Positions 1-64,000 of a stretch of DNA of 64,000 bases are shown here, one piece after another. The DNA comes from an uncultured Chloroflexales bacterium. GTDB lineage: Bacteria; Chloroflexota; Chloroflexia; Chloroflexales; Chloroflexaceae. Every line of letters starts with the position of its first letter. Position 1 is the stretch's first letter. The translations under genes were made by a program, and so were the position numbers. The stretch lies in contig CAKZSI010000008.1 in assembly GCA_937918935.1 (NCBI GenBank), forward strand, positions 124,001 to 188,000, given 5' to 3'. Below the pieces are notes generated by a model that saw nothing but the letters and a program-made list of their open reading frames with translations, did no database searches and was not told where the DNA came from.

Positions 1-452
1 CGGGCGTGCTCAAAAAACTGGAGCAGAGGTTGGAAGAACCCCGCGGTATCGAGCAGATAGATCGGCTTATTATGGTAGCGCAACTGGCGCAGGGTAAGCG
101 TTTCGACGGTCTCCTCGATGGTGCCAAAACCGCCAGGGAGGGCGACGAAGGAGTCGGAGCGCTCGAACATAAGCGCCTTACGTTCGCGGAGGGTTTCGGT
201 GATGATCAACTCGCTCGCTTCGGTAAAACCCTGTTCGCGTTCGAGCAGGGCGCGGGGAATGACCCCGATCACCTGACCGCCCACGGCAACAGCGGCGCGG
301 GCCGCCACGCCCATCAGGCCCACGTTCCCGCCGCCATAAACCAGCCGCCACCCACGTGCTGCCACCGCCTGGCCGAGCGCCGCCGCATCGGCGGCGAATG
401 CCGGGTTCGTGCCGGAATGGGAGCCACAGTACAGACAGATCGAGCGCTTCAT
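1..452 (-). CDS. LOG family protein (TIGR00730-like), 3' end outside window
   Basis: A lysine-decarboxylase-like Rossmann protein of the LOG/TIGR00730 family. Characterised members are cytokinin riboside 5'-monophosphate phosphoribohydrolases acting on nucleotide monophosphates in the cytoplasm. The N-terminus reads MKRSICLYCGSHSG. A YGGGNVGLMG nucleotide loop follows, then RKALM and the family signature PGGFGTIEE, which carries the catalytic glutamate. The ATG at 452 is preferred because GGAGG lies 6 nt upstream; an in-frame ATG at 458 directly abuts that GGAGG and is too close. A possible -10 (TACAAT, complement of 539-544) lies in the divergent region shared with the methyltransferase. The C-terminus runs off the left edge. 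The family is clear; the physiological substrate is not. Confidence 0.9.
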   Translation of the reverse strand, partial: MKRSICLYCGSHSGTNPAFAADAAALGQAVAARGWRLVYGGGNVGLMGVAARAAVAVGGQVIGVIPRALLEREQGFTEASELIITETLRERKALMFERSDSFVALPGGFGTIEETVETLTLRQLRYHNKPIYLLDTAGFFQPLLQFFEHA

Positions 453-643
453 AGACATCCTCCACTGTGGGGCAATCGCCACCCCACACTCGCACGCAGG
501 CTGGCGCGACAGACGCGCTGACCGATGATACGGTTCGTATTGTACACCAGGGTTGATGTGCACACAGGAGCAACCGGCTTTCTCCGTACGACCGATGCAA
601 CGTGTTGTAGAGAGGCGGCGGAAATAGAAATAGGAGACCGATA

Positions 644-652
644 TGCTATAAT
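644..652 (+). promoter_or_regulatory. Extended -10 promoter (TGC-TATAAT)
   Basis: A perfect TATAAT (647-652) is preceded by TGC, an extended -10 element, with no convincing -35. The predicted start of transcription near 659 excludes the upstream ATG at 525 as the methyltransferase start. Confidence 0.6.
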
Positions 653-710
653 CCTGCCTCAGTATTGCCTTCGGCTCATGCCGGTATGGTGGCGGGCCAG
701 CCCGGGTCAT

Positions 711-1589
711 ATGGAGCTTGCGGTGCCTGCGCGTCCCTTCTTAAAGTGGGCCGGCGGCAAGGGGCAACTCTTACCCGAGTTGACCCTGCGCCTGCCCGGA
801 CAGTTCCAGCGTTATCACGAACCGTTCGTCGGGGGCGGGGCGCTCTTCTTTCACCTCTGGAACAGCGGCAGGCTGCGCCATTCCGCGGTGTTGAGCGACT
901 CCAATCCCGAGTTGATCGCCTGCTACGAGGCCGTGCGCGATGAAGTCGAGGAATTGATCGATCTCTTGCTGGAACTGCGCCCACACTTTGGCGATCGCGA
1001 GTTCTTCTACGAGATCCGCGGATGGGACCGGCGCCCCGACTTCCTGCAGCGCCCCCGGGTCGAGCGAGCAGCGCGAACAATCTTTCTCAACCGCACCTGT
1101 TATAACGGGCTGTACCGTCTCAATAACCGCGGCCAGTTCAACGCCCCCTTTGGCAATTACCGCAACCCGCTGATTGTCGATCCCGAGAACATGCGCGAAG
1201 TAAGCCGCGCCCTGCAGCACGTCGAGCTTTTTGTAAGCGACTTCAGCGCGGTGCTGCAGCGGGCCCTGCCGGGCGACTTCGTCTACTTCGACCCGCCCTA
1301 CGTTCCGCTCAGCACAACCGCCTCATTTACCGCCTATACCCACCAGGGCTTCACAGAAGCCGAGCAGCGCCGGCTGGCCGAGGTGTTTCTGGCCCTCGCC
1401 GGGCAGGGCTGCTTCGTGATGCTCAGCAATTCCTACACCGAGCTTGCCCGTTCCCTCTACGCCGGGCAACCGGTGCATGAAAGTCTCTATGCCAGCCGAA
1501 AGATCAATTGTGATGGTCGCAAACGCGGCACAGTTGCTGAGTTGATCGTTTGCAGTTACGAGCCAGCCGTAATGGCTTCTTCGCTGTAA
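711..1589 (+). CDS. D12-class N6-adenine DNA methyltransferase (Dam/DpnM-like)
   Basis: Transfers a methyl group from S-adenosylmethionine to N6 of adenine in DNA. About 292 residues from the ATG at 711. The SAM-binding motif FLKWAGGKGQLLPEL is near the N-terminus and the catalytic motif DPPY (FVYFDPPYVPL) lies around residue 190; both are diagnostic of the D12 class, whose best known members methylate GATC. An in-frame ATG at 678 is also possible. Neither has a strong ribosome site, but both lie downstream of the promoter at 644-652. No endonuclease gene lies beside it: the left neighbour is a divergent LOG gene and the right side is a long non-coding stretch. It therefore looks like an orphan regulatory or epigenetic methylase. 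The target sequence cannot be told from the sequence alone. Confidence 0.92.
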   Translation: MELAVPARPFLKWAGGKGQLLPELTLRLPGQFQRYHEPFVGGGALFFHLWNSGRLRHSAVLSDSNPELIACYEAVRDEVEELIDLLLELRPHFGDREFFYEIRGWDRRPDFLQRPRVERAARTIFLNRTCYNGLYRLNNRGQFNAPFGNYRNPLIVDPENMREVSRALQHVELFVSDFSAVLQRALPGDFVYFDPPYVPLSTTASFTAYTHQGFTEAEQRRLAEVFLALAGQGCFVMLSNSYTELARSLYAGQPVHESLYASRKINCDGRKRGTVAELIVCSYEPAVMASSL

Positions 1590-1745
1590 CTCCGTTTGAT
1601 GACAATTTATTCATTCATCAAACATCTGGCTCTCCGGGCGCAATCGCGTCCTGATGGGCTGGAACGGGAGATTCCCGCCTCGCGCCTCGTCGTCAGATCC
1701 CGGCATCTGACCTTATTTTTGCTACGTCAGGTTACACTTTTTTAC

Positions 1746-1774
1746 TTGCAAGTGTCGTAGCCAACTGCTATACT
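1746..1774 (+). promoter_or_regulatory. Sigma-70-type promoter TTGCAA-17-TATACT
   Basis: TTGCAA at 1746-1751 and TATACT at 1769-1774 with an exact 17-nt spacer; predicted start near 1781. The only gene downstream on this strand is the CapD-like gene at 2429, which would give an unusually long structured leader, or a separate small RNA. Confidence 0.55.
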
Positions 1775-2132
1775 ATCTTTGCTTCGCTTGCTTCGCACAT
1801 GTTGAATGTGCATCAACTGCAAATCTCACCGTTCAGCAACAGGAATATACCGATTTCTTACTATTCACGGCCGCGTATGTTGGTGTAACGACACTTCGCG
1901 CTTATTGACGCATCACTTTCTATGAGTTGTTACCCTTCAACAGAAACGGCACATCCGCCTGGTCGCCTGATCTACGGCCTCACCCGGCAAGGTCGAAGCA
2001 TTAACTGCGCCAATGCTCCGGCCCCACGAGCCCAACCCGGCAACCATGCCGGGATGCAGTAGCAACACTACAGTCGCAGAGCATAATTATGTTGAACAGG
2101 GGGTACGGCATCAAGAATCAAGAATAAAGCGT

Positions 2133-2164
2133 CGAGCGGAATGTGCGGCAACACATTCCGCTCG
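2133..2164. repeat. Perfect 13-bp inverted repeat, 6-nt loop
   Basis: CGAGCGGAATGTG at 2133-2145 and its exact complement at 2152-2164 around the loop CGGCAA. There is no following T tract, so it is either a leader hairpin, an operator or a terminator without a U run. Confidence 0.75.
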
Positions 2165-2428
2165 TAACCACCGCACGATAATTCCAATGCCGGGCAGCAA
2201 AGGAACGGTGCTTTGTGGTCGCCTCAGTATACATCATCCCAACCCTCTACGACAAGAGCGACCGGCACGCACCAACTCAAGAACTCTTGCACTATAGAGG
2301 CACTGTCGGGCCACTGCGAGTGATCCGCATGGACCGGCGTGCCGCGAAGATGCGCTGACAGGTGCGTTCGATCGTCTTCTCACCGTTCTCGACCACACGA
2401 TCGGGTCGACATAGGGGGTCGTTGTCTC

Positions 2429-4360
2429 ATGTTTACAACCATCCGAAACCGGTATCTGCTTGCCGCTGATCTGCTGTTGCTGCCCCTTGCCGCCTATGGC
2501 AGCTTTGTTCTGCGCCTCGAACAGCCGGATCTGGGCCAATACGCTCCTGGTTTCTTCCTCTTCATAGCCCTGGTGGCGCCCCTTACGATCCTGTTCTTCT
2601 GGATCTCCGGCAGCTACGCTCGTTACTGGCGCTACGCCTCAATTCAGGAGTTCATCATCCTCTATACTGCTCTCGCCATCGCAACGCTCCTGGTGGGCGT
2701 CATCCTATGGTTTCAGCGCGCCACGAGCGGGTTCGCACTGGTGCCCTTCTCCGTACCGTTCTTATTCGTGGTGCTTGCTGCTGGCGGGATCACCTTGCCG
2801 CGCCTCTCGATCGGGCTGATCCACAATGTTCAGAACCGTCGCGTTTCTGCCCCTGGAACCCCGCAGCGCGTGCTAATCATGGGCGCGGGCGAAGCTGGCG
2901 CGCACCTCGCGCGTCAGCTTCGCGATCATCCCGAGTTAGGCATGCAGGTGGTCGGGTTCCTGGACGATGACCCTCTCAAGCACCGCATGCACATTCACGG
3001 CGTACCCGTCCTCGGCTCGCATCAGGCCATTCCTGAGGTGGCCCGGACGATGTGCGCCAGCGCCGTGATCATCGCCATCTCCGGTCTCCCGGGGCGGAAG
3101 GTGCGTGCCATTGTTTCGCTCTGCGAGAGCGTCGGCCTACGGACCAAGATCATCCCCGGGCTGCACGATCTGCTCGACTCGCGGGTCAGCTTCACCCAGA
3201 TCCGCGACGTGCAAATTGAGGACTTGCTGCGTCGCGAACCTATTGCAACCGATACCTCAGCCGTGCGCCAGTTGCTCCACGGACGCCGGGTTCTGGTGAC
3301 CGGCGGTGGCGGCTCGATCGGCAGCGAACTCTGCCGTCAAATTCTCGCCTGCAACCCGACCGAACTGGTGGTTCTCGGCCACGGTGAGAACAGCGTCTTC
3401 GAGATTTACCACGAGTTGCTGCGCCGGGTCGCCATGCTGCCAGGTGATGGCCCCCGGCCCCGCATTCACCCGGTTATCGCCGATATTCGCGAGCCAGATC
3501 GCCTCGATGAGGTCTTCGCTACCCATCGTCCCGAGGTCGTCTTTCACGCGGCTGCCCACAAGCACGTTCCCTTGATGGAGTGCAATGTCCGTGAGGCGTT
3601 CAGCAACAATGTCTTCGGCACCCGCAATGTTCTGGACGCCGCCGAACGCTACGAGGTCGATCGCCTGGTGATGATTTCCACCGATAAGGCTGTCAATCCC
3701 ACCAGTATTATGGGCGTCAGCAAGCGGGTGGCGGAACTGCTCGTCCATCAGACGGCGAAACGCTGCCGGCGCCCCTACGTTGCCGTTCGTTTTGGCAATG
3801 TCCTCGGCAGTCGCGGCTCGGTGCTGCACACGTTCAAGAAGCAGATCGCGGCAGGCGGCCCCGTTACCGTCACCCACCCGGAGATGCGGCGCTTCTTTAT
3901 GACCATCCCCGAAGCGGTGCAACTGGTGCTCCAGGCTGCGGTGCTCGGCCGTGGCGGGGAGGTCTTTACGCTGGATATGGGCGAGCCGATCAAGATTGCC
4001 GACCTGGCCCGCGATATGATCGAACTGTCCGGTCTCCAGGTGGGAGAGGACATTGAGATCGTGTTCTCTGGCCTGCGCCCCGGTGAGAAGCTCTACGAGG
4101 AACTGTTTGTACCTGGTGAAGAGTACCGGCGCACCACCCACACCAAGATTTTCATCGCCGCCAATGCCAGCAGCCTGGTGCCGGCGAACCTCGACGAGCG
4201 CGTAGGCGCCCTGGAGCGGGCCACGTTGCGCGGCGACCACAAAGCGATGCTGGCCCTGGTGCAGGAACTGGTGCCCAATCACTGCCTGGAGCAGGCCATT
4301 GCTCCTGCGCAGCCGGTCGTCGCCGCGCCACCGCTTATGGCGCGCGCCGTTGGCGACTGA
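2429..4360 (+). CDS. Membrane-anchored nucleotide-sugar 4,6-dehydratase/epimerase, FlaA1/CapD/WbpM type
   Basis: Polysaccharide biosynthesis enzyme that converts a UDP-activated N-acetylhexosamine to a 4-keto-6-deoxy or epimerised sugar on the inner face of the membrane. The start at ATG 2429 follows an AGGGGG ribosome site 10 nt upstream, giving 643 residues. Four hydrophobic segments occupy about residues 1-140. A first Rossmann domain (GAGEAGAHLARQL) and the catalytic SDR domain (VTGGGGSIGSELCRQI) follow. The active-site region ISTDKAVNPTSIMGVSK has Met where classical SDRs have Tyr; this Ser-Met-Lys arrangement is known in WbpM-like long dehydratases. It would supply the keto sugar for an aminotransferase such as the one at 14702. 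Substrate stereochemistry cannot be assigned. Confidence 0.93.
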   Translation: MFTTIRNRYLLAADLLLLPLAAYGSFVLRLEQPDLGQYAPGFFLFIALVAPLTILFFWISGSYARYWRYASIQEFIILYTALAIATLLVGVILWFQRATSGFALVPFSVPFLFVVLAAGGITLPRLSIGLIHNVQNRRVSAPGTPQRVLIMGAGEAGAHLARQLRDHPELGMQVVGFLDDDPLKHRMHIHGVPVLGSHQAIPEVARTMCASAVIIAISGLPGRKVRAIVSLCESVGLRTKIIPGLHDLLDSRVSFTQIRDVQIEDLLRREPIATDTSAVRQLLHGRRVLVTGGGGSIGSELCRQILACNPTELVVLGHGENSVFEIYHELLRRVAMLPGDGPRPRIHPVIADIREPDRLDEVFATHRPEVVFHAAAHKHVPLMECNVREAFSNNVFGTRNVLDAAERYEVDRLVMISTDKAVNPTSIMGVSKRVAELLVHQTAKRCRRPYVAVRFGNVLGSRGSVLHTFKKQIAAGGPVTVTHPEMRRFFMTIPEAVQLVLQAAVLGRGGEVFTLDMGEPIKIADLARDMIELSGLQVGEDIEIVFSGLRPGEKLYEELFVPGEEYRRTTHTKIFIAANASSLVPANLDERVGALERATLRGDHKAMLALVQELVPNHCLEQAIAPAQPVVAAPPLMARAVGD

Positions 4361-4365
4361 GGCCT

Positions 4366-4418
4366 GGTTTCGCTGCGTGGCCTTCTGGATGGCCGTTCGG
4401 GGGAGGTGCGGATGGCGC
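4366..4418. repeat. 53-bp dispersed repeat, copy 1
   Basis: Starts 5 bp after the dehydratase stop. It matches the reverse complement of 38730-38782 at most positions; shared cores are GGTTTCGCTGCG, GCCTTCTGG and GGCCGTTCGGGGGAG. Confidence 0.75.
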
Positions 4419-4446
4419 CCCCTTCTCAATCCGTGCTGGTTCCCAT

Positions 4447-4484
4447 AGAAGGGTCTGGGAGGGCAAGCCTTCCCGGACCCTTCT
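4447..4484. terminator. 18-bp hairpin, family-1 GGGAGGGC palindrome
   Basis: Arms 4447-4464 and 4467-4484 pair over 18 bp with two G-U pairs and a 2-nt loop. It lies downstream of the dehydratase gene. No T tract, so termination is inferred from position and stability. The core GGGAGGGC/GCCTTCCC belongs to the most abundant palindrome family in this window. Confidence 0.6.
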
Positions 4485-4551
4485 GTATTCCCGCCGGTGA
4501 GTTGGAAGAGTGTGAGGCAACCGGGGTTTCTCGCGCACCTGGTTGTGTCAT

Positions 4552-4580
4552 TTGACGGGTGCCCGTGGCGCCCGTATAAT
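4552..4580 (+). promoter_or_regulatory. Near-consensus sigma-70 promoter TTGACG-17-TATAAT
   Basis: TTGACG at 4552-4557 and TATAAT at 4575-4580 with a 17-nt spacer; predicted start near 4587, about 65 nt before the gene at 4652. This is the closest match to consensus in the window. Confidence 0.8.
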
Positions 4581-4651
4581 CAAGGCCGTTTGGTCCGAAG
4601 CACAGCAACGGCTGGCCCAGGCAGCGCCGCCTGTCTACCTTTTCCCCCCTC

Positions 4652-5203
4652 ATGTCCGAACAGATTTCCGAGCAGAGTACGCCCCGTGTGCGTCGCGCGC
4701 CAGTCATCGCCGTGTGCGGCAGCGGTGTAGAAAACGCGCGCCTGAATGCCATGGCCGAGGTCGTGGGCGAGTTGATCGCCCGGCGCGGTGCAGTCCTGGT
4801 GTGCGGCGGGCTTGGCGGGGTAATGGCGGCAGCCTGCCGTGGCGCGGCGCAGGCTGGCGGCCTGACCGTGGGTGTGCTGCCCCAGGCTGAACGGGAGGCG
4901 GCCAATCCCTACGTCGCCGTCGCCATCGCCACGGGTATGGGCCAGGCGCGCAATGTGGTGCTGGTGCAGAGCGCCGATGCAGTCATTGCGATTGGCGGCG
5001 AATACGGCACCCTGAGCGAAATCGCTCTGGCGCGCAAAATCGGCCGGCCCGTGGTGGGCCTGATGACCTGGGATCTAGGTGCGCCACATCTGATCGCGGT
5101 CGCCAGCCCGGAGGAAGCTGTTGAACACGCGCTGCGCCTGGCAACAGCGGTTCGTGAGGCCGGGCGGCAACCCGGGAACCCGGCAGTCACTGCCGAGTCG
5201 TGA
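4652..5203 (+). CDS. TIGR00725-type LOG-like protein
   Basis: A 183-residue Rossmann-fold protein of the LOG/DprA-like superfamily, TIGR00725 branch. Visible motifs are IAVCGSGV near the N-terminus, VCGGLGGVMAAACRGA (nucleotide loop), NVVLVQSADAVIAIGG and GGEYGTLSEIALA, which corresponds to the PGGxGTxxE signature of classical LOG proteins. GGEYGTLSE keeps the glutamate but replaces the proline, as is usual in this branch. The promoter 65 nt upstream suggests a single-gene unit. The ribosome site is weak, so the exact start is uncertain. It may bind or hydrolyse a nucleotide, but no substrate is established for the branch. Distinct from the classical LOG gene at 1-452. Confidence 0.85.
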   Translation: MSEQISEQSTPRVRRAPVIAVCGSGVENARLNAMAEVVGELIARRGAVLVCGGLGGVMAAACRGAAQAGGLTVGVLPQAEREAANPYVAVAIATGMGQARNVVLVQSADAVIAIGGEYGTLSEIALARKIGRPVVGLMTWDLGAPHLIAVASPEEAVEHALRLATAVREAGRQPGNPAVTAES

Positions 5204-5328
5204 AGTTTCGTCATCGAACGGTAACAGGTGGATCAGCGACGTATCAGGAGTATGTCAGCGCCCGCCACTACAATCGAAGGTAAAGCTGATCCGACTTTCC
5301 CTATGCCCCGGCCTGAGGGAGAGGGTCC

Positions 5329-5347
5329 GGGAGGGCATAGCCCTCCC
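5329..5347. repeat. Family-1 palindrome GGGAGGGC-ATA-GCCCTCCC
   Basis: Perfect 8-bp arms at 5329-5336 and 5340-5347, embedded in the context GGTCCGGGAGGG...CTCCCAGG shared by other copies. It lies between the LOG-like gene and the first GH-A gene. Confidence 0.8.
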
Positions 5348-5377
5348 AGGAGTGCCAAGATTTAGCCGAGGAGAACT

Positions 5378-7177
5378 ATGAACATGGCCAGACGGATTAT
5401 TGTCGTCATGGTGCTGGTCGCAACCCTGGCCACCCTGGTTGCCTGGCCGAAACCGGGTGCCGCCCAGGGCCGGGTCGCCGACACGTTTCCTCCCTACCAG
5501 GCGCGCTTTTTCCCGGAGACCGGGCAAACTGCGGTCAACTGGTTCCTGGAGGCCTGGAAGAATACTCCCAACGCCCTCTTCGTTCTGGGTTACCCAATTT
5601 CACAGCCGTTTATCGAAGAAAGCTTCACCACCCCTGGCCAGTTCTACCGTGTGCAGTACTTTGAACGGGCCGTGCTTGAAGAGCATCCTGAGAACTTCGG
5701 CCAGCAGGGCAATCGCTACTACATCCTCGGGCGACTGATGGGCACGCAACTGGCCAGAGGCCGCGAGAACGAGGAACCCTTCCGCCCCGTGGCCAACCCC
5801 GGCGATGGAACCTGGTTCTCCGAGACCGGGCATACCCTCCGCAACGGCCCGGCGCCGTTCCGCGATTTCTGGCTCAACAACGGTGCACTGGCAACCTTCG
5901 GCTACCCCTTGAGCGAGCAGTTCCAGGAGGTGAACTCGCAAGACGGGCAGGTGTACTGGGTGCAGTATTTCGAGCGCCAGCGCATGGAATGGCACCCTGA
6001 GCAACCCGATCCGCGCTACCGTATCCTGCTGGGCCTGCTGGGGAACGAGTACCGCGACCGCTTCCACAGCAACAACCCTGCCTTCCGCTCGCGCAGCGCC
6101 GCCGAGGCGCTGCCGCGCCCCTTCGTCTATGGCTTCAACGCCCATCTCTACGGCCAGGGCACGCCGTGGCAGGACCGCAACCGCGTGCTGACGCTCTCGA
6201 AGAATGCCGGGGTGAACTGGATCCGCCAGCAGATCCGCTGGCGCGACCTGCACGACGCCTCGGGGGCGATCTACTGGGCGGAACTTGATGATATTGTCAA
6301 CGACGCGAGCCGGCAGGGGGTCAATCTGCTCATCAGCGTGGTCTCGGCGCCTGATTGGGCCGGCGGGCCAGGCATGCCCCGCCGCGAGAATTTCCGCGAT
6401 TTCGGGTCGTTCATGGGCCAGATGGCCGCGCGTTACCGCGGTCGTGTCCAGGCCTACCAGATCTGGAACGAGCAGAACCGCGCCTGCGAGAACGGCGGCG
6501 ATTGCGCCCGCGACGGCGGCGTGGGCGGGCGCGTGGCCAGCGCCGACTACTATGTCGATCTGCTGGAAGTGGCCCATCGGGCCATTAAGGCTGCCGATCC
6601 CTATGCGATCGTTGTGAGCGGCGCGCCGACCAGCACGGATACGAACCGCCAGGATATCGCGATCAGTGACCTGGAGTATGTGCGCCAGATGGCGGTCAAT
6701 CCGAAGTTCCGCAGCAGTGTGGATGCGATAGGGCTGCATCCGGGCGGTCACTACAATCCGCCCGACAGCCGCTGGCCGGAACGACCCGGCCCCGGGCCGA
6801 ACTGGCGCAACAGCAATGAGTTCTACTTCCGCCGGATCGAAGACACGCGCAACATCCTGGTTGCCAACGGCATGGCCGACCGGCAGATCTGGATCACCGA
6901 GTTCGGCTGGGCCACCCGGAACAACACGCCTGGCTATGAGTACGGCAACAGCATCTCCCTGGAGACGCAGGCCGCCTGGCTCACGCGGGCGCTGGAGATC
7001 GGGCGCTACGAGTGGGCGCCATGGGTAGGCGCCATGTTCATCTGGAACCTCAATTTCGCCATCCCCTGGCGCTACTACGGCAACGAGTTGCACGAACAGG
7101 CGGCCTTCGGCGTCCTGAACAGCGACTGGAGCCCGCGACCGGCCTTCAATGCTATTCAGGCCTTCCCGAAGCGGTAG
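5378..7177 (+). CDS. Secreted GH-A clan glycoside hydrolase-like protein with two N-terminal repeats
   Basis: A 599-residue exported protein. The ATG at 5378 has AGGAGA 5 nt upstream. Residues 1-30 are a signal peptide (hydrophobic core 7-22, GAAQ end). Residues 43-122 and 145-222 are two copies of an ~80-residue module sharing an ETG near the start, GYP, VQYFER and HPE. Residues 250-599 form a TIM-barrel catalytic domain: IWNE places the acid/base at Glu365 and WITEFGW the nucleophile at Glu508, as in clan GH-A (GH5/GH39-like). The family number and substrate cannot be fixed by eye. The next gene is a paralogue of the catalytic domain, and a terminator separates them. It probably acts on cell-surface or environmental polysaccharide. 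Confidence 0.85.
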   Translation: MNMARRIIVVMVLVATLATLVAWPKPGAAQGRVADTFPPYQARFFPETGQTAVNWFLEAWKNTPNALFVLGYPISQPFIEESFTTPGQFYRVQYFERAVLEEHPENFGQQGNRYYILGRLMGTQLARGRENEEPFRPVANPGDGTWFSETGHTLRNGPAPFRDFWLNNGALATFGYPLSEQFQEVNSQDGQVYWVQYFERQRMEWHPEQPDPRYRILLGLLGNEYRDRFHSNNPAFRSRSAAEALPRPFVYGFNAHLYGQGTPWQDRNRVLTLSKNAGVNWIRQQIRWRDLHDASGAIYWAELDDIVNDASRQGVNLLISVVSAPDWAGGPGMPRRENFRDFGSFMGQMAARYRGRVQAYQIWNEQNRACENGGDCARDGGVGGRVASADYYVDLLEVAHRAIKAADPYAIVVSGAPTSTDTNRQDIAISDLEYVRQMAVNPKFRSSVDAIGLHPGGHYNPPDSRWPERPGPGPNWRNSNEFYFRRIEDTRNILVANGMADRQIWITEFGWATRNNTPGYEYGNSISLETQAAWLTRALEIGRYEWAPWVGAMFIWNLNFAIPWRYYGNELHEQAAFGVLNSDWSPRPAFNAIQAFPKR

Positions 7178-7215
7178 CACCTCGTCGGGCGCGAGGACCT
7201 CTGGCAGCGTGCCGC

Positions 7216-7254
7216 GAAAGGAGGCGGGACTTCCGCCTCCTTTCCGTGCTTTTT
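7216..7254 (+). terminator. Rho-independent-like terminator
   Basis: A perfect 12-bp stem (7216-7227 with 7233-7244, loop GACTT) is followed 5 nt later by a five/six-T run (7250-7254). One of the few hairpins in the window with a T tract. It separates the two tandem GH-A genes and lies just before the ribosome site of the second. Confidence 0.75.
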
Positions 7255-7270
7255 ATCAGGAGAGTAAACT

Positions 7271-8536
7271 ATGATCCGTAACCTCCGGCGTCACACGCTT
7301 ACCTTCGTCCTGCTGACGCTGACGCTGGCGCTGGTCGGGTGTAGCGGCGCGGCCCAGCCCGGTCCCACCCAGCAAGTCAGCGCAACCACTGCACCCGCAC
7401 CTACGGGCGACACTCAACCGACTAACCCTCCACCTACCAGTGACGTTCTGGCGCCCACACCCTCCGTGGTCGCCCCGGTCAATCCAGATTATCTTGAGTT
7501 CGGGGTGGTGGCCCATCTTTACTACACCGATCGGTCGCGAGTGATGCAACTCGTGCAGAATGCCGGGTTCGACTGGGTGCGCCAGCAGATCTACTGGCGC
7601 GATATCGAAGATCCGCAAAATGGCATCTGGGCGTGGGACGAGATTGACCAGATTGTCGCTGCGGCCAATGCCTACAACCGCAAGTTGCTGGTGAACGTGG
7701 TGCGTTCACCGACGTACTACAGCGCCACCAACGGTCTGCCCGACGATCCCGACAGCTTCGCCAACTTCATGGCCGTGCTCGCCGAGCGCTACAAGGGCCG
7801 CATTCAAGCCTACGAGATCTGGAACGAGCCGAACCTGGCCCACGAGACTGGCGGCACTATTCGGCCCGAGGACGTGGGGCGCTACGTGGAGATGCTGAAA
7901 CGCGCCTACGAGCGTATCAAGGCGATTGACCCCCAGGCCCTGGTGCTGGCGGCGGCTTCATCTTCCACCGGGGTGACCAACGAGAGCATTGCCCTCTCCG
8001 ATGAAGACTTCTATCGCGCCATGTACACCTACAATGGCGGTGAGGCGCGCAACTACTTCGATATCCAGGCCGTGCATCCCGGCGGCTCGGCCAACCCCCC
8101 CGACACCCTGTGGCCCGATAATCCGAGTACCGCCCAGGGGTGGACCGATCATCCCACGTTCTACTTCCGGCATGTGGAGAATGTGCGGCGCTGGATGGAA
8201 GAGTACGGCATGGCCGATAAAGAGATCTGGATCACTGAATACGGCTGGGCCACGGCGAACAATACGCCCGGTTACGAGTTCGGCAACCAGGTGAGCTTTG
8301 AGCAACAGGCCGAATACATCACCGGGGCCATCCGCCGCGCCTATGAGTTGTACCCCTGGGTCGGCAATATGTTTCTCTGGAACATGAACTTCGCGGTCAC
8401 CAAGGCCGAGAACGGGCTCGACACCATGCACGAGCAGGCGTCCTTCGGGATCCTGAACCCCGACTGGAGCCCGCGCCCGTCGTACCTGGCGGTACAGGCA
8501 TTGATTGCGGAGTTGAAGCAGAAACAGGGCCGTTAG
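7271..8536 (+). CDS. GH-A clan glycoside hydrolase-like lipoprotein
   Basis: A 421-residue paralogue of the catalytic domain of the preceding gene. An AGGAGAG ribosome site sits upstream of the ATG at 7271. A lipobox ending LVGC places the acylated cysteine at residue 24, followed by a Thr/Pro-rich spacer (about 27-70), so it should be tethered to the membrane. The barrel domain spans about 75-415. IWNEPN gives acid/base Glu186 and WITEYGW nucleophile Glu323. It lacks the two N-terminal repeats of its neighbour, but the matched segments (WVRQQI.WRD, HPGG..NPPD.RW-type, NTPGYE.GN) show recent common ancestry. One copy is released and the other anchored, so the pair may act together on the same glycan. 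Substrate unknown. Confidence 0.85.
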   Translation: MIRNLRRHTLTFVLLTLTLALVGCSGAAQPGPTQQVSATTAPAPTGDTQPTNPPPTSDVLAPTPSVVAPVNPDYLEFGVVAHLYYTDRSRVMQLVQNAGFDWVRQQIYWRDIEDPQNGIWAWDEIDQIVAAANAYNRKLLVNVVRSPTYYSATNGLPDDPDSFANFMAVLAERYKGRIQAYEIWNEPNLAHETGGTIRPEDVGRYVEMLKRAYERIKAIDPQALVLAAASSSTGVTNESIALSDEDFYRAMYTYNGGEARNYFDIQAVHPGGSANPPDTLWPDNPSTAQGWTDHPTFYFRHVENVRRWMEEYGMADKEIWITEYGWATANNTPGYEFGNQVSFEQQAEYITGAIRRAYELYPWVGNMFLWNMNFAVTKAENGLDTMHEQASFGILNPDWSPRPSYLAVQALIAELKQKQGR

Positions 8537-8600
8537 GCCCGGCAATGAGGTAATGGCGTAGCGCCGGCCCGGCGGTCCGGCGTGAGAATCTGGCGCGGCG

Positions 8601-9284
8601 CTAATCCGCGCGCAGGTGCAACCCCAGACGGGTAAGCAGGGCGGTGGCGAGGGGCAGCGCGGCGGCGGGGATGAGCCAGCCATCACGAGTATGGGTGGCA
8701 AAGCGCCCGAACAGGCGCCGGTGTTCCGGCGGCAAGGGCACATCGGGTAGCAGCCATCCTGCCCCGGTGCGGTTGGCGATAAGCGACGCGCCGCCCTCGC
8801 GCTCGATAAGAGCGTATCCCAGGCGCAGGGCGGTGGTCTCGTCGAGAGGTGTGAGCATGCCGTGGCCGGCGCGGTAGTAATCGGCGGGGCCACGACCCTT
8901 GCGGCGACGGATGATCCACCCCTCGCGCAAACCCACACGGTCAGGGGCAGGGTTGGGGGCGGGATGCCATCCGGGCGGATCGGCGGCGAAATAGCTTATC
9001 CGTTCGCCGGGCGCGAGCTGGCGTGTGAAGGGTTCGCCCGGTGGTGGGGCGACAGGCAACTGCGGCAGCGCAGCGATCTGGTCGGTCAGGGTCAGCACGC
9101 CGAAGCCGCGATCGCGCAGGCGCGCGATAAGCCCCTCGCGGCGCCAGGTGGTCAGGCGGAAGCGGTCGCCTTCACGCAGCCCCTCGCCGCGCAACACCGA
9201 CCCGGCGGCGGGGTTGTGCACGACGAAGAGATCGGGGCGCACTTCTTCGAGATCGGCGGGGGCGCCAGGACGCCGTTTTGACAT
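8601..9284 (-). CDS. Uncharacterised protein in the ruvC operon
   Basis: A 227-residue basic, proline-rich soluble protein that I do not recognise. There is no signal peptide, membrane segment or known catalytic motif. The N-terminal region includes LFVVHNPAAGSVLRGEGL; a middle region has GWIIRRRKGRGPADYY; a C-terminal region GWLLPDVPLPPEHRRLFGRF is echoed by DGWLIPAAALPLATALL, suggesting a small internal duplication. Its start lies 6 bp after the ruvC stop, so it is almost certainly cotranscribed with ruvC and yebC. The link to recombination is positional only. Confidence 0.7.
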   Translation of the reverse strand: MSKRRPGAPADLEEVRPDLFVVHNPAAGSVLRGEGLREGDRFRLTTWRREGLIARLRDRGFGVLTLTDQIAALPQLPVAPPPGEPFTRQLAPGERISYFAADPPGWHPAPNPAPDRVGLREGWIIRRRKGRGPADYYRAGHGMLTPLDETTALRLGYALIEREGGASLIANRTGAGWLLPDVPLPPEHRRLFGRFATHTRDGWLIPAAALPLATALLTRLGLHLRAD

Positions 9285-9290
9285 AGGGGG

Positions 9291-9782
9291 TTACTGCTGG
9301 AGGTGCTGCAGGGTCGGGGCGGTGTAAGCGTGGCAGATGGCCACGGCGAGGGCGTCGGCGGCATCATCGGGCCGTGGAACGGCCTCAAGGCCAAGGGTCA
9401 GGCGGACCATCTCCTGCATCTGTTTCTTGTCGGCGCCGCCGTAGCCCGCCACGGCCTGTTTGACCGCCAGGGGTTTGTACTCGTGGATGCTGAGGCCGGC
9501 CTGCGCCAGGGCCAGCAGGGCTACACCGCGGGCCTGCCCCACGGACAGGGCCGTATTCACATTTTTGCCAAAGAACAGTTCCTCGATCGCCGCGGAGTCA
9601 GGCCCATAGCGGGCAATCAGGTCGCGCAGGCCGTCGTAGAGGAGCCGTAGCCGTTGCGGTTGCGGCATACCGGCGGGGGTAGTCAACGCACCACTACCAA
9701 TCAGGGCAAGGCGGCCATCGCCGGCCTCCACAATGCCCCAACCCATGATCGCGGTGCCGGGATCAATGCCCAGCGTACGCAT
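9291..9782 (-). CDS. ruvC: Holliday junction endonuclease RuvC
   Basis: Resolves four-way recombination junctions in the cytoplasm by symmetrical cleavage after RuvAB branch migration; needs divalent metal. At 163 residues it is full length. The four acidic catalytic residues are visible: Asp7 in LGIDPGT, Glu67 in AAIEELFF, and Asp140 and Asp143 in [30 protein letters not shown] is the conserved basic DNA-binding region. It lies 78 bp downstream of yebC on the same strand, a gene order common in bacteria, and is followed after 6 bp by an uncharacterised gene. ruvA and ruvB are not in the window. Confidence 0.97.
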
Positions 9783-9860
9783 AGTTGCCCTCGCATCGGT
9801 CGCCTGTACGGCCCGGCCGCGCGCAACCGGGTAGGACGAGGTTCACATCTGGAACAGGGA

Positions 9861-10616
9861 CTACTCGAACCTGGCGGCCATAGCGTCGGTGATCAGCAGG
9901 TTGGAGTAGACCTTTTGCACGTCATCAAGGTCCTCCAGTTTCTCCATGAGACGCATGGCAGCGAGGGCGTCCTTCTCATCAGGCTCAATCTGGGCTTTGG
10001 GGCGCATCGTCTTCTCGGCGCCGATAACGGGAATGCCCTGGTCGAGCAGGGCCTGGCGCACAGCGTTGAGCCGGGTCCACTCGCAGTAGATCTCGAGCAC
10101 GTTGCCCTCGAGCTCGACATCATCGGCGCCGGCGTCAATGGCCGCCAGTTGCACCTCATCGGGGTCCATCCGCGTGCCGGCGAGATCCACAGTGATCAGG
10201 CCCTTAAGTTCAAACATCCAACTCACCGACCCCGGTTCGCCGGGACTGCCGCCGGCCTTGTTGAGGGTAGCGCGGATATCGGAGTTAGTGCGGTTACGGT
10301 TATCGGTGGCGGTCTCAATGAGCAGGGCGATGCCGCCAGGCGCGTAGCCTTCATAGTACACCTCTTCGAGAGCGGCCTCATTGCCCTTGCCCAGACCGCG
10401 ATCGATCGCTCGCTGGATGCTGTCACCCGGCATATTGTTCGACTTCGCCTTATCCACCGCCAGGCGGAGCCGGAAGTTCATATCGGGATCGCCGCTGCCG
10501 CCCTCCTTGACCGCGAGGGTGATATCACGGGCGAGCCTGGTGAACAACTGCCCGCGGCGCTGGTCGGCAACACCCTTGGAACGCCTGATAGTGTGCCATT
10601 TGGAATGGCCGGACAT
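9861..10616 (-). CDS. yebC: YebC/PmpR family regulator
   Basis: A 251-residue full-length member of the YebC/PmpR family. Members have been described as DNA-binding transcriptional regulators, and more recently one or more as translation factors easing stalls; which applies here is unknown. The N-terminal signature [15 protein letters not shown] and the central [12 protein letters not shown] segment are diagnostic. AGGAGG lies 4 nt before the ATG, and an extended -10 promoter lies upstream. It heads the yebC-ruvC-hypothetical operon. Confidence 0.96.
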
Positions 10617-10648
10617 ACTTCCTCCTGCGTTCGATTCTATCTCCGGAT

Positions 10649-10657
10649 ATTATAGCA
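10649..10657 (-). promoter_or_regulatory. Extended -10 promoter of the yebC-ruvC operon
   Basis: On the minus strand the sequence reads TGC-TATAAT (complement of 10649-10657), identical to the element before the methyltransferase gene. Predicted start near 10642, giving a leader of about 26 nt. Confidence 0.65.
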
Positions 10658-10804
10658 TAGACGCCCGTGGGGCTACGGCGCACAGCACGAGGGTCAACAC
10701 GGGAAATCGCCTTTCCCCGCGCCTCTGCCCGCCTGGTCAGGCTGCGGCGGCCTCAACCCTGCCCGGAGAGGGATGGGGACCTGGAGTTTGCCATCCCCCT
10801 GTCC

Positions 10805-10837
10805 CTGGGAGGGACCGGGAGGGCTGCTTCCTCCCAG
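10805..10837. repeat. Family-1 palindrome in the yebC / MBL-CNB divergent region
   Basis: CTGGGAGG (10805-10812) pairs with CCTCCCAG (10830-10837). It is followed by a run of A residues on the plus strand. The 379-bp gap also holds two -10 elements for the flanking divergent genes and nothing else that I can identify. Confidence 0.6.
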
Positions 10838-10911
10838 GAAAAAAAACCTCTTTCATCCCCGTGGAGCATGAGTCAATGCCGTATGCAAACAGCGGGCCAG
10901 GAGGCGTTTAC

Positions 10912-10917
10912 TATAAT
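10912..10917 (+). promoter_or_regulatory. TATAAT -10 upstream of the MBL-CNB gene
   Basis: A perfect -10 hexamer 79 nt before the chosen start codon. No clear -35 is seen at the standard distance. Confidence 0.4.
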
Positions 10918-10995
10918 ACCCTCTAGAACAGGGACGCGCCGGCAGGTATACTCGCCGGTGTTGGAAACCTTGCGCCTGTGAAAGGACGCCCGTCG

Positions 10996-13203
10996 ATGCC
11001 CATCGCGAACTCGCAGCCCGGCGTCTCAGAGCGGATACGCAGGTTGCCCAACTCGATCACCGTAGTTACCACTTCGGCTGGTGACGTGCTGGTCAATTGC
11101 CCGCCTGAGACGCTCAAGTACCTCCTCGCGAACCAGATCAACCCCCCAGGAACGATCCTGATCCCTCCCGATATTCCGCCTGGAAGCGAGTTAGGCTCCG
11201 GCGGTTTTGTGCGGCGGGGCATCAACTATGCCAGTGTTGAGTTTTTAATCTACTCCAACTACTTTGTCAACGGGCGCAAGGTACGTTTGATCACGGTGAC
11301 CGAGACGCAGGCGCGCCGCTTGCGAAGCTTGCTGGAGGAGACAATCAACGGCCCGAGCGATCCAGCGACGTATGGCGCCCAGGACTGGCTGAAGGCCGAG
11401 TGTGCAGCGGTAGCCTATTATCCACCGTTGGGGCGCGCCCCCAAACTCGACGATATGGCCGAGATTGTGAGCCTGGAGGCCGGTGGCGGGACGCTGGGCA
11501 CGACGAGCATCAGCCTGGAGGGCGAGGTGTTTGTCTTTCGTGAAGGGACGGTAGAGCTTGCGCGCGTGACCACGCGCATCAATGAGGTGGCTCTGCCGCT
11601 GACCCTGGCTCCGCCCCGACCTGTGCAACGCCAGGAGGTGACGCTGCAGTTCATCGGCAGCAGCGATGGTTTCGATCCTGATGGCATTACAACCTGTTTC
11701 CTGGCCTACCTCGGTTCTACTGTAGAGACGCAGGCTACACTCTTCGACGCGGCCGCCTACGTCTATGTGCGTTTGAGCCATCTGGGCCTTTCCACGAGCC
11801 ATATTGCGGAGGTGGTGCTGTCACACCTGCACGAGGATCATCTGGCCGGACTGCCCGAGCTGATCCTGATGGGCAGCCACCGGGTGCGGCTGCTGACGTC
11901 GGATCGGATCTATCAGGGCCTGCTGCGGGTACTGAGCGCCATGCTTGACCTGTCGATCCCCGATGTGGCGGCACTCTTCGATTATGTGCCGTTGAACCCG
12001 GGCGTGCCACTGGAACTAGAGGACCGGCGCTTTGAAGCGATCTACGCCGTCCACTCAGTGCCGACCCTGGCCGTGCGGGTGAATGGCGTGTGTTATTCGG
12101 GCGATATGCGCTACGACGAGGAGTGGTTCGACGAACTGGTCGCCCGTGGGGTGCTATCCGAACAACGGCGTCAGGAATTGGTGCGCTTCGCCGAAGGCGC
12201 GAGCATCCTGGTGCAGGATGTGGGGGGCGGCACGACCCACAGTACGCTCTCGCCACGTCTGCTGCAGGCGTTATCGGCCAAGAGCCAGCGGTTGGTGCTG
12301 GCGCATACCCGTACCCACGCCTTGCCCGAGACCAGTTCTGAGATGGCCGAACGTATCGAGTTTGCCGCCAGCGGTTCGGTGGTGGGTCTGGGCGCACCTC
12401 TACCCGACGATGGGCACATCGAACTGGTCGAGACGATCGCGGCCTGTCCGCTCTTCGCGCGCCTTTCGACCCACGAGCGGCTCAGCCTGGCCCGGCAGCT
12501 TGAGGTCGTGAACGTTCCTGATGGAGGGACGATCTTTTGCAAGGGCGACCCGGCGGACGGTTGCGCTTACATTGTCCATTCGGGTGTCGTGAGCATCAGC
12601 ATCGGTGAAGCGCCAGTGCGGGTGCTGGGGCGTGGCAGCAGTATTGGCGAGCGGGGCGCGCTTCTGGGTGGCTCGCGTACCAGCACCGTGGTGGCCCAGG
12701 GGCAGGTAAGCCTGCTGAGACTGCGGGCCGAGGTTTTCTGGCCAGCGGCGGAGCGTCTGGGGCTGGCCACGGCCTGCGCCCGCGCCGACTGGCTTGCCGA
12801 GACGCCGGTGCTGGGCGAATTGCCATGGGCCAGTCTCCTTGACCTGGCGCTTGATTTTGAGCCCCGCTCGCTGAGCGCCGGGGAGCGTTTGTTTACCAGC
12901 GGCGAGCCGGGCTACGAAGGCTATTTGCTCGTCGAGGGCGCCATCCAGTTTTCGGCTGCCGATGGCCTGGTGGTTGACGAACTCTATCAGCCTGGAAGGC
13001 TCTTTGGCTACCAGGCCGCACTTTACGGCGCATGCCACAGCCTGACCGCCCGCGCGGCAGCACCCACCATCGTCTGGGCGCTGCCGGCGCCGGCCCTCGA
13101 GCGTTTGAACCTCCTGTACCCCCAGTTGCTTATGCACCTGCGCGCGCTCGGTGGTCCGTCCGACCCGCCAGGCGCTAGTAACGCGAGCGGTTCGCTCCAG
13201 TAG
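10996..13203 (+). CDS. Metallo-beta-lactamase fold protein fused to two cyclic-nucleotide-binding domains
   Basis: A 735-residue soluble multidomain protein. AAAGGA 9 nt upstream favours the ATG at 10996 over a GTG at 10978. Residues to about 210 are unassigned. The MBL hydrolase domain spans about 210-460. Its metal motif is HLHEDH (His277, His279, Asp281, His282), then SGDMRYDEEW and LAHTRTHA with a further His, an arrangement like RNase Z/phosphodiesterase-type MBL enzymes. The first cNMP-binding domain (about 485-585) has a phosphate cassette close to consensus, IGERGALLGGSRTST, keeping Glu and Arg. The second (about 608-705) has LFGYQAALYGACHS instead and has lost both. A ligand-gated hydrolase is plausible: one active sensor, one degenerate. 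The substrate is unknown. Confidence 0.85.
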   Translation: MPIANSQPGVSERIRRLPNSITVVTTSAGDVLVNCPPETLKYLLANQINPPGTILIPPDIPPGSELGSGGFVRRGINYASVEFLIYSNYFVNGRKVRLITVTETQARRLRSLLEETINGPSDPATYGAQDWLKAECAAVAYYPPLGRAPKLDDMAEIVSLEAGGGTLGTTSISLEGEVFVFREGTVELARVTTRINEVALPLTLAPPRPVQRQEVTLQFIGSSDGFDPDGITTCFLAYLGSTVETQATLFDAAAYVYVRLSHLGLSTSHIAEVVLSHLHEDHLAGLPELILMGSHRVRLLTSDRIYQGLLRVLSAMLDLSIPDVAALFDYVPLNPGVPLELEDRRFEAIYAVHSVPTLAVRVNGVCYSGDMRYDEEWFDELVARGVLSEQRRQELVRFAEGASILVQDVGGGTTHSTLSPRLLQALSAKSQRLVLAHTRTHALPETSSEMAERIEFAASGSVVGLGAPLPDDGHIELVETIAACPLFARLSTHERLSLARQLEVVNVPDGGTIFCKGDPADGCAYIVHSGVVSISIGEAPVRVLGRGSSIGERGALLGGSRTSTVVAQGQVSLLRLRAEVFWPAAERLGLATACARADWLAETPVLGELPWASLLDLALDFEPRSLSAGERLFTSGEPGYEGYLLVEGAIQFSAADGLVVDELYQPGRLFGYQAALYGACHSLTARAAAPTIVWALPAPALERLNLLYPQLLMHLRALGGPSDPPGASNASGSLQ

Positions 13204-13208
13204 GCGCT

Positions 13209-13275
13209 CCTTTGCGCCCGCGGCGGCAGACGTATCGTGGCTTCACCATGGCGCGCGCCCGCCGCGGGCGAAAGG
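13209..13275. terminator. Bidirectional hairpin between convergent genes
   Basis: Arms 13209-13226 and 13259-13275 pair over 17 bp with a single bulged G (core GCCCGCGGCGG). It lies between two convergent genes, which fits a shared terminator lacking a T tract. Confidence 0.6.
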
Positions 13276-13341
13276 GGGAGAGCAGGGAGCCTCCACCGTC
13301 CCGCGCCCCTCCAGGACGGTAACGTAGATGAGCACTCTGTC

Positions 13342-14643
13342 TCAGCGCGCGGCTTTGAAGACGTACACGTGCACCGCCATCGGGTCCAGCGATCCCTGCA
13401 AGCGGCCAGCATTGAAGGTCATCCCTTCGGGACGCCGGTCAAAGACGGGCTTCGCCGGACCTGACACCGGCACGGCCAGGTTGACCGTCACTGCAGACGC
13501 CCGATCGGTAGCATTGACGACCATCACATACACCTCGTCGCCATAGCGCCACTGGGCCGCCAGCAGATCAGGCTTACTGGTTGGCAACGGTGTGTAGACG
13601 CCATCGAGCAACACAGGCGCCAGCCGCCGCACTTCGGGCGCCAGATCGCGCAGCGCCTGCAACACTGCGGGATGCTCCTCCAGCCGCCAGTAGCCGTCAT
13701 TGTAGGTGTAGTAAATGATGCCGCGCACGTTGTTGACGAGAGCCTGGTAGGTCATGTTGCGGATCTCGACCGCCGTCGGCTCGCGCTGCTCCGGCCAGGC
13801 AAAGGCCTGGAGATTGGCGATAACCGGGCGGTTGAAGGGTCGGGCGGCGGCAATTGCGGTTGCAAGGGCGTAGTTCACATGCCCGATACGGGCATATTCC
13901 CAGTAGGTTTTGCCGATCGGGTATGACTGCATCGCGACCGTATCGGCGCTCTGCATGAACAGATTGATACGCTGCGGAACGAAACCGCTAATGTAAGTCG
14001 GATGCTGACGGTCAACGGTTTTGACCAGCCGGTTGATCCGGGTCACCAGCTCCGGGGTGTAGTACTCGCCATCGTCCACATCATCGGCGATAGCGTAGGC
14101 CAGCAGCGCGGGGCCGTCCTTGACGTGCCGAATGGCGCGCACAATTCCGGCGTCGTCAAGTTCATAGGGGTAGATCTCGGCGATCAGGCGCATCCCCAGG
14201 GCCGCCGCATCGGCCTGGAGTTCGGGGTAGTTCATGCGGATGGGGGCATGCAGGGTATTGAAGCCGCTGGCGGCAATCGAGCGCAGTGTTTCTGGACGAA
14301 ACTCTTCAGTATTGTACTGCGGGTACAAGGCGAAGCCATAGGGAAAAAACGGTTGCCCATCCACCAGCAGGGCGCCATCGGCGCGAACCCGCACCCCTTG
14401 CTCACTCAACACGTCCGATCCGGCCAGAACGGTCGCCAGCGGGGCGGTTGGTGTCACTACCGGTCGCTCGGTTGGGCGTGCAGGTGTTGTGGTAGCCGTA
14501 GGGACAGGGGTTGGCGTTGGTGCAATGCCAGCAACCGTCGGGCTGGAAGCAGCCGTTCCACAGGCCAGCAACATGAGGCAGCCGAGCAACAGCACGGCGC
14601 TTCGGCGCACCAGCCATGCGAATATGGAGCAAGTATGTTGCAT
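13342..14643 (-). CDS. TIM-barrel glycoside hydrolase-like lipoprotein
   Basis: About 433 residues from the ATG at 14643. A hydrophobic N-terminus ends in the lipobox LLACG, followed by a Thr/Pro-rich spacer, so the protein should be lipid-anchored outside the cell. The body begins LVDGQPFFPYGFALYPQYN, typical of the first strand of beta-galactosidase/GH-A-like barrels. Later segments PVIANLQAFAWPEQ and GIIYYTYNDGYWRLEEHP also fit a barrel. The last ~100 residues look like a beta-sandwich (VYVMVVNATDRASAVTVNL). A canonical Asn-Glu acid/base pair is not obvious, so activity is uncertain. It is the last gene of the long polysaccharide gene run and could trim or process the product. Confidence 0.7.
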   Translation of the reverse strand: MQHTCSIFAWLVRRSAVLLLGCLMLLACGTAASSPTVAGIAPTPTPVPTATTTPARPTERPVVTPTAPLATVLAGSDVLSEQGVRVRADGALLVDGQPFFPYGFALYPQYNTEEFRPETLRSIAASGFNTLHAPIRMNYPELQADAAALGMRLIAEIYPYELDDAGIVRAIRHVKDGPALLAYAIADDVDDGEYYTPELVTRINRLVKTVDRQHPTYISGFVPQRINLFMQSADTVAMQSYPIGKTYWEYARIGHVNYALATAIAAARPFNRPVIANLQAFAWPEQREPTAVEIRNMTYQALVNNVRGIIYYTYNDGYWRLEEHPAVLQALRDLAPEVRRLAPVLLDGVYTPLPTSKPDLLAAQWRYGDEVYVMVVNATDRASAVTVNLAVPVSGPAKPVFDRRPEGMTFNAGRLQGSLDPMAVHVYVFKAAR

Positions 14644-14667
14644 CGTACCACAAGTTCTTGACTGGGA

Positions 14668-14700
14668 AGGTCTGGGAGAGCAAAGCCCTCCCGGAAACCT
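14668..14700. repeat. Family-1 palindrome, imperfect
   Basis: AGGTCTGGGAGAGC pairs with GCCCTCCCGGAAACCT around a short loop. It lies between the aminotransferase and the barrel lipoprotein gene. Confidence 0.6.
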
Positions 14701-14701
14701 T

Positions 14702-15895
14702 TCAACTCGCGAGACAACGCCGCAGTTGCGCGCAGACGTAATCAACCTGATCCTCGCCCATCACACCGGAGAACGGCAAGGCGAGCGACACATCACCAAG
14801 GCGCTCCGTCACCGGCAAATCGCCGCGCCGGTAACCAAAGCGGCTCTGATAGAACGGCTGCAAGTGGATGGGCGTGAAGTAGGGCCGGCTGGGCACGCCA
14901 ACTTCCGCCAACTGGCGCATAACCTGGTCGCGTTTGGCGGGCGCCTTGATACGCACCACATAGACGAACCAGCTCATAGCAGTCGTGTTCGGGGCAATAA
15001 ACGGGCGCTCGAGCAGTTCCAGGCCGGCCAGGCGCTCATTGTACCAGCGGGCCACCTGGGCGCGCTTCGCCAGCAATTCGTTGAGGCGCTGCACCTGCAC
15101 CAGCCCGAGCGCGGCGCTCAGTTCATCCATACGGTAGTTGTAGCCCAGACGGGTGTGGTTAAGCCAGGCGTCAAAAACATCGCGGCCCTGATTGCGCAGG
15201 CTGCGAAAGAGGTCGTCCCACTCGGCGCGGTTGGTGACGATCATACCGCCTTCGCCGGTCGTCATTTGCTTGTTCGGATAAAAGGCGAAGACAGCCGCAT
15301 CGCCGATGGCCCCTGCGGCGCGTCCCTTGTAGGTCGAACCAATCGCCTCACAGGCGTCTTCGATCACCGCCAGGCCGTGATCGCGGGCCACCGCCAGGAT
15401 AGGGTCCATATCCGCCGGCTGCCCAAACGCATGGACCGGCAGGAGCGCCTTCAGCCGCCCCTGCGGTTGCGCATGGTCGCGCAGCGCCGGGGGCAGCCAG
15501 CGCCTGGCGGCTGCCCCTCCTCGCGCCAGGTCCGCGGCGGCTTCAGCAACCAGGTTCGGATCGATATTGCCGGTTGCCGGATCAACGTCCACAAACACCG
15601 GCACTCCACGCTCGTACAGAATGCAGTTTGCCGAAGCAATGAACGAAAACGAGGGCGTAAGCACCAGGTCCCCGTCACCGATGCCCGCGGCGATCACACA
15701 GAGGTGCAGACCGCTGGTTCCCGAGTTTACGCCTACCCCGTGCGCGACACCCACGTAAGTAGCCAGGGCCTGCTCAAACGCCTTGATCTGCGGTCCAATG
15801 CTGAGGATCGGTGTATGTAACACCCGGGTTACGGCGGCAATTTCGGCATCGGTCAGATCAGGTGAGGACATCGGTATGGACACGGTTGTGGTCAT
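14702..15895 (-). CDS. DegT/DnrJ/EryC1/StrS family sugar aminotransferase
   Basis: A 397-residue PLP-dependent fold-type I enzyme that converts a keto sugar nucleotide to an amino sugar, normally with glutamate as donor. The PLP-binding lysine is in FYPNKQMTTGEGG. GVNSGTSGLHLC (phosphate-binding turn) and LPVHAFGQPADMD with the cofactor-stacking region (VIEDACEAIGSTYKG) are typical. The ATG at 15895 has GGAG 7 nt upstream; an internal Met at 15871 is an alternative. It can act after a 4,6-dehydratase such as the one at 2429. In the polysaccharide locus it provides the amine that the acyl module and N-acyltransferases could modify. Position specificity (C3 or C4) is not assignable. Confidence 0.93.
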   Translation of the reverse strand: MTTTVSIPMSSPDLTDAEIAAVTRVLHTPILSIGPQIKAFEQALATYVGVAHGVGVNSGTSGLHLCVIAAGIGDGDLVLTPSFSFIASANCILYERGVPVFVDVDPATGNIDPNLVAEAAADLARGGAAARRWLPPALRDHAQPQGRLKALLPVHAFGQPADMDPILAVARDHGLAVIEDACEAIGSTYKGRAAGAIGDAAVFAFYPNKQMTTGEGGMIVTNRAEWDDLFRSLRNQGRDVFDAWLNHTRLGYNYRMDELSAALGLVQVQRLNELLAKRAQVARWYNERLAGLELLERPFIAPNTTAMSWFVYVVRIKAPAKRDQVMRQLAEVGVPSRPYFTPIHLQPFYQSRFGYRRGDLPVTERLGDVSLALPFSGVMGEDQVDYVCAQLRRCLAS

Positions 15896-15943
15896 TATGC
15901 ACTCCGTGATTGCTTATGTGAACATAGCCGGTTGAGAGGTTAT

Positions 15944-16039
15944 GGGGAACCCCGGGTTTCCCCTGCCCCTGCAAGCGGGTCAGACCGAATCGGCCCCGCT
16001 GGCGGTTGGATACGGCGTGGGGAAACCAGGTTTCCCCAC
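15944..16039. repeat. Two family-2 palindromes (GGGGAAACC-GGTTTCCCC)
   Basis: 15944-15963 carries an 8-bp-armed GGGGAA...TTCCCC palindrome. 16017-16039 is a perfect 11-bp-armed copy (GTGGGGAAACC-A-GGTTTCCCCAC). They sit between fabD and the aminotransferase gene. Confidence 0.8.
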
Positions 16040-16081
16040 ACCCCTGCCTGGCAAGACAACCCTGTAGCGCAACCTGGTACT

Positions 16082-17035
16082 TCATGCCGCCTGCAATGCG
16101 TCAACCAGTTCCGGGAGACTCGCCGGGTTATCACCAAAGTTCATGCGCCCCACGCCTCGGTCAATTGCCCGCATCAGGCCGGTGAGCACCTTCCCTGGCC
16201 CCACTTCCACCACAGTGGTGATCCCCGTTTCGACCAGGCGGCGCATCGAGTCGACCCAGCGCACCTCGCGGGTAAGTTGCTCGCTCAACTCCTGACGTAC
16301 CGCCTCAGCCGAGGTAAGCCAGTCCGCGGATACATTGCCGAGCACCGGGATTGTCGGCGCCGCGATCGGCGTGCCCGCCAGCACCTCAAGAAAGCTCCCC
16401 AGGGCAGGCTGCATGAGTGGCGTATGGGGGGCCACGCTCACCTTCAACGGGGTTGGCGGAAGGGCGCCCGGTTGCTCCTGCACCAGCGCGGCGAACACTT
16501 CCAGGGCCCGACGGTCGCCGGCGACCACTATCTGGCCAGGGCAGTTATCGTTGGCAATAGTGATCACTGCGTCGGCGACCTGCGCTGCCCTGGCGCAGAG
16601 CTGGCTCACTGTGGCGCGTGACTGGCCCAGCACAGCCATCATGCCGCCAGGGACCAGTTCGCCGGCCGCTTTCATGGCCAGGCCGCGGGCCCGCACCAGC
16701 CGCAGCGCGTCGGCAAAATGGAGCGACCCGGCCGCCACCAGGGCGCTGTACAGTCCCAGGCTGTGACCGGCTACCGCCGCCGGGGGTAGTGCCACGGCCT
16801 CTCGCAAGGTTTTCCAGGCGGCAATGCTTGCCACGAAGATGGCTGGCTGGGCATTGGCGGTATCATTCAACTCCAGTTCAGGCCCATTGAAGCACAGCGT
16901 TGATAATGCAACCTCGAGTACCGCATCGGCCTCGGCAAAGACCTCCGCTGCCACAGGCGACGTTGCGACCAGCGCCCTGCCCATCCCTACGAACTGTGAG
17001 CCCTGACCAGGAAAAAGGACCGCATATGCTGTCAT
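16082..17035 (-). CDS. fabD: Malonyl-CoA:ACP transacylase (FabD-like)
   Basis: Loads malonyl units from CoA onto acyl carrier protein. From the ATG at 17035 it has 317 residues, the usual length. LFPGQGSQFVGMG opens the protein; the nucleophile Ser92 is in GHSLG, Arg117 binds the malonyl carboxylate, and the catalytic His204 lies in SVAPHTPLM. All key residues are present, so an active malonyl-specific transferase is expected. The longer frame starting at 17092 adds 19 residues not seen in the family. It belongs to the acyl module of the polysaccharide locus, together with two ACPs, KAS III and a reductase. It could also be the housekeeping copy, since no other fab genes are visible here. Confidence 0.93.
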   Translation of the reverse strand: MTAYAVLFPGQGSQFVGMGRALVATSPVAAEVFAEADAVLEVALSTLCFNGPELELNDTANAQPAIFVASIAAWKTLREAVALPPAAVAGHSLGLYSALVAAGSLHFADALRLVRARGLAMKAAGELVPGGMMAVLGQSRATVSQLCARAAQVADAVITIANDNCPGQIVVAGDRRALEVFAALVQEQPGALPPTPLKVSVAPHTPLMQPALGSFLEVLAGTPIAAPTIPVLGNVSADWLTSAEAVRQELSEQLTREVRWVDSMRRLVETGITTVVEVGPGKVLTGLMRAIDRGVGRMNFGDNPASLPELVDALQAA

Positions 17036-17070
17036 CGTCTCTTTTCGCTCCTTTCGGGTGCCGCTTAACA

Positions 17071-17208
17071 CTACGTTGTCATTGCTGCTCACCGCGAAGG
17101 TTCAGAAAAGCTAAGCCCCTGCGAAAGAAAAGGAAAAGGGTTTCTTTCCAGGGCCTGCGGCCCCCAAATCCCCGCTTACGGCGGCGCTACCGCGAACTGA
17201 CAACGTAG
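17071..17208. mobile_element. MITE-like element, family B copy 1
   Basis: A 138-bp non-coding element bounded by perfect 11-bp inverted repeats CTACGTTGTCA (17071-17081) and TGACAACGTAG (17198-17208). The right half (AAGGGTTTCTTT, CCTGC, CCCCGCTT, GCTAC) matches the copy at 32818-32951 in the same orientation. It fills the gap between the hexapeptide acetyltransferase and fabD genes. No transposase and no clear target duplication. Confidence 0.75.
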
Positions 17209-17210
17209 AT

Positions 17211-17807
17211 TCACAGCTCCACAGGTTGTCGCGCAAAAACTGGCCTCGCGGGAATACCGACCACCGTGGTGTCCGCTGGAACCGAGCGAGTAACAACTGC
17301 ATTGGCGCCGATTGTTACGTTGTCGCCGATCGTGATGGCGCCGAGAATCGCCGCCCCGGCGCCGATAGCCACGTTGTCCCCGATGCGTGGGGCGCCAACG
17401 TTCGAGATCCCAATGACTGAAACCCCGATGGTCACGCCGTGCAGCAGGGTGACATTACTGCCAATAATCGCCTGGTAGTGAATAACCGTCGGACCGAGGT
17501 GCAGGACCTGTAGCCCCGGTCCTATCGTGGTCTGCGGCAGCAGTTCCAGCCCCGAGTACATGCGCACCAGCGGGTAACATGCCAGGTAGCAGAGAAACGC
17601 CAGAAGGACGAGCGGGTTGCGCCGGTTCAACCACAACCAGTGCCCGATACGGTAGTACAGAATGCCCACCAGCGCAGGGTGTAGATAGATCGATCGCAGG
17701 AGGACGACCAGCAGAGGGGCATCACGGGAATACCGACGCACATCTTGCCGCATCGCGTCAATCGTCCATGCCAGGGTCTTGCGGGATGGGGAAGGTAGTG
17801 TGTTCAC
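17211..17807 (-). CDS. Left-handed beta-helix serine-acetyltransferase-like enzyme
   Basis: A 198-residue acetyl-CoA-dependent O-acetyltransferase-like protein. The N-terminal ~90 residues include a hydrophobic stretch (PLVLLAFLCYLACYPLVRMY) that could associate with the membrane. Residues ~95-190 are hexapeptide repeats (IGSNVTLLHGVTIG, IGDNVAIGAGAAILGAITIG, VPADTTVVGIPARPV) as in CysE. It lacks the long N-terminal helical domain of housekeeping CysE, so acetylation of a sugar or lipid-linked intermediate is more likely than cysteine synthesis. It lies between ACP1 and fabD in the same direction. Confidence 0.85.
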   Translation of the reverse strand: MNTLPSPSRKTLAWTIDAMRQDVRRYSRDAPLLVVLLRSIYLHPALVGILYYRIGHWLWLNRRNPLVLLAFLCYLACYPLVRMYSGLELLPQTTIGPGLQVLHLGPTVIHYQAIIGSNVTLLHGVTIGVSVIGISNVGAPRIGDNVAIGAGAAILGAITIGDNVTIGANAVVTRSVPADTTVVGIPARPVFARQPVEL

Positions 17808-17844
17808 AACTTGCTCTCCGCGATGCGCTGTGTGCGACTACGAC

Positions 17845-17996
17845 AACGAGGCTTCCGCTCGGTGGGGGTTGCGGAGGTCCGCGCCCCCCGCAAGATTACC
17901 CTTTCCGGTGCGGCGCGGTAACGCCTCGCCGCACCGAAAAGGGGCTTTTGAAGCGGCTTCGCCCCTCCGAGCCTCTCCTACGGGAGAAGCCTCGTT
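17845..17996. repeat. 152-bp element with 11-bp terminal inverted repeats and inner hairpin
   Basis: AACGAGGCTTC (17845-17855) and GAAGCCTCGTT (17986-17996) are exact complements. Inside, 17899-17915 pairs with 17927-17943 over 17 bp with one mismatch (core GGTGCGGCG). It has the architecture of a MITE, but I see only one copy. No coding potential. Confidence 0.65.
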
Positions 17997-18071
17997 CCAG
18001 AGGGAAGAGGCGGGGAGCGTTTTGCCCTCGCTAACCCTCCCGTTCAGTGGATTGCAGAGATGCTATCGCCG

Positions 18072-18383
18072 TCAGGCGGCCTGCTGTTGCTCGTCGGCCA
18101 GGAGGCGCACAATGTAATCGGCCAGACTGCCAACGCTGCGGAAGGGGCTGCGCTGCTGCGACATGGCCCGGCTATCGGCGATGGTGATGGCGGTGTCCAT
18201 CCGATCGTTGATCTCCTGCTCCAGGTCGAGCACCAGGCTCACCAGGCGTAGCGAGTCCAGCAGGCCCTCGGGGCCGTAGAGCCGGGTGCCTTCCTCAATC
18301 GGCAGGCCGGCTTTCGCCGGATCGCTGGCCAGCAGGTCGTGCAGGGTCGTCACGATCAGGTCCATCACGTCACTGCGATTCAT
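18072..18383 (-). CDS. Acyl carrier protein 1
   Basis: A 103-residue acidic helical protein. AGGAGG 8 nt upstream fixes the start at 18383. The 4'-phosphopantetheine attachment site is Ser44 in GLLDSLRLVSLVL, matching the canonical DSL motif. It is longer than a fatty-acid-synthesis ACP because of an insertion between helices II and III and an acidic C-terminus. It overlaps the 3' end of the AMP-forming ligase gene by 14 bp, implying translational coupling, so that ligase is the natural candidate for charging it. Ser44 would be modified by the AcpS at 20649. Confidence 0.9.
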   Translation of the reverse strand: MNRSDVMDLIVTTLHDLLASDPAKAGLPIEEGTRLYGPEGLLDSLRLVSLVLDLEQEINDRMDTAITIADSRAMSQQRSPFRSVGSLADYIVRLLADEQQQAA

Positions 18384-19752
18384 GGGTCGTTCCTCCTGTG
18401 GCCGCCGGTTGGCGGCGCATCTTTTTATAGCGCTGGCTGTACTGTTCGTTCTCGACGATGAGAATCTTGGCCGGGATCTTGAATGCGGCCATTCGGTCAC
18501 GGCAAAAGTCGCGCACCCGCTTGCGGAACTGCGCCACTTCCTCCGGCTCAAACAGGTTGAAGCGCGCGACGACGATCTGCCCGGTTATGGGGTTGGGTTC
18601 ACCGGTCACGGCCACGTCGCGCACGTTGGGCATCTGGAGCAGAACGCTCTCAACCTCGGCCGGATAGACCTTCTGGCCGCCGACATTGATGATCTCCGAG
18701 GTGCGACCGAGGATGCGAATATATTCGCCATCCACCTCGACGGCATCGCCGGTGTTGAACCAGCCGTCGGCGTCGAAGGGTGAAGGCGCGTTCAGATATC
18801 CGAGCATTGCCGACCGCGCCTTGATCCACAGGGTGCCGTCCTGGATCTTCGTTTCAAAATCTTCGCCGCCGACCTTGACCCAGAGGGAGTCCGAGCTGCG
18901 CGACTTGGAGCGCATGATGCCGATCTCCGACAGGCCGTAGGTTTGCAGCAGTTCGGCGTGGGGCAGGATCTCGTGGATGCGCTGGAGGGTGTGCTCAGGC
19001 ATCGGCTCGGTGCCATAGGTCACCCGCTTCAGCGAGGAGAGATCGTGCCGCTTGTAGGCCTCAGAGATCAGCAAGAGGTTGAGAAAGGTGGGCGAGGTGG
19101 GCAGCACCTCGACCCCGTGCCGTTCGATAGCCGCACAGACATGGTCGGGGTCGCGGTCCTCCACCGTGACCACGCAGCCGGTGTTGGAGAGCACGTAGAG
19201 CAGCGTGTTGATGCCCCCGATATGGTCGAGCAGGAGGAAGGTCAGGGTGACCATCGAGTGCCGGGGCGTCTTGAACTTCTCCAACAGACCGATGAAGTTG
19301 TGCAGCGCGGCTTTACTCTTGCCGGTCGAGCCAGAGGAGAAGAGCACCAGGCCCGGGTCGCCGCTGGCAATCAGCTTGCGCGTCAGGTCATTCCTCACTT
19401 CCGTGGGGCGGCGAATGAGGCTGCTCTGCTCATTGCCATCAATCGCAATCACCACCTGCACTTCGGCGATCTGCTTAAACTCCTCTTTGTGGACCTCGAC
19501 GCTGGCGGTTAGCGGAACGAGGATCGTTCCCCGTTCAATCAGCGCCAGCATCAGGGCCACCACCTGGGGAGAATAGTCGCCCTCAATCGCCACAACCGTC
19601 CCCGGCAATACATCGGCAGCGTCGAGGCGGGCCTGCCACTCACGGATGCGTTCGGTCAGCCATGCATACGTGTAGGGTTGATCGCGCCAGATCATGAAGT
19701 TTCGGGAAGGTTCACTGGCAAAACGCTCAAACAACCACGTCAGGCAACCCAT
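18370..19752 (-). CDS. AMP-forming acyl ligase (ANL superfamily)
   Basis: Activates a carboxylic acid as an acyl-adenylate and transfers it to a thiol, CoA or an ACP. The ATG at 19752 (1 nt after the SDR stop, with GGGAGGAG in the SDR 3' end) gives 460 residues, slightly short for the family. Core motifs: SSGSTGKSKA (residues ~139-148), YGLSE (272-276), TGD with Asp336, GR at 349-350 and the C-terminal lysine region RYKKMRR (441-447). The small subdomain is complete, so activity is expected. Coupling to ACP1 by overlap suggests an acyl-ACP ligase. It resembles the ligases seen with ACPs in other exopolysaccharide loci. The acid substrate is unknown. Confidence 0.9.
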   Translation of the reverse strand: MGCLTWLFERFASEPSRNFMIWRDQPYTYAWLTERIREWQARLDAADVLPGTVVAIEGDYSPQVVALMLALIERGTILVPLTASVEVHKEEFKQIAEVQVVIAIDGNEQSSLIRRPTEVRNDLTRKLIASGDPGLVLFSSGSTGKSKAALHNFIGLLEKFKTPRHSMVTLTFLLLDHIGGINTLLYVLSNTGCVVTVEDRDPDHVCAAIERHGVEVLPTSPTFLNLLLISEAYKRHDLSSLKRVTYGTEPMPEHTLQRIHEILPHAELLQTYGLSEIGIMRSKSRSSDSLWVKVGGEDFETKIQDGTLWIKARSAMLGYLNAPSPFDADGWFNTGDAVEVDGEYIRILGRTSEIINVGGQKVYPAEVESVLLQMPNVRDVAVTGEPNPITGQIVVARFNLFEPEEVAQFRKRVRDFCRDRMAAFKIPAKILIVENEQYSQRYKKMRRQPAATGGTTHESQ

Positions 19753-19753
19753 A

Positions 19754-20455
19754 TCAGGCTCCTCCCAGATAGATAATCTGGCCGGTAATGTAGTCGCTCT
19801 CAGGCCGGATAAAAAACTCAACTACATTGAACACATCAGCCGGCTGGCCGAGCCGCTTGATGGCCAGCCGATTCACGATCTCCTCTATCTTGTGGCGTGG
19901 AACGTTGCGGATCAGGTCGGTTTCCACCGGCGTGGGACCGACGGCATTCACCGTGATGCCAAAGGGCGCCAGCTCGCGGCTCATAACGCGGGTCAGGGCC
20001 TCAACGGCACTCTTTGAAGCGACGTAAATCGACTCACCCTCCAGCGACAGCGGAACAGCGACGGTGGTCAGATTGACGATCCGCCCATACTGATGCTTGC
20101 GCATCAACCGGGCGCTCTCACGCGACACCAGGAAGGCGCCCCGCACGTTGATCTCCATCACCTGATTCACAGTGGCAGCGGGGATCAGCAGGGCGTGGTT
20201 CATCGAAGCGACGCCGGCATTGTTGATGGTTATGTCGAGTCTTCCGAAACGCTGGCGGATCTGGCTCATCAACCGCTGCACCTGCTGCTCATCGCTCACA
20301 TCGGCGCAGAGGTGCCAGTAGCCCGCGCGCTCCCAATCGGCAGGCTCGCGGCTGCACCCCACCACCTGGTAGCCGCGGTCGAGCAACTGTTCGGCAAAGA
20401 ACTTGCCCAGCCCCTTGCGGCTTCCGGTTACCAGCGCAACACGTTGCGGTTCCAT
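19754..20455 (-). CDS. SDR family oxidoreductase, FabG-like ketoreductase
   Basis: NAD(P)H-dependent short-chain dehydrogenase of 233 residues from the ATG at 20455. Cofactor motif TGSRKGLG (residues 10-17), NNAG at 78-81 and active site Tyr144/Lys148 in YVASK. The usual catalytic serine appears as Thr131 in VNLTTVA, a tolerated but uncommon substitution. C-terminal GQIIYLGGA is typical of FabG relatives. Within the acyl module it is the natural candidate to reduce a beta-ketoacyl-ACP to the 3-hydroxyacyl-ACP. A sugar reductase cannot be excluded. The open frame upstream to 20683 reads through GC palindromes and is not coding. Confidence 0.88.
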   Translation of the reverse strand: MEPQRVALVTGSRKGLGKFFAEQLLDRGYQVVGCSREPADWERAGYWHLCADVSDEQQVQRLMSQIRQRFGRLDITINNAGVASMNHALLIPAATVNQVMEINVRGAFLVSRESARLMRKHQYGRIVNLTTVAVPLSLEGESIYVASKSAVEALTRVMSRELAPFGITVNAVGPTPVETDLIRNVPRHKIEEIVNRLAIKRLGQPADVFNVVEFFIRPESDYITGQIIYLGGA

Positions 20456-20522
20456 CTGGTCGGTTGTCCCTTCTGCTTTTGCGGCTACGCCGCGCACCAT
20501 CGGGTTGCACAAGAGGTTTCCT

Positions 20523-20615
20523 GGGAGGGACGGACCCTCCCGGCCCCTCCCGGCGCGGCAGCGCCGCCCGCCACCCGGGTGATCCTCTGGGAGGGACAGA
20601 CCCCCTCCTGGCCCC
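20523..20615. repeat. Cluster of family-1 palindromes
   Basis: GGGAGGG/CCCTCCC arms occur at 20523-20541 and a degenerate copy at about 20589-20615; a third partial copy precedes the AcpS 3' end near 20660. These account for most of the 193 bp between AcpS and the SDR gene. Confidence 0.65.
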
Positions 20616-20648
20616 TCTCGTGGTGGCCTCCTCGCGCGCCAGGGATGA

Positions 20649-21077
20649 TCAAGGGTGTTTCTGGGAGGGCTGCGGCCTCTCAACTCCTCCTATCCCTGGC
20701 CAGGCAATCACCATGGCCAGCGCGTAGGTGCGCGAGTGGGCCAGGCTTACGGACCACTCGCGTAGCTCCAGTTCATCGGCGCGAACCCGGGCGGCGCCGT
20801 ACAGGCAGACCCGCGCCGGCTCACGGAGATCGTCGGCGATAAGCTCCATCTCGCGGAGATCGACCCCGGTGGCGGCCAGGTAGTTCAACCCGGTTCCCAG
20901 CACCTTGGCGACCGCTTCTTTCGCGGCGAAGATGCAGGCCAGCCATGTCACATTCCGACCACAGCGCTCCTGCTCGCGCAGAGTGTAGACGCGGTCGAGG
21001 AACCTTCCGCCGTGCCGGTCGAGCAACCGGGCGAAGGGGGCGATGTCGGTCAGGTCGATTCCCGTCGCGATAGGCAT
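20649..21077 (-). CDS. acpS: Holo-ACP synthase (AcpS-type 4'-phosphopantetheinyl transferase)
   Basis: Transfers 4'-phosphopantetheine from CoA to the ACP serine. At 142 residues it is of the trimeric AcpS type. Mg-binding residues are Asp8 in GIDLTDI and Glu54 in FAAKEAVAKVLGTG. The C-terminal WSVSLAHSRTYALAMVIA matches the conserved family ending. It starts 4 bp after the KAS III stop, so it is cotranslated with the acyl module. It may serve only the two local ACPs or be the cell's single AcpS; its position inside the module favours at least the former. Confidence 0.93.
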   Translation of the reverse strand: MPIATGIDLTDIAPFARLLDRHGGRFLDRVYTLREQERCGRNVTWLACIFAAKEAVAKVLGTGLNYLAATGVDLREMELIADDLREPARVCLYGAARVRADELELREWSVSLAHSRTYALAMVIAWPGIGGVERPQPSQKHP

Positions 21078-21080
21078 GGG

Positions 21081-22145
21081 TTACTCGTTTGTCGTACCCG
21101 GCTCGACTGGCGCCTCGACGACCGCGGCGCGTTCGTTCCAATCGAAGGCCGTGACACCCCATGACAGGCCGTTGCCAAAGGCGGCGAGCAGCACGCGCAT
21201 CCCTGGCTGGAGCCTGCCCTGGCGCACCGCCTCGGCCAGCAGGATGGCAGTTGACGCGCCCGAGGTATTGCCGAGTTCTTCCATCCAGTAAAAACGTTTC
21301 TCCGGCGGCACCTTGAGCACCCGGTAGATCTGATCAACCATGGTTTTGTTAGCCTGGTGGAGCAACATCAGATCAACCTCATCAAGTGTACACTGGAAAC
21401 GCTCCAATGCCAGCCTGATCATCTTCGGAATGTGCTGAACCGAGAAGAAGAAGACTGCCGGTCCGTCCATATGCAGGTGCTCCTGGGTGCGGACGATGCC
21501 GGTCTCGTCAGTCTGCTCGATGCGCGTCTCGGCAGTGCGAGGCATACGCGCCCCCGAGGCGGGCATAATGATACTGCGGTAACCGGCGCCGTCCGTCCCC
21601 AGCAGGAAGCCCAGGAAGCCCCCCGGACCATCGGCGGGTTCGAGCAGGGTCGCCGCAGCCCCATCGCCGAAGAGGGGAACCAGGGCGCGATCCTGGGGGT
21701 GAATGTAGGGCGTGAGAGCTTCGGCAACCAGCACCAGGGCCCTGCGCGCCAGCCGGGCCACCAGCATGCTGTGGGCTACACTCAGGCTGTAGGGATAGCT
21801 GGAGCAACCCATCCCGATATCGAAGGCGGCGCAGTTCTGGCTCAGGCCCAGGCGTTCGTGGAGCACGCACGCAGTTGCCGGCACCTGGTAATCGCCGGTC
21901 TGGGAGGCGAAGATCAGCAGATCGATGCTTGCCGGGTCAATCTGCCGATCATCGAGCAGACGTCGCGCAGCCCAGTAGGCCAGGTCGGCAGCCGTTTCGC
22001 CCGGCGCGACAACGCGCCGCTCGCGGATCCCCGACATTTTCCAGATCGACTCCATGTGCTGAGCGCCGAAACGCTCGATCAGTTCATCGTGGGTCAGACG
22101 CTGGCGCGGCACACAGTAGTGCACGGCTGTAATCGCTGAGTTCAT
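21081..22145 (-). CDS. Beta-ketoacyl-ACP synthase III-like condensing enzyme
   Basis: A 354-residue thiolase-fold enzyme of the FabH family. The complete catalytic triad is seen: Cys114 in GMGCSSYPYS, His263 in LLHQANKTMV and Asn293 in GNTSGAS. FabH enzymes condense an acyl-CoA starter with malonyl-ACP to give a beta-ketoacyl-ACP; diverged members make esters or transfer acyl groups. The segment around the cysteine (GCSSYPY) differs from E. coli FabH (ACAGF) and resembles FabH-like enzymes of specialised clusters. Neighbours (FabD, ACPs, reductase, AcpS) fit a dedicated acyl synthesis. No elongating KS is present in the window. Confidence 0.92.
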   Translation of the reverse strand: MNSAITAVHYCVPRQRLTHDELIERFGAQHMESIWKMSGIRERRVVAPGETAADLAYWAARRLLDDRQIDPASIDLLIFASQTGDYQVPATACVLHERLGLSQNCAAFDIGMGCSSYPYSLSVAHSMLVARLARRALVLVAEALTPYIHPQDRALVPLFGDGAAATLLEPADGPGGFLGFLLGTDGAGYRSIIMPASGARMPRTAETRIEQTDETGIVRTQEHLHMDGPAVFFFSVQHIPKMIRLALERFQCTLDEVDLMLLHQANKTMVDQIYRVLKVPPEKRFYWMEELGNTSGASTAILLAEAVRQGRLQPGMRVLLAAFGNGLSWGVTAFDWNERAAVVEAPVEPGTTNE

Positions 22146-22240
22146 TGGACTATTCCGTCCTCATTGCTGATGTGGTAGCGGAGAAACCGCTTTTTCTTAC
22201 ACCCTCCGGGGTAACCGGCAGCCCATGATTCGGTTGGGCT

Positions 22241-22264
22241 ATAGGGAACAGCAGGTTTCCCTAT
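22241..22264. repeat. Family-2 palindrome, imperfect
   Basis: ATAGGGAAC faces GTTTCCCTAT. It lies between ACP2 and KAS III. Confidence 0.6.
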
Positions 22265-22336
22265 CCTCCTGCCCGCCGGCGGGAACCCCATGGAACTCGT
22301 AATTCCCCACGCGCCAGACCAGGCCCGGGTTGCCAA

Positions 22337-22579
22337 TCAAGCGCTGAGCGTGACGCCATGACGTTCGACCACGGCTTCGATGTCGCCGTACAGGCGCAAC
22401 TTGCTCGCCTCTTCAGGCAAAATCTTGACGCCGGCCTGCATGTCCAGTTCAATCATCAGCGTCAGGACAGCCACCGAGGTGAACGTCTCGATCTGCGTCA
22501 ATTCGGTATCGCTCTGCAACAACTCCGGATCAACTTCCAGCACATCGGCCACAATGCGTCGCAACTCTGCGCGGGTCAT
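22337..22579 (-). CDS. Acyl carrier protein 2, unusual attachment motif
   Basis: An 80-residue ACP of standard length; AAAGGAG 6 nt upstream of the ATG at 22579. Helix pattern and LEVDPELLQSDTEL match ACPs. The predicted attachment serine is Ser35 in IETFTSVAVLT, so the usual Asp before the serine is Thr and the following Leu is Val. The serine itself is kept, so modification is possible but recognition by AcpS may differ. It lies upstream of KAS III in the same transcript. It might be dedicated to the KAS III reaction while ACP1 serves the ligase. Confidence 0.85.
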   Translation of the reverse strand: MTRAELRRIVADVLEVDPELLQSDTELTQIETFTSVAVLTLMIELDMQAGVKILPEEASKLRLYGDIEAVVERHGVTLSA

Positions 22580-22605
22580 ACATAACTCCTTTCAGTCATC
22601 TTGTA

Positions 22606-22640
22606 AGGCCGAAGGATGGGCTGCGCCAATGCTTCGGCCT
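22606..22640. repeat. GGCCGAAG hairpin repeat, copy 2
   Basis: AGGCCGAAG and CTTCGGCCT pair over 9 bp around a loop containing GCGCCAATG. The same motif set appears near 1990-2026 and, as a perfect long hairpin, at 48146-48180. Confidence 0.6.
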
Positions 22641-22655
22641 CAGAGAGCATGGCCT

Positions 22656-23306
22656 TTAACGATGAAAAGCTACCCGTGCCGGAACACCAATGGCAGTCGC
22701 CCCATCGGGAACATTCAGCATGGCGAAGGAACTTGCGCCCAGGGTAGCGTAGCGCCCAAGGGTGCGACCCTGGGCGATCACCGCGTTGGCTCCGAGCAAG
22801 GCGCCTTCCCTGAGCACACTGAATCCGGAGACGCGCCCACCCGGCGAGACCTGAGCGAAGTCTTCCACAACACAGTCGTGCCCGATAGTGGTGTGATTGT
22901 TGATCAGCACGTGGTTGCCGATACGCGCCCTGGGCGAGAGGATCGCCCGCGCGCCGATGTAGGTTCCCTGGCCAATCTCGACCTCTTCGGCGATCATGAC
23001 CGAAGGGTCAATGATTGTCACCGGAGTCCAGCCTAATTCGAGCACACGTGCGACGACCCGTGCTCTGGCCGTGTTGTCGCCAATCGAGCAGATGAAGCAG
23101 GGAGGCTCGCCAAGGGTCGGTGCTACGGCTTCGGGGGCGCCGAGCACTGTGTAGCCCATGATCGTCTGTCCCTGTTTGGCGGGGTCGTCGTCGCAGAAGC
23201 CTAGCAGGGTATAGGCTGCATGCGCCGCATTGGCGTTCTGAATGGCCCAGACGACATCTTTGCTAAAACCGCCGCTGCCAACCACGATAAGTGGACGCTG
23301 AGACAC
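22656..23306 (-). CDS. NeuD/PglD-like sugar O/N-acyltransferase
   Basis: A 216-residue protein with an N-terminal Rossmann-like domain (VVGSGGFSKDVVWAI) and a C-terminal left-handed beta-helix of hexapeptide repeats. The likely catalytic histidine lies in NNHTTIGHDCVVEDFAQVSPG, as in PglD and NeuD, which acetylate UDP-amino sugars or sialic acids using acetyl-CoA. Here an acyl-ACP donor is conceivable given the adjoining ACP2 gene, but that is inference. It follows the PIG-L gene and precedes ACP2. Confidence 0.88.
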   Translation of the reverse strand: MSQRPLIVVGSGGFSKDVVWAIQNANAAHAAYTLLGFCDDDPAKQGQTIMGYTVLGAPEAVAPTLGEPPCFICSIGDNTARARVVARVLELGWTPVTIIDPSVMIAEEVEIGQGTYIGARAILSPRARIGNHVLINNHTTIGHDCVVEDFAQVSPGGRVSGFSVLREGALLGANAVIAQGRTLGRYATLGASSFAMLNVPDGATAIGVPARVAFHR

Positions 23307-23357
23307 GAGCTTTCCTCCATACTGTCAACCCCGGCGGGTCACAGGCGCCGAACTCAG

Positions 23358-23497
23358 TAGTCTGTAACGTACGTTTCGTGGCATTTGCACCCCCCTCCCA
23401 GATCCCCTCCTTTGGGGGAGGAGTCTGACTCCCTCCCCCAAAGGGGGAGGGTTGGGGAGGGGGCGGGGGTGTAGCGAAAGACGTTATTTATAGACTA
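23358..23497. mobile_element. MITE-like element, family A copy 1, with 5-bp target duplication
   Basis: A 140-bp element with terminal inverted repeats TAGTCTGTAA / complement of TAGTCTATAA, flanked by identical CTCAG pentamers (23353-23357 and 23498-23502). The interior is C-rich then G-rich and can fold back on itself. A 139-bp copy lies in opposite orientation at 40281-40419. No coding potential. It separates the PIG-L and NeuD genes. Confidence 0.85.
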
Positions 23498-23520
23498 CTC
23501 AGGCGCTTTCGCTGGCGACA

Positions 23521-24198
23521 TCAGGCCCGGTCGCCCTGGATGATCTCGCGAACCATCACGAACGCCTCAGCCGCGGCCATGCTGACAGTGCCGCCACGCA
23601 GACGGGCCAGCGCCTCCAGTGATTGGAGCGAACGCGAGTGCGGTGGCGCCTTGAGCTGGGTGCGATAGCACTCCATGGCCTGCAATTTCTGCTCCAGATA
23701 ATCCGAAATATCTACAAAGACCGTTGGCGTAAAGGTGCTGTTTCCGAAGGGAGAGGCCCAGTCGGTTTCCGAAAGGGTCTCATAGCACAACAGGCGCCGC
23801 ACGAGGCAGCCATTAATTGGACGCGAAGCCACCAGGGCGGCCTGATACACAGCCTGGTGGTCACCATGGAGATCGCCCTGGTAGGGTGCATACACCACCT
23901 GCGCCCGCAGTTCGAAGATCAGCTTCCGAAGCGCGTCAGCCAGGACGTAGCCCGGTACCGTGTCCAGCCGCGGCGAGGGGAAGTCCAGGAAATGGATTCC
24001 GGCGCCGCCGAGAAGCTGGTGCGCGGAGCGCAGTTCGCTAAAAATCTCTTCAACATAGGCCGGTGGAAAAACTTCGGGATCGCCGCGGGTGACCACCGCT
24101 ACGTGGACCCTGTCACCTGTATCGGCGTGACGAGCCATCACTCCGCCGCACCCCAGCACCTCATCATCGGCGTGCGTGGCGATCACCAGTACATTCAT
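23521..24198 (-). CDS. PIG-L family deacetylase (LmbE-like)
   Basis: A zinc-dependent N-deacetylase of 225 residues from the ATG at 24198 (AGGAGA 7 nt upstream). The signature THADDEVLGCGG near the N-terminus and GDLHGDHQAV near residue 115 provide the metal ligands. Family members remove acetyl from GlcNAc conjugates such as GlcNAc-PI, mycothiol precursors or antibiotic intermediates. In this locus it could expose a sugar amine for re-acylation. Neighbours are a GNAT gene and NeuD. Confidence 0.9.
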   Translation of the reverse strand: MNVLVIATHADDEVLGCGGVMARHADTGDRVHVAVVTRGDPEVFPPAYVEEIFSELRSAHQLLGGAGIHFLDFPSPRLDTVPGYVLADALRKLIFELRAQVVYAPYQGDLHGDHQAVYQAALVASRPINGCLVRRLLCYETLSETDWASPFGNSTFTPTVFVDISDYLEQKLQAMECYRTQLKAPPHSRSLQSLEALARLRGGTVSMAAAEAFVMVREIIQGDRA

Positions 24199-24411
24199 TT
24201 GGATGTCTCCTTGCACCGTTGGTTATTTGATAAAGTTCGGGCGATCCGCAGCAGGTGAGGCTTACCTCTGGTCTTGCTACCAGAGACGGCTTGAAGGGAG
24301 TGAAGCTCTCGCAGGAAACCTCGCAATGCCAGGTGTACACATCACCAACAATTCTGGCAGCGATAACCTGCGGGTTGATTGAACTACGCCCTCCTTACAT
24401 TATGATGAATG
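24199..24411. other. 213-bp gap with hairpin
   Basis: No gene is seen. A hairpin CTCTGGT-6-ACCAGAG occupies 24266-24285. The stretch is less GC-rich than its surroundings. Confidence 0.5.
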
Positions 24412-25281
24412 CTAGAACACATCAGAGAGCAATAAACTAAAGCGCATCGTAGGCGGCTCAGCGGTAAGAGGCACGTAGCACAACCGCAGCCGGTAGTCTC
24501 CGTGCTGCCTCAGGGCAGCGAGATCGAAGCCCAGTGCCTGCGCATGCACTCCGCTCATGCGCACCCGGGTGGCCCCGGTATGGGCAAGCAGCGCGCCCAG
24601 ATCGTGGGCGACGCTGTCGGGGTGCTCGGTCTGAGCGTCAAGGACGGTGAGAATTCCGTCATCCGTTAGCTTGTAGATCAGCGCGAGGCGGTCATTGACC
24701 AGTTCGTCCTGGTACGGGCAGTCGTAGCTACGCCACTGGCGGTAGGAGGCATCGAAGGGATGCCCGATGTCGTCCCCCAGGCGAAAACGTTCCAGGGGGG
24801 CTACTATGGCGGTGGAAGGCGCAGGCCGCTCCGGCTGCCAGTCGTACAGCCGGCTCTCGACCAGATCGCGCCAGCCGAAGCCGTGCTTGATCAACAGATA
24901 CGAGTTTGCATTCGGGAACGCCAGGAGGAATGGAACGCCCCGCTCGCGAGCCGCGGCGGTTGCTGCGCTGAACAGGGCGTAAAACGTAGCAAAGCCCTCC
25001 CGATGTCGCGGATCGACCATCAGACTGATCGACAGGCTGTAGTCGTATTCCTGTCCATGGGCATCTACCAGTTTCTGCGGGATCATGCCGCTGTGCCCGA
25101 TCAACTCGCCTGTATCGCTGTAAGCGAGGGTGACCAGTGGCGGACCATAGGGGTTCAGAAAGTAGAGCTGCGACCAGCGGCGGCAGTTGAGTTCGCGGTT
25201 GAAGCATACGCGGAACAGGGCCGCTGCTTCATCGAGGATCGCACGCGCTGCGTCAACGGAATGCAGGACTTCGATACGCAT
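24412..25281 (-). CDS. GNAT family N-acyltransferase
   Basis: A 289-residue protein with an N-terminal GNAT fold. The strand-helix segment SLSISLMVDPRHREGFATFYALFSAATAAARERG corresponds to the acetyl-CoA binding region (residues ~82-115); only part of the R/Q-x-x-G-x-G/A loop is kept (PRHREGFA). FPNANSYLLIKHGFGW is a conserved late GNAT motif. The C-terminal half (about 170-289) has no clear domain and may select the acceptor. In the polysaccharide locus it is a candidate for transferring the acyl group made by the ACP module to an amino sugar. Donor and acceptor are unknown. Confidence 0.75.
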   Translation of the reverse strand: MRIEVLHSVDAARAILDEAAALFRVCFNRELNCRRWSQLYFLNPYGPPLVTLAYSDTGELIGHSGMIPQKLVDAHGQEYDYSLSISLMVDPRHREGFATFYALFSAATAAARERGVPFLLAFPNANSYLLIKHGFGWRDLVESRLYDWQPERPAPSTAIVAPLERFRLGDDIGHPFDASYRQWRSYDCPYQDELVNDRLALIYKLTDDGILTVLDAQTEHPDSVAHDLGALLAHTGATRVRMSGVHAQALGFDLAALRQHGDYRLRLCYVPLTAEPPTMRFSLLLSDVF

Positions 25282-25553
25282 AGAGGCCCCCCTGAAGTGT
25301 CATCATTCCTTACCCTTCCCCTGTCAGGCGCAGCGACGCAGGAAGGTGAAAGAGCAGCGCCCCGATGGCGGGCGAATGCGATAGCGCAATCTGGAGCATT
25401 GCGCGTGGGGAAACGGGGTTTCCCCGCGCGCATGGAGGGCAGACGCTCACACGTTGTTCTGTTCGTTCAGGTATCGGAGTTTCCCTGCGCGCATAGAGGG
25501 CCGTTGGAGAAGCACGAGGGAGTCAGCGTTTCCTTACGTCTGCTGGCAGGGAG
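25282..25553. repeat. 272-bp gap with palindromes and a 22-bp direct repeat
   Basis: No gene is seen. Hairpin GCGCAAT-7-ATTGCGC is at 25384-25404, a family-2 palindrome (GGGGAAAC...GTTTCCCC) at about 25407-25427, and a direct repeat with core GCGCGCAT at 25419-25440 and 25487-25508. Confidence 0.6.
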
Positions 25554-26246
25554 TTACACTACGACGGTCTGGTCGCGCTCTGGCAACGGGCTGCCGGGTT
25601 CGAGCGCGGGAGTCGGTGGTGCAGGCTCGGACACGGGCATGTGGGCCGTGCCCATGAACTCGGGTACCATCCCATCTGAACTCCGACTAACGCCTTTGCG
25701 ACTGATTACCACAACCAGGGTGCCAAAGATGATTTTAAGATCCAGCCAGAAGCTCACGTGGTCAACATACCAGACATCCTGGGCCAGAATATCCTCCCAG
25801 CTCTGGTCGTTGCGCCCAAACAGGGCCGGCAGGCCGGTCAAACCCGGCATCACCTCGTGACGCCGGTTCTGTTCGGGCGTGTAGCGGCTAAGATACCTGA
25901 CCAGCAGCGGGCGCGGCCCGATCAGGCTCATTTCGCCGCGGAGCACGTTCCAGAGCTGCGGCAGTTCATCAAGACTGGTGCTGCGCAGGAAGCGACCGAG
26001 GGGCGTAATGCGCTCGTAATCGGGCAGGAGCCGGCCCTCGGCGTCGCGCTCGTCGGTCATAGTGCGAAACTTGAAGATGCGGAACGGTTTTCCGTGCAAA
26101 CCAGCACGTTCCTGAGTAAAAATGATCGGCCAGCCCATTTGCTTCCAGATCAGGAAGCTGATCACCAGCATAACCGGCGCAAGCAAGATCAGAGCTGGAA
26201 CAACCAGGATGAGGTCGAACAGGCGTTTGCCAAAGCTGCGGTACAT
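25554..26246 (-). CDS. Undecaprenyl-phosphate sugar-phosphate transferase (WcaJ/PglC-type)
   Basis: Initiates repeat-unit assembly by transferring a sugar-1-phosphate from a nucleotide sugar to the lipid carrier. A 230-residue short form: one hydrophobic segment (about 8-34, re-entrant in PglC-like monotopic enzymes), then the catalytic core with [11 protein letters not shown] and [25 protein letters not shown]. Past residue ~185 there is a Pro/Ser/Glu-rich tail not typical of the core family. All catalytic motifs are present. It defines this region as a lipid-linked polysaccharide locus of the Wzx/Wzy kind. Confidence 0.95.
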
Positions 26247-26355
26247 GACCTGATTTCCCCCCTAGATACCACGTGAGACAATAGATGCGCCAATGACCAG
26301 GGTGACCGACGTGCGGACGTCACGCGACATCTCAACATTCTACCGGACCAGATCG

Positions 26356-27156
26356 CTACCAGCCCAACTGTCTGCCGGGCAAGGCCTGACGCAGGCGATA
26401 GAGCGCCCGGCTAAGGCCGTGGTACAGGTGCAGCGGCAGGGTACGCCTGGCCAGTCCCAGCGCGCCGGCGCGTAGCCGGCGGGCGCGCAGATAACGGGCG
26501 TCGTGCCGAACAATGCGGGCGAAGAGGCTGAGCGGCATCCCTTGCCAGATCGCCACGCGGTTGACCAGCCGTTCGATGTTCACGGTGGAAGGTTCGTTCC
26601 ACCATTCCACCGAGTTCCCTACCAGGGTGTAGCCCAGGTCACGGGCCTGCCGCAGGACCGTGTGGTTGATAAAGCCGCCCGGCGCGCTCATAGTCGTTAC
26701 CGGGCTGCCGGTTATGTCTTCAAGCCAGGCTTTGCTCTCGGCCAGTTCGGCCCATGCGTGCACAGCGTCGAGGCGCGAGAGGGGCGTGTGGGTCAGGCCA
26801 TGACTGCCGACGGAGCAAAGGGCAGCCAGTTGACGGATCTCGTCATCGCGCAGGAAAGCCAGGTTATAGCGGCAAAAGTCGCGGGTGAGGAAGAAGGTCG
26901 CCTGGGCGCCGGCTCGTGACAGGATCTCGGCGGCGCGCAGATTGCTGCGATGCCCGTCATCGAAGGTCATCACGACATAGCGTTCGGGGAAGAGGCCACG
27001 GGCCAGGCGCACTTCCAGGTCGGGGAATCCCTCGATAACATAGCCCTCGGCTCTGAGCCAGGCCACCTGCTGCTCGAAGGCTTCGACGGGGAGCGAGTAG
27101 CGATTCGCCGGGTCCTGCTCCAGGTTGTGGTACATCAGGGTCACAAAGCGGCTCAC
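26356..27156 (-). CDS. Polysaccharide deacetylase (NodB homology, CE4)
   Basis: Metal-dependent de-N-acetylase of 266 residues. The NodB motifs TFDDGHRSN (residues ~79-87) and SHGLTHTPL are clear, and SAPGGF fits the third motif. No signal peptide is evident, so it may act on a cytoplasmic or membrane-associated intermediate; a C-terminal basic region follows the barrel. The start overlaps the glycosyltransferase stop by 4 bp (ATGA type), so the two are translationally coupled. Confidence 0.92.
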   Translation of the reverse strand: MSRFVTLMYHNLEQDPANRYSLPVEAFEQQVAWLRAEGYVIEGFPDLEVRLARGLFPERYVVMTFDDGHRSNLRAAEILSRAGAQATFFLTRDFCRYNLAFLRDDEIRQLAALCSVGSHGLTHTPLSRLDAVHAWAELAESKAWLEDITGSPVTTMSAPGGFINHTVLRQARDLGYTLVGNSVEWWNEPSTVNIERLVNRVAIWQGMPLSLFARIVRHDARYLRARRLRAGALGLARRTLPLHLYHGLSRALYRLRQALPGRQLGW

Positions 27157-28412
27157 AGGGCCACCTCCTCCACCGGCGTGCGGGAAGCGCAGATGCGCTC
27201 CAGATCACCCGCATAGGCGGGATAAACGCTCCGCGCGGAAAAGCGCTCGGCGAAAATCTGGCGCACCCGCTGGCGGCAAAGGGCGGCAAAATCCGCGTCT
27301 TCGATCAAGCGCCGCAGCGCACTCACGAGCGAAGGGACATTCTGCGCTTCATACGAGACGCCGAGGGGTTCGCTGTCAACCAGATGCTGGAGTTCGCCCT
27401 TCATCGAACTGATCAGCGGCAGGCCAAAGGCCATGTACTCGTTGGGCTTATTGGGGATCGAGTGAAGGTTGCCGCGAAGCGCAACCAGTCCAGCGAAAGA
27501 GTGGGCAAGCAGGGCGCGCAACCGGGTCACGTTCAAGAAACCAAGGAAGGTAACGTTCTGGAGACCGAGCGCGCGCGCCTTTGCCTCCCACGTTTCGCGC
27601 ATCGGCCCCTCGCCAGCGAGGAAGAAGCGCACCCGGGGAGACTCGGAGGCGATGACCTGGGCGGCCTCGAGCAGCGTGTTAATGTCGTAGGTGGTCCCCA
27701 GAGTGCCGACGAATACGATATTGGTGGTGTCGAGCGTGAACCCGCGGGCCAGCAAATCGGGCAACCCCTCGTTGTCATCACCCTCTACGATATCGGGGTC
27801 ATAGCCCAGGTAGTAGACCCGGCTGTAGGGAAACGGCGCGTCGCGTCGCATGGTGACCACGCGCAGATAGTGCTGGCTCACGGCGACGCAGTTCTCTGCG
27901 AGGGTGAACACCTCGCGCGAGCGGCGGAACATCGGGGTAAGCGCCAGGCGGGCGGCCCAGCGAAGGCGCCGTGGCGCCAGTGAGAGAAACTCATCCGGCC
28001 AGATATCCTGCACATCAACCACCACCGGCACACCGTGGGCGCGCCCGTAGCGCAGGCAGTCAAGGGCGGCATCGGGGAGCGGGTAGCTTACGATGATGCC
28101 ATCGGGCGAGGGATTGCGGTCCATCCAGCGGCGAACGGCAACAGCGTACTCGTGGTGGTTGCGCAGCCGGGCGAGGGACACATTCTTACGGTATGGCCGG
28201 GTGTGGAACAACACCGCGCGCAGCCCGTCGGGCAAATCAGCCAGAGTTTCGGTGCGGCGATAGACCTTCGGGATATGGAGGAAATCCGAAGAGAGCCACG
28301 TTACCGTATGCCCGCGCCGCAGCAACTCTGCCACCAGCATCTGATAGCGCATGGGCCTGACGCCCTGGTCGCTGGGCAGCGGGTCAAAGGGATTGACGAG
28401 CCAGAAATGCAC
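27153..28412 (-). CDS. GT4-family glycosyltransferase
   Basis: A 419-residue GT-B enzyme. The start is a GTG at 28412 with AAGGAG 7 nt upstream; a longer frame to 28553 would overlap the preceding polymerase gene by >100 bp and lacks a ribosome site. The N-terminal domain includes NPFDPLPSDQGVRPMRY and RRGHTVTWLSS; the C-terminal domain has IVFVGTLGTTYDINTLLEAA, FFLAGEGP and NEYMAFGLPLISS, the usual nucleotide-sugar region of GT4 enzymes. It assembles the repeat unit. Sugar specificity unknown. Confidence 0.92.
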   Translation of the reverse strand: MHFWLVNPFDPLPSDQGVRPMRYQMLVAELLRRGHTVTWLSSDFLHIPKVYRRTETLADLPDGLRAVLFHTRPYRKNVSLARLRNHHEYAVAVRRWMDRNPSPDGIIVSYPLPDAALDCLRYGRAHGVPVVVDVQDIWPDEFLSLAPRRLRWAARLALTPMFRRSREVFTLAENCVAVSQHYLRVVTMRRDAPFPYSRVYYLGYDPDIVEGDDNEGLPDLLARGFTLDTTNIVFVGTLGTTYDINTLLEAAQVIASESPRVRFFLAGEGPMRETWEAKARALGLQNVTFLGFLNVTRLRALLAHSFAGLVALRGNLHSIPNKPNEYMAFGLPLISSMKGELQHLVDSEPLGVSYEAQNVPSLVSALRRLIEDADFAALCRQRVRQIFAERFSARSVYPAYAGDLERICASRTPVEEVAL

Positions 28413-28431
28413 AGGACCACTCCTTGCCGTG

Positions 28432-29823
28432 TCAGGCTTTGCTGCTGAGATGCCCCGCCTGCTCGGCGGATGTGCGCGCAGGCGCGCGGTAAGACGGCAG
28501 ACTGTAAACGCCCGCGCGCAGCACCGGTGCCATTTGGGGATGCCGCGCATCAAGGCGACGCAGCACCATCAGCAAGGCCAGGATGGACCAGAAGGTAGGA
28601 TCAAGGTAGAACCCCGAGGCGAAATGCAGGGCGAACACCATCACAAACATTGGCAGATAAAACTCGCGATTGCGATGCACGTCAGGACGCAGGACCGCGA
28701 ACAGCAACACGAGGTGCAACACTATTCCGACCCAGCCCTGAGTAACGCGGACAACCGTGAAAATGTTGTGGATGAACGGCTCGGTAATGCCAAAGCGGCG
28801 CAAATACACTTCATCCATCATTGCGGCAAACTCGGGGTTCTGGCCCAGACCGGTGCCGGTGAAGAAGTGCGCCGCATCTTCAGGCGGATGGACGAGCAGG
28901 GTCAGCGCGGCGAGCACGCGCACATTGGCTGATTCATCTTCGCCAGCAGCGATCGTGTTCAGCCGATCGGTGACAACCGACGAAACCCCGGCATACAACG
29001 CCCAGATCACCACTGCGGTTACGATGATCAGCAGAGGGATGGCAAGGCGACGAAAACGGGCGTTGAGCACGCTCACACCCAGCGCCGGAACAGCGATCGC
29101 CCATCCCGACAGCGAAAGGGTGAGCAGGCTGGCCGTCAACAGGAACAGCACGCTGACCAGCAAGAGCTTGCGGTTGGGGAACGAAAACACACTGGTCAGC
29201 AGCATCAGCAACACGAGGGCGAATGAGAGGGCAATCGAAAAGGTGGAAGGCTCGTAGGACAATCCGGCCGGTCGCAGCACGCCCCCGGTCCGATAGATAT
29301 CAATCAGGGGGTTCCAGGGAACAGCCGAGAACGCCTCCGGCAGCGCCAGCACCACACCAAAGAAATTGAGCAAAACGAACTGGATGATCCCCACTGAGCC
29401 GAAGATGATGATCATTACGGCTGCGGTCGCCACCGCCCAGCCGATATCGTCAGCGGTAATTGCCAGGCGCGCCACACTGGCGAAGCACAGCGCATAGATG
29501 AGCAGCAGCCCGAAGGGCTGTATCCACTCACGATTGGTTACCAACTCCAGAACCAGACCGACAAAGATCTGCCAGCCGATCAATACGAGCGCGAGGATCA
29601 CCGGCGTGTCATCGGCCGGGCTGGGGACGGGAGTAAAGAAGGCCAGAGCCGCCGCCGCGCCCAGGATCAACAGCGGAACGGTGATGGCGAAGGACTCGCT
29701 GATGCGCACCAGAGCGATATTGTTGAAGAGTTGTCCGAGAGCGCCGGCAACCAGCAACGACAAAACAATGCGTCGCCGCAGGGTCGTTGCTGGTGCAGCC
29801 GTCTGGGCAAGCGAACGGTTCAT
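28432..29823 (-). CDS. O-antigen ligase/Wzy-type polymerase-like membrane protein
   Basis: A 463-residue integral membrane protein with about ten to twelve hydrophobic segments and a larger extracytoplasmic loop in the second half (around residues 290-370, with FTGTGLGQNPEF and FIHNIFTVVRVTQGWVG). FIHNIF matches the H-N region common in the O-antigen ligase/polymerase family. Placed directly after the flippase (4-bp overlap), it most likely polymerises the repeat units outside the membrane. Sequence alone does not separate polymerase from ligase. Confidence 0.85.
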   Translation of the reverse strand: MNRSLAQTAAPATTLRRRIVLSLLVAGALGQLFNNIALVRISESFAITVPLLILGAAAALAFFTPVPSPADDTPVILALVLIGWQIFVGLVLELVTNREWIQPFGLLLIYALCFASVARLAITADDIGWAVATAAVMIIIFGSVGIIQFVLLNFFGVVLALPEAFSAVPWNPLIDIYRTGGVLRPAGLSYEPSTFSIALSFALVLLMLLTSVFSFPNRKLLLVSVLFLLTASLLTLSLSGWAIAVPALGVSVLNARFRRLAIPLLIIVTAVVIWALYAGVSSVVTDRLNTIAAGEDESANVRVLAALTLLVHPPEDAAHFFTGTGLGQNPEFAAMMDEVYLRRFGITEPFIHNIFTVVRVTQGWVGIVLHLVLLFAVLRPDVHRNREFYLPMFVMVFALHFASGFYLDPTFWSILALLMVLRRLDARHPQMAPVLRAGVYSLPSYRAPARTSAEQAGHLSSKA

Positions 29824-31145
29824 GGCGTTGCCTCACTGCCCTTGCGGGCCGGCAGCGCGGCGATGGCGTGGGCCAGGATCAGCAGCGTCCCGACCAGATG
29901 CACCGCCGCGGCCGCTATCATCACAATGGCGACACCTGTCATCCCCATCGAGGGAACAAGCCAGACGCTCAGTGCGGTAAGCACCGCGACCTGAAGCCCA
30001 AACAGCACGACCTGCACGCGCAGGTAGCGCGCGGCCTTCATGCCCTCACCGATCAGCCAGGAGACGTAGCCGATAGCAGCGGATACCATGACCCACACGA
30101 AGAACCAGGCGTAGGTAGCGTACTCGGGCTGATAGATCAGCGTGAGCAATGGGCGACCGACGACGAGGGCCACGGCGATGCCGCCGCCGCCAAGCACCAG
30201 GCCGATGGCCCCCATCCGTAGCAGCAGACGGGAGAAGGCCGAACGGTCGCCCGCGGCGTAGTACTGTGAGAGGCGCGGCAGGGCCGACTGCCCCAGGGCG
30301 CTTACGACGGTCATGCCGGCCACCTGCAGGTAGGTGAGGGCGGCGAAGATCCCCAGGGTGTATTCACCCAGGTAGTGCCCGACGAAGAAGCGAGGCAGAC
30401 TGGTGGCAAGCGAGATCAGCAGCATGGAGATGCCCAGCGGCAGGGCCAGCCAGGTCAGCGCCAGGAGGGTGCGCCGGTTCCAGCGCGGGCGCAGGCTGCG
30501 CGCCAGGTGCGCGAGCCCGGCGCCGGGCATGGCGTGCTTGATCAGCATGACACTGCGCAGGTCGAACAGCACCACCACCCCGATCCCGGCGAAGACCAGG
30601 CCCATCACCCCCCAGAAGACGCTGCCGGTGAGGGAGACCAGGACACCCAGGGCCGCCAGGGAGAGCACCCCCCTGAGGATCATCGACTGGGCGACGCGAT
30701 CCATGCGTTCGTGATGCTGGAGCATCCCAAAAATCACGTCGCTGATGGCCTCAACCGCCTTGAAGAGGCCAAAAGCCACAACGACCAGGGCGGTTTCGAG
30801 CGGGTAGCGCAGGGCCAGAACGATACCGCCGATGATGAGCAACGCCACAACAACGGTAATCAGGCGCAGGCCGAAATAGTCGGCAAAGGCATACTCCTCA
30901 CGCGCGTCGGTTGCCTGGACATCGCGCAGTTGGAGGTTAGTCAGCATCAGCACCGGCACGGCGATAGCGGAACCAAGCGCGAACTGGCCAACCATCTCCG
31001 GGGTGCCAAGCTTTGCCAGGACGATCAGCATGCCCCACTGGCACGCGGCAAAGATGACATTACCCAGGAAGGTCCACGAGAAGTTGGCGCGCAACGAGAG
31101 GCGCGAGGGGGAGCCTGCCACGGATGTTTTCAAGCTTTCTGCCAT
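29820..31145 (-). CDS. Polysaccharide flippase (Wzx/MATE-like)
   Basis: A 441-residue membrane protein from the ATG at 31145 (AGGAAA just upstream), with about 12-14 transmembrane segments. It matches polysaccharide biosynthesis/MOP-family flippases: an N-terminal SWTFLGNVIFAACQWGM segment and QFALGSAIAVPVLMLTNLQLRDV. It would move lipid-linked repeat units across the membrane. It overlaps the polymerase-like gene by 4 bp, indicating coupled translation. Confidence 0.93.
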   Translation of the reverse strand: MAESLKTSVAGSPSRLSLRANFSWTFLGNVIFAACQWGMLIVLAKLGTPEMVGQFALGSAIAVPVLMLTNLQLRDVQATDAREEYAFADYFGLRLITVVVALLIIGGIVLALRYPLETALVVVAFGLFKAVEAISDVIFGMLQHHERMDRVAQSMILRGVLSLAALGVLVSLTGSVFWGVMGLVFAGIGVVVLFDLRSVMLIKHAMPGAGLAHLARSLRPRWNRRTLLALTWLALPLGISMLLISLATSLPRFFVGHYLGEYTLGIFAALTYLQVAGMTVVSALGQSALPRLSQYYAAGDRSAFSRLLLRMGAIGLVLGGGGIAVALVVGRPLLTLIYQPEYATYAWFFVWVMVSAAIGYVSWLIGEGMKAARYLRVQVVLFGLQVAVLTALSVWLVPSMGMTGVAIVMIAAAAVHLVGTLLILAHAIAALPARKGSEATP

Positions 31146-31272
31146 TTTCCTGCCGGGTGTATCGAGATCTGGCCTCTTCTGGGGGCACACTATCCCTGCC
31201 TGGATGAACCGGGTTCATCAGGAGCGCAGGCGCAGACAAGGGTTACGGAAGCGAACGCGACTCGCCGAACGA

Positions 31273-31306
31273 GGTGCTGGCCGGGCGCTACCGCGCGACC
31301 AGCACC
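31273..31306. repeat. Hairpin downstream of the Wzc-like gene
   Basis: GGTGCTGG (31273-31280) pairs exactly with CCAGCACC (31299-31306), just 3' of the Wzc stop and within the operon. It could attenuate or stabilise the upstream message. No T tract. Confidence 0.5.
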
Positions 31307-31312
31307 CGCGAA

Positions 31313-32737
31313 TTACTCTGCAGTAGCGGGATACCCGCTGGTGGGCGTCGTACTGCCGGGCTCATCACGGCTCGTGGCGGGGGCCTGGGAGTGCGTGGCC
31401 GGGACGGTGGGCCGGGGCGCGCTGGCACGGTAGAAGTGGCCGGGTTCTCCTTTGTGAGCGTTCAGAACCACGCCGAGGGGGGCAATCTGGAACTGAGCGA
31501 GTTGATCTATGGCGCTCACGAGCGCATTGCCGCGCAGGCGCCCGGAACGAACCACCAGGATGGTGGCATCGCAGAGGCGGGCCAGAGTGATCGGATCAAC
31601 CACTGCCAGGAGCGCCGGGCTGTCGAAGAGCACAACATCGGCGTGGTCCTTCAGCCGCTCGATGAGGCTGGCCATGTGTGGTGACGCGATCACCTCAGCC
31701 GGGTTCGGCGGCACCGGCCCGCTGGGCAGCAGATCGAGATTGGCGACCCTGGTTGGCACGAGGTGGCTCGCCAGGCTCTCCGCGCCAGCCTGAAGCGCCG
31801 TTGTGACGCCGCGCGTATTTGATTGCTGGAAGATCGTGTGCAGGGTTGGCTTGCGCAGGTCGGTATCCACCAGGATCACGCGCTTACCAGCCTGCGCCAG
31901 CACGACCGCCAGGTTCGCCAGCGTGGTGCTCTTGCCCTCGCCGTCGATGGCGCTGGTCACCAGAAGCGTATGGATGGGGCGCTGTGCGGCGGCATGCTCG
32001 ATGTGCATGCGCAGCCGGCGATAGGTCTCTGCAACCGGCGACAGACCATCCCGCAACACCAGCGGTTCAGATGAACCTGCCGCTTGAGGCGGGATGCTGA
32101 CCAGGGTCTTCGCGCCGGTCAGGTGGGTAATATCATCGGCGGAGCGCACACGGTCGTCAAAATAGTCGCGCAGCAGGACAGCGCCAGCGGCGAGCATCGC
32201 GCCGACGACCATAAACACGGCGACGTTGAGGGGGATGCGCGGGCTAACCGGGCGCGTGGCCGGCAGGGCGGGTTCAACAACATGCAGGTAGTAGCGGCTG
32301 AAGGTCACATCATTACCGAGCAGTTCGCGCCCCCGCTGGGCGACGAGATTGGCGATTTCGTTGGCGATAGCGGCGACCTGCTCGGGATTAGAGTCACGCA
32401 CGGCCAACACGATCAACGACGTATTGCGGGTCAGCGAAACGCGCACACGCCGTTCAAGCGCCTCTGGCGTAGTATTGAGCTGCAATCTGGAAATGACGGT
32501 TTCCAGCACAGGACGCTTGCGCAGCAACTCCATGTAGGTTGCGATGGGGCGTTCGTTAATACCCCAGATCTCACTGTCGGCTGCGGTTCGACGAGTAACC
32601 GTAACGGTCACACGTGACTCGTAAGTTGGAGTGAGTTGCGAGCTAATCACATAGGCCAGCGCGCCGCTGAGCAGTGCAACCAGGGCGATCAACCATGCCC
32701 AGCGCCAGAGCAGACTCACGAACGCCTTGAATTCCAT
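31313..32737 (-). CDS. Wzz/Wzc-type polysaccharide co-polymerase with BY-kinase domain
   Basis: Controls chain length and export and carries an ATPase/tyrosine-kinase domain on the cytoplasmic side. 474 residues. Wzz domain: TM1 about 11-31, extracytoplasmic region, TM2 about 172-189. The P-loop domain has Walker A in SAIDGEGKSTT (262-272), Walker A' in VILVDTDLRKP (287-297) and Walker B in VVLFDSPALL. The C-terminal tail (about 430-474) is Pro/Thr/Ser-rich with only two isolated tyrosines, so the usual tyrosine cluster for autophosphorylation is missing. It is the first gene of the long minus-strand locus, with GGGAGAAG at the ribosome site. Confidence 0.93.
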   Translation of the reverse strand: MEFKAFVSLLWRWAWLIALVALLSGALAYVISSQLTPTYESRVTVTVTRRTAADSEIWGINERPIATYMELLRKRPVLETVISRLQLNTTPEALERRVRVSLTRNTSLIVLAVRDSNPEQVAAIANEIANLVAQRGRELLGNDVTFSRYYLHVVEPALPATRPVSPRIPLNVAVFMVVGAMLAAGAVLLRDYFDDRVRSADDITHLTGAKTLVSIPPQAAGSSEPLVLRDGLSPVAETYRRLRMHIEHAAAQRPIHTLLVTSAIDGEGKSTTLANLAVVLAQAGKRVILVDTDLRKPTLHTIFQQSNTRGVTTALQAGAESLASHLVPTRVANLDLLPSGPVPPNPAEVIASPHMASLIERLKDHADVVLFDSPALLAVVDPITLARLCDATILVVRSGRLRGNALVSAIDQLAQFQIAPLGVVLNAHKGEPGHFYRASAPRPTVPATHSQAPATSRDEPGSTTPTSGYPATAE

Positions 32738-32817
32738 GGACTTCTCCCTTTACGCAGTTGCGGCTCTTCTAGCCTGTGCGCCTTGTTGCTCTGGCCCTCA
32801 GCAGGAAAACCTTCACC

Positions 32818-32951
32818 CTACGCTGTCATTTCTTCCCCTGAAGAAGATTTGAAGGGGCTTCGCCCCTTCAAGAGAAATAACAGGCATAAGGGTTTCTTTT
32901 TAGAGACCTGCCCCCCGCTTGTGCCTGTGCTACTGCAAGTTGACAAAGTAG
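32818..32951. mobile_element. MITE-like element, family B copy 2
   Basis: A 134-bp element bounded by CTACGCTGTCA (32818-32828) and TGACAAAGTAG (32941-32951), diverged relatives of the perfect ends of the copy at 17071-17208. It includes a hairpin GAAGGGG-CTTCG-CCCCTTC. It lies inside the presumed leader of the polysaccharide operon. Confidence 0.7.
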
Positions 32952-33059
32952 AGTTGCGTGAGATGAGACGCCTTCAACATTAAAGCAGTCAGGCTCATGA
33001 GCAGCCAGCAGCCAGACCAACATCATCAAAGAACAACTTAAACATCGCTCGCACCAGTC

Positions 33060-33088
33060 AGTATAGCAATCCGCTAAGACTACAGCAA
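33060..33088 (-). promoter_or_regulatory. Candidate promoter of the polysaccharide locus, TTGCTG-17-TGC-TATACT
   Basis: On the minus strand TTGCTG (complement of 33083-33088) and TATACT (complement of 33060-33065) are separated by exactly 17 nt, and the -10 is extended by TGC. It lies at the edge of an AT-rich island (about 33085-33150). Start near 33053 gives a ~315-nt leader to the Wzc-like gene that contains the family-B element. Confidence 0.65.
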
Positions 33089-33406
33089 GTAATAAAAATA
33101 TAAAAACGTTCATATTGACACGATTGTTATGCTCTAGTTGTATGTCTATTTATTTTCAGCCTGCCGATGGCGATGCTACACTGGCGGATATGACCATTTA
33201 TTCATCGGCGCCCATGCACGGTGTGCCCGTCACGCAGAGGAAAAGAGGGTCTTGCGGGAGGTCAAAGACCCACTGCTTCCCATCGGGCATTGGAGGGTTC
33301 CATGAATCCTCCAGGCGTTCTCCATCGAGTCTCCATACTCGCCTGCTACAGTGAAGGTGCAACAGGTGAACCCGCAGGTGCGGGGAGTAGTCAAAGGAGG
33401 ATAGCG
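33089..33406. other. Non-coding region before the secreted calcium-loop gene
   Basis: Contains an AT-rich island (about 33085-33150) with a plus-strand TTGACA at 33115 but no good -10 at standard spacing. Two further extended -10-like hexamers (TGC-TACACT ending 33182; TGC-TACAGT ending 33352) face the gene at 33407. A 79-codon frame at 33115-33354 is not credible. Confidence 0.4.
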
Positions 33407-33955
33407 ATGAACCGCCTGATAACGTTCGTGACGCTGGGAATCGTGGTAGCCCTGCTGGCACTCGGCGCCCCCGCCGGAGCCTTTGCCCAGGGGCCGACCG
33501 GCAGTTCGCAGTGGGGCCGCGCCCGTCTGGGCGGACCGGAGCAGTCGCTGGTTGGGATGGCGGCAACGCAGCTCGGAGTGAGCCGGGTGGAGTTGCTGGC
33601 GCAGTTGCGGAGCGGCACGACACTCGCCGAGGCGCTCAAAGCCGGTGGGGTCAATGTCGCTGCGTTCGTTGACCGCTTCATCGCCTCGCGCGCCGAGCGG
33701 CTCAATGCCGCTGTCGCTGCCGGTGCGCTGACCCGCGCCGAAGCCGACGCGCGCCTGGCCACATTGCGCGCCAATGTCACTGCGCGCCTCGACCAGCCCT
33801 TCACCGTCCTCGGTCCTGCCGGGCAGGGCGTGCGCGCCGGGCAGGGTGGCGCCGGGCAGAACTTCGTGGATACGAATGGTGATGGGGTCTGCGACAACAT
33901 GCCCGCGGGCGGTGGTCAGGCTCGCGGGGGGGCCGGGCGTGGCCCGCGCCGGTAG
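33407..33955 (+). CDS. Secreted protein with C-terminal calcium-loop motif
   Basis: A 182-residue exported protein; AAAGGAGG 6 nt upstream fixes the ATG at 33407. Signal peptide 1-28 (ends AGAFAQ). The helical middle has VGMAATQLGVSRVELLAQL, TLAEALKAGGVNVAAFVD and a charged helix ALTRAEADARLATL, a pattern seen in small exported proteins that sense or buffer the cell envelope. Near the C-terminus NFVDTNGDGVCDN is an EF-hand/dockerin-like Asp-rich loop, followed by a Gly/Arg-rich end. No known function. It stands 134 bp ahead of a two-component system on the same strand, suggesting either the system's target or an accessory sensor. Confidence 0.75.
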   Translation: MNRLITFVTLGIVVALLALGAPAGAFAQGPTGSSQWGRARLGGPEQSLVGMAATQLGVSRVELLAQLRSGTTLAEALKAGGVNVAAFVDRFIASRAERLNAAVAAGALTRAEADARLATLRANVTARLDQPFTVLGPAGQGVRAGQGGAGQNFVDTNGDGVCDNMPAGGGQARGGAGRGPRR

Positions 33956-34041
33956 CCTGATGTTCACGGCGGCGGGTGAGGTGTTTACCCTCACTCGCCG
34001 TCTACTTGTTTACGATGAACGATGGAAAGCTCGTAAAGCGG

Positions 34042-34072
34042 GGTTCTGGGAGGGCTACACCCTCCCAGAACC
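34042..34072. repeat. Perfect family-1 palindrome (13-bp arms)
   Basis: GGTTCTGGGAGGG and CCCTCCCAGAACC around the loop CTACA. It lies 18 bp before the response regulator ATG, so it could fold in the leader and attenuate or terminate read-through from the secreted-protein gene. Confidence 0.8.
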
Positions 34073-34089
34073 TCCTCTCACCGGTCACT

Positions 34090-34785
34090 ATGCCACAGAC
34101 CGTGTTGATAGTTGATGATGACCGCGAGATTGCGCGCCTGGTGCGGGCCTATCTGGAGCAGGCCGGGTTTCGCGCCGTCTGTGTGTATGATGGGGCGAGC
34201 GCCCTGCGGGCGATCCAGAGCGAGCGCCCCGATCTGCTGGTGCTTGACCTGATGCTGCCCGACCGCGATGGGCTGGATCTGGCACGGAGCCTCCGCGCCG
34301 ATCCGGCGACGGCTGCGCTGCCGATCATTATGTTGACCGCGCGGGTAGAGGATACCGACCGGATCGTCGGTCTCGAACTGGGGGCCGACGATTACGTGAC
34401 CAAGCCCTTTAACCCGCGCGAGGTGGTGGCCCGCGTTCGCGCAGTGTTGCGCCGGGCCTCCGGCGCGCCGCCCCCGGCTCAGCGCCTGCAACACGGCGCG
34501 CTCACGCTCGACCTCGACGCTCACCGGGTAACCGTCGCCGGCGAAGAGGTGGAACTTACCCCTACCGAGTTCGCCCTGCTGGCGTTGCTGCTGCGGTATC
34601 CTGGCCATGCCTTCACCCGCGCCGAGTTGATCGAGCAGGGTCTTGGCTATACCCACGCGGGGCTGGAACGCACCGTTGATAGCCACATCAAGAACCTGCG
34701 GAAGAAAATTGAGCGCGATCCCGACGCTCCGCCGCTGATTGAGACGGTGTACGGCGTGGGGTACCGGTTGCGGAGGGTGGAGTAG
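34090..34785 (+). CDS. OmpR/PhoB family response regulator
   Basis: A 231-residue DNA-binding regulator. Receiver domain: acidic pocket Asp9-Asp10-Asp11, phospho-acceptor Asp53 in LLVLDLMLP, and KPF lysine. Winged-helix domain: LTPTEFALLALLLRYPG and the recognition/wing region TVDSHIKNLRKKIERDP with VYGVGYRLRR. All key residues are present. The longer frame from 33976 reads through a palindrome and is not coding. The kinase gene follows after 145 bp. Likely targets include the secreted-protein gene upstream, an inference from position. Confidence 0.95.
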   Translation: MPQTVLIVDDDREIARLVRAYLEQAGFRAVCVYDGASALRAIQSERPDLLVLDLMLPDRDGLDLARSLRADPATAALPIIMLTARVEDTDRIVGLELGADDYVTKPFNPREVVARVRAVLRRASGAPPPAQRLQHGALTLDLDAHRVTVAGEEVELTPTEFALLALLLRYPGHAFTRAELIEQGLGYTHAGLERTVDSHIKNLRKKIERDPDAPPLIETVYGVGYRLRRVE

Positions 34786-34930
34786 CCCGGGATTCTGGGT
34801 TGCGGATCGAGCGCAGTGCGGCTGGAGGGGCATGCAGACGCATTGATGCTTGAACGAGTCGAGCTGCGGACCGACGCCCACGCGGGAACGCCGCACTCTC
34901 TGAACCTTGTCAGGGGACGCAACGGCCGCT

Positions 34931-36343
34931 ATGAACCGTCTCTGGTTGCAACTGACACTCGGCTTCGCGCTGGTGGCGCTGGTCAGCATCGTGACCGTGG
35001 CGGCGCTGGCGAATGCCCGCGCCCGGGACACCTTTCGCGGCTACCTGGCCCAGAGTCAGGCGCTCGAAAGCGGTCTGGTCGAACAACTGGCGGAGCACTA
35101 CGCGACCTACGGTTCGTGGGAGGGGGTTGAGGCGCCAGTGGCACGCGGTCCGGGCGCGGCGCAACGACCGGGCCGCGGTGTGGGCGGGCCGCCGTGGAGC
35201 GGCATGGTGCTGACCGACGCCGAGGGGCGCGTGGTCGTCGCCGGCGGCGGCCCGGGCGCCGGTCAGACGCTGAGCGCGAGGCAACTGGCTCAGGCCATCC
35301 CGATTGTGGTCAACGGCCAGGTTGCTGGTTATCTGGTGGCGCGCGCGTCCGGCGCGGCGGCGCTTCCGGCAGCGGCGCAGCGTTTTCTCGACGGTCTGAA
35401 CGGCGCCTTCTGGACAGCGGGGGCACTGGCGGGGGGCGCAGGGCTGGCCCTGGGCCTGCTGATGGCCTGGAGGCTTGCCGCGCCCCTGCGCCGCCTCGCC
35501 ACAGGCGCGCGGCGCATTGCCGCCGGCCAGTTCGATGAACGTGTGCCCGTCGCCGGACCGGCCGAGGTGCGCACGGTAGCCACGGCCTTCAACGATATGG
35601 CCGCGGCGCTCGCAGCCGGCGAAGCCGAGCGCCGCCAGATGGTCGCCGACATCGCCCACGAGTTACGCACGCCGCTGACGGTCATTCAGGGCAATCTGCG
35701 GGCGATGCTCGATGAGGTCTATCCCCTGAGCCGTGAGGAAGTGGCGCGGATCTACGAGGCCAGTCGGGGCCTGAGCCGGTTGGTGGACGATCTGCGGATG
35801 CTCTCGCTGGCCGAGGCGGGGCGGCTGGATCTGCACGTGCAGCCTGTGGCGGTGGGGCCGCTGCTGGCGCGCGAGGCGGCGCTCTTCGCCGACCTCGCCG
35901 CCGGGCAGGGAGTGCATCTGCACGTCGAAACCTCTGGCGACCTCCCCAAAGCCCTGGCCGACCCGGAGCGCCTGGCGCAGGTGTTGCACAATCTGTTGAG
36001 CAACGCGCTGCGCCACACCCCCGCCGGTGGCCGGATCACCCTGCGGGCGGGAAGCGGGTCGAACGGATCGTTGCGATTGGAAGTGGAAGACACCGGCGCT
36101 GGCATCGCTCCCGAGGATCTGCCCCATGTGTTTGAGCGTTTTTACCGGGCCGATCGGGGCCGAACGCGGGAGCACGGCGGCAGCGGCCTGGGGCTGACAA
36201 TTGCCAATGAACTGGTGCGGCTCCAGGGGGGCGCGATGGGGGTCGCGAGCGCGCCTGGCCAGGGGGCGCGTTTCTGGTTCACGTTGCCCGTGTGCGACGG
36301 GTGCAGTGGAGCGGATGTTTCCTCCGGGCCAGGAGGGTTGTAA
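34931..36343 (+). CDS. Sensor histidine kinase
   Basis: Membrane-bound kinase of about 470 residues (ATG 34931; a TTG at 34907 is less likely). TM1 about 5-28; extracytoplasmic region about 29-155, rich in Gly/Ala/Pro; TM2 about 155-180; HAMP about 180-232 (PLRRLATGARRIAAGQFDERVPV). Phospho-acceptor His243 is in DIAHELRTPL. The ATPase domain has N-box LLSNALRHT, G1 DTGAGI, F-box FERFYR and G2 GSGLGLTIA. Partner of the preceding response regulator. The C-terminal CDGCSG has two cysteines close together after the ATPase domain, which is unusual. Confidence 0.95.
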   Translation: MNRLWLQLTLGFALVALVSIVTVAALANARARDTFRGYLAQSQALESGLVEQLAEHYATYGSWEGVEAPVARGPGAAQRPGRGVGGPPWSGMVLTDAEGRVVVAGGGPGAGQTLSARQLAQAIPIVVNGQVAGYLVARASGAAALPAAAQRFLDGLNGAFWTAGALAGGAGLALGLLMAWRLAAPLRRLATGARRIAAGQFDERVPVAGPAEVRTVATAFNDMAAALAAGEAERRQMVADIAHELRTPLTVIQGNLRAMLDEVYPLSREEVARIYEASRGLSRLVDDLRMLSLAEAGRLDLHVQPVAVGPLLAREAALFADLAAGQGVHLHVETSGDLPKALADPERLAQVLHNLLSNALRHTPAGGRITLRAGSGSNGSLRLEVEDTGAGIAPEDLPHVFERFYRADRGRTREHGGSGLGLTIANELVRLQGGAMGVASAPGQGARFWFTLPVCDGCSGADVSSGPGGL

Positions 36344-36432
36344 CACGCCAGGGGGGCCAGGCATCTAATCAGGTGTTTTCCTGGGAGGCGATCCCTGGCG
36401 CGCAGGGGTGCGCATTGAGAGAAAGGACAGGT

Positions 36433-36855
36433 ATGCGCGAGTTGTTTCGTCTTGCTCTGCTGGCGCTGGCGACACTGATGCTGGGCGCCTGCGGCGTGGC
36501 AACGCGCCCGGCGGGGCCTGCCACGGAGCCGGCTGGCTACGCCAATATTTCCGTCGCCGAGTTGAAGGCCCGTCTCGAGGCCCGCGAGCCGCTGATCCTG
36601 CTAGACGTGCGCTCGCTGGAGGAGTACACTCAGGATGGACACGTGGCCGGCTCGACGCTCATTCCCCTCCCCGAACTGGCACAGCGCATGGGGGAACTTG
36701 ACAGCCAGCGTCCGGTTGTGTGCATCTGCCGATCGGGGAACCGCAGCCGCACCGCCTGCGAGCAACTGGCGCGAGCCGGCTTTACCAATCTAGCGAATGT
36801 AGAAGGAGGCATGCGCGCCTGGGCCGCGGCGGGGTACGCGGTGGAGCGACCGTAA
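36433..36855 (+). CDS. Rhodanese-domain lipoprotein
   Basis: A 140-residue exported single-domain sulfurtransferase. AAGGA lies upstream of the ATG at 36433. The lipobox LMLGAC places the lipidated cysteine at residue 20. The rhodanese domain (about 40-138) has LLDVRSLEEYTQDGHVAGSTLIP and the active-site loop Cys99 in CRSGNRS, with a second cysteine two residues earlier. It would handle sulfane sulfur outside the membrane. Next gene downstream, after 103 bp, is a persulfide/CoA-disulfide reductase-like flavoprotein; in other bacteria these two activities can be fused in one polypeptide. Confidence 0.93.
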   Translation: MRELFRLALLALATLMLGACGVATRPAGPATEPAGYANISVAELKARLEAREPLILLDVRSLEEYTQDGHVAGSTLIPLPELAQRMGELDSQRPVVCICRSGNRSRTACEQLARAGFTNLANVEGGMRAWAAAGYAVERP

Positions 36856-36958
36856 TTGAGCAAGGTGCACGACGCTCAGAGGCGTTTTCCTCCCATCACG
36901 TCTGTGACACGTCCGACAGGCGCCGAGAGCATGCTGCGCATGGTATGAGGTATTCAAC

Positions 36959-38305
36959 ATGGCAAAACGAGTGATCGTCATCGGGGGAGTGGCGGCGGGG
37001 ATGAGCGCGGCAGCGAAGGCTCGACGCAGCGATCCCGGGCTGGAGATTGTAGCCTATGAGCGTTCGGGCTACGTGAGCTACGGCTCGTGCGGGTTTCCCT
37101 ACGCCATCAAAGGCGAGATCGCCCGGGTCGAGGACGTGGTGGTGCGCACACCGGAACGCTTTGCGAAGCAGGGCATCACCGCCCTGGTGCGCCACGAGGT
37201 GCTGGAGATCGATCCGGCGGGCAGGACGGTGCTGGTGCGCAACCTGAACAACGGGACGGAGTTCCGCGATCGCTGGGATGCCCTGGTGCTGACGACCGGC
37301 GGTGCGGCGAGCCGTCCGCCCTTCCCGGGCGTGAACCTGCCGGGCATTTTCACCCTGCGCACGGTCGAAGACGCCCTGGCGATCCAGCAGTGGATCCGCG
37401 AGCATCGTCCCACACACGGGGTGATCATCGGCGGGGGCTACATCGGGCTGGAGATGGCCGAGGCCCTCGATGCCCACGGCATTCAGCTCACACTAGTGGA
37501 GCGGCTGCCGCAGGTGTTGCCGAACCTGGACCCCGAGATGGCCAGCCAGGTGCAGGCCGAACTGACGCGGCAGGGCGTGGAGGTGCGCCTGGATCAGCCG
37601 GTTGAGGGCTTCGGTGGCGATGAACGAGTACGCGAGGTGGTGGCCGGGGGGCAGCGCATCCCCGCCGACATCGTGATCCTGGCCGTTGGCGTGAAACCGA
37701 GTGTGGAACTGGCCCGCGCGGCAGGCATCGCGCTGGGGCCGACCGGGGCAGTGTCGGTGGACGATCACCAGCGGACGAACCTGCCCGGCATCTGGGCGGC
37801 GGGCGACGTGGCCGAGGCGCTGCACCGTGTCACGGGCCGACCGGCCTGGGTGCCGCTGGGCACCACGGCCAACAAGCAGGGCCGCGTGGCCGGTGAAAAC
37901 GTCGCCGGCGGTGATGCGCGCTTCCCGGGCATTGTCGGCACCGCAGTGGTGAAGGTCTTTGACCTGGAAGCGGCCAGCAGCGGGCTATCCGAAGCCAGGG
38001 CGCGGGTTGGCGGTTACGAGGTCGAGACCGTCAGCACCACGGCGAACTCGCGGGCGCACTACATGCCGGGGGGCCAGCCCATCCACGTAAAGCTGGTCTA
38101 CGAGAGCGGTTCGCGACGGCTGCTCGGCGGCCAACTGGTGGGCGTCGAGGGGGTCGCGAAGCGAATTGACATCATTGCCGCGGCGCTCCACCAGGGCTGG
38201 ACGGTGGACGAACTGGCGGAGTTGGATTTGAGCTACGCCCCGCCCTTCGCGCCGGTGTGGGACCCGATCCTGGTGGCGGCCAATCTGGCGCGCCGCGAGG
38301 GGTGA
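36959..38305 (+). CDS. FAD-dependent CoA-disulfide/persulfide reductase-like oxidoreductase
   Basis: A 448-residue flavoprotein of the single-cysteine pyridine-nucleotide-disulfide reductase group (CoA-disulfide reductase, NADH oxidase, NAD(P)H persulfide/polysulfide reductase). FAD-binding VIVIGGVAAGMSAAAKARR at the N-terminus; redox Cys44 in YVSYGSCGFPYAIKG; NAD-binding GVIIGGGYIGLEMAEAL; GIWAAGDVAE near the second FAD motif; C-terminal dimerisation domain. It reduces CoA-disulfide, CoA-persulfide or polysulfide with NAD(P)H. Unlike some homologues it has no fused rhodanese domain, but the preceding gene supplies one. A hairpin terminator follows. Confidence 0.9.
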   Translation: MAKRVIVIGGVAAGMSAAAKARRSDPGLEIVAYERSGYVSYGSCGFPYAIKGEIARVEDVVVRTPERFAKQGITALVRHEVLEIDPAGRTVLVRNLNNGTEFRDRWDALVLTTGGAASRPPFPGVNLPGIFTLRTVEDALAIQQWIREHRPTHGVIIGGGYIGLEMAEALDAHGIQLTLVERLPQVLPNLDPEMASQVQAELTRQGVEVRLDQPVEGFGGDERVREVVAGGQRIPADIVILAVGVKPSVELARAAGIALGPTGAVSVDDHQRTNLPGIWAAGDVAEALHRVTGRPAWVPLGTTANKQGRVAGENVAGGDARFPGIVGTAVVKVFDLEAASSGLSEARARVGGYEVETVSTTANSRAHYMPGGQPIHVKLVYESGSRRLLGGQLVGVEGVAKRIDIIAAALHQGWTVDELAELDLSYAPPFAPVWDPILVAANLARREG

Positions 38306-38349
38306 GCAGGGCTACGCCAGCGTCATGGTTGAAGACCATCACCCCCCGC

Positions 38350-38377
38350 CCCCATCTCCTGCGTGCGGGAGATGGGG
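38350..38377. terminator. Hairpin after the flavoprotein gene
   Basis: CCCCATCTCC (38350-38359) pairs with GGAGATGGGG (38368-38377). Located 45 bp after the stop; no T tract. Confidence 0.55.
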
Positions 38378-38513
38378 AATCTGGTCCTCCCGATAACCCG
38401 GCTGGCGATTGCGACGCGAGGATGTGCCGGAAAAGCCTGCACCTGACAGGTTGCGGGTTGCCTGGCGGGAGCAGAGGAAAGCTGGTTCCCCGCTCCCTCC
38501 TATCCGGCCAGGT

Positions 38514-38726
38514 TCACGTCGGACCCGGTGCGGCGACGTGGCACAGGAAAGCGGCAGGGAGGGCCAGGCCTCCCTGACGTAATCTCAATAGACCTGGACT
38601 ACTTCGAGGAGGAGCAGGTTCCTGATTGACCAGTTCCTGGAACAGTTTGCCGGCGTGTCGCGCGCCCGGGTAGAAGCGGTCCTGGATTTTGAAGTAATGA
38701 CGACTCATGATCTTTAAGAATTGCAT
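38514..38726 (-). CDS. Possible small uncharacterised protein (70 aa)
   Basis: A 70-codon frame beginning MQFLKIMSRHYFKIQDRF with GGAGG 7 nt upstream. Against it: the ribosome site lies inside the 53-bp dispersed repeat, the 3' third passes through a family-1 palindrome (38555-38576), and no family is recognised. The N-terminal 40 residues look protein-like in composition. It may be a remnant or a genuine small gene. Confidence 0.3.
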   Translation of the reverse strand: MQFLKIMSRHYFKIQDRFYPGARHAGKLFQELVNQEPAPPRSSPGLLRLRQGGLALPAAFLCHVAAPGPT

Positions 38727-38729
38727 GAT

Positions 38730-38782
38730 GCACCCTCCGCATCTCCCCCGAACGGCCGCCCAGAAGGCTGCGCAGCGAAACC
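38730..38782. repeat. 53-bp dispersed repeat, copy 2 (inverted)
   Basis: Reverse complement of 4366-4418 with a handful of differences. The 651-bp gap between the flavoprotein and Crp/Fnr genes holds this repeat, the two hairpins and the doubtful small frame. Confidence 0.75.
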
Positions 38783-38956
38783 GCGTCTGATAGGAGGCCA
38801 AACCATTCAAACGAGATCGCATATGAGACCTGACAGGGAGGCGCCCGGTCTTCACAGCGTGCACAGCGATGACCCGTGCGCCTGCCTGTCAGATCTTCGT
38901 GTAATCTCTACTATCGCCTGGTAGATACATAACGCTAACCTACATAGGAGAGCATC

Positions 38957-39631
38957 ATGTTGAGCCAGCAGCAGTGGCGCGAAGCGGCAGAGATGCTGCC
39001 GTTCCTGGCCGATCCCGCCGCCGAGATCAGCCGGGCCTTTGTCGCCCACGCAGTATCGGTGCATCTGCCCACGGGAGCGACGGTGTTCGAGGAGGGCGAT
39101 CTGTGTGACAACTTCGCCATCCTGGCCCGCGGGCAGGTGCGGGTGTTCAAGATCGGCGAGACAGGGCGCGAAATCACCCTCTACCGCTTTGCCCGCGGCG
39201 AGAGTTGTATTCTCACTGCGAGTTGCATTCTCAGCGACCGGCACTTCCCGGCCATTGCCACGGTGGAAGAGCCGGCAACGGCCATGGTGGTTCCGTACCA
39301 GGTCTTTCAAGAATGGATGGACATCTTCGCGCCGTGGCGCGCCTATGTGTTTCAGTTGCTCGCACGGCGTCTGGCGACGGTGATGGCCGTGGTTGATGAA
39401 GTGGCCTTCCGGCGTATGGATACCCGGCTGGCCGAGTTTCTGCTCCGCCAGGCCCCATCAGGCGGCCCGTTGCAGCTTACGCACCAGCAGATCGCGGCTG
39501 AACTGGGCACCTCGCGCGAGGTAGTGAGTCGCATCCTGGCCGATTTTGCCGCCGCCGGGCTGGTGCGGCTGGGACGGGGCAGCATCAGTGTCGAGGATCG
39601 CGCCGGCCTGGAACACCGCGCGGCTGTGTGA
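38957..39631 (+). CDS. Crp/Fnr family transcription regulator
   Basis: A 224-residue regulator with AGGAGAG 6 nt upstream of the ATG at 38957. The N-terminal cupin-like sensor has PTGATVFEEGDLCDNFAILARGQVRVFKI. The C-terminal winged helix has LTHQQIAAELGTSREVVSRIL. The cyclic-nucleotide phosphate cassette is not conserved. Instead Cys84 and Cys90 fall in GESCILTASC, with Cys50 earlier, so a thiol or persulfide switch is possible. Four N-terminal FNR-type cysteines are absent, arguing against an iron-sulfur oxygen sensor. It sits in the middle of the sulfur block and probably controls it. Confidence 0.9.
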   Translation: MLSQQQWREAAEMLPFLADPAAEISRAFVAHAVSVHLPTGATVFEEGDLCDNFAILARGQVRVFKIGETGREITLYRFARGESCILTASCILSDRHFPAIATVEEPATAMVVPYQVFQEWMDIFAPWRAYVFQLLARRLATVMAVVDEVAFRRMDTRLAEFLLRQAPSGGPLQLTHQQIAAELGTSREVVSRILADFAAAGLVRLGRGSISVEDRAGLEHRAAV

Positions 39632-39668
39632 CTTTGTCACGGATCGGCTGATGGGGATGGGCTATACT
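39628..39668 (+). promoter_or_regulatory. Crp-like palindrome centred at -41 of a TATACT promoter
   Basis: GTGAC-TTT-GTCAC (39628-39640) overlaps the stop codon of the Crp/Fnr gene. A TATACT -10 is at 39663-39668, giving a start near 39675, so the palindrome centre lies about -41, the classic class-II activator position. There is no -35. The nearest gene downstream is the DUF2892 gene at 39942. Confidence 0.5.
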
Positions 39669-39728
39669 TCGACCATAACCCGGAGGGTTGCGGCATAACC
39701 CGGAGAGTTGCCTCACACAGGACCCACA

Positions 39729-39897
39729 GGGCCGGGGCCCGGGGAAACCCGGTTTCCCCTCCCTTCACCCCCAGGGCCGGGCTACGCCGGTCCTTGCGGG
39801 CCGGGGCCCGGGGAAACCCGGTTTCTTCTCGCTTCACCCCCAGGGCCGGGCTACGCCGGTCCTTGCGGGCCGGGGCCCGGGGAAACCCGGTTTCCCC
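39729..39897. repeat. 69-bp tandem repeat, about 2.5 copies, each carrying a family-2 palindrome
   Basis: Units begin at 39729, 39798 and 39867, exactly 69 bp apart; the third is cut short after the palindrome. Each starts GGGCCGGGGCCCGGGGAAACC and holds GGGGAAACC-C-GGTTTCCCC (mutated in unit 2). The array fills most of the 310 bp before the DUF2892 gene. Confidence 0.9.
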
Positions 39898-39941
39898 ATG
39901 TTCTCGTGAGATAACAGGAAGCCATGAACAGGAGCAAAGAG

Positions 39942-40163
39942 ATGCAAACCAATATGGGAACCATTGATCGCGGGGTGCGGGTGGCACTGGCGGTAGTGTT
40001 TGCCATCCTGATCTTCACCAGTGTGGTCAACGGCTGGCTGGCGATCGTGCTGGGGGTGCTGGCAGTGGTCTTTGTGGGTACGAGCCTGATCGGCTTCTGC
40101 CCGCTGTACCTGCCGTTCGGCATCAACACCAGCGAGCGCCCGGCGGGGAAGGGGCGCGTGTAG
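39942..40163 (+). CDS. DUF2892 family small membrane protein
   Basis: A 73-residue protein; AGGAG 7 nt upstream selects the ATG at 39942 over one at 39924. MGTIDRGVRVALAVVFA, a second hydrophobic stretch LAIVLGVLAVVFVGTSLIGFCPLYLPFGI and the FCPLY signature identify DUF2892, the membrane domain often found with rhodanese (as in YgaP). Two transmembrane segments. It may support sulfur or metabolite movement, though its role is not established. Context in a sulfane-sulfur block agrees. Confidence 0.92.
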   Translation: MQTNMGTIDRGVRVALAVVFAILIFTSVVNGWLAIVLGVLAVVFVGTSLIGFCPLYLPFGINTSERPAGKGRV

Positions 40164-40216
40164 CGAGTAGGCGGGTTGGCTCGGAACAAGTGTAACTCGC
40201 CCCGGGGCGAAGAAGG

Positions 40217-40247
40217 GGCGCGGGGAGGGGTAAGCCCTCCCCGCGCC
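40217..40247. repeat. Perfect family-1 palindrome (13-bp arms)
   Basis: GGCGCGGGGAGGG and CCCTCCCCGCGCC around GTAAG, downstream of the DUF2892 gene; likely transcription end or repeat. Confidence 0.75.
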
Positions 40248-40280
40248 AGTCATTGTTACGGGATCGCTCACGTGGTTCGG

Positions 40281-40419
40281 TAGTCTGTAAACAACGTCTT
40301 TCGCTACACCCCTGCCCCCTCCCCCACCCTCCCCCGCCGGGGAGGGTAGCCGGCGTCTCCCCTCGTTGGGGGGAGGCTGGAGGGGAGCGGAAAGGCCACG
40401 AAACGTACTTCACAGCCTA
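40281..40419. mobile_element. MITE-like element, family A copy 2 (inverted)
   Basis: A 139-bp element, reverse-complement homologue of 23358-23497. It starts TAGTCTGTAA; flanking pentamers are TTCGG (40276-40280) and TTCAG (40420-40424), a target duplication with one change. The right flank contains the stop codon (complement TGA) of the Nudix-like gene, so insertion was just at the gene's 3' end. Confidence 0.85.
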
Positions 40420-40420
40420 T

Positions 40421-40975
40421 TCAGGCCAACTCCACGAGCAGTTCCAGCACCACGGCGCGGCACTGGAGGCACTCCAGCCGTTCCAGCAACGCCCGCAACC
40501 CCGCCCGGTCGAAGCTGAGCGTCTCGTGGGGCAGGGTTGGCGCCCGGGCGGGATCAATCGAGGCCACCACACCGAAGAGCACCTGGTTGGAGAACGAACT
40601 GTTGATCGCCCAGCCCTGCTGGTTCAGCGGGCGCAGGGTGGTAATGGCCCCTGCTGGCAGGCCCAGTTCGCGGGTCAGGATGGCGGTGGCCGCCGCCAGG
40701 TGAGTCTGGCCGGCGGGGAGCCGGCCCCCCGGCAGGTCAAGGGTGGCGCGCCCGAGGCCGGGCCGAAACTGAGGACGGGGTAGTAGCAGACGCCCCGCCT
40801 GGATCGGGGCAACAATCAGCGAAGGGACCCGCTCGACACGCCAGTAGTCAAGCGGGCGTCCCTGCTCGTCGCGCCAGCGTTCGGCGATCAGGCGCACCCA
40901 GGGCGACTCGATGGTGACGATGGTCTCGCCGCGCTCCCAGGCGGGGCTGTCGGGTGAGTGGTTGTGGGCGTTCAC
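40421..40975 (-). CDS. Nudix-fold protein with degenerate catalytic box
   Basis: A 184-residue protein. The start is GTG 40975, with AAAGGAG upstream. The sequence from SLIVAPIQAGRLLLPRPQFRPGLGRATLDLPGGRL to LTRELGLPAG follows ADP-ribose-pyrophosphatase-like Nudix proteins. However the Nudix box reads GGRLPAGQTHLAAATAILTREL: compared with GG-x3-E-x-x5...REUxEE, the REU segment becomes AIL and only the last glutamate survives, so metal-dependent hydrolysis is doubtful. It may be a binding-only protein or regulator. Its stop codon lies in the target duplication of the adjacent MITE-like element. Confidence 0.75.
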   Translation of the reverse strand: MNAHNHSPDSPAWERGETIVTIESPWVRLIAERWRDEQGRPLDYWRVERVPSLIVAPIQAGRLLLPRPQFRPGLGRATLDLPGGRLPAGQTHLAAATAILTRELGLPAGAITTLRPLNQQGWAINSSFSNQVLFGVVASIDPARAPTLPHETLSFDRAGLRALLERLECLQCRAVVLELLVELA

Positions 40976-41261
40976 GGATGCTCCTTTAGTGGCTCATGCG
41001 GCCACGCTGCGTCCCCAATGGTGTTGTTCCAGATTCGTGAGGGTCTGAACCTCCCGCACCCTACCCCTGGGGAGGAGTGTGAGGCCCACGGCGGGTGGCC
41101 GTACCCGAAACATATCTCATGTGCGAAAGGGTGAGGACTGCACACTGCCCCCTCGGTGCGCGGTGAGGCCCGTGGCGACGGTGCCCCCAACAGATGTGAA
41201 CGGTTTTTCCTGGGAGGGCTGCGCGCTCGCAGGCCCTCCCCAGGAGTTCCGGGAGTCGCGT
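40976..41261. other. 286-bp gap with a family-1 palindrome
   Basis: No gene is seen. CTGGGAGGGC and GCCCTCCCCAG (about 41210-41243) form an imperfect hairpin directly 3' of the thioredoxin gene. Confidence 0.5.
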
Positions 41262-42032
41262 TTACACATGCCTTGCCAGGGCCTGGCGCAGCACCGACTC
41301 GGGCTGAGCGCCGACCAGACGCTCGACGACCCGCCCGCGCTTGAAGATGTAGAGCGCCGGGATGCCGCTGATGCCAAAGCGTTGCGCGGTGTAGGGGTTC
41401 TCATCAACATTGAGTTTGGCCACCACGGCGCGCCCGGCGAACTCATAGGCCAGCCGTTCGACCGCCGGGGCAACCATGCGGCACGGCCCGCACCAGGGCG
41501 CCCAGAAGTCGACCAGGACCGGCTGGTCGCTGGCGCCGACGATCCGGTCGAAGGTGGCGTCGGTGAGCACGACAGGGCCAGTCGCGCCCCGGGGCGGAGG
41601 CGCGCCGGTGGCGGGGCCAGAGCGCGGCCCCGGGGCGGTTGGCGGGGGCGCCTGGCCCTCGATGGGCACGCCTGGCCCCTCAGGCAGCGGCGGGCGCACG
41701 CCGCCGGCGCTCAGATACTCGAACCATGCGCGCAACGCTGGCTCGGGGGCCACGCCGCTGGAGCGGGCCACCACCTGGCCCTGCTGCACAAAGACCAGAC
41801 CCGGCAGGCGCGTCACCTCGAAGCGCCGGGCCAGATCGGGGTACTCCTGCACATCCACCTGGGCGATCAAGGCGCGCCCGGCGTAGTCGCTGGCCAGGCG
41901 GTTCAGGGCCGGCGTGAGTTGCGCACAGGTCTGGCAATCGCGCCGGGTAAAGACAAGGAGAACCGGCACGCCGGCGCTGAGCACGCGGTCAATGCTCTGG
42001 GGGTTGGTATGGATGGGGGTGGAGATAGTCAT
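41262..42032 (-). CDS. Tandem thioredoxin-domain protein
   Basis: 256 residues with two thioredoxin folds. Domain 1 (about 8-108) has a CQTC pair (Cys33, Cys36) in RRDCQTC, with LPGLVFV as its cis-Pro region. A Pro/Gly-rich linker spans about 111-152. Domain 2 (about 153-256) has the classical WCGPC (Cys181, Cys184) and GIPALYIF. No signal peptide, so cytoplasmic. One site is canonical and the other divergent, which suggests relay or dual specificity in disulfide or persulfide reduction. It faces away from the persulfide dioxygenase gene at 42273 across a 240-bp divergent region. Confidence 0.9.
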   Translation of the reverse strand: MTISTPIHTNPQSIDRVLSAGVPVLLVFTRRDCQTCAQLTPALNRLASDYAGRALIAQVDVQEYPDLARRFEVTRLPGLVFVQQGQVVARSSGVAPEPALRAWFEYLSAGGVRPPLPEGPGVPIEGQAPPPTAPGPRSGPATGAPPPRGATGPVVLTDATFDRIVGASDQPVLVDFWAPWCGPCRMVAPAVERLAYEFAGRAVVAKLNVDENPYTAQRFGISGIPALYIFKRGRVVERLVGAQPESVLRQALARHV

Positions 42033-42272
42033 AGATTACCTCGCTCTGTGAGGGGGCGTCGCCCTCCCATGAACACCCTTCCGAACACCAGGGGAGGGTC
42101 CGGGAGGGTGCAGCCCCCTCCGATCTCCACTGGATGATCTGGTTACCCGGTGAGACGCCTGTTTCCTTACCAAACTCTTACGAAAGACTCGTGCGGGTCT
42201 TACATTCAGACAGTAGCATTGTACTCAGAAATTATTCGTTCTGTATTGCACAAGAAATCAGGAGTTGCTACC
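42033..42272. promoter_or_regulatory. Divergent intergenic region, thioredoxin / persulfide dioxygenase
   Basis: Contains two imperfect family-1 palindromes (near 42049-42066 and 42086-42120) and a locally AT-rich segment (about 42180-42262) just before the dioxygenase gene, with a small inverted repeat CAGAA-8-TTCTG. The promoter is probably here, but no consensus -35/-10 pair stands out. Confidence 0.35.
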
Positions 42273-43454
42273 ATGACCATCACCGAAGGCCAGACCGCCG
42301 TAGCCACATTTACTCCGGCCGAGCTGTACGCTCGCATTCTGCGCGACGAACCGCTATTCATTCTTGACGTGCGCAACGAGGAGGAGTTCCGGCGAAGCCC
42401 GATTGAGGGCCGCGCGAACCTGACCACGGTTAACATCCCCTATTTTGAGTTCATCGAAGATGAGGACGGCGCCACGGCGCGCGTTCCCGCGGGTCGCGAG
42501 ATTCTCGTGGTATGCGCCAAGGAGGGTTCCTCGCAGTACGTTGCCGGGGTGTTGCAGGAGCGAGGCTACCGGGCGCGCTACCTGGAAGGCGGTTACGTGA
42601 GCTGGGGGAACTTCTACGACGTGCGTGACGTGGTGACGGCGCACTGGGGGCGCATCGTGCAGATCGCCCGCCCGGCCCGCGGCGACCTGAGCTTCGCCGT
42701 GATCAGCGGCGGCAAGGCGGCGTTGATCGACCCGATGCGCCACGTCCAGGTCTACCGCGATGTGGTTGCCGAGGCCGGGGCCACCCTGACCCACATTTTT
42801 GACACCCACGTGCACGCCGACCACATCAGTGGCGGGCCGGCCCTGGCGCAGGAGACAGGGGCGACCTACTATGTGCATGCCTACGACGCCATCCACCCGA
42901 TTGACATGCTGCCCGCGGTGATCGCTTACACGCATGTTCAGGAGGGTGACCGCTTCGAGATCGGCGCGGTAACCATCACCGCCCGCTGGTTCCCCGGCCA
43001 CACCCTGGGCCAGGTCAACTACCGCCTCGACGCGCCCGACAGCCGCAGCGCGCTATTTACCGGCGACGGCATCTTCCTGCGCTCCTTCGGTCGCCCCGAC
43101 CTGGGCGGCAAGGGGGAGGCCTGGACGCCCATCCTCCACCGCAGCATCACCGAGCGGCTGCCGCGCATGGCCGACGACGACACGCTGATCCTGCCGGCCC
43201 ACTTCAGCACCCTCGATGAGGGCGACGCCAACGGCGTCTTTGCTGCCCCCTTCGCCGAGGTGCGCGCCACCAACGACGCCCTGCGCCCGCGCGATGAGGC
43301 CGAGTTCACCAGCTACGTCTTGAGCCACCTGCCGGTCTTTCCGCCGGAGTACGTGGAAATCAAGCGCGTCAACATCGGCCTGGTGACGCCCTGCGACGGC
43401 ACGGCGAATGAACTGGAGCTGGGTAAGAATATCTGCGCGTTGAGCAACGCCTGA
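42273..43454 (+). CDS. Rhodanese-persulfide dioxygenase (ETHE1-like) fusion
   Basis: 393 residues; CAGGAG upstream of the ATG at 42273. The N-terminal rhodanese domain (about 10-118) has FILDVRNEEEF and active Cys81 in VVCAKEGSS. The C-terminal MBL domain (about 130-393) has DTHVHADHISGG (His179, His181, Asp183, His184), FPGHTLGQVNY and FTGDGIFLRSFGRPDL, the pattern of ETHE1-type iron persulfide dioxygenases, which oxidise glutathione persulfide to sulfite. The order rhodanese-MBL is the reverse of the more familiar MBL-rhodanese fusions. It heads a plus-strand series TusA, DsrE2-like, DUF442, SulP. Confidence 0.92.
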   Translation: MTITEGQTAVATFTPAELYARILRDEPLFILDVRNEEEFRRSPIEGRANLTTVNIPYFEFIEDEDGATARVPAGREILVVCAKEGSSQYVAGVLQERGYRARYLEGGYVSWGNFYDVRDVVTAHWGRIVQIARPARGDLSFAVISGGKAALIDPMRHVQVYRDVVAEAGATLTHIFDTHVHADHISGGPALAQETGATYYVHAYDAIHPIDMLPAVIAYTHVQEGDRFEIGAVTITARWFPGHTLGQVNYRLDAPDSRSALFTGDGIFLRSFGRPDLGGKGEAWTPILHRSITERLPRMADDDTLILPAHFSTLDEGDANGVFAAPFAEVRATNDALRPRDEAEFTSYVLSHLPVFPPEYVEIKRVNIGLVTPCDGTANELELGKNICALSNA

Positions 43455-43468
43455 TGATGGAGAGGCGC

Positions 43469-43526
43469 GGGGAGGCATAGCCTCCCCACAACCCCCTCAG
43501 CGTTACCGAGAGGGCGCAGCCCTCCC
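43469..43526. repeat. Two family-1 palindromes
   Basis: GGGGAGGC-ATA-GCCTCCCC (43469-43487) and GAGGGC-GCA-GCCCTC (about 43511-43526) between the dioxygenase and tusA-like genes. Confidence 0.75.
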
Positions 43527-43603
43527 GGACCTTCCCCTCAGGCAGGGGAATTGAAACACACATCTATCGCGGCGCAGAGCCGCTGATCATGGAGGAAACA
43601 GAG

Positions 43604-43855
43604 ATGTCCATCGCATACGATCAGACCCTCGACGTAAAGGGCGCCAGGTGCCCGATGCCGCTGGTCAAGAGCCGCAAGGCGGTCAACGAACTGCCGGTGG
43701 GCCAGGTGCTCAGAGTCGTCGCCACCGACCGCGGCTCCGTCGCCGACTTCCAGGGCTGGGTGAAGACGGCTCGGAACGTCGAACTCCTGGCCCAGGAGAC
43801 CGTCAACGAGGGCGGTCAGGAACTGTTCGTACACTACCTGAAGCGCACAGCGTGA
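43604..43855 (+). CDS. TusA-family sulfur carrier
   Basis: 83 residues. GGAGG 8 nt upstream selects the ATG at 43604 rather than 43589. The sulfur-binding Cys16 is in GARCPMPLVKSRKAV, the family CPxP motif. TusA-like proteins carry persulfide sulfur between sulfurtransferases. Here it lies between a rhodanese-dioxygenase and a DsrE-like protein, a combination known from sulfur-oxidising and sulfane-handling operons. Confidence 0.95.
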   Translation: MSIAYDQTLDVKGARCPMPLVKSRKAVNELPVGQVLRVVATDRGSVADFQGWVKTARNVELLAQETVNEGGQELFVHYLKRTA

Positions 43856-43870
43856 TACGTGGAGGCGGGC

Positions 43871-43935
43871 GGGGAACCCGGGTTCCCCTGCGCCCCGGCC
43901 CGCCGGGAGGGTCTGGGAGGGCAAAGCCCTCCCAG
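43871..43935. repeat. Adjacent family-2 and family-1 palindromes
   Basis: 43871-43888 is the perfect 18-bp palindrome GGGGAACCC/GGGTTCCCC. 43913-43935 is CTGGGAGGGC-AAA-GCCCTCCCAG. Both lie between the tusA-like and dsrE-like genes. Confidence 0.85.
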
Positions 43936-43996
43936 GAACATGTTTATTTCCGTTGTTGTGTGGCAGAACCGGATTGTTGAATGAGGAACCCGACCG

Positions 43997-44572
43997 ATGA
44001 CCATAGAGATCATTGATCAGAACGATACCCGGAGCCTGCTCGACCGCATCGCCGCCCTGGAGGCCCGGGTCGCCGCCCTGGAGGCGCACCCCGCGCAGGG
44101 GATCGAGGACCGCCTGGCGATGGTGGTCTTCTCCGGCGATCTGGACAAGGCCATCGCCGCCTTCATCATCGCCACTGGCGCGGCCTCGATGGGCCTGGAG
44201 GTGAGCATGTTCTTCACCTTCTGGGGGCTGAGCGCGGTGAAAAAGCAGAAGATCTTCAGCGGCAAGAGCCTGCTGGAGCAAGGCTTCACGGCCATGCTGC
44301 CGGGCAAACTGGGCGAGATGGGCCTCTCGCAGATGAACTTCTTCGGCGCGGGCGCACAGATCATTCGCGGCCTGATGCAGAAGCACGAAGTCTCCTCGCC
44401 GGAGGAACTCTTCGACCTGGCCCGCGAACTGGGCGTGCGCATGGTCGTCTGCGACATGTCGCGCGAGTTGCTGGGGATCAAGGACGAAGAACTGGTGGAT
44501 GGGCTGGAGACCGGCGGCGTGGCGACCTTCCTCGGCGACGCGGCGCGGGCCAGGGTGACGCTGTTCATTTAA
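43997..44572 (+). CDS. DsrE/DsrF-superfamily protein (DsrE2-like)
   Basis: 191 residues. An N-terminal heptad segment (about 12-32, RSLLDRIAALEARVAALEA) predicts a short coiled coil. The DsrE-like domain follows: MVVFSGDLDKAIAAFIIATGAASMGLEV, MFFTFWGLSAVKK, and Cys152 in VVCDMSRELLGI. DsrE2 proteins are membrane-associated or soluble sulfur-transfer partners of TusA and rhodanese. Only one cysteine is present, in the expected catalytic position. Follows tusA-like and precedes DUF442 by 16 bp. Confidence 0.9.
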   Translation: MTIEIIDQNDTRSLLDRIAALEARVAALEAHPAQGIEDRLAMVVFSGDLDKAIAAFIIATGAASMGLEVSMFFTFWGLSAVKKQKIFSGKSLLEQGFTAMLPGKLGEMGLSQMNFFGAGAQIIRGLMQKHEVSSPEELFDLARELGVRMVVCDMSRELLGIKDEELVDGLETGGVATFLGDAARARVTLFI

Positions 44573-44588
44573 GAGGAGGGCCCCCGAC

Positions 44589-45089
44589 GTGACCAACGAA
44601 CTTCCCTGTGGGGCGCTGCAGCAGCGTACCGCCAGCGCCGCGCTGCTGAGTTACGCCGTCACGCCCGAGGTGTTGCTGGCGGCGCAGCCGCAGCCCGAAG
44701 ATTGGGCGAAGCTGGTAGAGGCCGGCTATACCACTGTCATCAACCTGCGCAGCGACCCTGAACGCTCGGCTATCGAGCAGCGCAACGCCGAGGCGGCGGG
44801 CCTGCGCTACTTCCACCGGCCCTGGCCGGCGTATGAGCTGGAACGCGAGCACGTGGACGAACTGGCCGAACTTATCGAGGCCCCCGACGCAGGCCGGGTG
44901 GTCTTCCACTGCCGCAGCGCCACCCGCGTGGGGCTGATGTGGCTGCTCTACCGCCAGCTCCACCACGGCTGGAGCCGCGAGCGGGCCGAGGCCGAATTGC
45001 GCACCGCGGGCTACGACGATGACTCGCTCGAGACCTTTGGCTTCTGCGCGGACGACTATTTCGAGCGCGCCAGGGAACACGTGACCTGA
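44589..45089 (+). CDS. DUF442 (beta-lactamase hydrolase-like phosphatase family)
   Basis: 166 residues. The motif VVFHCRSATRVGLMW (Cys108) matches the CRSGTR-type loop of DUF442 proteins, related to tyrosine-phosphatase and rhodanese folds. YTTVINLRSDPE and RYFHRPWP are also typical. DUF442 domains are commonly fused to or encoded beside ETHE1-like dioxygenases and are suspected sulfurtransferases rather than phosphatases. It follows the DsrE-like gene by 16 bp, so cotranscription is nearly certain. Confidence 0.87.
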   Translation: MTNELPCGALQQRTASAALLSYAVTPEVLLAAQPQPEDWAKLVEAGYTTVINLRSDPERSAIEQRNAEAAGLRYFHRPWPAYELEREHVDELAELIEAPDAGRVVFHCRSATRVGLMWLLYRQLHHGWSRERAEAELRTAGYDDDSLETFGFCADDYFERAREHVT

Positions 45090-45184
45090 GGTGCAATTCG
45101 TTGTCCTCACCCTCCCCTCTGCCCCCTACCTCTCCACCTACAGCGGAGGGGTGAGGGAGCCGAACGTAGCGCGGCGCAGGAGGG

Positions 45185-45209
45185 TGTGGGAGGGCTTCAC
45201 CCTCCCACA
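45185..45209. repeat. Perfect family-1 palindrome (10-bp arms)
   Basis: TGTGGGAGGG and CCCTCCCACA around CTTCA, between DUF442 and SulP. Confidence 0.8.
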
Positions 45210-45292
45210 AACTTCCTTTTTTCCCGGTGGCGCGCGGCGCGGCCGTGTGAGCCCGGCGCCGCGCCGGCCCACACAGGCACAAGGACTTCTCG

Positions 45293-47065
45293 ATGGCAAC
45301 CTCTCAACCTATACCTTCCCCGACCCGGACCAGCGGGGCGGCGCGGCGTGGCGGCTTGAGCCGCTACCTGCCGTTTACCCGCTGGCTGCTGCACTACCGC
45401 CGGGCGGACCTGCCGAGCGACCTGGTGGCCGGCGTGGTCACGGCGATTATGCTCATCCCCCAGAGCATGGCCTATGCTCAACTGGCAGGATTGCCCCCAC
45501 AGGTGGGCCTCTACGCCTCGGTGGTCCCGCTGATCATCTATGCGCTGCTGGGCACTTCCGGGCAACTCTCGGTGGGGCCGGTAGCGATCACCTCGTTACT
45601 GGTCTTCAGCGGGGTGAGCGCCCTGGCCGAACCGGGGAGTGCGCGCTACCTGCAACTGGTGCTGATCCTGGCCCTGATCGTCGGGGCGATTAAACTCTTG
45701 CTGGGGGTTTTGCGGCTGGGGGTGATCCTCAACTTCATTTCGCACCCGGTGCTGGCTGCCTTTACCTCGGCCTCGGCGCTGATCATTGCCGCCGGGCAAC
45801 TCAAATACATCCTGGGCTACAACGTCGTCGGCGACCGCTTCTACGAGGTGCTCTACCAGGCCGCGCAGGGCCTGGGGCAGACCAACCTGATCACGTTGAG
45901 CATCGGCGTCGCCAGCATCGCGTTACTGCTCTTTTTCCGCAAGGGCCTGCGGCCCATCCTGCAACGTATGGGGCTGCGCCCGCTGGCAGTGACGCTGATC
46001 GTGAGCGGGGCGCCGCTGGTGACGGTGCTGCTGGGCACACTGATCGCCTGGCTGTTGCACCTCGACCAGCGCGCCGGGGTAGCGGTCGTGGGCGCCATTC
46101 CGCCCGGTCTGTCGCCGTTCAGTTGGCCCGCGCCGAGCATTGGCGACGTGCAGGCGCTATTGCCGGCGGCGGCGGCGATCGTGCTGGTCAGTGTGGTCGA
46201 ATCGATTGCCGTGGCCAGGGCCCTGGCGAGCAAGCGCCGCCAGGCGATTGACCCTGACCAGGAACTGATCGCCCTTGGCGCGGCCAACATCGGCGCCGGG
46301 TTGTTCAGTGGCTACCCGGTGACCGGCGGCTTTGCCCGCTCGGTGGTCAACTTCCAGGCCGGCGCGGTCACCGGCCTGGCCTCGCTGGTGACCGCGGGGG
46401 GCATCGCGCTGATCCTGCTCTTTTTCACGCCGCTGTTCTACTACCTGCCTCAGGCGGTGCTGGCGGCGACGGTGATCGTGGCCGTGTCTGGCCTCGTGGA
46501 TCTGAAGGAAACCCGGCACATCTGGCAGGCCAACCGGAGCGATGCCATCACCTGGGGCGTCACCTTTGCCGCGGTGCTGCTGCTGGGCATCGAAACGGGC
46601 ATCTTCATCGGCGTAGGGGCCTCGTTGCTGCTCTACCTCTGGCGCACCAGCCGGCCACACATCGCGGTGGTGGGCCGCCTGGGGGAGAGTGAGGTGTACC
46701 GCAACATTCTGCGCTACGACGTGCGGACCTGGCCCCAGGTGGTGGCGGTGCGGGTGGACGAGAGCCTGTACTTCGCCAACACGCGCTACCTGGAGAACGC
46801 CCTGCTGCGGATCGTGGCCGAGCGGCCCGAGGTGAAGCACCTGGTGCTGATCGGCTCGGCGATCAACTTCATCGACTCGAGCGCGCTGCACACGCTGGAG
46901 GCGCTCATCCAGGAACTGCGCGACGCGGGGGTGGAACTGCACCTGGCCGAGATCAAGGGGCCGGTGATGGACGGGCTGAAGCGGGCCCATTTTGTGGAGA
47001 AGATCGGCCCCGAGCGCATTCACCTGACCACCCACGCGGCGATGCAGCGTCTGGGGTGCGTGTGA
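45293..47065 (+). CDS. SulP-family anion permease with STAS domain
   Basis: 590 residues, about 12-14 transmembrane segments. AAGGA lies 7 nt before the ATG. VAGVVTAIMLIPQSMAYAQLAGLPPQVGLYAS is the SulP signature; GNxR-type VVESIAVARALASKRRQAIDPDQELIALGAANIGAGLFSGYPVTGGFARSVVN follows. The C-terminal STAS domain (about 460-590) contains SAINFIDSSALHTLEAL. Transports sulfate, bicarbonate or related anions. Its position at the end of the sulfane-oxidation genes suggests movement of the sulfite/sulfate produced, but substrate and direction are not shown by sequence. Confidence 0.93.
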   Translation: MATSQPIPSPTRTSGAARRGGLSRYLPFTRWLLHYRRADLPSDLVAGVVTAIMLIPQSMAYAQLAGLPPQVGLYASVVPLIIYALLGTSGQLSVGPVAITSLLVFSGVSALAEPGSARYLQLVLILALIVGAIKLLLGVLRLGVILNFISHPVLAAFTSASALIIAAGQLKYILGYNVVGDRFYEVLYQAAQGLGQTNLITLSIGVASIALLLFFRKGLRPILQRMGLRPLAVTLIVSGAPLVTVLLGTLIAWLLHLDQRAGVAVVGAIPPGLSPFSWPAPSIGDVQALLPAAAAIVLVSVVESIAVARALASKRRQAIDPDQELIALGAANIGAGLFSGYPVTGGFARSVVNFQAGAVTGLASLVTAGGIALILLFFTPLFYYLPQAVLAATVIVAVSGLVDLKETRHIWQANRSDAITWGVTFAAVLLLGIETGIFIGVGASLLLYLWRTSRPHIAVVGRLGESEVYRNILRYDVRTWPQVVAVRVDESLYFANTRYLENALLRIVAERPEVKHLVLIGSAINFIDSSALHTLEALIQELRDAGVELHLAEIKGPVMDGLKRAHFVEKIGPERIHLTTHAAMQRLGCV

Positions 47066-47206
47066 GGGCATTTCGGATTCTGGCGCTCTAACGAAACTGC
47101 TCATTCTCGAGGAGGCTCGGGGGGCTGCGCCCCTCCAGAAGCCCTGCCGAGATGAAGTCTCGTTAGAGTACCAGGCTGTCAGCAACCCGGAGAGTTGCCC
47201 GACAGC

Positions 47207-47467
47207 CTATGCTAACCGCAGGCGGGCGAGGAGGCGGGCCTCGAGGTCGGCGGGCAGCGCCGGAGGGGGAGCTTCGTCCAGATGGTGAAGGATGTGCACC
47301 GTCTGGCCGAGGGTATCGAGCACCACCCGGCAATCGGGGCAATCGGCCAGGTGCCGTTCCAGCTCGGCGCAGAGATCGGCAGGGAGTTCGCCGTCGAGGT
47401 AGTCGTTAAGCTGCGCTACCAGTTCGCGGCAGCGTTCCAGATCGTGCGAATGGCCCGAATGGCTCAT
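47207..47467 (-). CDS. Zinc-finger anti-sigma factor
   Basis: 86 residues, soluble. The ZAS motif is seen as His followed by CPDC (ERHLADCPDCRVVLDTL), with an earlier Cys in DLERCRELVAQLNDYLDGEL. No transmembrane segment follows, so it is a cytoplasmic zinc-binding anti-sigma factor; some ZAS proteins respond to thiol oxidation. It overlaps the sigma gene by 4 bp (ATGA), the usual arrangement of sigma/anti-sigma pairs. Confidence 0.92.
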   Translation of the reverse strand: MSHSGHSHDLERCRELVAQLNDYLDGELPADLCAELERHLADCPDCRVVLDTLGQTVHILHHLDEAPPPALPADLEARLLARLRLA

Positions 47468-48081
47468 GCATGATCCTCCGAACGAGCGGCGAGGTAATCG
47501 GCAAGGGCCTCGCGCAGGCGCAGACGGGCACGGTGGAGACGCACCTTGACCGCACCCGGACTGATGCCGAGCTGCGCCGCGGTTTCCTCGGTGCTCAAGC
47601 CCTCAACGTCGCGCAAGAGCACAACCACGCGCAACTGCTCGGGCAGTGCGGCGATGGCCAGTTCGATCTGGGCGCGCAGTTCGCCGTCAAGCGCCACGCG
47701 CTGCGGGTCGGGCGACCATGCCCGGAACTGGTGAGGCGCCTCCTCGGGATGGAGGTTGTCGGCCACATCATCGAGGGCGATCTGCGGCTTGCGCCGACGC
47801 AGCACCATCAGCCCCTCGTTGGTAGCGATACGGTAGATCCAGGTGCCCAGGCTGCTGGCGCCGTCGAAGCCCGGCAGCGCGTCGCAGACCTTGATGAACG
47901 TGGATTGCAACACACTCTCGGCCTCGTCAGGGTCGCCGGTGAGGCGCAGGGCACGGGCGTAGACCAGCGGCGCGAAGCGCTTGACCAGGCAGGTGCAGGC
48001 ATCGGGATCGTGGCGGCGAAGGGCGGCCAGCAAGGCGGCTTCATCGGCGTAGAGAGAAAGATCAATGGTCGGTCCGGGCAT
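47464..48081 (-). CDS. ECF-family RNA polymerase sigma factor
   Basis: 205 residues. GGAGGG lies 7 nt before the ATG at 48081. Region 2 (about 25-95): FAPLVYARALRLTGDPDEAESVLQSTFIKV and GTWIYRIATNEGLMVLRRRK. Region 4 (about 135-190): ALPEQLRVVVLLRDVEGLSTEETAAQLGISPGAVKVRLHRAR. It is cotranscribed with a cytoplasmic zinc anti-sigma factor. The promoter region carries an inverted repeat (48093-48132). A role in thiol or oxidative stress would match the sulfur context and the zinc partner, but is inferred. Confidence 0.95.
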   Translation of the reverse strand: MPGPTIDLSLYADEAALLAALRRHDPDACTCLVKRFAPLVYARALRLTGDPDEAESVLQSTFIKVCDALPGFDGASSLGTWIYRIATNEGLMVLRRRKPQIALDDVADNLHPEEAPHQFRAWSPDPQRVALDGELRAQIELAIAALPEQLRVVVLLRDVEGLSTEETAAQLGISPGAVKVRLHRARLRLREALADYLAARSEDHA

Positions 48082-48092
48082 GCATTATCCCT

Positions 48093-48132
48093 CCACAGGC
48101 ATCGTACTTTCAGTATAACATGCTGCCTGTGG
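48093..48132 (-). promoter_or_regulatory. Sigma/anti-sigma promoter enclosed by a 9-bp inverted repeat
   Basis: CCACAGGCA and TGCCTGTGG are exact complements 22 bp apart. Between them, on the minus strand, is an extended -10 (TGT-TATACT; hexamer complement of 48112-48117). The half-sites therefore flank the -10 and start, a position suited to a repressor operator or looping. Confidence 0.6.
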
Positions 48133-48145
48133 ATGGCCATGATGA

Positions 48146-48180
48146 TGGGCCGAAGCACTGGGCGCCAGTGCTTCGGCCCA
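48146..48180. repeat. GGCCGAAGCACTGG hairpin (16-bp arms, 3-nt loop)
   Basis: 48146-48161 pairs exactly with 48165-48180 around GCG. It lies between the glutaredoxin-like gene 3' end and the sigma promoter, so it may terminate the former. The same half-motif is found at 22606-22640 and, degenerate, near 1990-2026. Confidence 0.85.
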
Positions 48181-48200
48181 ACGGGGCACGTACTCGGAGG

Positions 48201-48857
48201 CTAGGCCGCAACGGCCTCACGCAACTTCTGCAGCATCATCGACTCGGGGGCAGCACCTTCGATGTGGACAAGCTCCCCGATCACGGTCTTGGGTACGCCC
48301 ATCACGGCGTAGCGGTCGCCGAGCTCAGGGAACTCGCTGACCTCGATGCCCTCGGCGCTGACGTGGGGGCTGGCAATGGCCAGGCGGTAGGCCAGCACCA
48401 CCGCGCGGGGGCAGTAGGGGCATGTCGGCGTCACGAAGACCTGGAGACGAAGGGGAGCGTTGAGGCCCTCGAGAAACGCCGTGGTCGCGGGCATCAGCGA
48501 GGTGTCCGCCGCGCCGCCCATCATGCGGATGGTCTCAACCAGGGTGGCGAACTCGTAGCCGCTGGGCAGGCCGGCGAACCGCACCCCGTGATCAACGCGC
48601 TCGGCGCCGGCGAAAAACACCACTGTCGGGGCCTTATCCACGCCCAGGGCCGCGGCACGCTCCGCGTCGGCCTCGATGTCGAGCACCTCGAGGCTAATCT
48701 GATCGTGCAGCGCGGAGACCTCATCCAGCAGTTCGCGCGCCACTTCGCTATACTCGCCACTCTCCTCCGAGGTCACCAACACCAGGTGCACCGGCTGTAC
48801 CAGTCCCTCAAAGGCTTCCTGCACCGCGGCCCGGTCCTTGTCCTGTAAGAGGCTCAT
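48201..48857 (-). CDS. Glutaredoxin-like/protein disulfide oxidoreductase-like protein with one active site
   Basis: 218 residues from the ATG at 48857 (AAGGA 9 nt upstream; a TTG at 48866 is less likely). Two thioredoxin-fold halves, as in archaeal-type protein disulfide oxidoreductases. The C-terminal half has CPYC (Cys146, Cys149) in VFVTPTCPYCPRAV. The N-terminal half has kept the fold (PVHLVLVTSEESGEYSEVA, LDIEADAERAAALGVDKAPTVVFF) but has no cysteine pair. Likely a cytoplasmic disulfide or persulfide reductase, next to the ECF sigma pair. Confidence 0.85.
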   Translation of the reverse strand: MSLLQDKDRAAVQEAFEGLVQPVHLVLVTSEESGEYSEVARELLDEVSALHDQISLEVLDIEADAERAAALGVDKAPTVVFFAGAERVDHGVRFAGLPSGYEFATLVETIRMMGGAADTSLMPATTAFLEGLNAPLRLQVFVTPTCPYCPRAVVLAYRLAIASPHVSAEGIEVSEFPELGDRYAVMGVPKTVIGELVHIEGAAPESMMLQKLREAVAA

Positions 48858-49573
48858 ACTTCGCAATCCTTCTCGATTAGCTTGTGGGGCTCCACTACCA
48901 GTTCGATGCCGCAGCCGCGAACGTGGTTACAGCTTACCACACCCGGGGGCTTTGTGGATGGCAGGGGTAGGGCAGAAGTCAGAGGATACACAGATGAGAC
49001 GTCAAGCAGGGAGGCAATCCAACCGCCACGCCGGGGGGTGTGACGGGTATGCTTGCACGCGCCGCGCCCCATCGGCCCGGCGACGCCTCCCGCCACCCGC
49101 AGGGCGGCCACGAGGGCCGCCCCTACCTCCTCGGCACCCAATCTACCCGATGGCGGAGCCGGAAACCCGCGCGCGCTCGCGGGGTTAGACGGCCTGGCAA
49201 CCCCTCCCGCCACCCCCGGAGGTTGAAGGCTATAACAATATTTTAATGACTCTACGGATGTCTTCGGAACATCCTGTCTTCGACCAATTCGCTATAGATC
49301 GGGTTTGTCACGCCATACTTGACCGCCAGCGCCTTTATTTCAATTCTGTTAACCCTGGCTTACTTGCCAGAAACAAAACGCGCCCCCGGCATCGAAGAAT
49401 CCAGAACGATGACAGTTATGTCATCGTCAGCGCCCTTCGTGTAGTCGAAACGAAACCGGCACTTACTATGCTGCATGCTAAGCATTGAAAGACCGCGCAA
49501 GCCACGGATGGTCGCGCTATCGATGGTTTCGCGCACCTGTCGCTAGCCTGGCTACCTGGTTGAGGAGTGCTGT
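48858..49573. other. 716-bp intergenic region
   Basis: No convincing gene; an 80-codon frame at 49246-49488 lacks a ribosome site and recognisable features. The left part is GC-rich and simple; from about 49225 it becomes AT-richer (AACAATATTTTAAT near 49228) and probably holds the promoter for the REC-HD-GYP gene, though no consensus pair stands out. Confidence 0.4.
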
Positions 49574-51103
49574 ATGGCCGATGTGTTGCCGGCGCCGGGC
49601 GCCGCTGTCGCGCAGGCGCGCCTGCTGGTGGTTGAAGATGACGCCCACATTCGCACCTTTTGCCAGCGGTTGCTCCGCAACACCTATAGCGTTGAAACCG
49701 CCGAGCACGGCGGCCAGGCAGTCGAGTTGCTCCAGCGCCAACCCTACGACCTGGCGCTGGTGGATCTCGAGATGCCGGTTATGGATGGCATCGCCCTGCT
49801 GGAACACATCCGCCAGCGCTATGCCGAGACGGACGTGGTCGTGTTAACGGCCTACGCCAGTGTCGAGTCAGCGCGCCAGGCCTTGAAACTCGGGGCGCTT
49901 GACTATCTCTCGAAACCGGTTGACGCTGAGAACCTGGAGCGCACGGTACGTTCGGCCCTGGAACTGCGGCGCGTGCGACAGGAAAAGGAACGCCTCTCCG
50001 ATCTTGTCTTTATGTACCAGTTCAGCCAGTTGATCGCCACCTCGCTGGATGTCGAGACCCAGGCGACCCAGATCGTCGAGTTTCTCTGGCAGCGCTTCCT
50101 GCCCGAATCGCTGGCCCTCTCGCTGCTCTGCCCTGACCGGCAAACCCTGCGCCTGCTGGCGGCCCGCTCGAGTTGGGTTGAGGTGGCAGAAGAGCGAGAA
50201 CTGACGCTGGACTCTGGCTGCGATGCTGCGGCGCTTCAGGCGGCCCATCTGCGGTTGAGCGGCTATCGCGGGAGCGACGATGATGACCGTTTCGCGGGGG
50301 TCGCGTTACGGAGCCACGACCGGCTGGTAGGGTTCCTACACCTGACCCGGCGTCCCGAGCAACCGCCCTTCGATGCCGCCGAGCGCCGCTTATTGGGCAT
50401 CTTCGCCGGGCAGGTGGCGGCTTCACTGGACAACGCGCGGCTATACCAGGCGCTCAGGGATCAGAACTGGCAGACTATCGCGGCCCTGGCTGAGGCCATC
50501 GAAGCCCGCGACGCGCATACGTTCGGCCACTCACGCCAGGTGACGCGCTACGCGGTGCGGTTGGCCGAGGAAGTGGGCCTGGCCGACGATCGTCTTGAGG
50601 TGCTGACCTATGCTGGCCTGCTCCACGACGTGGGCAAGATCGGGATTCGCGACCAGATTTTGCTGAAGCCGGGGCGGCTCGACGACAAAGAGTTCGCGGT
50701 GATGCAGGAGCATCCGCGCATCGGGGTGCGGATCATCGAGCAGGTGAGCGGGCTGCGGGCGGTGCTGCCGATCATCGAGAGCCACCACGAGCGCTACGAT
50801 GGCAGCGGGTATCCGCAAGGTCTGGCCGGTGAGGACATTCCGCTCGAGGCGCGCATTCTGGCCATTGCCGACGCCTTTGAAGCCATGACTGCCGATCGGG
50901 CCTACCGGCCGGCAATGGCGCCCGAAGAGGCGCTTGAGGTGTTGTTGCGCGGTCGCGGCAGCGCCTGGGACCCGCATCTAGTCGAGCGTTTTGTCGAGAT
51001 CTACCGGCGCGAAGGCGCGCACTTGAGGGTCGAGGGCCTGGTGAAACAGTTGCCGGTATTATCATTGCCATTGCCGCAAGAGGCAGTGGGAACAGCACGC
51101 TAA
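49574..51103 (+). CDS. Response regulator with GAF-like and HD-GYP domains (c-di-GMP phosphodiesterase type)
   Basis: 509 residues; GAGGAG 6 nt upstream. The receiver domain (about 15-130) has Asp64 in ALVDLEMPVMDG and KPVD. A GAF-like region covers about 145-295. The HD-GYP domain (about 300-480) has GHSRQVTRYAVRLAEE, His351-Asp352 in LLHDVGKIGI, ESHHERYDGSGYPQGL and DAFEAMTADRAYRP. HD-GYP proteins hydrolyse cyclic di-GMP to GMP or pGpG. All metal residues are present. No partner kinase is adjacent. Confidence 0.93.
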   Translation: MADVLPAPGAAVAQARLLVVEDDAHIRTFCQRLLRNTYSVETAEHGGQAVELLQRQPYDLALVDLEMPVMDGIALLEHIRQRYAETDVVVLTAYASVESARQALKLGALDYLSKPVDAENLERTVRSALELRRVRQEKERLSDLVFMYQFSQLIATSLDVETQATQIVEFLWQRFLPESLALSLLCPDRQTLRLLAARSSWVEVAEERELTLDSGCDAAALQAAHLRLSGYRGSDDDDRFAGVALRSHDRLVGFLHLTRRPEQPPFDAAERRLLGIFAGQVAASLDNARLYQALRDQNWQTIAALAEAIEARDAHTFGHSRQVTRYAVRLAEEVGLADDRLEVLTYAGLLHDVGKIGIRDQILLKPGRLDDKEFAVMQEHPRIGVRIIEQVSGLRAVLPIIESHHERYDGSGYPQGLAGEDIPLEARILAIADAFEAMTADRAYRPAMAPEEALEVLLRGRGSAWDPHLVERFVEIYRREGAHLRVEGLVKQLPVLSLPLPQEAVGTAR

Positions 51104-51107
51104 ATAA

Positions 51108-51134
51108 AAATGGGGAAACCTGGTTTCCCCATTT
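51108..51134. terminator. Perfect family-2 palindrome between convergent genes
   Basis: AAATGGGGAAACC pairs exactly with GGTTTCCCCATTT around one T, 4 bp after the HD-GYP stop, facing gyrA. The A/T ends make it the most terminator-like member of the family, usable on both strands. A degenerate copy lies at about 51186-51206. Confidence 0.7.
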
Positions 51135-51284
51135 CCCCGCTCCTATGGCGGGAACAGACGTTTAACCTCTCCCCTGATATGAAGATGGGGAACCTGCTTT
51201 CTCCATCCCCCTGCCCGCCGGAGGCTCTGGCAAAGCCGCCCCGTGCGATTGCCCTCCCATTCCAGAACGTGCTAAACACATCAT

Positions 51285-53750
51285 TCAGGCCCCATTGGGG
51301 CTGACAATCGTTGGCGGTTCGTTCTCCTGTTCATCTAGTTCCTCGACCGAAAGGGCGGTCAGCCGGTCGCCGGAGGCGAGATTGACCACGATCACGCCCT
51401 GGGTGGCGCGACCCAGCCGCGGGACATCTTCGGCCGTCGTGCGCATCACCACGCCGCCAGCGGTGACGAAGGTGAGCAACGAGCGGTCGGTAACGATTGC
51501 GGCGTCGGCGATTTCATCACCTTGCCGCAGGCGCATGGTGATCACGCCACCGGTGGCGCGGCCCTTCGTCGGGTACTCATCGAGGCTGGTTCGTTTCCCT
51601 ATGCCGCGGGCGGTCACCACGAGCAAATCGTGGTCGGGCCTGGTCAGTTGCATACTGATCACGTGATCGTTATCTGCAAGACTGATCCCGTTCACCCCGG
51701 TAGCCGGGCGACCCATCGGGCGCACCTCACTCTGGCGGAAGCGCGCGGTCTGCCCCTGGGCGGTGGTCAGCAAAATATCCTCGTCGCCGTGGCTCACCTG
51801 CACCCAGCCAAGGGTATCGCCTTCTTCCAGACCGATGGCGATCAGGCCATTGGAGCGGACCTGACTATACTCACGGAGGTGGGTGCGTTTGATCTTGCCT
51901 CGGCGGGTGGCCATTACCAGATACTCGCCATTGAAATCGGGGACGGCGAGCATGCTGGTGACCTGTTCCCCTGGCTCCAGGGAAATCAGGTTCACCAGAG
52001 GCAGACCCTTAGCGGTGCGGGAACTGTCGGGCACCTCGTGGGCCTTGAGTTGATAGACCTTGCCTTTATCGGTAAAGAACAGCAGATTATCCAGCGAGCT
52101 ACAGATAAGCAGGTGGCGCACAATGTCTTGCTCGCGGGTCACCATACCCTTGACGCCACGCCCGCCGCGGCGCTGGGTGCGATAACTATCGGCGGCCTGA
52201 CGCTTAACATAGCCGCGATCGGTGATAGTGATCAGCACGCGCACATCGGGAATGAGGTCCTCATCGCTCACCTCGCCGGTCACGTCGGGCACAATGCGGG
52301 TGCGGCGCTCATCACCATACTTCTCCTTGAGGTAGCGCATATCCTCCTTGATAAGGTGGAGCACCTTCTTCGGATTGGCGAGGATATCTTCGAGTTCGGC
52401 GATGAGCTTGATGACCTCCTGGTACTCATCTTCGATCTTCTTACGCTCGAGGGCCGCCAGGCGGCGGAGTTGCATATCGAGAATGGCCTGAGCCTGGCGC
52501 TCGCTGAGGTTGAAGATGCGCATCAGGTTATTTCTGGCGCTCTCGGCGCTGCGCGATTCGCGAATGGTGCGAATGACTGCATCGAGATTCTCGAGGGCGA
52601 TCTTCAGGCCCTCGAGGATATGGGCCCGGTCGCGAGCCTTCGCCAGGTCGAACTCGGTGCGCCGGCGGATGACCTCCTGGCGGTGGGTGATGTACTCCTG
52701 CAGCAGGCGCTTGAGGGTCAGCACTCTGGGCTGACGGCCACCTTCGACAAGGGCCAGCATATTGATGCCAAAGGTGGTCTGCATCTGGGTATGCTTATAG
52801 AGGGCGTTGAGCACCTTTTTCGGCTGCGCGTCCTGTTTGAGCACAATCACCAGGCGCATGCCGCTGCGATCGGACTCATCGCGAACGTCGCGAATGCCCT
52901 CGATCTTGCGCTCTTTGGCCAGTTCAGCGATGCGTTCCTGCAGGCGCGCCTTGTTCACCTGGTAGGGCAGTTCGGTGACGACGATATTGAACGCGCCCCT
53001 TGAGGCCTCCTCGACGTGGGCCCTGGCGCGCAGGGTGATCTGGCCGCGCCCGGTGCTGTAGGCGGCGAGGATGCCTTCAGTACCGAGGATGCTGGCAGCG
53101 GTGGGAAAGTCGGGTCCGGGGACGATCTTGATCAGATCCTCAACCGTGGCCTCAGGGTTATCAATCACGTAGCTGATGGCGTCGCAGAGCTCGCCCAGAT
53201 TGTGGGGCGGAATATTGGTCGCCATGCCCACCGCGATGCCTGAGGCGCCGTTGAGGAGGAGATTGGGCAGGCGGGCAGGAAGGACGGTCGGCTCTCTATA
53301 CGAGCCGTCAAAATTGTCGCGAAAATCAACCGTATTTCTATCAATATCAACCAGCAACTCCTCGGCGATCGCCGCCAGGCGCGCCTCGGTATAACGCATG
53401 GCAGCAGGCGGGTCGCCATCAATGCTGCCAAAATTCCCCTGCCCATCAACAAGAGGATAGCGCATGCTCCAGGGTTGCGCCAGGCGCGCCAGGGCGTCAT
53501 AGACGGCGCTATCGCCATGGGGATGCATCTTGCCCAGTACGTCGCCGACAATACGCGCGCACTTCTTGTAAGCGTCGTTGCTGCGAAAGCCCATGTCCCA
53601 CATCCCGTAGAGGATGCGCCGCTGGACCGGCTTGAGCCCATCGCGCGCATCGGGGAGGGCGCGCGAGACGATGACGCTCATCGCGTAGCTCAGGTAGGCG
53701 GTGCGCATCTCGGTGGTGATGTTGACGGGCCGGACGATTCCGATCTCCAT
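51285..53750 (-). CDS. gyrA: DNA gyrase subunit A
   Basis: Type II topoisomerase subunit introducing negative supercoils with GyrB. 821 residues. Catalytic Tyr120 is in [10 protein letters not shown]. The quinolone-resistance region GDSAVYDAL keeps Ser81 and Asp85, the sensitive-type residues. The C-terminal pinwheel has the GyrA-box-like [10 protein letters not shown] near residue 535, distinguishing it from ParC. The start is [12 protein letters not shown] with GGAGAAC upstream. A good promoter lies 43-71 bp upstream. gyrB is not in the window. Confidence 0.98.
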
Positions 53751-53792
53751 GTGGTTCTCCAGCGCGTTGGAATGCTGTAAATACCACTTTGT

Positions 53793-53821
53793 ATTGTACC
53801 CGATCCGGGGGCGGTTGTCGA
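53793..53821 (-). promoter_or_regulatory. gyrA promoter TCGACA-17-TACAAT
   Basis: On the minus strand a -35 TCGACA (complement of 53816-53821) and a -10 TACAAT (complement of 53793-53798) are spaced by 17 nt; each differs from consensus at one position. Predicted start near 53786, leader about 36 nt. Confidence 0.75.
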
Positions 53822-54634
53822 ATATGGTTCTTTCTGGGAGCGCAGCCCTCCCACGGCCAGAGACGCGGCGCTCAGACAGGGCCTGCGGCTCTTCCAGAGT
53901 CTCTCACGGGCAAGGGCCAGAGGCAGGACCGGCCCTTCCGCAGACAGGGTCAACCCTGGAAAGAAGCAACCTTCCCAGATCCTCGGCGCTGACCTGTGTT
54001 TGTCCAGATGCATCACGTCATGATATAACGGATCAAATAAAACCATAATTTAACTTCGAGTTTAGAAGTTTTAATTAAAAGCCTGTGTAAATAAAGTTGC
54101 TGAGTTGTGTTTTTTAGACTTGATTATCTACTGAGAGAACGTTAGTATACTGTTGGATTAGACCCTTGAGCAGGTCGTCAGGTCTGATTACATCAGCTTC
54201 CTTCAGCGGCGACATCTTCATCTTACGGATGGTTTCTCTACCCGGTATCTTAGATCGCCATTCAGGGAAGGTGAGGATGGCCGCTCCCCTGGCGCTTCTT
54301 CCGTCCCCCTCCCCGGTCCAGGCGAAGCATGCAGCTTTCGTCAGGATACGCGCCTGTCACGAACCCCACCCGGACGTGGCTGGCGGCTGCGCCTCCTCTC
54401 GCTGATCCAGGGTATGCATTGTTAAGGTATCGCTGCATCGTGCCCGCGGACGAAACATAGACAGAAAGGAGGTTCTGGATTTCCCCTTCAGCCCCTGTTC
54501 GGCGAGAGAGAGCGGCTTGTGGCAAACGGCGTCAGCACTCGATGTCCCGTGAATTCGCATGCTCACGGACAACTCCTTCGATAGGCAATCAACGTCGGAC
54601 ATTACGCAGACAGGTTCGTACACAGGAGGCTCCA
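53822..54634. other. 813-bp non-coding region with an AT-rich island
   Basis: No credible gene. A family-1 palindrome is near 53836-53862. From about 54030 to 54160 the sequence becomes strongly AT-rich, unlike the rest of the window, and contains a hairpin AACTTC-7-GAAGTT (54052-54070) with AT-rich flanks. It could be the promoter region of the surface-protein gene or a remnant of foreign DNA. Confidence 0.5.
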
Positions 54635-56317
54635 ATGCAGCACCGCACCCGACTCAGGCACAGGCTGTTCATGTGGACGACGCTTCTCGTAGTCGCGGCT
54701 CTGGGGATGGTCGCAGTTCCCGGTGCACCGTTCGGGGCGACCGGCGGCGGTAAGTCGGTCGTGTATGGGCAGGAGTTGAGCCAGCTCAGGCGAGTGTTCG
54801 TTCCGCTCATCAAGCGGGAAATGGAGGCGCAGACCGGATTAGTCAGTTCTTCGCAGAGCGGCGTTATCAGCACCCCGTCAGGCGCGAGGATGATCGTGCT
54901 GTCGGGAACGGTGCCGCAGCAGACGGGCGGCGCCGATGGGACGACGACCTTTTCGATCGAGTCAGGCGTCACACCACCCGCGCCGCTGCCAGCGGGAGTA
55001 CGACTGGTAAGCCCTATCGTCAAACTAGGTCCTGAGGGGTTTACCTTCGCCAACACGGTGGCGGTAAGCCTTCCTCTGCCATCGGGGGTTGACCCGTCGC
55101 GGCTGAGGCTGCTGCGCTACGCGCCGGACAGCGGCACGTGGATCCAGTACCCGCTGGGCCTTGAGGGCAACTCGGTGAACTTTTCCGGGTATGACCTGGG
55201 CTACGTCGCGCTGGTCCTGCCGCCGCAAACGACGGCCAGCGAGGATGGCTCGCCAGCGGGAACAGAGGCCACGACGAACAGTAGCGGCAATGAGACGGAT
55301 GTCCCGGCGGTTGTTCCTCCGCCCGAAACTCCGCTGCCATCCGATGAGGTTTCCCCGTGGGTGATGGAGGGCGAACCGTTCAAGGATACCGGGGAGGATC
55401 CGGCCGAGCCGGCGGTTGCAACGCCTTCCCAATCGGTACCGCTGGGGGGCGTGCGCTGGAACCGCACCAGTTGCCCGCATCCCTATGAGCATCTCAATTG
55501 CTGGTACAATTTCTCGATAATCAGTTCCACTTCCACGAACCCTTCGGATGCTATCTTCAACTCGAGTTGCACGCAAACAGGCGGGGCGTTGCGGTGCATC
55601 GTGATGATGACCGGCTCGGATGCGGGTGGCGCCTGGTCGAGATGCTACCATAGCGTCACGCGTGATGACAACGACCCGGATTTTTATGATCGCAGCTCCA
55701 ACTACTGCGTCTTCCCGTTGCCGCGGGGAACGTACCAGTTCTGTGTCGAGGCATGGGAAGCGCCGATGGTCATTCCGGGACCGCGGCTGTTGAAACGATG
55801 GACATACTCGCAGCCGGCGCGGGCCAACGTGGATCGGCCAATGTACCGGAACGTGCCGTCGTATGACGCGCCGTGGATCGGCACGCGCCCGATCGTGCTG
55901 GACCCCGGCGGGACATGGCAGGAGGGGAGGAGGTGTCCGGGGCCGGCGCCGACGACGCCGGTGGGTACCGGCGAGTTGCAGGCGACGCTCTCCTGGGTCA
56001 ATACCTCTGCACGGGCCACCGATCTCGACCTGCACCTGTATGGACCCAACGGACTGCATATTTATTACGCTAACAAAGGGCCGCTGAACAACCTGCGCCT
56101 GGATCGCGACTGGCGGCGGGAACTGGGCAACGCGACCGAGAATATTTTCAGCGTCGGCTCGCCTATTCCCAGGGGGGACTACCGGCTCACGGTGCGGCTC
56201 TATAGCGGCGCGCCGACGAGTTATTCCGCGCGCTTCCTCTTCCGCGGGTCGGTGCGCAGTTATACCAATTCGATCAGTAGCGGCGAGCAGGAGATCGTGA
56301 GGTTCACCGTTCCATAG
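54635..56317 (+). CDS. Large secreted surface protein with ZU5-like and DUF2135-like regions
   Basis: 560 residues; CACAGGAGG 5 nt upstream selects the ATG at 54635. Signal peptide about 1-35. Residues ~60-185 read like a ZU5-type beta domain (VKLGPEGFTFANTVAVSLPLP ... GYDLGYVALVL). A Pro/Glu/Thr-rich spacer covers about 190-260. A cysteine-rich middle part (about 265-390, eight or so Cys) is probably disulfide-bonded. The C-terminal ~110 residues contain ATDLDLHLYGPNGLHIYYAN and PRGDYRLTVRLYSG, as in DUF2135/prepeptidase-type beta-sandwiches. No catalytic motif. Likely a cell-surface or matrix protein; domain calls are by eye. Confidence 0.7.
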   Translation: MQHRTRLRHRLFMWTTLLVVAALGMVAVPGAPFGATGGGKSVVYGQELSQLRRVFVPLIKREMEAQTGLVSSSQSGVISTPSGARMIVLSGTVPQQTGGADGTTTFSIESGVTPPAPLPAGVRLVSPIVKLGPEGFTFANTVAVSLPLPSGVDPSRLRLLRYAPDSGTWIQYPLGLEGNSVNFSGYDLGYVALVLPPQTTASEDGSPAGTEATTNSSGNETDVPAVVPPPETPLPSDEVSPWVMEGEPFKDTGEDPAEPAVATPSQSVPLGGVRWNRTSCPHPYEHLNCWYNFSIISSTSTNPSDAIFNSSCTQTGGALRCIVMMTGSDAGGAWSRCYHSVTRDDNDPDFYDRSSNYCVFPLPRGTYQFCVEAWEAPMVIPGPRLLKRWTYSQPARANVDRPMYRNVPSYDAPWIGTRPIVLDPGGTWQEGRRCPGPAPTTPVGTGELQATLSWVNTSARATDLDLHLYGPNGLHIYYANKGPLNNLRLDRDWRRELGNATENIFSVGSPIPRGDYRLTVRLYSGAPTSYSARFLFRGSVRSYTNSISSGEQEIVRFTVP

Positions 56318-56327
56318 TCTGATGAGA

Positions 56328-56407
56328 CTTCGGGAGATCCTGTGCAGGCGGGATCTCCCGAAGCATGTCTGCATCATCAACACCTCCTCCAGACTGGAGG
56401 AGGTGTT
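56328..56407. terminator. Two perfect hairpins between convergent genes
   Basis: 56328-56340 pairs with 56351-56363 (13 bp, loop of 10). 56379-56392 pairs with 56394-56407 (14 bp around one A). Together they form a double bidirectional transcription barrier between the surface-protein and metallophosphoesterase genes. Neither is followed by a T run. Confidence 0.75.
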
Positions 56408-56473
56408 ATGACTCGGGGAAGGGAACGCCCTCGCCGAATCTTTGCATAGTCTGACAGTCCGGCAGTGTGCGTC

Positions 56474-57184
56474 TTAGCCCAGACCGCGTACAGCGACAGG
56501 GCCAAAGTCGAGGAAATCGGCTGAGGTAAGCTGGTAGTAAACACCGTCAACGCGACCGTTGACGGCGTTTTCGTGATCCTGGCGGCGGTGAAGGTGACCA
56601 TAGACGCAGGCGCGCACGCCGGGGGTGGCATTGATGCGTCGGGCAAAAGCGGTGGGCTGCCGGTTCAAAAAGGGCGGATAATGGATCATCACAATGATCG
56701 GTTTCGTTTGCGCGGCAAGGGTCGTGGCGTGGGCGAGGGCGCGCTCCAGCATGCCCAGTTCGCGCTGGTAGATGCGGTCATCGGTGGCGGGGACGTAGCC
56801 GGGGGTTTCGGGCGTGATCCAGCCGCGGGTGCCGCAAACTACGGCCTCACCGAGGTCGCAGGCATCGGCGCCGAGGAGGGTCAGGCTGGGCGGCAGGCGG
56901 GCGCGGAGCGATGTTACGTTACGCGGGCACCAGTAGTCGTGGTTACCGCGAATGAGCACCTTGTGACCCGGCAGCGCGTCGAGCCAGCGCAGATCCTCCA
57001 GGGCATCAGGGAACTTCATGGCCCAGGAGATGTCACCGGCAACCAGCACGTGATCCTCGGGGGCGACACGGGCGTGCCAGTTGGTGGCGATGCGCGCCGG
57101 GTGGTCCTTCCAGTGCGCGCCGAAGATGTCCATCGGCTTCGGCAGGGCATGCGAGAGATGGAGATCGGAGATGGTCCAGAACAT
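56474..57184 (-). CDS. Calcineurin-like metallophosphoesterase
   Basis: 236 residues from the ATG at 57184. Metal-binding motifs: SDLHLSHALPKPMD (D-x-H), AGDISWAM (GD), IRGNHDYWC (GNHD), MIHYPPF and YGHLHRRQDH (GHxH). No signal peptide; cytoplasmic. The family cleaves phosphodiesters, nucleotides or phosphoproteins; YfcE/YpbG-like members are of this size. Substrate unknown. The promoter places the transcript start at or next to the ATG. Confidence 0.92.
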   Translation of the reverse strand: MFWTISDLHLSHALPKPMDIFGAHWKDHPARIATNWHARVAPEDHVLVAGDISWAMKFPDALEDLRWLDALPGHKVLIRGNHDYWCPRNVTSLRARLPPSLTLLGADACDLGEAVVCGTRGWITPETPGYVPATDDRIYQRELGMLERALAHATTLAAQTKPIIVMIHYPPFLNRQPTAFARRINATPGVRACVYGHLHRRQDHENAVNGRVDGVYYQLTSADFLDFGPVAVRGLG

Positions 57185-57191
57185 GGCAGGC

Positions 57192-57200
57192 ATTGTAGCA
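57192..57200 (-). promoter_or_regulatory. Extended -10 (TGC-TACAAT) predicting a leaderless transcript
   Basis: The minus-strand hexamer TACAAT (complement of 57192-57197) preceded by TGC ends 8 nt before the ATG at 57184, so transcription should start within about one base of the ATG. No ribosome site is present, which is consistent. Confidence 0.5.
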
Positions 57201-57219
57201 TGGCTGCGTGATGACATAC

Positions 57220-57238
57220 GGGGAAACGGGGTTTCCCC
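57220..57238. repeat. Family-2 palindrome
   Basis: GGGGAAAC and GTTTCCCC arms with GGG between. A degenerate relative follows near 57292-57312. Both fall in the 271-bp divergent region before the GT-C gene. Confidence 0.7.
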
Positions 57239-57384
57239 ATGATCCGGCCCGATGGGCCAGAACGCTCAGCCCCAAACCGGGTGGGAGGCACAGTAGGAAA
57301 ACCCGGTCTTTCCACACCCCGGCCCGAGAGCGGGCGCCACCCGCCTGTCACTTCTGATTCATAAGCGACACGCTCGATTGGCTG

Positions 57385-57390
57385 TATAAT
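57385..57390 (+). promoter_or_regulatory. TATAAT -10 for the GT-C gene
   Basis: A perfect -10 hexamer 65 nt before the ATG at 57456. No convincing -35. Confidence 0.45.
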
Positions 57391-57455
57391 GCCTCAGATG
57401 CGCCCGGTTCCCTGGCGCGATGGATTGAGACTGCCCGTTATCCTGGAAAGCGCGC

Positions 57456-60407
57456 ATGGGTCTCGCCGATCTACAACCAGAAGCAGTGCCAGGCAGGGCC
57501 GCGCCAATCCCTGTTGCACGCTGGCTGGGGGGATGGGGCCTGACGCTGGTGCTGGTGCTGGTGCTGAGCGTCGCGGTAGGCACGATGGCCTACCAGGCGC
57601 CCCCTGTAGGTCAGGTGCAGATCGGCTGGATCGGCGATCGTCTGTTCCTCAATGCTACCTCGGGCCTCGATGCGGGCGCCTCGGCACGGGGCGAGTTTTT
57701 CGCCGATGACCTGACCCCTGACTCGCCTACGCTGCGTAGCCGCTGGACGCGCCAGTACGCCCGGATCACGTTGCCCAATATCGGTGCGGGCGCCGATCTG
57801 GAGCTTGCCCTTACTGTACAGGGCTGGCCCGCCGATGTTATCGGCGTGCAAGTGGCGCAGCCGGTGGTCACCGTGAGCGCCGATGGGACGGTGATCGGGC
57901 GCTTCGAGCCGACGCCGGCCTGGGAGACTTATCGCTTCCGGGTTCCGGCCACGGCGCGGCGGGGGAGCGACCTGAGCGTGACGCTGGCGAGTTCGCATAC
58001 CTTCACCGACACGGTGCGGTTTGGCGCCGATCCTCGCCCGAAGGGGGTGCGGCTGGCTGAAGTACGGGTACGCGCCGCCGATCATCTGACCGCGGTGTAC
58101 CCACCGGCCTGGCGCGCCGTCGCCTTGCTGGCCATCGGCGTGGGGTTGCTCTATCTGATCTTGACGCGCCTCCTGGTCACGCCAGCGGCGATCTATACGG
58201 TGACCATGCTAGGGATGGGCGTGGCCGGCCTAGGTCTGGCCTACGCACGGATCTGGATGGGGGCGGCGCTCAGTGTGGCCCTCGTTGTGCTAACGGCTGT
58301 GTTGCTGGTAGCCTGGCAGGGGCCAATCCTGGCCCGTGCCCGCGGGCTGGTGCGCCGCTACACCCACGGACGCGCCCTGGGCTACGGCCTGGTAGTGGCG
58401 GCGCTGGCGCTGCTCGTACACAGCCTGGCCCAACTCTTCACCTGGATGGGTGCCTTCGGGCGCCCGCTCTTCTGGCGGATCTTTCCGGACTCGCTGCTGT
58501 ACGCCCTGCTGGGAAGCGGCTTGCTGCTGCTGGTGATCGTACTGGGACGCGAGGGTCTGCCGCGCCTCGCCGATTGCCTGGTGACGGCCATAGGCTCGCG
58601 CCGGGGGGCGCTGCTGCTGTTGAGCCTGTTCGGGACGATCTGGATCGGCTATGCCGCGCTGGTGGTAAGCCGGATGCCCTATGTAGGCCACGCGGATTAC
58701 TCCGACAACGCCGTGGTGGCCCGCAACCTGGTGGCCGGGCGGGGCTGGGTAGTAGACTACGTGACGCAGTTCTACCGGCTCAACGACGGCCTGACGCGCC
58801 CCCAGGAGACCTGGCCGCTGCTGCAACCGCTCTGGATCGCGCCCTTTTTCCTCATCTTCGGGCCGAGCAGTTGGGCTGCGAAGATCCCCAACCTGGCGTT
58901 CGACGTCCTCTTGCTGGCACTGGTCTATCACATCGGCACCTGGTTCTGGGACCGGCGGGTCGGGCTGGTGGCGGCGGTGTTCGTGCTGACCAATTACCTG
59001 TTCTTCCGCCTGACGATCTACGCCACCAGCGATCTGGCCTTTGTCGTTTTCAGCCTGGGGGCCGTGTACGCCCTCTACCGCAGCCAGACGCCTTCAGTGG
59101 GCGCGGCGTCCCGGGAGGGGGACTTCTGTGCAACAACTTCAACCCCACCACACGGGCACGGGGACCAGGATGGGCCGCCAGCAGCGCGAGGGGCGTGGCG
59201 CTGGCTGATTCTCTCAGGGCTCCTGACAGGACTGATGATGCTGCAGAAGCCCTCGGGGGCGATGATCGCCCTGGGGATGGGGCTGTGGTTCCTGGGGCAA
59301 AGCTGGCCGGGGAACTGGGTGGCGCTGCGGCGGGCGTTGCAGCCGGCGGGTATGGCGCGCCTGCTGAGGCCGGTGGTCCTGTGGAGCACCCTGGCGCTGC
59401 TGGTGCTCTCGCCGTATGTGGCGCGCAACATGCGCCTGTTTGGCCAGCCGGTGTATTCGACGGAACGTTACGACGCCTGGGTCCTGGGCTACCTGGGCAG
59501 CAGCGGCGATGCCTGGGAGGAGATCTACCGGGTGTTCATCCCGGAACTGGGTGGGCCAGGGCTACCCGATCGGAGCTGGATCCTGCGCTGGGGCTTCGAC
59601 AAGACCCTGGCCAAACTGGCGACCCAGGTCGAGGAGTTGCGCGATTACGTCATGCCGGTGTGGCACGGTCTTCCCGCTGGAGCAGACTGGCTGTTCAGCG
59701 ACAACGAACGCAAGAACCTGGCCTCGGACCTGGGGGCCTGGCTGGCGTTGATCGGCGCGATCGGGGCGCTACGCTTCCGTCCACGGTTGCTGGGCCTGCT
59801 GGTGAGCGCCTTCACGCCGTACAGCGTGTTTATGCTCACTTACTGGCGCACCGATGAGCACCGCTACTGGGTGATGCTCATCCCGTGGATGGCCCTGTTC
59901 GGGGCCTGGGCGCTGTGGGCCGGATACGACAAACTGGCTTCCCTTGGCGACCGGCGCTGGGCGCCGCTGGGCCTGATCCTGGTGGCAGCGATGGTGAGCG
60001 GGGTGGTGGGCTTTTCGCGGCCCGACATTGCCAACAAAGTGCGCCACGAGCCGCAGGTCTGGGCGCCGGATCTGGCGGCCTATGGCTGGCTGGAGGCGCA
60101 CAGCCCCGAAGGAACGGCCGTGATGACGCGCGTGCCCTGGCAGTTGAACTGGCACACCCGCCGCCCGGCGGTGATGATCCCCAACACGGCTGACCGCGAT
60201 TTACTGCTGTGGATCGCCCATTACTACGGGGCGAAGTACCTGGTGCTGGAAAACCAGCAGCGGGTCAAGGGCGACGCCGGGCGGCTGCTGGCCCCGTTGA
60301 TGGATCACGACAATCAGGTGGGCGATGTGGTGGAGGGCTTTGAACTGGTGTATGCCAGCCCGACACCGGATTTTCGCGCCTTTATCTACCGCATCCCCGA
60401 CCGGTAG
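57456..60407 (+). CDS. Large GT-C fold membrane glycosyltransferase (ArnT/PMT-like)
   Basis: 983 residues with about 14-16 hydrophobic segments. TM1 is at about 24-46. A periplasmic/extracellular beta-rich region follows (about 50-205; ARITLPNIGAGADLELALTVQGW). The membrane domain begins near 212. The first loop of the GT-C domain has MPYVGHADYSDNAVVARNLVAGRGW, with an Asp-rich motif in the position of the catalytic Asp of ArnT/PMT enzymes, which use polyprenyl-phosphate sugars. A hydrophilic insert (about 546-580, rich in Ser/Thr/Gly/His) interrupts two membrane segments. It is followed after 23 bp by a GT4 gene. Probable role: surface glycan or protein glycosylation. Confidence 0.85.
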   Translation: MGLADLQPEAVPGRAAPIPVARWLGGWGLTLVLVLVLSVAVGTMAYQAPPVGQVQIGWIGDRLFLNATSGLDAGASARGEFFADDLTPDSPTLRSRWTRQYARITLPNIGAGADLELALTVQGWPADVIGVQVAQPVVTVSADGTVIGRFEPTPAWETYRFRVPATARRGSDLSVTLASSHTFTDTVRFGADPRPKGVRLAEVRVRAADHLTAVYPPAWRAVALLAIGVGLLYLILTRLLVTPAAIYTVTMLGMGVAGLGLAYARIWMGAALSVALVVLTAVLLVAWQGPILARARGLVRRYTHGRALGYGLVVAALALLVHSLAQLFTWMGAFGRPLFWRIFPDSLLYALLGSGLLLLVIVLGREGLPRLADCLVTAIGSRRGALLLLSLFGTIWIGYAALVVSRMPYVGHADYSDNAVVARNLVAGRGWVVDYVTQFYRLNDGLTRPQETWPLLQPLWIAPFFLIFGPSSWAAKIPNLAFDVLLLALVYHIGTWFWDRRVGLVAAVFVLTNYLFFRLTIYATSDLAFVVFSLGAVYALYRSQTPSVGAASREGDFCATTSTPPHGHGDQDGPPAARGAWRWLILSGLLTGLMMLQKPSGAMIALGMGLWFLGQSWPGNWVALRRALQPAGMARLLRPVVLWSTLALLVLSPYVARNMRLFGQPVYSTERYDAWVLGYLGSSGDAWEEIYRVFIPELGGPGLPDRSWILRWGFDKTLAKLATQVEELRDYVMPVWHGLPAGADWLFSDNERKNLASDLGAWLALIGAIGALRFRPRLLGLLVSAFTPYSVFMLTYWRTDEHRYWVMLIPWMALFGAWALWAGYDKLASLGDRRWAPLGLILVAAMVSGVVGFSRPDIANKVRHEPQVWAPDLAAYGWLEAHSPEGTAVMTRVPWQLNWHTRRPAVMIPNTADRDLLLWIAHYYGAKYLVLENQQRVKGDAGRLLAPLMDHDNQVGDVVEGFELVYASPTPDFRAFIYRIPDR

Positions 60408-60430
60408 GCGCGGTGCGGGTCGCCTCAGCT

Positions 60431-61675
60431 ATGCGCATTTTGATGCTGGCGACGTCGTTTCCCAAGTGGCCCGGTGAGACGACGGCGCCGTTTATTGAAG
60501 AAATCGCCGCCGGAGTTGCGGCGCGGGGGCACGCGGTGACACTCCTGTTGCCGCACCACCCCGAGTTGCGCCGCGGGGCCGAGGTGCGCGGGGTGCGCCT
60601 GCGTTGCTTCCACTACGCGCCCCATCCGGCGCTGAACATCTGGGGGTATGCCCAGTCGTTATTGAGCGACACGCAGATCAAACGTCGGACGCTGCTTGCG
60701 GCACCGTTCGCGGTCAGCGCCTCGCTGGGGGCCGTGCTGGGTGAATTGCGGGCGGCACGGGCGACGGGCCGGCCCTACGATCTGGTCCAGGCCCACTGGG
60801 TGCTGCCCAACGGCCCGCCGGCAGCCCTGGCCAGCCCGGGGACGCCGCTGGTAGTGAGCCTGCACGGCAGCGACATCTACCTGGCCGAGCGTCACTGGTC
60901 GCTGGCGCTCGCGGCGGCGGGAGCCTTCCGTGCCGCCACAGCAGTCACTGCGTGCAGCGGCGACCTGCGCGCCCGCGGCGTGCGCCTCGGCGCGGCGCCG
61001 GGCCGCAGCCACGTGATCCCCTACGGCGTCAATACGCGGCAGTTTCGCCCCGACCCGGGGCTGCGGGCTGCCGTGCGGGCCGAACTCGGCCTGGCGCCGG
61101 AGGTGCCGCTGGTGCTCGGGTTGGGGCGCCTGGTGGCGAAGAAGGGCTTCAACGTGCTGCTCGATGCCTGGCCGGCCGTTCTGCGGGCCGTACCCGGCGC
61201 CACGCTGCTGATCGCTGGCTACGGCGATCAGCGCGAGCGCCTGGAGCGGCAGGCGGCGGCCCTGGGTCTGGGGAACAGTGCGCGGTTCATCGGGCGGCTG
61301 GAACGGGAGCGCGCCGCCGCCTATGTCGCCGCCGCCGATGTGTTTGCCCTGCCCATCGTGCGCGAAGGTGTCGATGGGCTGCCCAATGTGCTGCTGGAGG
61401 CTATGGGCGCCGGGCGGGCCGTTGTCGCCTCACGGGTCGCCGGCGTCCCCGATGTGGTCGAAGACGGCGTCCACGGGCTGGTAGTGCCCGAACGCGATCC
61501 GGCGGCCCTTGCGGCGGCAATCGTGCGGCTGCTGGCCGACCCGGATCTGGCGCGCCAGCTGGGCGCGGCCGCGCGGGACCGCGTCGAGCGCGAGTTGACC
61601 TGGGAACGGACTGCCGAGCGGTTTGAAGCGGTGTTTCGGCTGGCGGTGGGTATAGCACGGACGGCGGCAGAGTGA
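60431..61675 (+). CDS. GT4-family glycosyltransferase
   Basis: 414 residues from the ATG at 60431 (an in-frame GTG at 60413 is possible). GT-B fold: ATSFPKWPGETTAPFIEE and LVVSLHGSDIYLAERHW in the N-terminal half, GRLVAKKGFNVLLDAWPAV and REGVDGLPNVLLEAMGAGRAVVASRVAG (E-x7-E type) in the C-terminal half. It starts 23 bp after the GT-C gene, so cotranscribed. It probably builds a lipid-linked or surface glycan with it. Donor sugar unknown. Confidence 0.92.
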   Translation: MRILMLATSFPKWPGETTAPFIEEIAAGVAARGHAVTLLLPHHPELRRGAEVRGVRLRCFHYAPHPALNIWGYAQSLLSDTQIKRRTLLAAPFAVSASLGAVLGELRAARATGRPYDLVQAHWVLPNGPPAALASPGTPLVVSLHGSDIYLAERHWSLALAAAGAFRAATAVTACSGDLRARGVRLGAAPGRSHVIPYGVNTRQFRPDPGLRAAVRAELGLAPEVPLVLGLGRLVAKKGFNVLLDAWPAVLRAVPGATLLIAGYGDQRERLERQAAALGLGNSARFIGRLERERAAAYVAAADVFALPIVREGVDGLPNVLLEAMGAGRAVVASRVAGVPDVVEDGVHGLVVPERDPAALAAAIVRLLADPDLARQLGAAARDRVERELTWERTAERFEAVFRLAVGIARTAAE

Positions 61676-61937
61676 AAGGTGTTCTCGCCCTCCCGCACTG
61701 AACACCGCAAGGCGCGGAAGGGGGCGGATCAGTACATCTCTGGCTGCTTCATCGCATGCGCAGTCTGATCAGGTGGTGAAGTAAGTTTACTTGCGTGTAT
61801 ATCGTCCGCCAGGTTTGCCCTGACCATGGGAAAGGCGCCAGTCGCTCTCCCCCGGTGGGAGAGAAATGGGAAAGGCGAGTGATTGCTAAAAAACTTCGTT
61901 CACAGGCCAATCAACGGGCTTACGTAAGGAGAAGGAG
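61676..61937. other. 262-bp gap with an operator-like palindrome and a direct repeat
   Basis: AAGTAAGTTTACTT (61779-61792) is a 14-bp palindrome of operator type. ATGGGAAAGGCG occurs twice (61826-61837, 61866-61877), flanking a hairpin CTCTCCC-CCGGT-GGGAGAG (61845-61863). No gene is seen. Confidence 0.5.
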
Positions 61938-63968
61938 ATGCGGTGCGTGATCGCCTGTTTGCTGACCGCGGCGCTCACGGCAGGAGCAATGCTCGTATGG
62001 CAAAACCTTAACCAGCCACCCTCGCCAGCGATGCGTCAGGGAGTCGTTCCACTTTATGATCGCGGGGTTCCCCTGACATCTCAGCAACGTCAACAACTGG
62101 CAGAGGGTCTGGCGCAACAACCCCTCGATGAACAGTGGACCCTCTTCATCAGCAGTAACAACGTTACCGATTTGCTGCTGGAGGGTGACAGCGTCTGGGC
62201 AACGACATTCGACGGCGGCCTGGTACGCTGGGACGCACGCACCGGCGCATACGTGAAACTGACTCCAGGGCACGGTCTCTATCATGAACTCTACGCCATC
62301 GCGCTGGGACCTGACGGCGCCCTCTGGATAAGGGGAAGCGGCGGGCTCCAGCGCCTGGCATCAGACGGACAATGGCAGAAGGTGTGGAGACCGTGGACGG
62401 AAGTGGGTGAGCGGCGGAGGGAAGCCACCGGCCGTCCGGCGGAGGTGATCTCAAATATTGTAACGGGACCGCGTGGAACCCTGTGGTTCTCGTGGAATTA
62501 CGGGGTTGCGCGCCTGGAATTCACGGACGGAGACGTGAGCTTCTGGGAGGAATTCATTCCCCGAGCTGATCGAGGCACAACCCCGGACGAAGCCGTGCTG
62601 ACCAATCTGACAACCAGAACCATAGCCGTAGCTCCAGATGAAGCGCTCTGGTTCGGCGGGTTGGGCGGCGCCACCCGCTTCGACTCCCGCAGCTTTAGCG
62701 ACGAGAGGTGGCGGGGCTATCCGCTCCGCGAACCTGGCTTGCCAGGGTCTGGCGTGACGGCTATTGCCTTTGAGCCAGATGGCGCAGTGTGGTTCGGAAC
62801 CGACGGCGGGCTGAGCCGGCTGGGAGGTGACGGACGCTGGCAGACGTTTACGAACGAGGATGGTCTGGTCACCACCCCGATCGAGGCGCTCGCCGTCGCA
62901 GACGACGGGACGGTGTGGGCTGCGACGCGGGATGCCGGGGTGAGCCGGAGAAGCCCCGACGGACAGTGGTCAACCTATACGGTGCAGGATGGCCTGGCCG
63001 ACAATGAGGTGCGCGTTATTAAAATCGGGGACGATGGGAGCGTCTGGTTTGGAACGCGCGGGGGGATCAGCCGGTTGGAACCAGATGGCCGGTGGCGAAC
63101 CTATGTTACCCAGGACGTGCTGCTGAACAATCGGGTGCGGAGGGTCGCCGTCGGACCAGACGGCGCGATCTGGTTTGGCGGAGACGCTGGCACGAGCCGC
63201 ATGCTCCCTGATGGACGCGGGGAGGTGTATACGGCGCGTAACGGGCTGGCCGATGGCCGGGTGACAGACATCGCCGTCGCTCCCGATGGCGCGGTGTGGG
63301 TGGGAACTGACCGCGGGGTCAGCCGGTTCGGTCGTGACCAGCAGGTGCGCACCTATACGTTTCGCGACGGTTTGATCTCCAATGAAGTAGAGGAGATCGC
63401 CTTCGGGCCGGACGGGACGGTCTGGGTTGCTTCGACGCGCGGGCTGAGCTGGTTCGGCCCCGATGGGCAGTGGCGCACAACTGGAGATGAGGTTAACCTG
63501 TCCCTGGGACGCAGCGTTGATATCGCCGTCGGAGCGGACGGAACGGTGTGGGTCAGCACGGAAACTGGTCTGGGCCGGCTGCAAGCGGACGGGCGCTGGG
63601 AGGCGCCGACGGCTGCTAACGGCCTGCCCGAGGGGAGCTATGGTCCGATCGAGGCAGGTCCCGACGGACGATTATGGCTGGGCATTGAGGATCAACTCTT
63701 TACGTCAGGAGATCAGGGGCGCTGGCAGAAAGAACCCATGCCCTGGCCTGGCGGGTGGATCTACAATATCGTGTTGACCCGGGACGGCTCGGTGTGGGTG
63801 TCTGGCAGCACAACCGTGTATCAGTATATCGGTGAAGAGTGGAAGGAAGTAACCCTTCCCGACAGCTATCGCTTCGTCGGGCTTTACGATATCGCTGCTG
63901 AAGCGAATGGCGCTGTGTGGTTTGGGACTGAGCGCGGGGCTTTGCGCTATGATGGGTTGAAGCGTTGA
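61938..63968 (+). CDS. Exported 14-blade beta-propeller protein (Reg_prop-like repeats)
   Basis: 676 residues; doubled AAGGAG upstream of the ATG. An N-terminal hydrophobic segment (1-22) is a signal peptide or anchor. From about residue 70 to the end I count 14 repeats of the pattern G-x-[VLI]-W-[FVA]-G-T-x-x-G-[LIV]-SR, as in two-component-regulator propeller repeats; 14 fits two seven-blade propellers. No kinase, receiver or other output domain follows, so unlike the hybrid sensor proteins where such repeats are common it ends with the propeller. Probable ligand-binding or scaffold role at the cell surface, unproven. Confidence 0.85.
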   Translation: MRCVIACLLTAALTAGAMLVWQNLNQPPSPAMRQGVVPLYDRGVPLTSQQRQQLAEGLAQQPLDEQWTLFISSNNVTDLLLEGDSVWATTFDGGLVRWDARTGAYVKLTPGHGLYHELYAIALGPDGALWIRGSGGLQRLASDGQWQKVWRPWTEVGERRREATGRPAEVISNIVTGPRGTLWFSWNYGVARLEFTDGDVSFWEEFIPRADRGTTPDEAVLTNLTTRTIAVAPDEALWFGGLGGATRFDSRSFSDERWRGYPLREPGLPGSGVTAIAFEPDGAVWFGTDGGLSRLGGDGRWQTFTNEDGLVTTPIEALAVADDGTVWAATRDAGVSRRSPDGQWSTYTVQDGLADNEVRVIKIGDDGSVWFGTRGGISRLEPDGRWRTYVTQDVLLNNRVRRVAVGPDGAIWFGGDAGTSRMLPDGRGEVYTARNGLADGRVTDIAVAPDGAVWVGTDRGVSRFGRDQQVRTYTFRDGLISNEVEEIAFGPDGTVWVASTRGLSWFGPDGQWRTTGDEVNLSLGRSVDIAVGADGTVWVSTETGLGRLQADGRWEAPTAANGLPEGSYGPIEAGPDGRLWLGIEDQLFTSGDQGRWQKEPMPWPGGWIYNIVLTRDGSVWVSGSTTVYQYIGEEWKEVTLPDSYRFVGLYDIAAEANGAVWFGTERGALRYDGLKR

Positions 63969-64000
63969 AACAGTCGGTCTTCTGGCAATCCGCACTGGTA

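Follow-up and report, generated by a model that had tools for sequence, protein, structure and literature searches.

The window, the whole 64,000-nucleotide stretch analysed here, carries two short inverted-repeat elements without coding content, each with separate open reading frames on either side. Copy 1 has a PglD-like hexapeptide transferase gene on one side and a PIG-L deacetylase gene on the other, and copy 2 lies at the 3´ end of a minus-strand ORF. Both elements belong to a family that we call class A, and their features are as follows.

23353–23357, no strand: left target duplication of copy 1, CTCAG (pentamer read; insert-free site in the sister genome G002)
23358–23497, plus strand: class A MITE copy 1, 140 bp, with ends TAGTCTGT...ATAGACTA, arms of ~30 bp and a GC-rich palindromic core
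23388–23465, plus strand: core 1 of copy 1, palindromic and GC-rich (core profile match, contig C8 147388–147465)
23498–23502, no strand: right target duplication of copy 1, CTCAG (pentamer read; insert-free site in G002)
40276–40280, no strand: left target duplication of copy 2, TTCGG (one mismatch to the right pentamer)
40281–40419, minus strand: class A MITE copy 2, 139 bp, with ends TAGTCTGT...ACAGCCTA, opposite in orientation to copy 1
40313–40389, minus strand: core 1 of copy 2 (core profile match, contig C8 164313–164389)
40420–40424, no strand: right target duplication of copy 2, TTCAG (includes the TGA stop of minus-strand ORF 40421–40975)

Re-reading of the sequence bore out the positions, ends and flanking pentamers given for both elements in an earlier sequence-only reading. 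The whole-length homology in opposite orientation that it described also holds, as pairwise alignment of the two copies head-to-head gives 114 identical columns of 143 and a score of 78, whereas 500 shuffles average 10.3 and reach at most 17. The two copies are the longest pair in an inverted-repeat search of the window. Both fold back more strongly than shuffled sequences (z −7.1 for copy 1 and −3.4 for copy 2), and the Rfam search of the window returned no match. The TGA stop of the ORF beside copy 2 occupies 40421–40423 on the minus strand and thus lies inside the right pentamer, as had been claimed. The description of this gene as Nudix-like is unsupported, since Pfam gives no match to the 184-aa ORF at E ≤ 0.001.

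Class A is far larger than the two-copy family of the earlier reading, an impression that arose because the window is small. A search of the own genome (G000; 4.6 Mb in 85 contigs) with copy 1 returned 47 rows, among which at least 40 distinct places match at E < 1e-15. With the query itself left out, the genomic matches are 73–86% identical to copy 1, and the best of them are 77–83% identical over the whole length. Alignment of 42 own-genome copies yields a clear consensus. The end motif TRGTCTGTRAA occurs at 233 sites in the genome with at most one mismatch, compared with 62 sites for the reversed control pattern, and of 26 unpaired end motifs inspected, nearly all belong to decayed MITE copies and a few are solitary or match by chance. 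A core profile finds 14 copies on contigs C8 and C30 (0.39 Mb), from which a total of ~160 copies per genome is estimated by extrapolation rather than by direct count. Intact elements measure 109–143 bp and have TRGTCTGTRAA inverted repeats at both ends, ~30-bp arms that pair with each other, and a palindromic core. The copies are mostly intergenic, with one at a gene end. Class A is a real MITE family, ordinary and known in kind and new in sequence. Most own-genome copies are old and decayed, and at 75–83% likeness among themselves they do not point to recent transposition here. This divergence suggests that the family is old and inactive in the own genome and younger in the relatives G002 and G003.

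The insertions duplicate 5 bp of target. Both ends can be read in 24 own-genome copies. In these, the fraction of pentamer positions identical on the two sides is 0.625, compared with 0.402 for permuted right flanks (z 5.8; 0 of 2000 permutations), whereas flank lengths of 2–4 and 6–10 are not significant in the same test. CTNAG is the preferred target, and at its free middle base the two sides are the same in 75% of copies (25% expected). Agreement is above the permuted level at positions 1, 3 and 5 individually, with 0.79 against 0.45 at position 1 and 0.67 against 0.37 at position 5. Because positions 1 and 5 also exceed permutation, the duplication comprises 5 bp and not a 3-bp TNA within C|TNA|G. 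The same test again gives z 5.8 in G002 with 30 candidate pairs, some of which are probably not true elements. G002 elements nearer to the consensus have perfect duplications that vary in sequence (among them GTTGC, ATGAT, ATAAT and CTTAC). The 5-bp duplications first proposed from two copies thus extend to further copies in both genomes. A preference for stop codons was considered and not adopted: a stop lies in the duplication in 4 of 20 elements and at 164 of 1902 motif sites, which is suggestive only, as the gene calls are crude.

Relatives lack both window insertions, which answers the comparison of empty sites that the earlier reading had proposed. At the site of copy 1, G002 has the same flanking genes without the element and one pentamer, a difference of exactly 145 bp. 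Copy 2 is absent from the corresponding site in both G002 and G003, where the adjoining gene keeps its end together with a single pentamer (AATCAG, compared with TTCAG in the window). The other flank has diverged, so that this site is less clean than that of copy 1.

The core of copy 1 (23388–23465) is common to MITEs with other ends. Searched against relatives, the consensus matches over its full length in G002 and G003 alone; in the other genomes the matches are limited to the central ~78 bp, with identities of up to 96%. In related genomes this core 1 is present at 88–96% identity between three further sets of ends, which makes four kinds in all. Apart from class A, of which variants occur in genus g4 (G283, G007 and G022), these are class B (CAATACCTTTCA...TGAAAGGTATTG, flanked by CGGCTAGAAC twice; G001 and G039, with one copy in the own genome at L107:1143–1293 on contig C13), class C (GAAGCTGTCTGAAAAG...CTTTTCAGACAGCTTC; G014, G023 and G311) and class D (AGGGCATGTGCAAAGTC...GACTTTGCACATGCCCT; G008). 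The class C MITEs that bear core 1 have IS5-family ends and TNA-type flanks, and their parent was found in G311 as an 862-bp insertion sequence with identical ends GAAGCTGTCTGAAAAG (L266:816–1677), which encodes an IS5-family transposase (NF033580, E 5.6e-66). A class C insertion sequence of 865 bp is also present in G022 (L264:915–1779). For class D, the ends are similar to those of an ISAs1-type element at L082:870–2191 in the own genome. In G000 and G002, ~50 of 58 core matches have a recognisable class A end. In genus g9 and G004 the core is solitary or arrayed, often with GCCCCC...GGGGGC boundaries; genus g9 has arrays at L145 (G148) and L142 (G232), in which the GC-rich core lacks transposon ends and recurs with a period of ~125–370 bp. 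In a sample of 300 genomes of the phylum, matches to the core at E ≤ 1e-8 are almost confined to Chloroflexaceae.

Conversely, class A ends surround other cores. A scan of all GTDB-representative genomes, which may omit records close to the own genome, found CTNAGTRGTCTGTRAANNNNGTYTYY in 11 stretches, ten from the Chloroflexaceae MAG SKW209 and one from Candidatus Chloroploca sp. Khr17. Four of the SKW209 elements contain a different palindromic core 2 (GTCATGCTGAGCG...GGGGTGACA), and the Candidatus Chloroploca element (L178) has class A arms around a third core, core 3. G003 and G002 have core 2 within class A arms, with the matching duplications CTCAG, ATCAG and CTGAT, whereas G001, G007 and G022 have it without these arms. 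Comparison of these sequences shows arms and core to be separate modules and gives good support to an unusual exchange of ends and hairpin cores across Chloroflexaceae. The modularity of core and ends was missed in the sequence-only reading.

Class A elements are frequently found in company. Several are arranged head to tail, separated by just 5 bp, and G002 contains three copies in a row with CTCAG between. The pentamers of two pairs read ATTAC/GTAAG/ATTAC (L280) and CTAAT/CCAGG/CTAAT (L298). In both, the outer pentamers match and the inner one differs, which indicates that core 1 and core 2 were moved together as a 281-bp pair. At L295, ATCAG is present three times, as expected from insertion into the duplication of another element. 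In four cases a further MITE, class E, is nested in a class A core. Pairs and nesting are plausible routes to core exchange, although the route itself is inferred.

Class E is a MITE of ~172 bp with ends TTCTCAGGTGTAGGGTTTTTCG and duplications of ~9–10 bp (e.g. ATGTAGAGAGT). In G002, 0.79 Mb of sequence contains 14 copies, frequently within GC-rich hairpins. The sites recorded are the following.

G002:C1:89029–89203, class E site
G002:C2:67243–67415, class E site
G002:C7:189791–189966, class E site
G000:C30:88262–88435, class E site

At L112 (G000:C30:126378–126650), a class A copy is split by a small element with ends ATACCAATTTCA...TGAAATGGTAT.

The earlier reading had described a non-autonomous transposon mobilised by a transposase encoded elsewhere. 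The non-autonomous inverted-repeat element stands, with its many copies, duplications and empty sites, but no transposase with these ends was found. Neither the 1.9 Mb of sequence from the genomes examined nor the surroundings of the 26 unpaired own-genome end motifs contain an autonomous class A element, and pairs of class A ends 450–4000 bp apart with duplications enclose no intact one. The insertion sequence with the same ends that had been sought was likewise absent from searches with three DDE profiles and the Y1 profile. In the own genome, PF01609, PF13359 and PF13586 give no candidate except an unrelated ISAs1 relative with other ends. The PF01609 candidates are ISAs1-type elements only, with ends CAGGGCTTGAGCAAAGT and not class A ends; the own-genome example already mentioned (L082, on G000:C56) has these ends and is apparently frameshifted. 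PF13359 matches a degenerate, sub-threshold, stop-interrupted gene in G002 with TTATCGAGATTT repeats, again with other ends, and a fragment in G311. The PF13586 matches are the class C IS5 elements of G311 and G022, whose ends are not those of class A, and no IS5-type gene passes in G000, G002 or G003. The Y1 transposase profile PF01797 has no match in G000, G002, G003 or G004 and a weak one in G001. Draft assemblies tend to lose multi-copy insertion sequences.

These observations are very probably explained by a high-copy class A MITE family of Chloroflexaceae with 5-bp duplications and a preference for CTNAG, separable arms and core, a putative DDE transposase acting in trans and possible core swapping in pairs. 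The transposase, lost from or unsampled in the own genome, would bind the arms, excise or copy the element and join it to a 5-bp staggered cut. New insertions would frequently fall within or next to the end of a copy already present and so form tandem pairs, the outer ends of which could mobilise both together. Cores may then be swapped by recombination or template switching in pairs, or by insertion of one palindrome into the centre of another.

The CTNAG target resembles the C|TNA|G target of eukaryotic NuwaII elements, for which duplications of 3 and 5 bp are not distinguishable (PMC4482050), and the class C MITEs combine core 1 with IS5-family ends and TNA-type flanks. Class A might accordingly consist of IS5-family MITEs of the IS1031/NuwaII type with a 3-bp TNA duplication inside C|TNA|G. 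This is unlikely, as the left and right flanks co-vary at positions 1 and 5, all five bases are duplicated without mismatch in cases such as ATAAT, GTTGC and CTTAC, and in G000, G002 and G003 the PF13586 and PF13359 searches offer only the sub-threshold, interrupted G002 gene with its different ends. It is considerably harder to regard the copies as REP/BIME-like palindromes spread by a Y1 (TnpA-REP/RAYT) transposase, with TAGTCTG ends and pentamers that are incidental. The long GC-rich palindrome does stand alone or in tandem without class A ends in other Chloroflexaceae such as G148, G232 and G004, and this reading may still apply to the free-standing core. RAYT-like elements, however, usually leave no target duplication. 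The class A insertions have 5-bp duplications, most core matches in G000 and G002 adjoin a class A end, no Y1 transposase was found in the four genomes G000, G002, G003 and G004, and the duplications and empty sites contradict such an origin for the window copies. Least credible of all is retention for a host function, as terminators or mRNA-stabilising hairpins copied by gene conversion or duplication instead of transposition. The strong foldback, the mostly intergenic positions and the copy at a gene end would fit; the unrelated neighbourhoods with target duplications, the clean empty sites and the decay of the G000 copies, which show no clear sign of retention, do not.

The preferred reading, transposition of class A MITEs in trans, was also compared with known systems. 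Tn3 ends begin with GGGG, and class A has no 38-bp repeats of this type, its ends being TRGTCTGTRAA, so that membership in the Tn3-derived TIMEs was rejected. Class A works like these elements, by 5-bp duplication and composites, without being a member. TIMEs, which measure 262 bp with 38-bp Tn3-type repeats, share with class A the 5-bp duplications, conserved ends with variable cores and two-copy composite (mosaic) elements that move as one (PMC4133298); class A differs in its TRGTCTGTRAA ends, ~30-bp arms, 140-bp length, far higher copy number and tandem pairs 5 bp apart. Bacterial MITEs such as RUP, NEMIS/Correia, ERIC and Nezha (PMC3733652) are likewise short, gene-less, intergenic and high in copy number, with inverted-repeat ends, hairpins and a target duplication, whereas class A has a 5-bp CTNAG duplication and interchangeable cores. 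The IS5-family insertion sequence of G311 and its MITE form (L266 and L138) have the same core 1 and a similar YTNAR target, but they have GAAGCTGTCTGAAAAG ends, TNA-type 3-bp flanks and a known transposase (NF033580). A derivative of IS5 (IS1031 group) would have a 3-bp TNA duplication, but in class A the outer pentamer positions are duplicated too; the C|TNA|G targets of IS5/PHIS elements resemble CTNAG and differ in duplicated length (PMC4482050). REP/BIME repeats are also palindromic, intergenic and found in arrays, whereas class A, compared with REP/BIME and RAYT systems, has target duplications and mobile-element ends and no Y1 gene in the four genomes named above. The literature searched, an incomplete set, contains no published Chloroflexaceae MITE family with these ends and no bacterial element with a 5-bp CTNAG duplication.

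MITE families are usually defined by their ends and interior as one unit. Here, ends and palindromic interior have separate histories that are demonstrable in both directions, and the parent insertion sequence is known for one frame. A shared interior is thus no evidence of a shared transposase, and the origin and change of MITE interiors become directly testable in a bacterial clade whose genomes each hold hundreds of copies. A broader possibility, which we put forward tentatively, is that an ~80-bp hairpin module enters the centres of unrelated MITEs, by itself or by template switching, and is carried by several transposases (IS5-type, ISAs1-like and the class A enzyme). One set of ends would then gain successive hairpins, and the palindromic intergenic repeats of Chloroflexaceae would form a second layer of mobile DNA.

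Three other repeats were observed in the window. A dispersed inverted pair at 4366–4418 and 38730–38782 comprises 53 nt, is 87% complementary and GC-rich, and has CGCTGCG ends. A palindromic, terminator-like sequence, CTGGGAGGG...CCCTCCCAG, is present at 10802–10843, 41204–41245 and 43905–43938, with similar repeats elsewhere in the genome. A 69-bp GC-rich unit is repeated twice in tandem at 39729–39866, with 96% identity between the two units.
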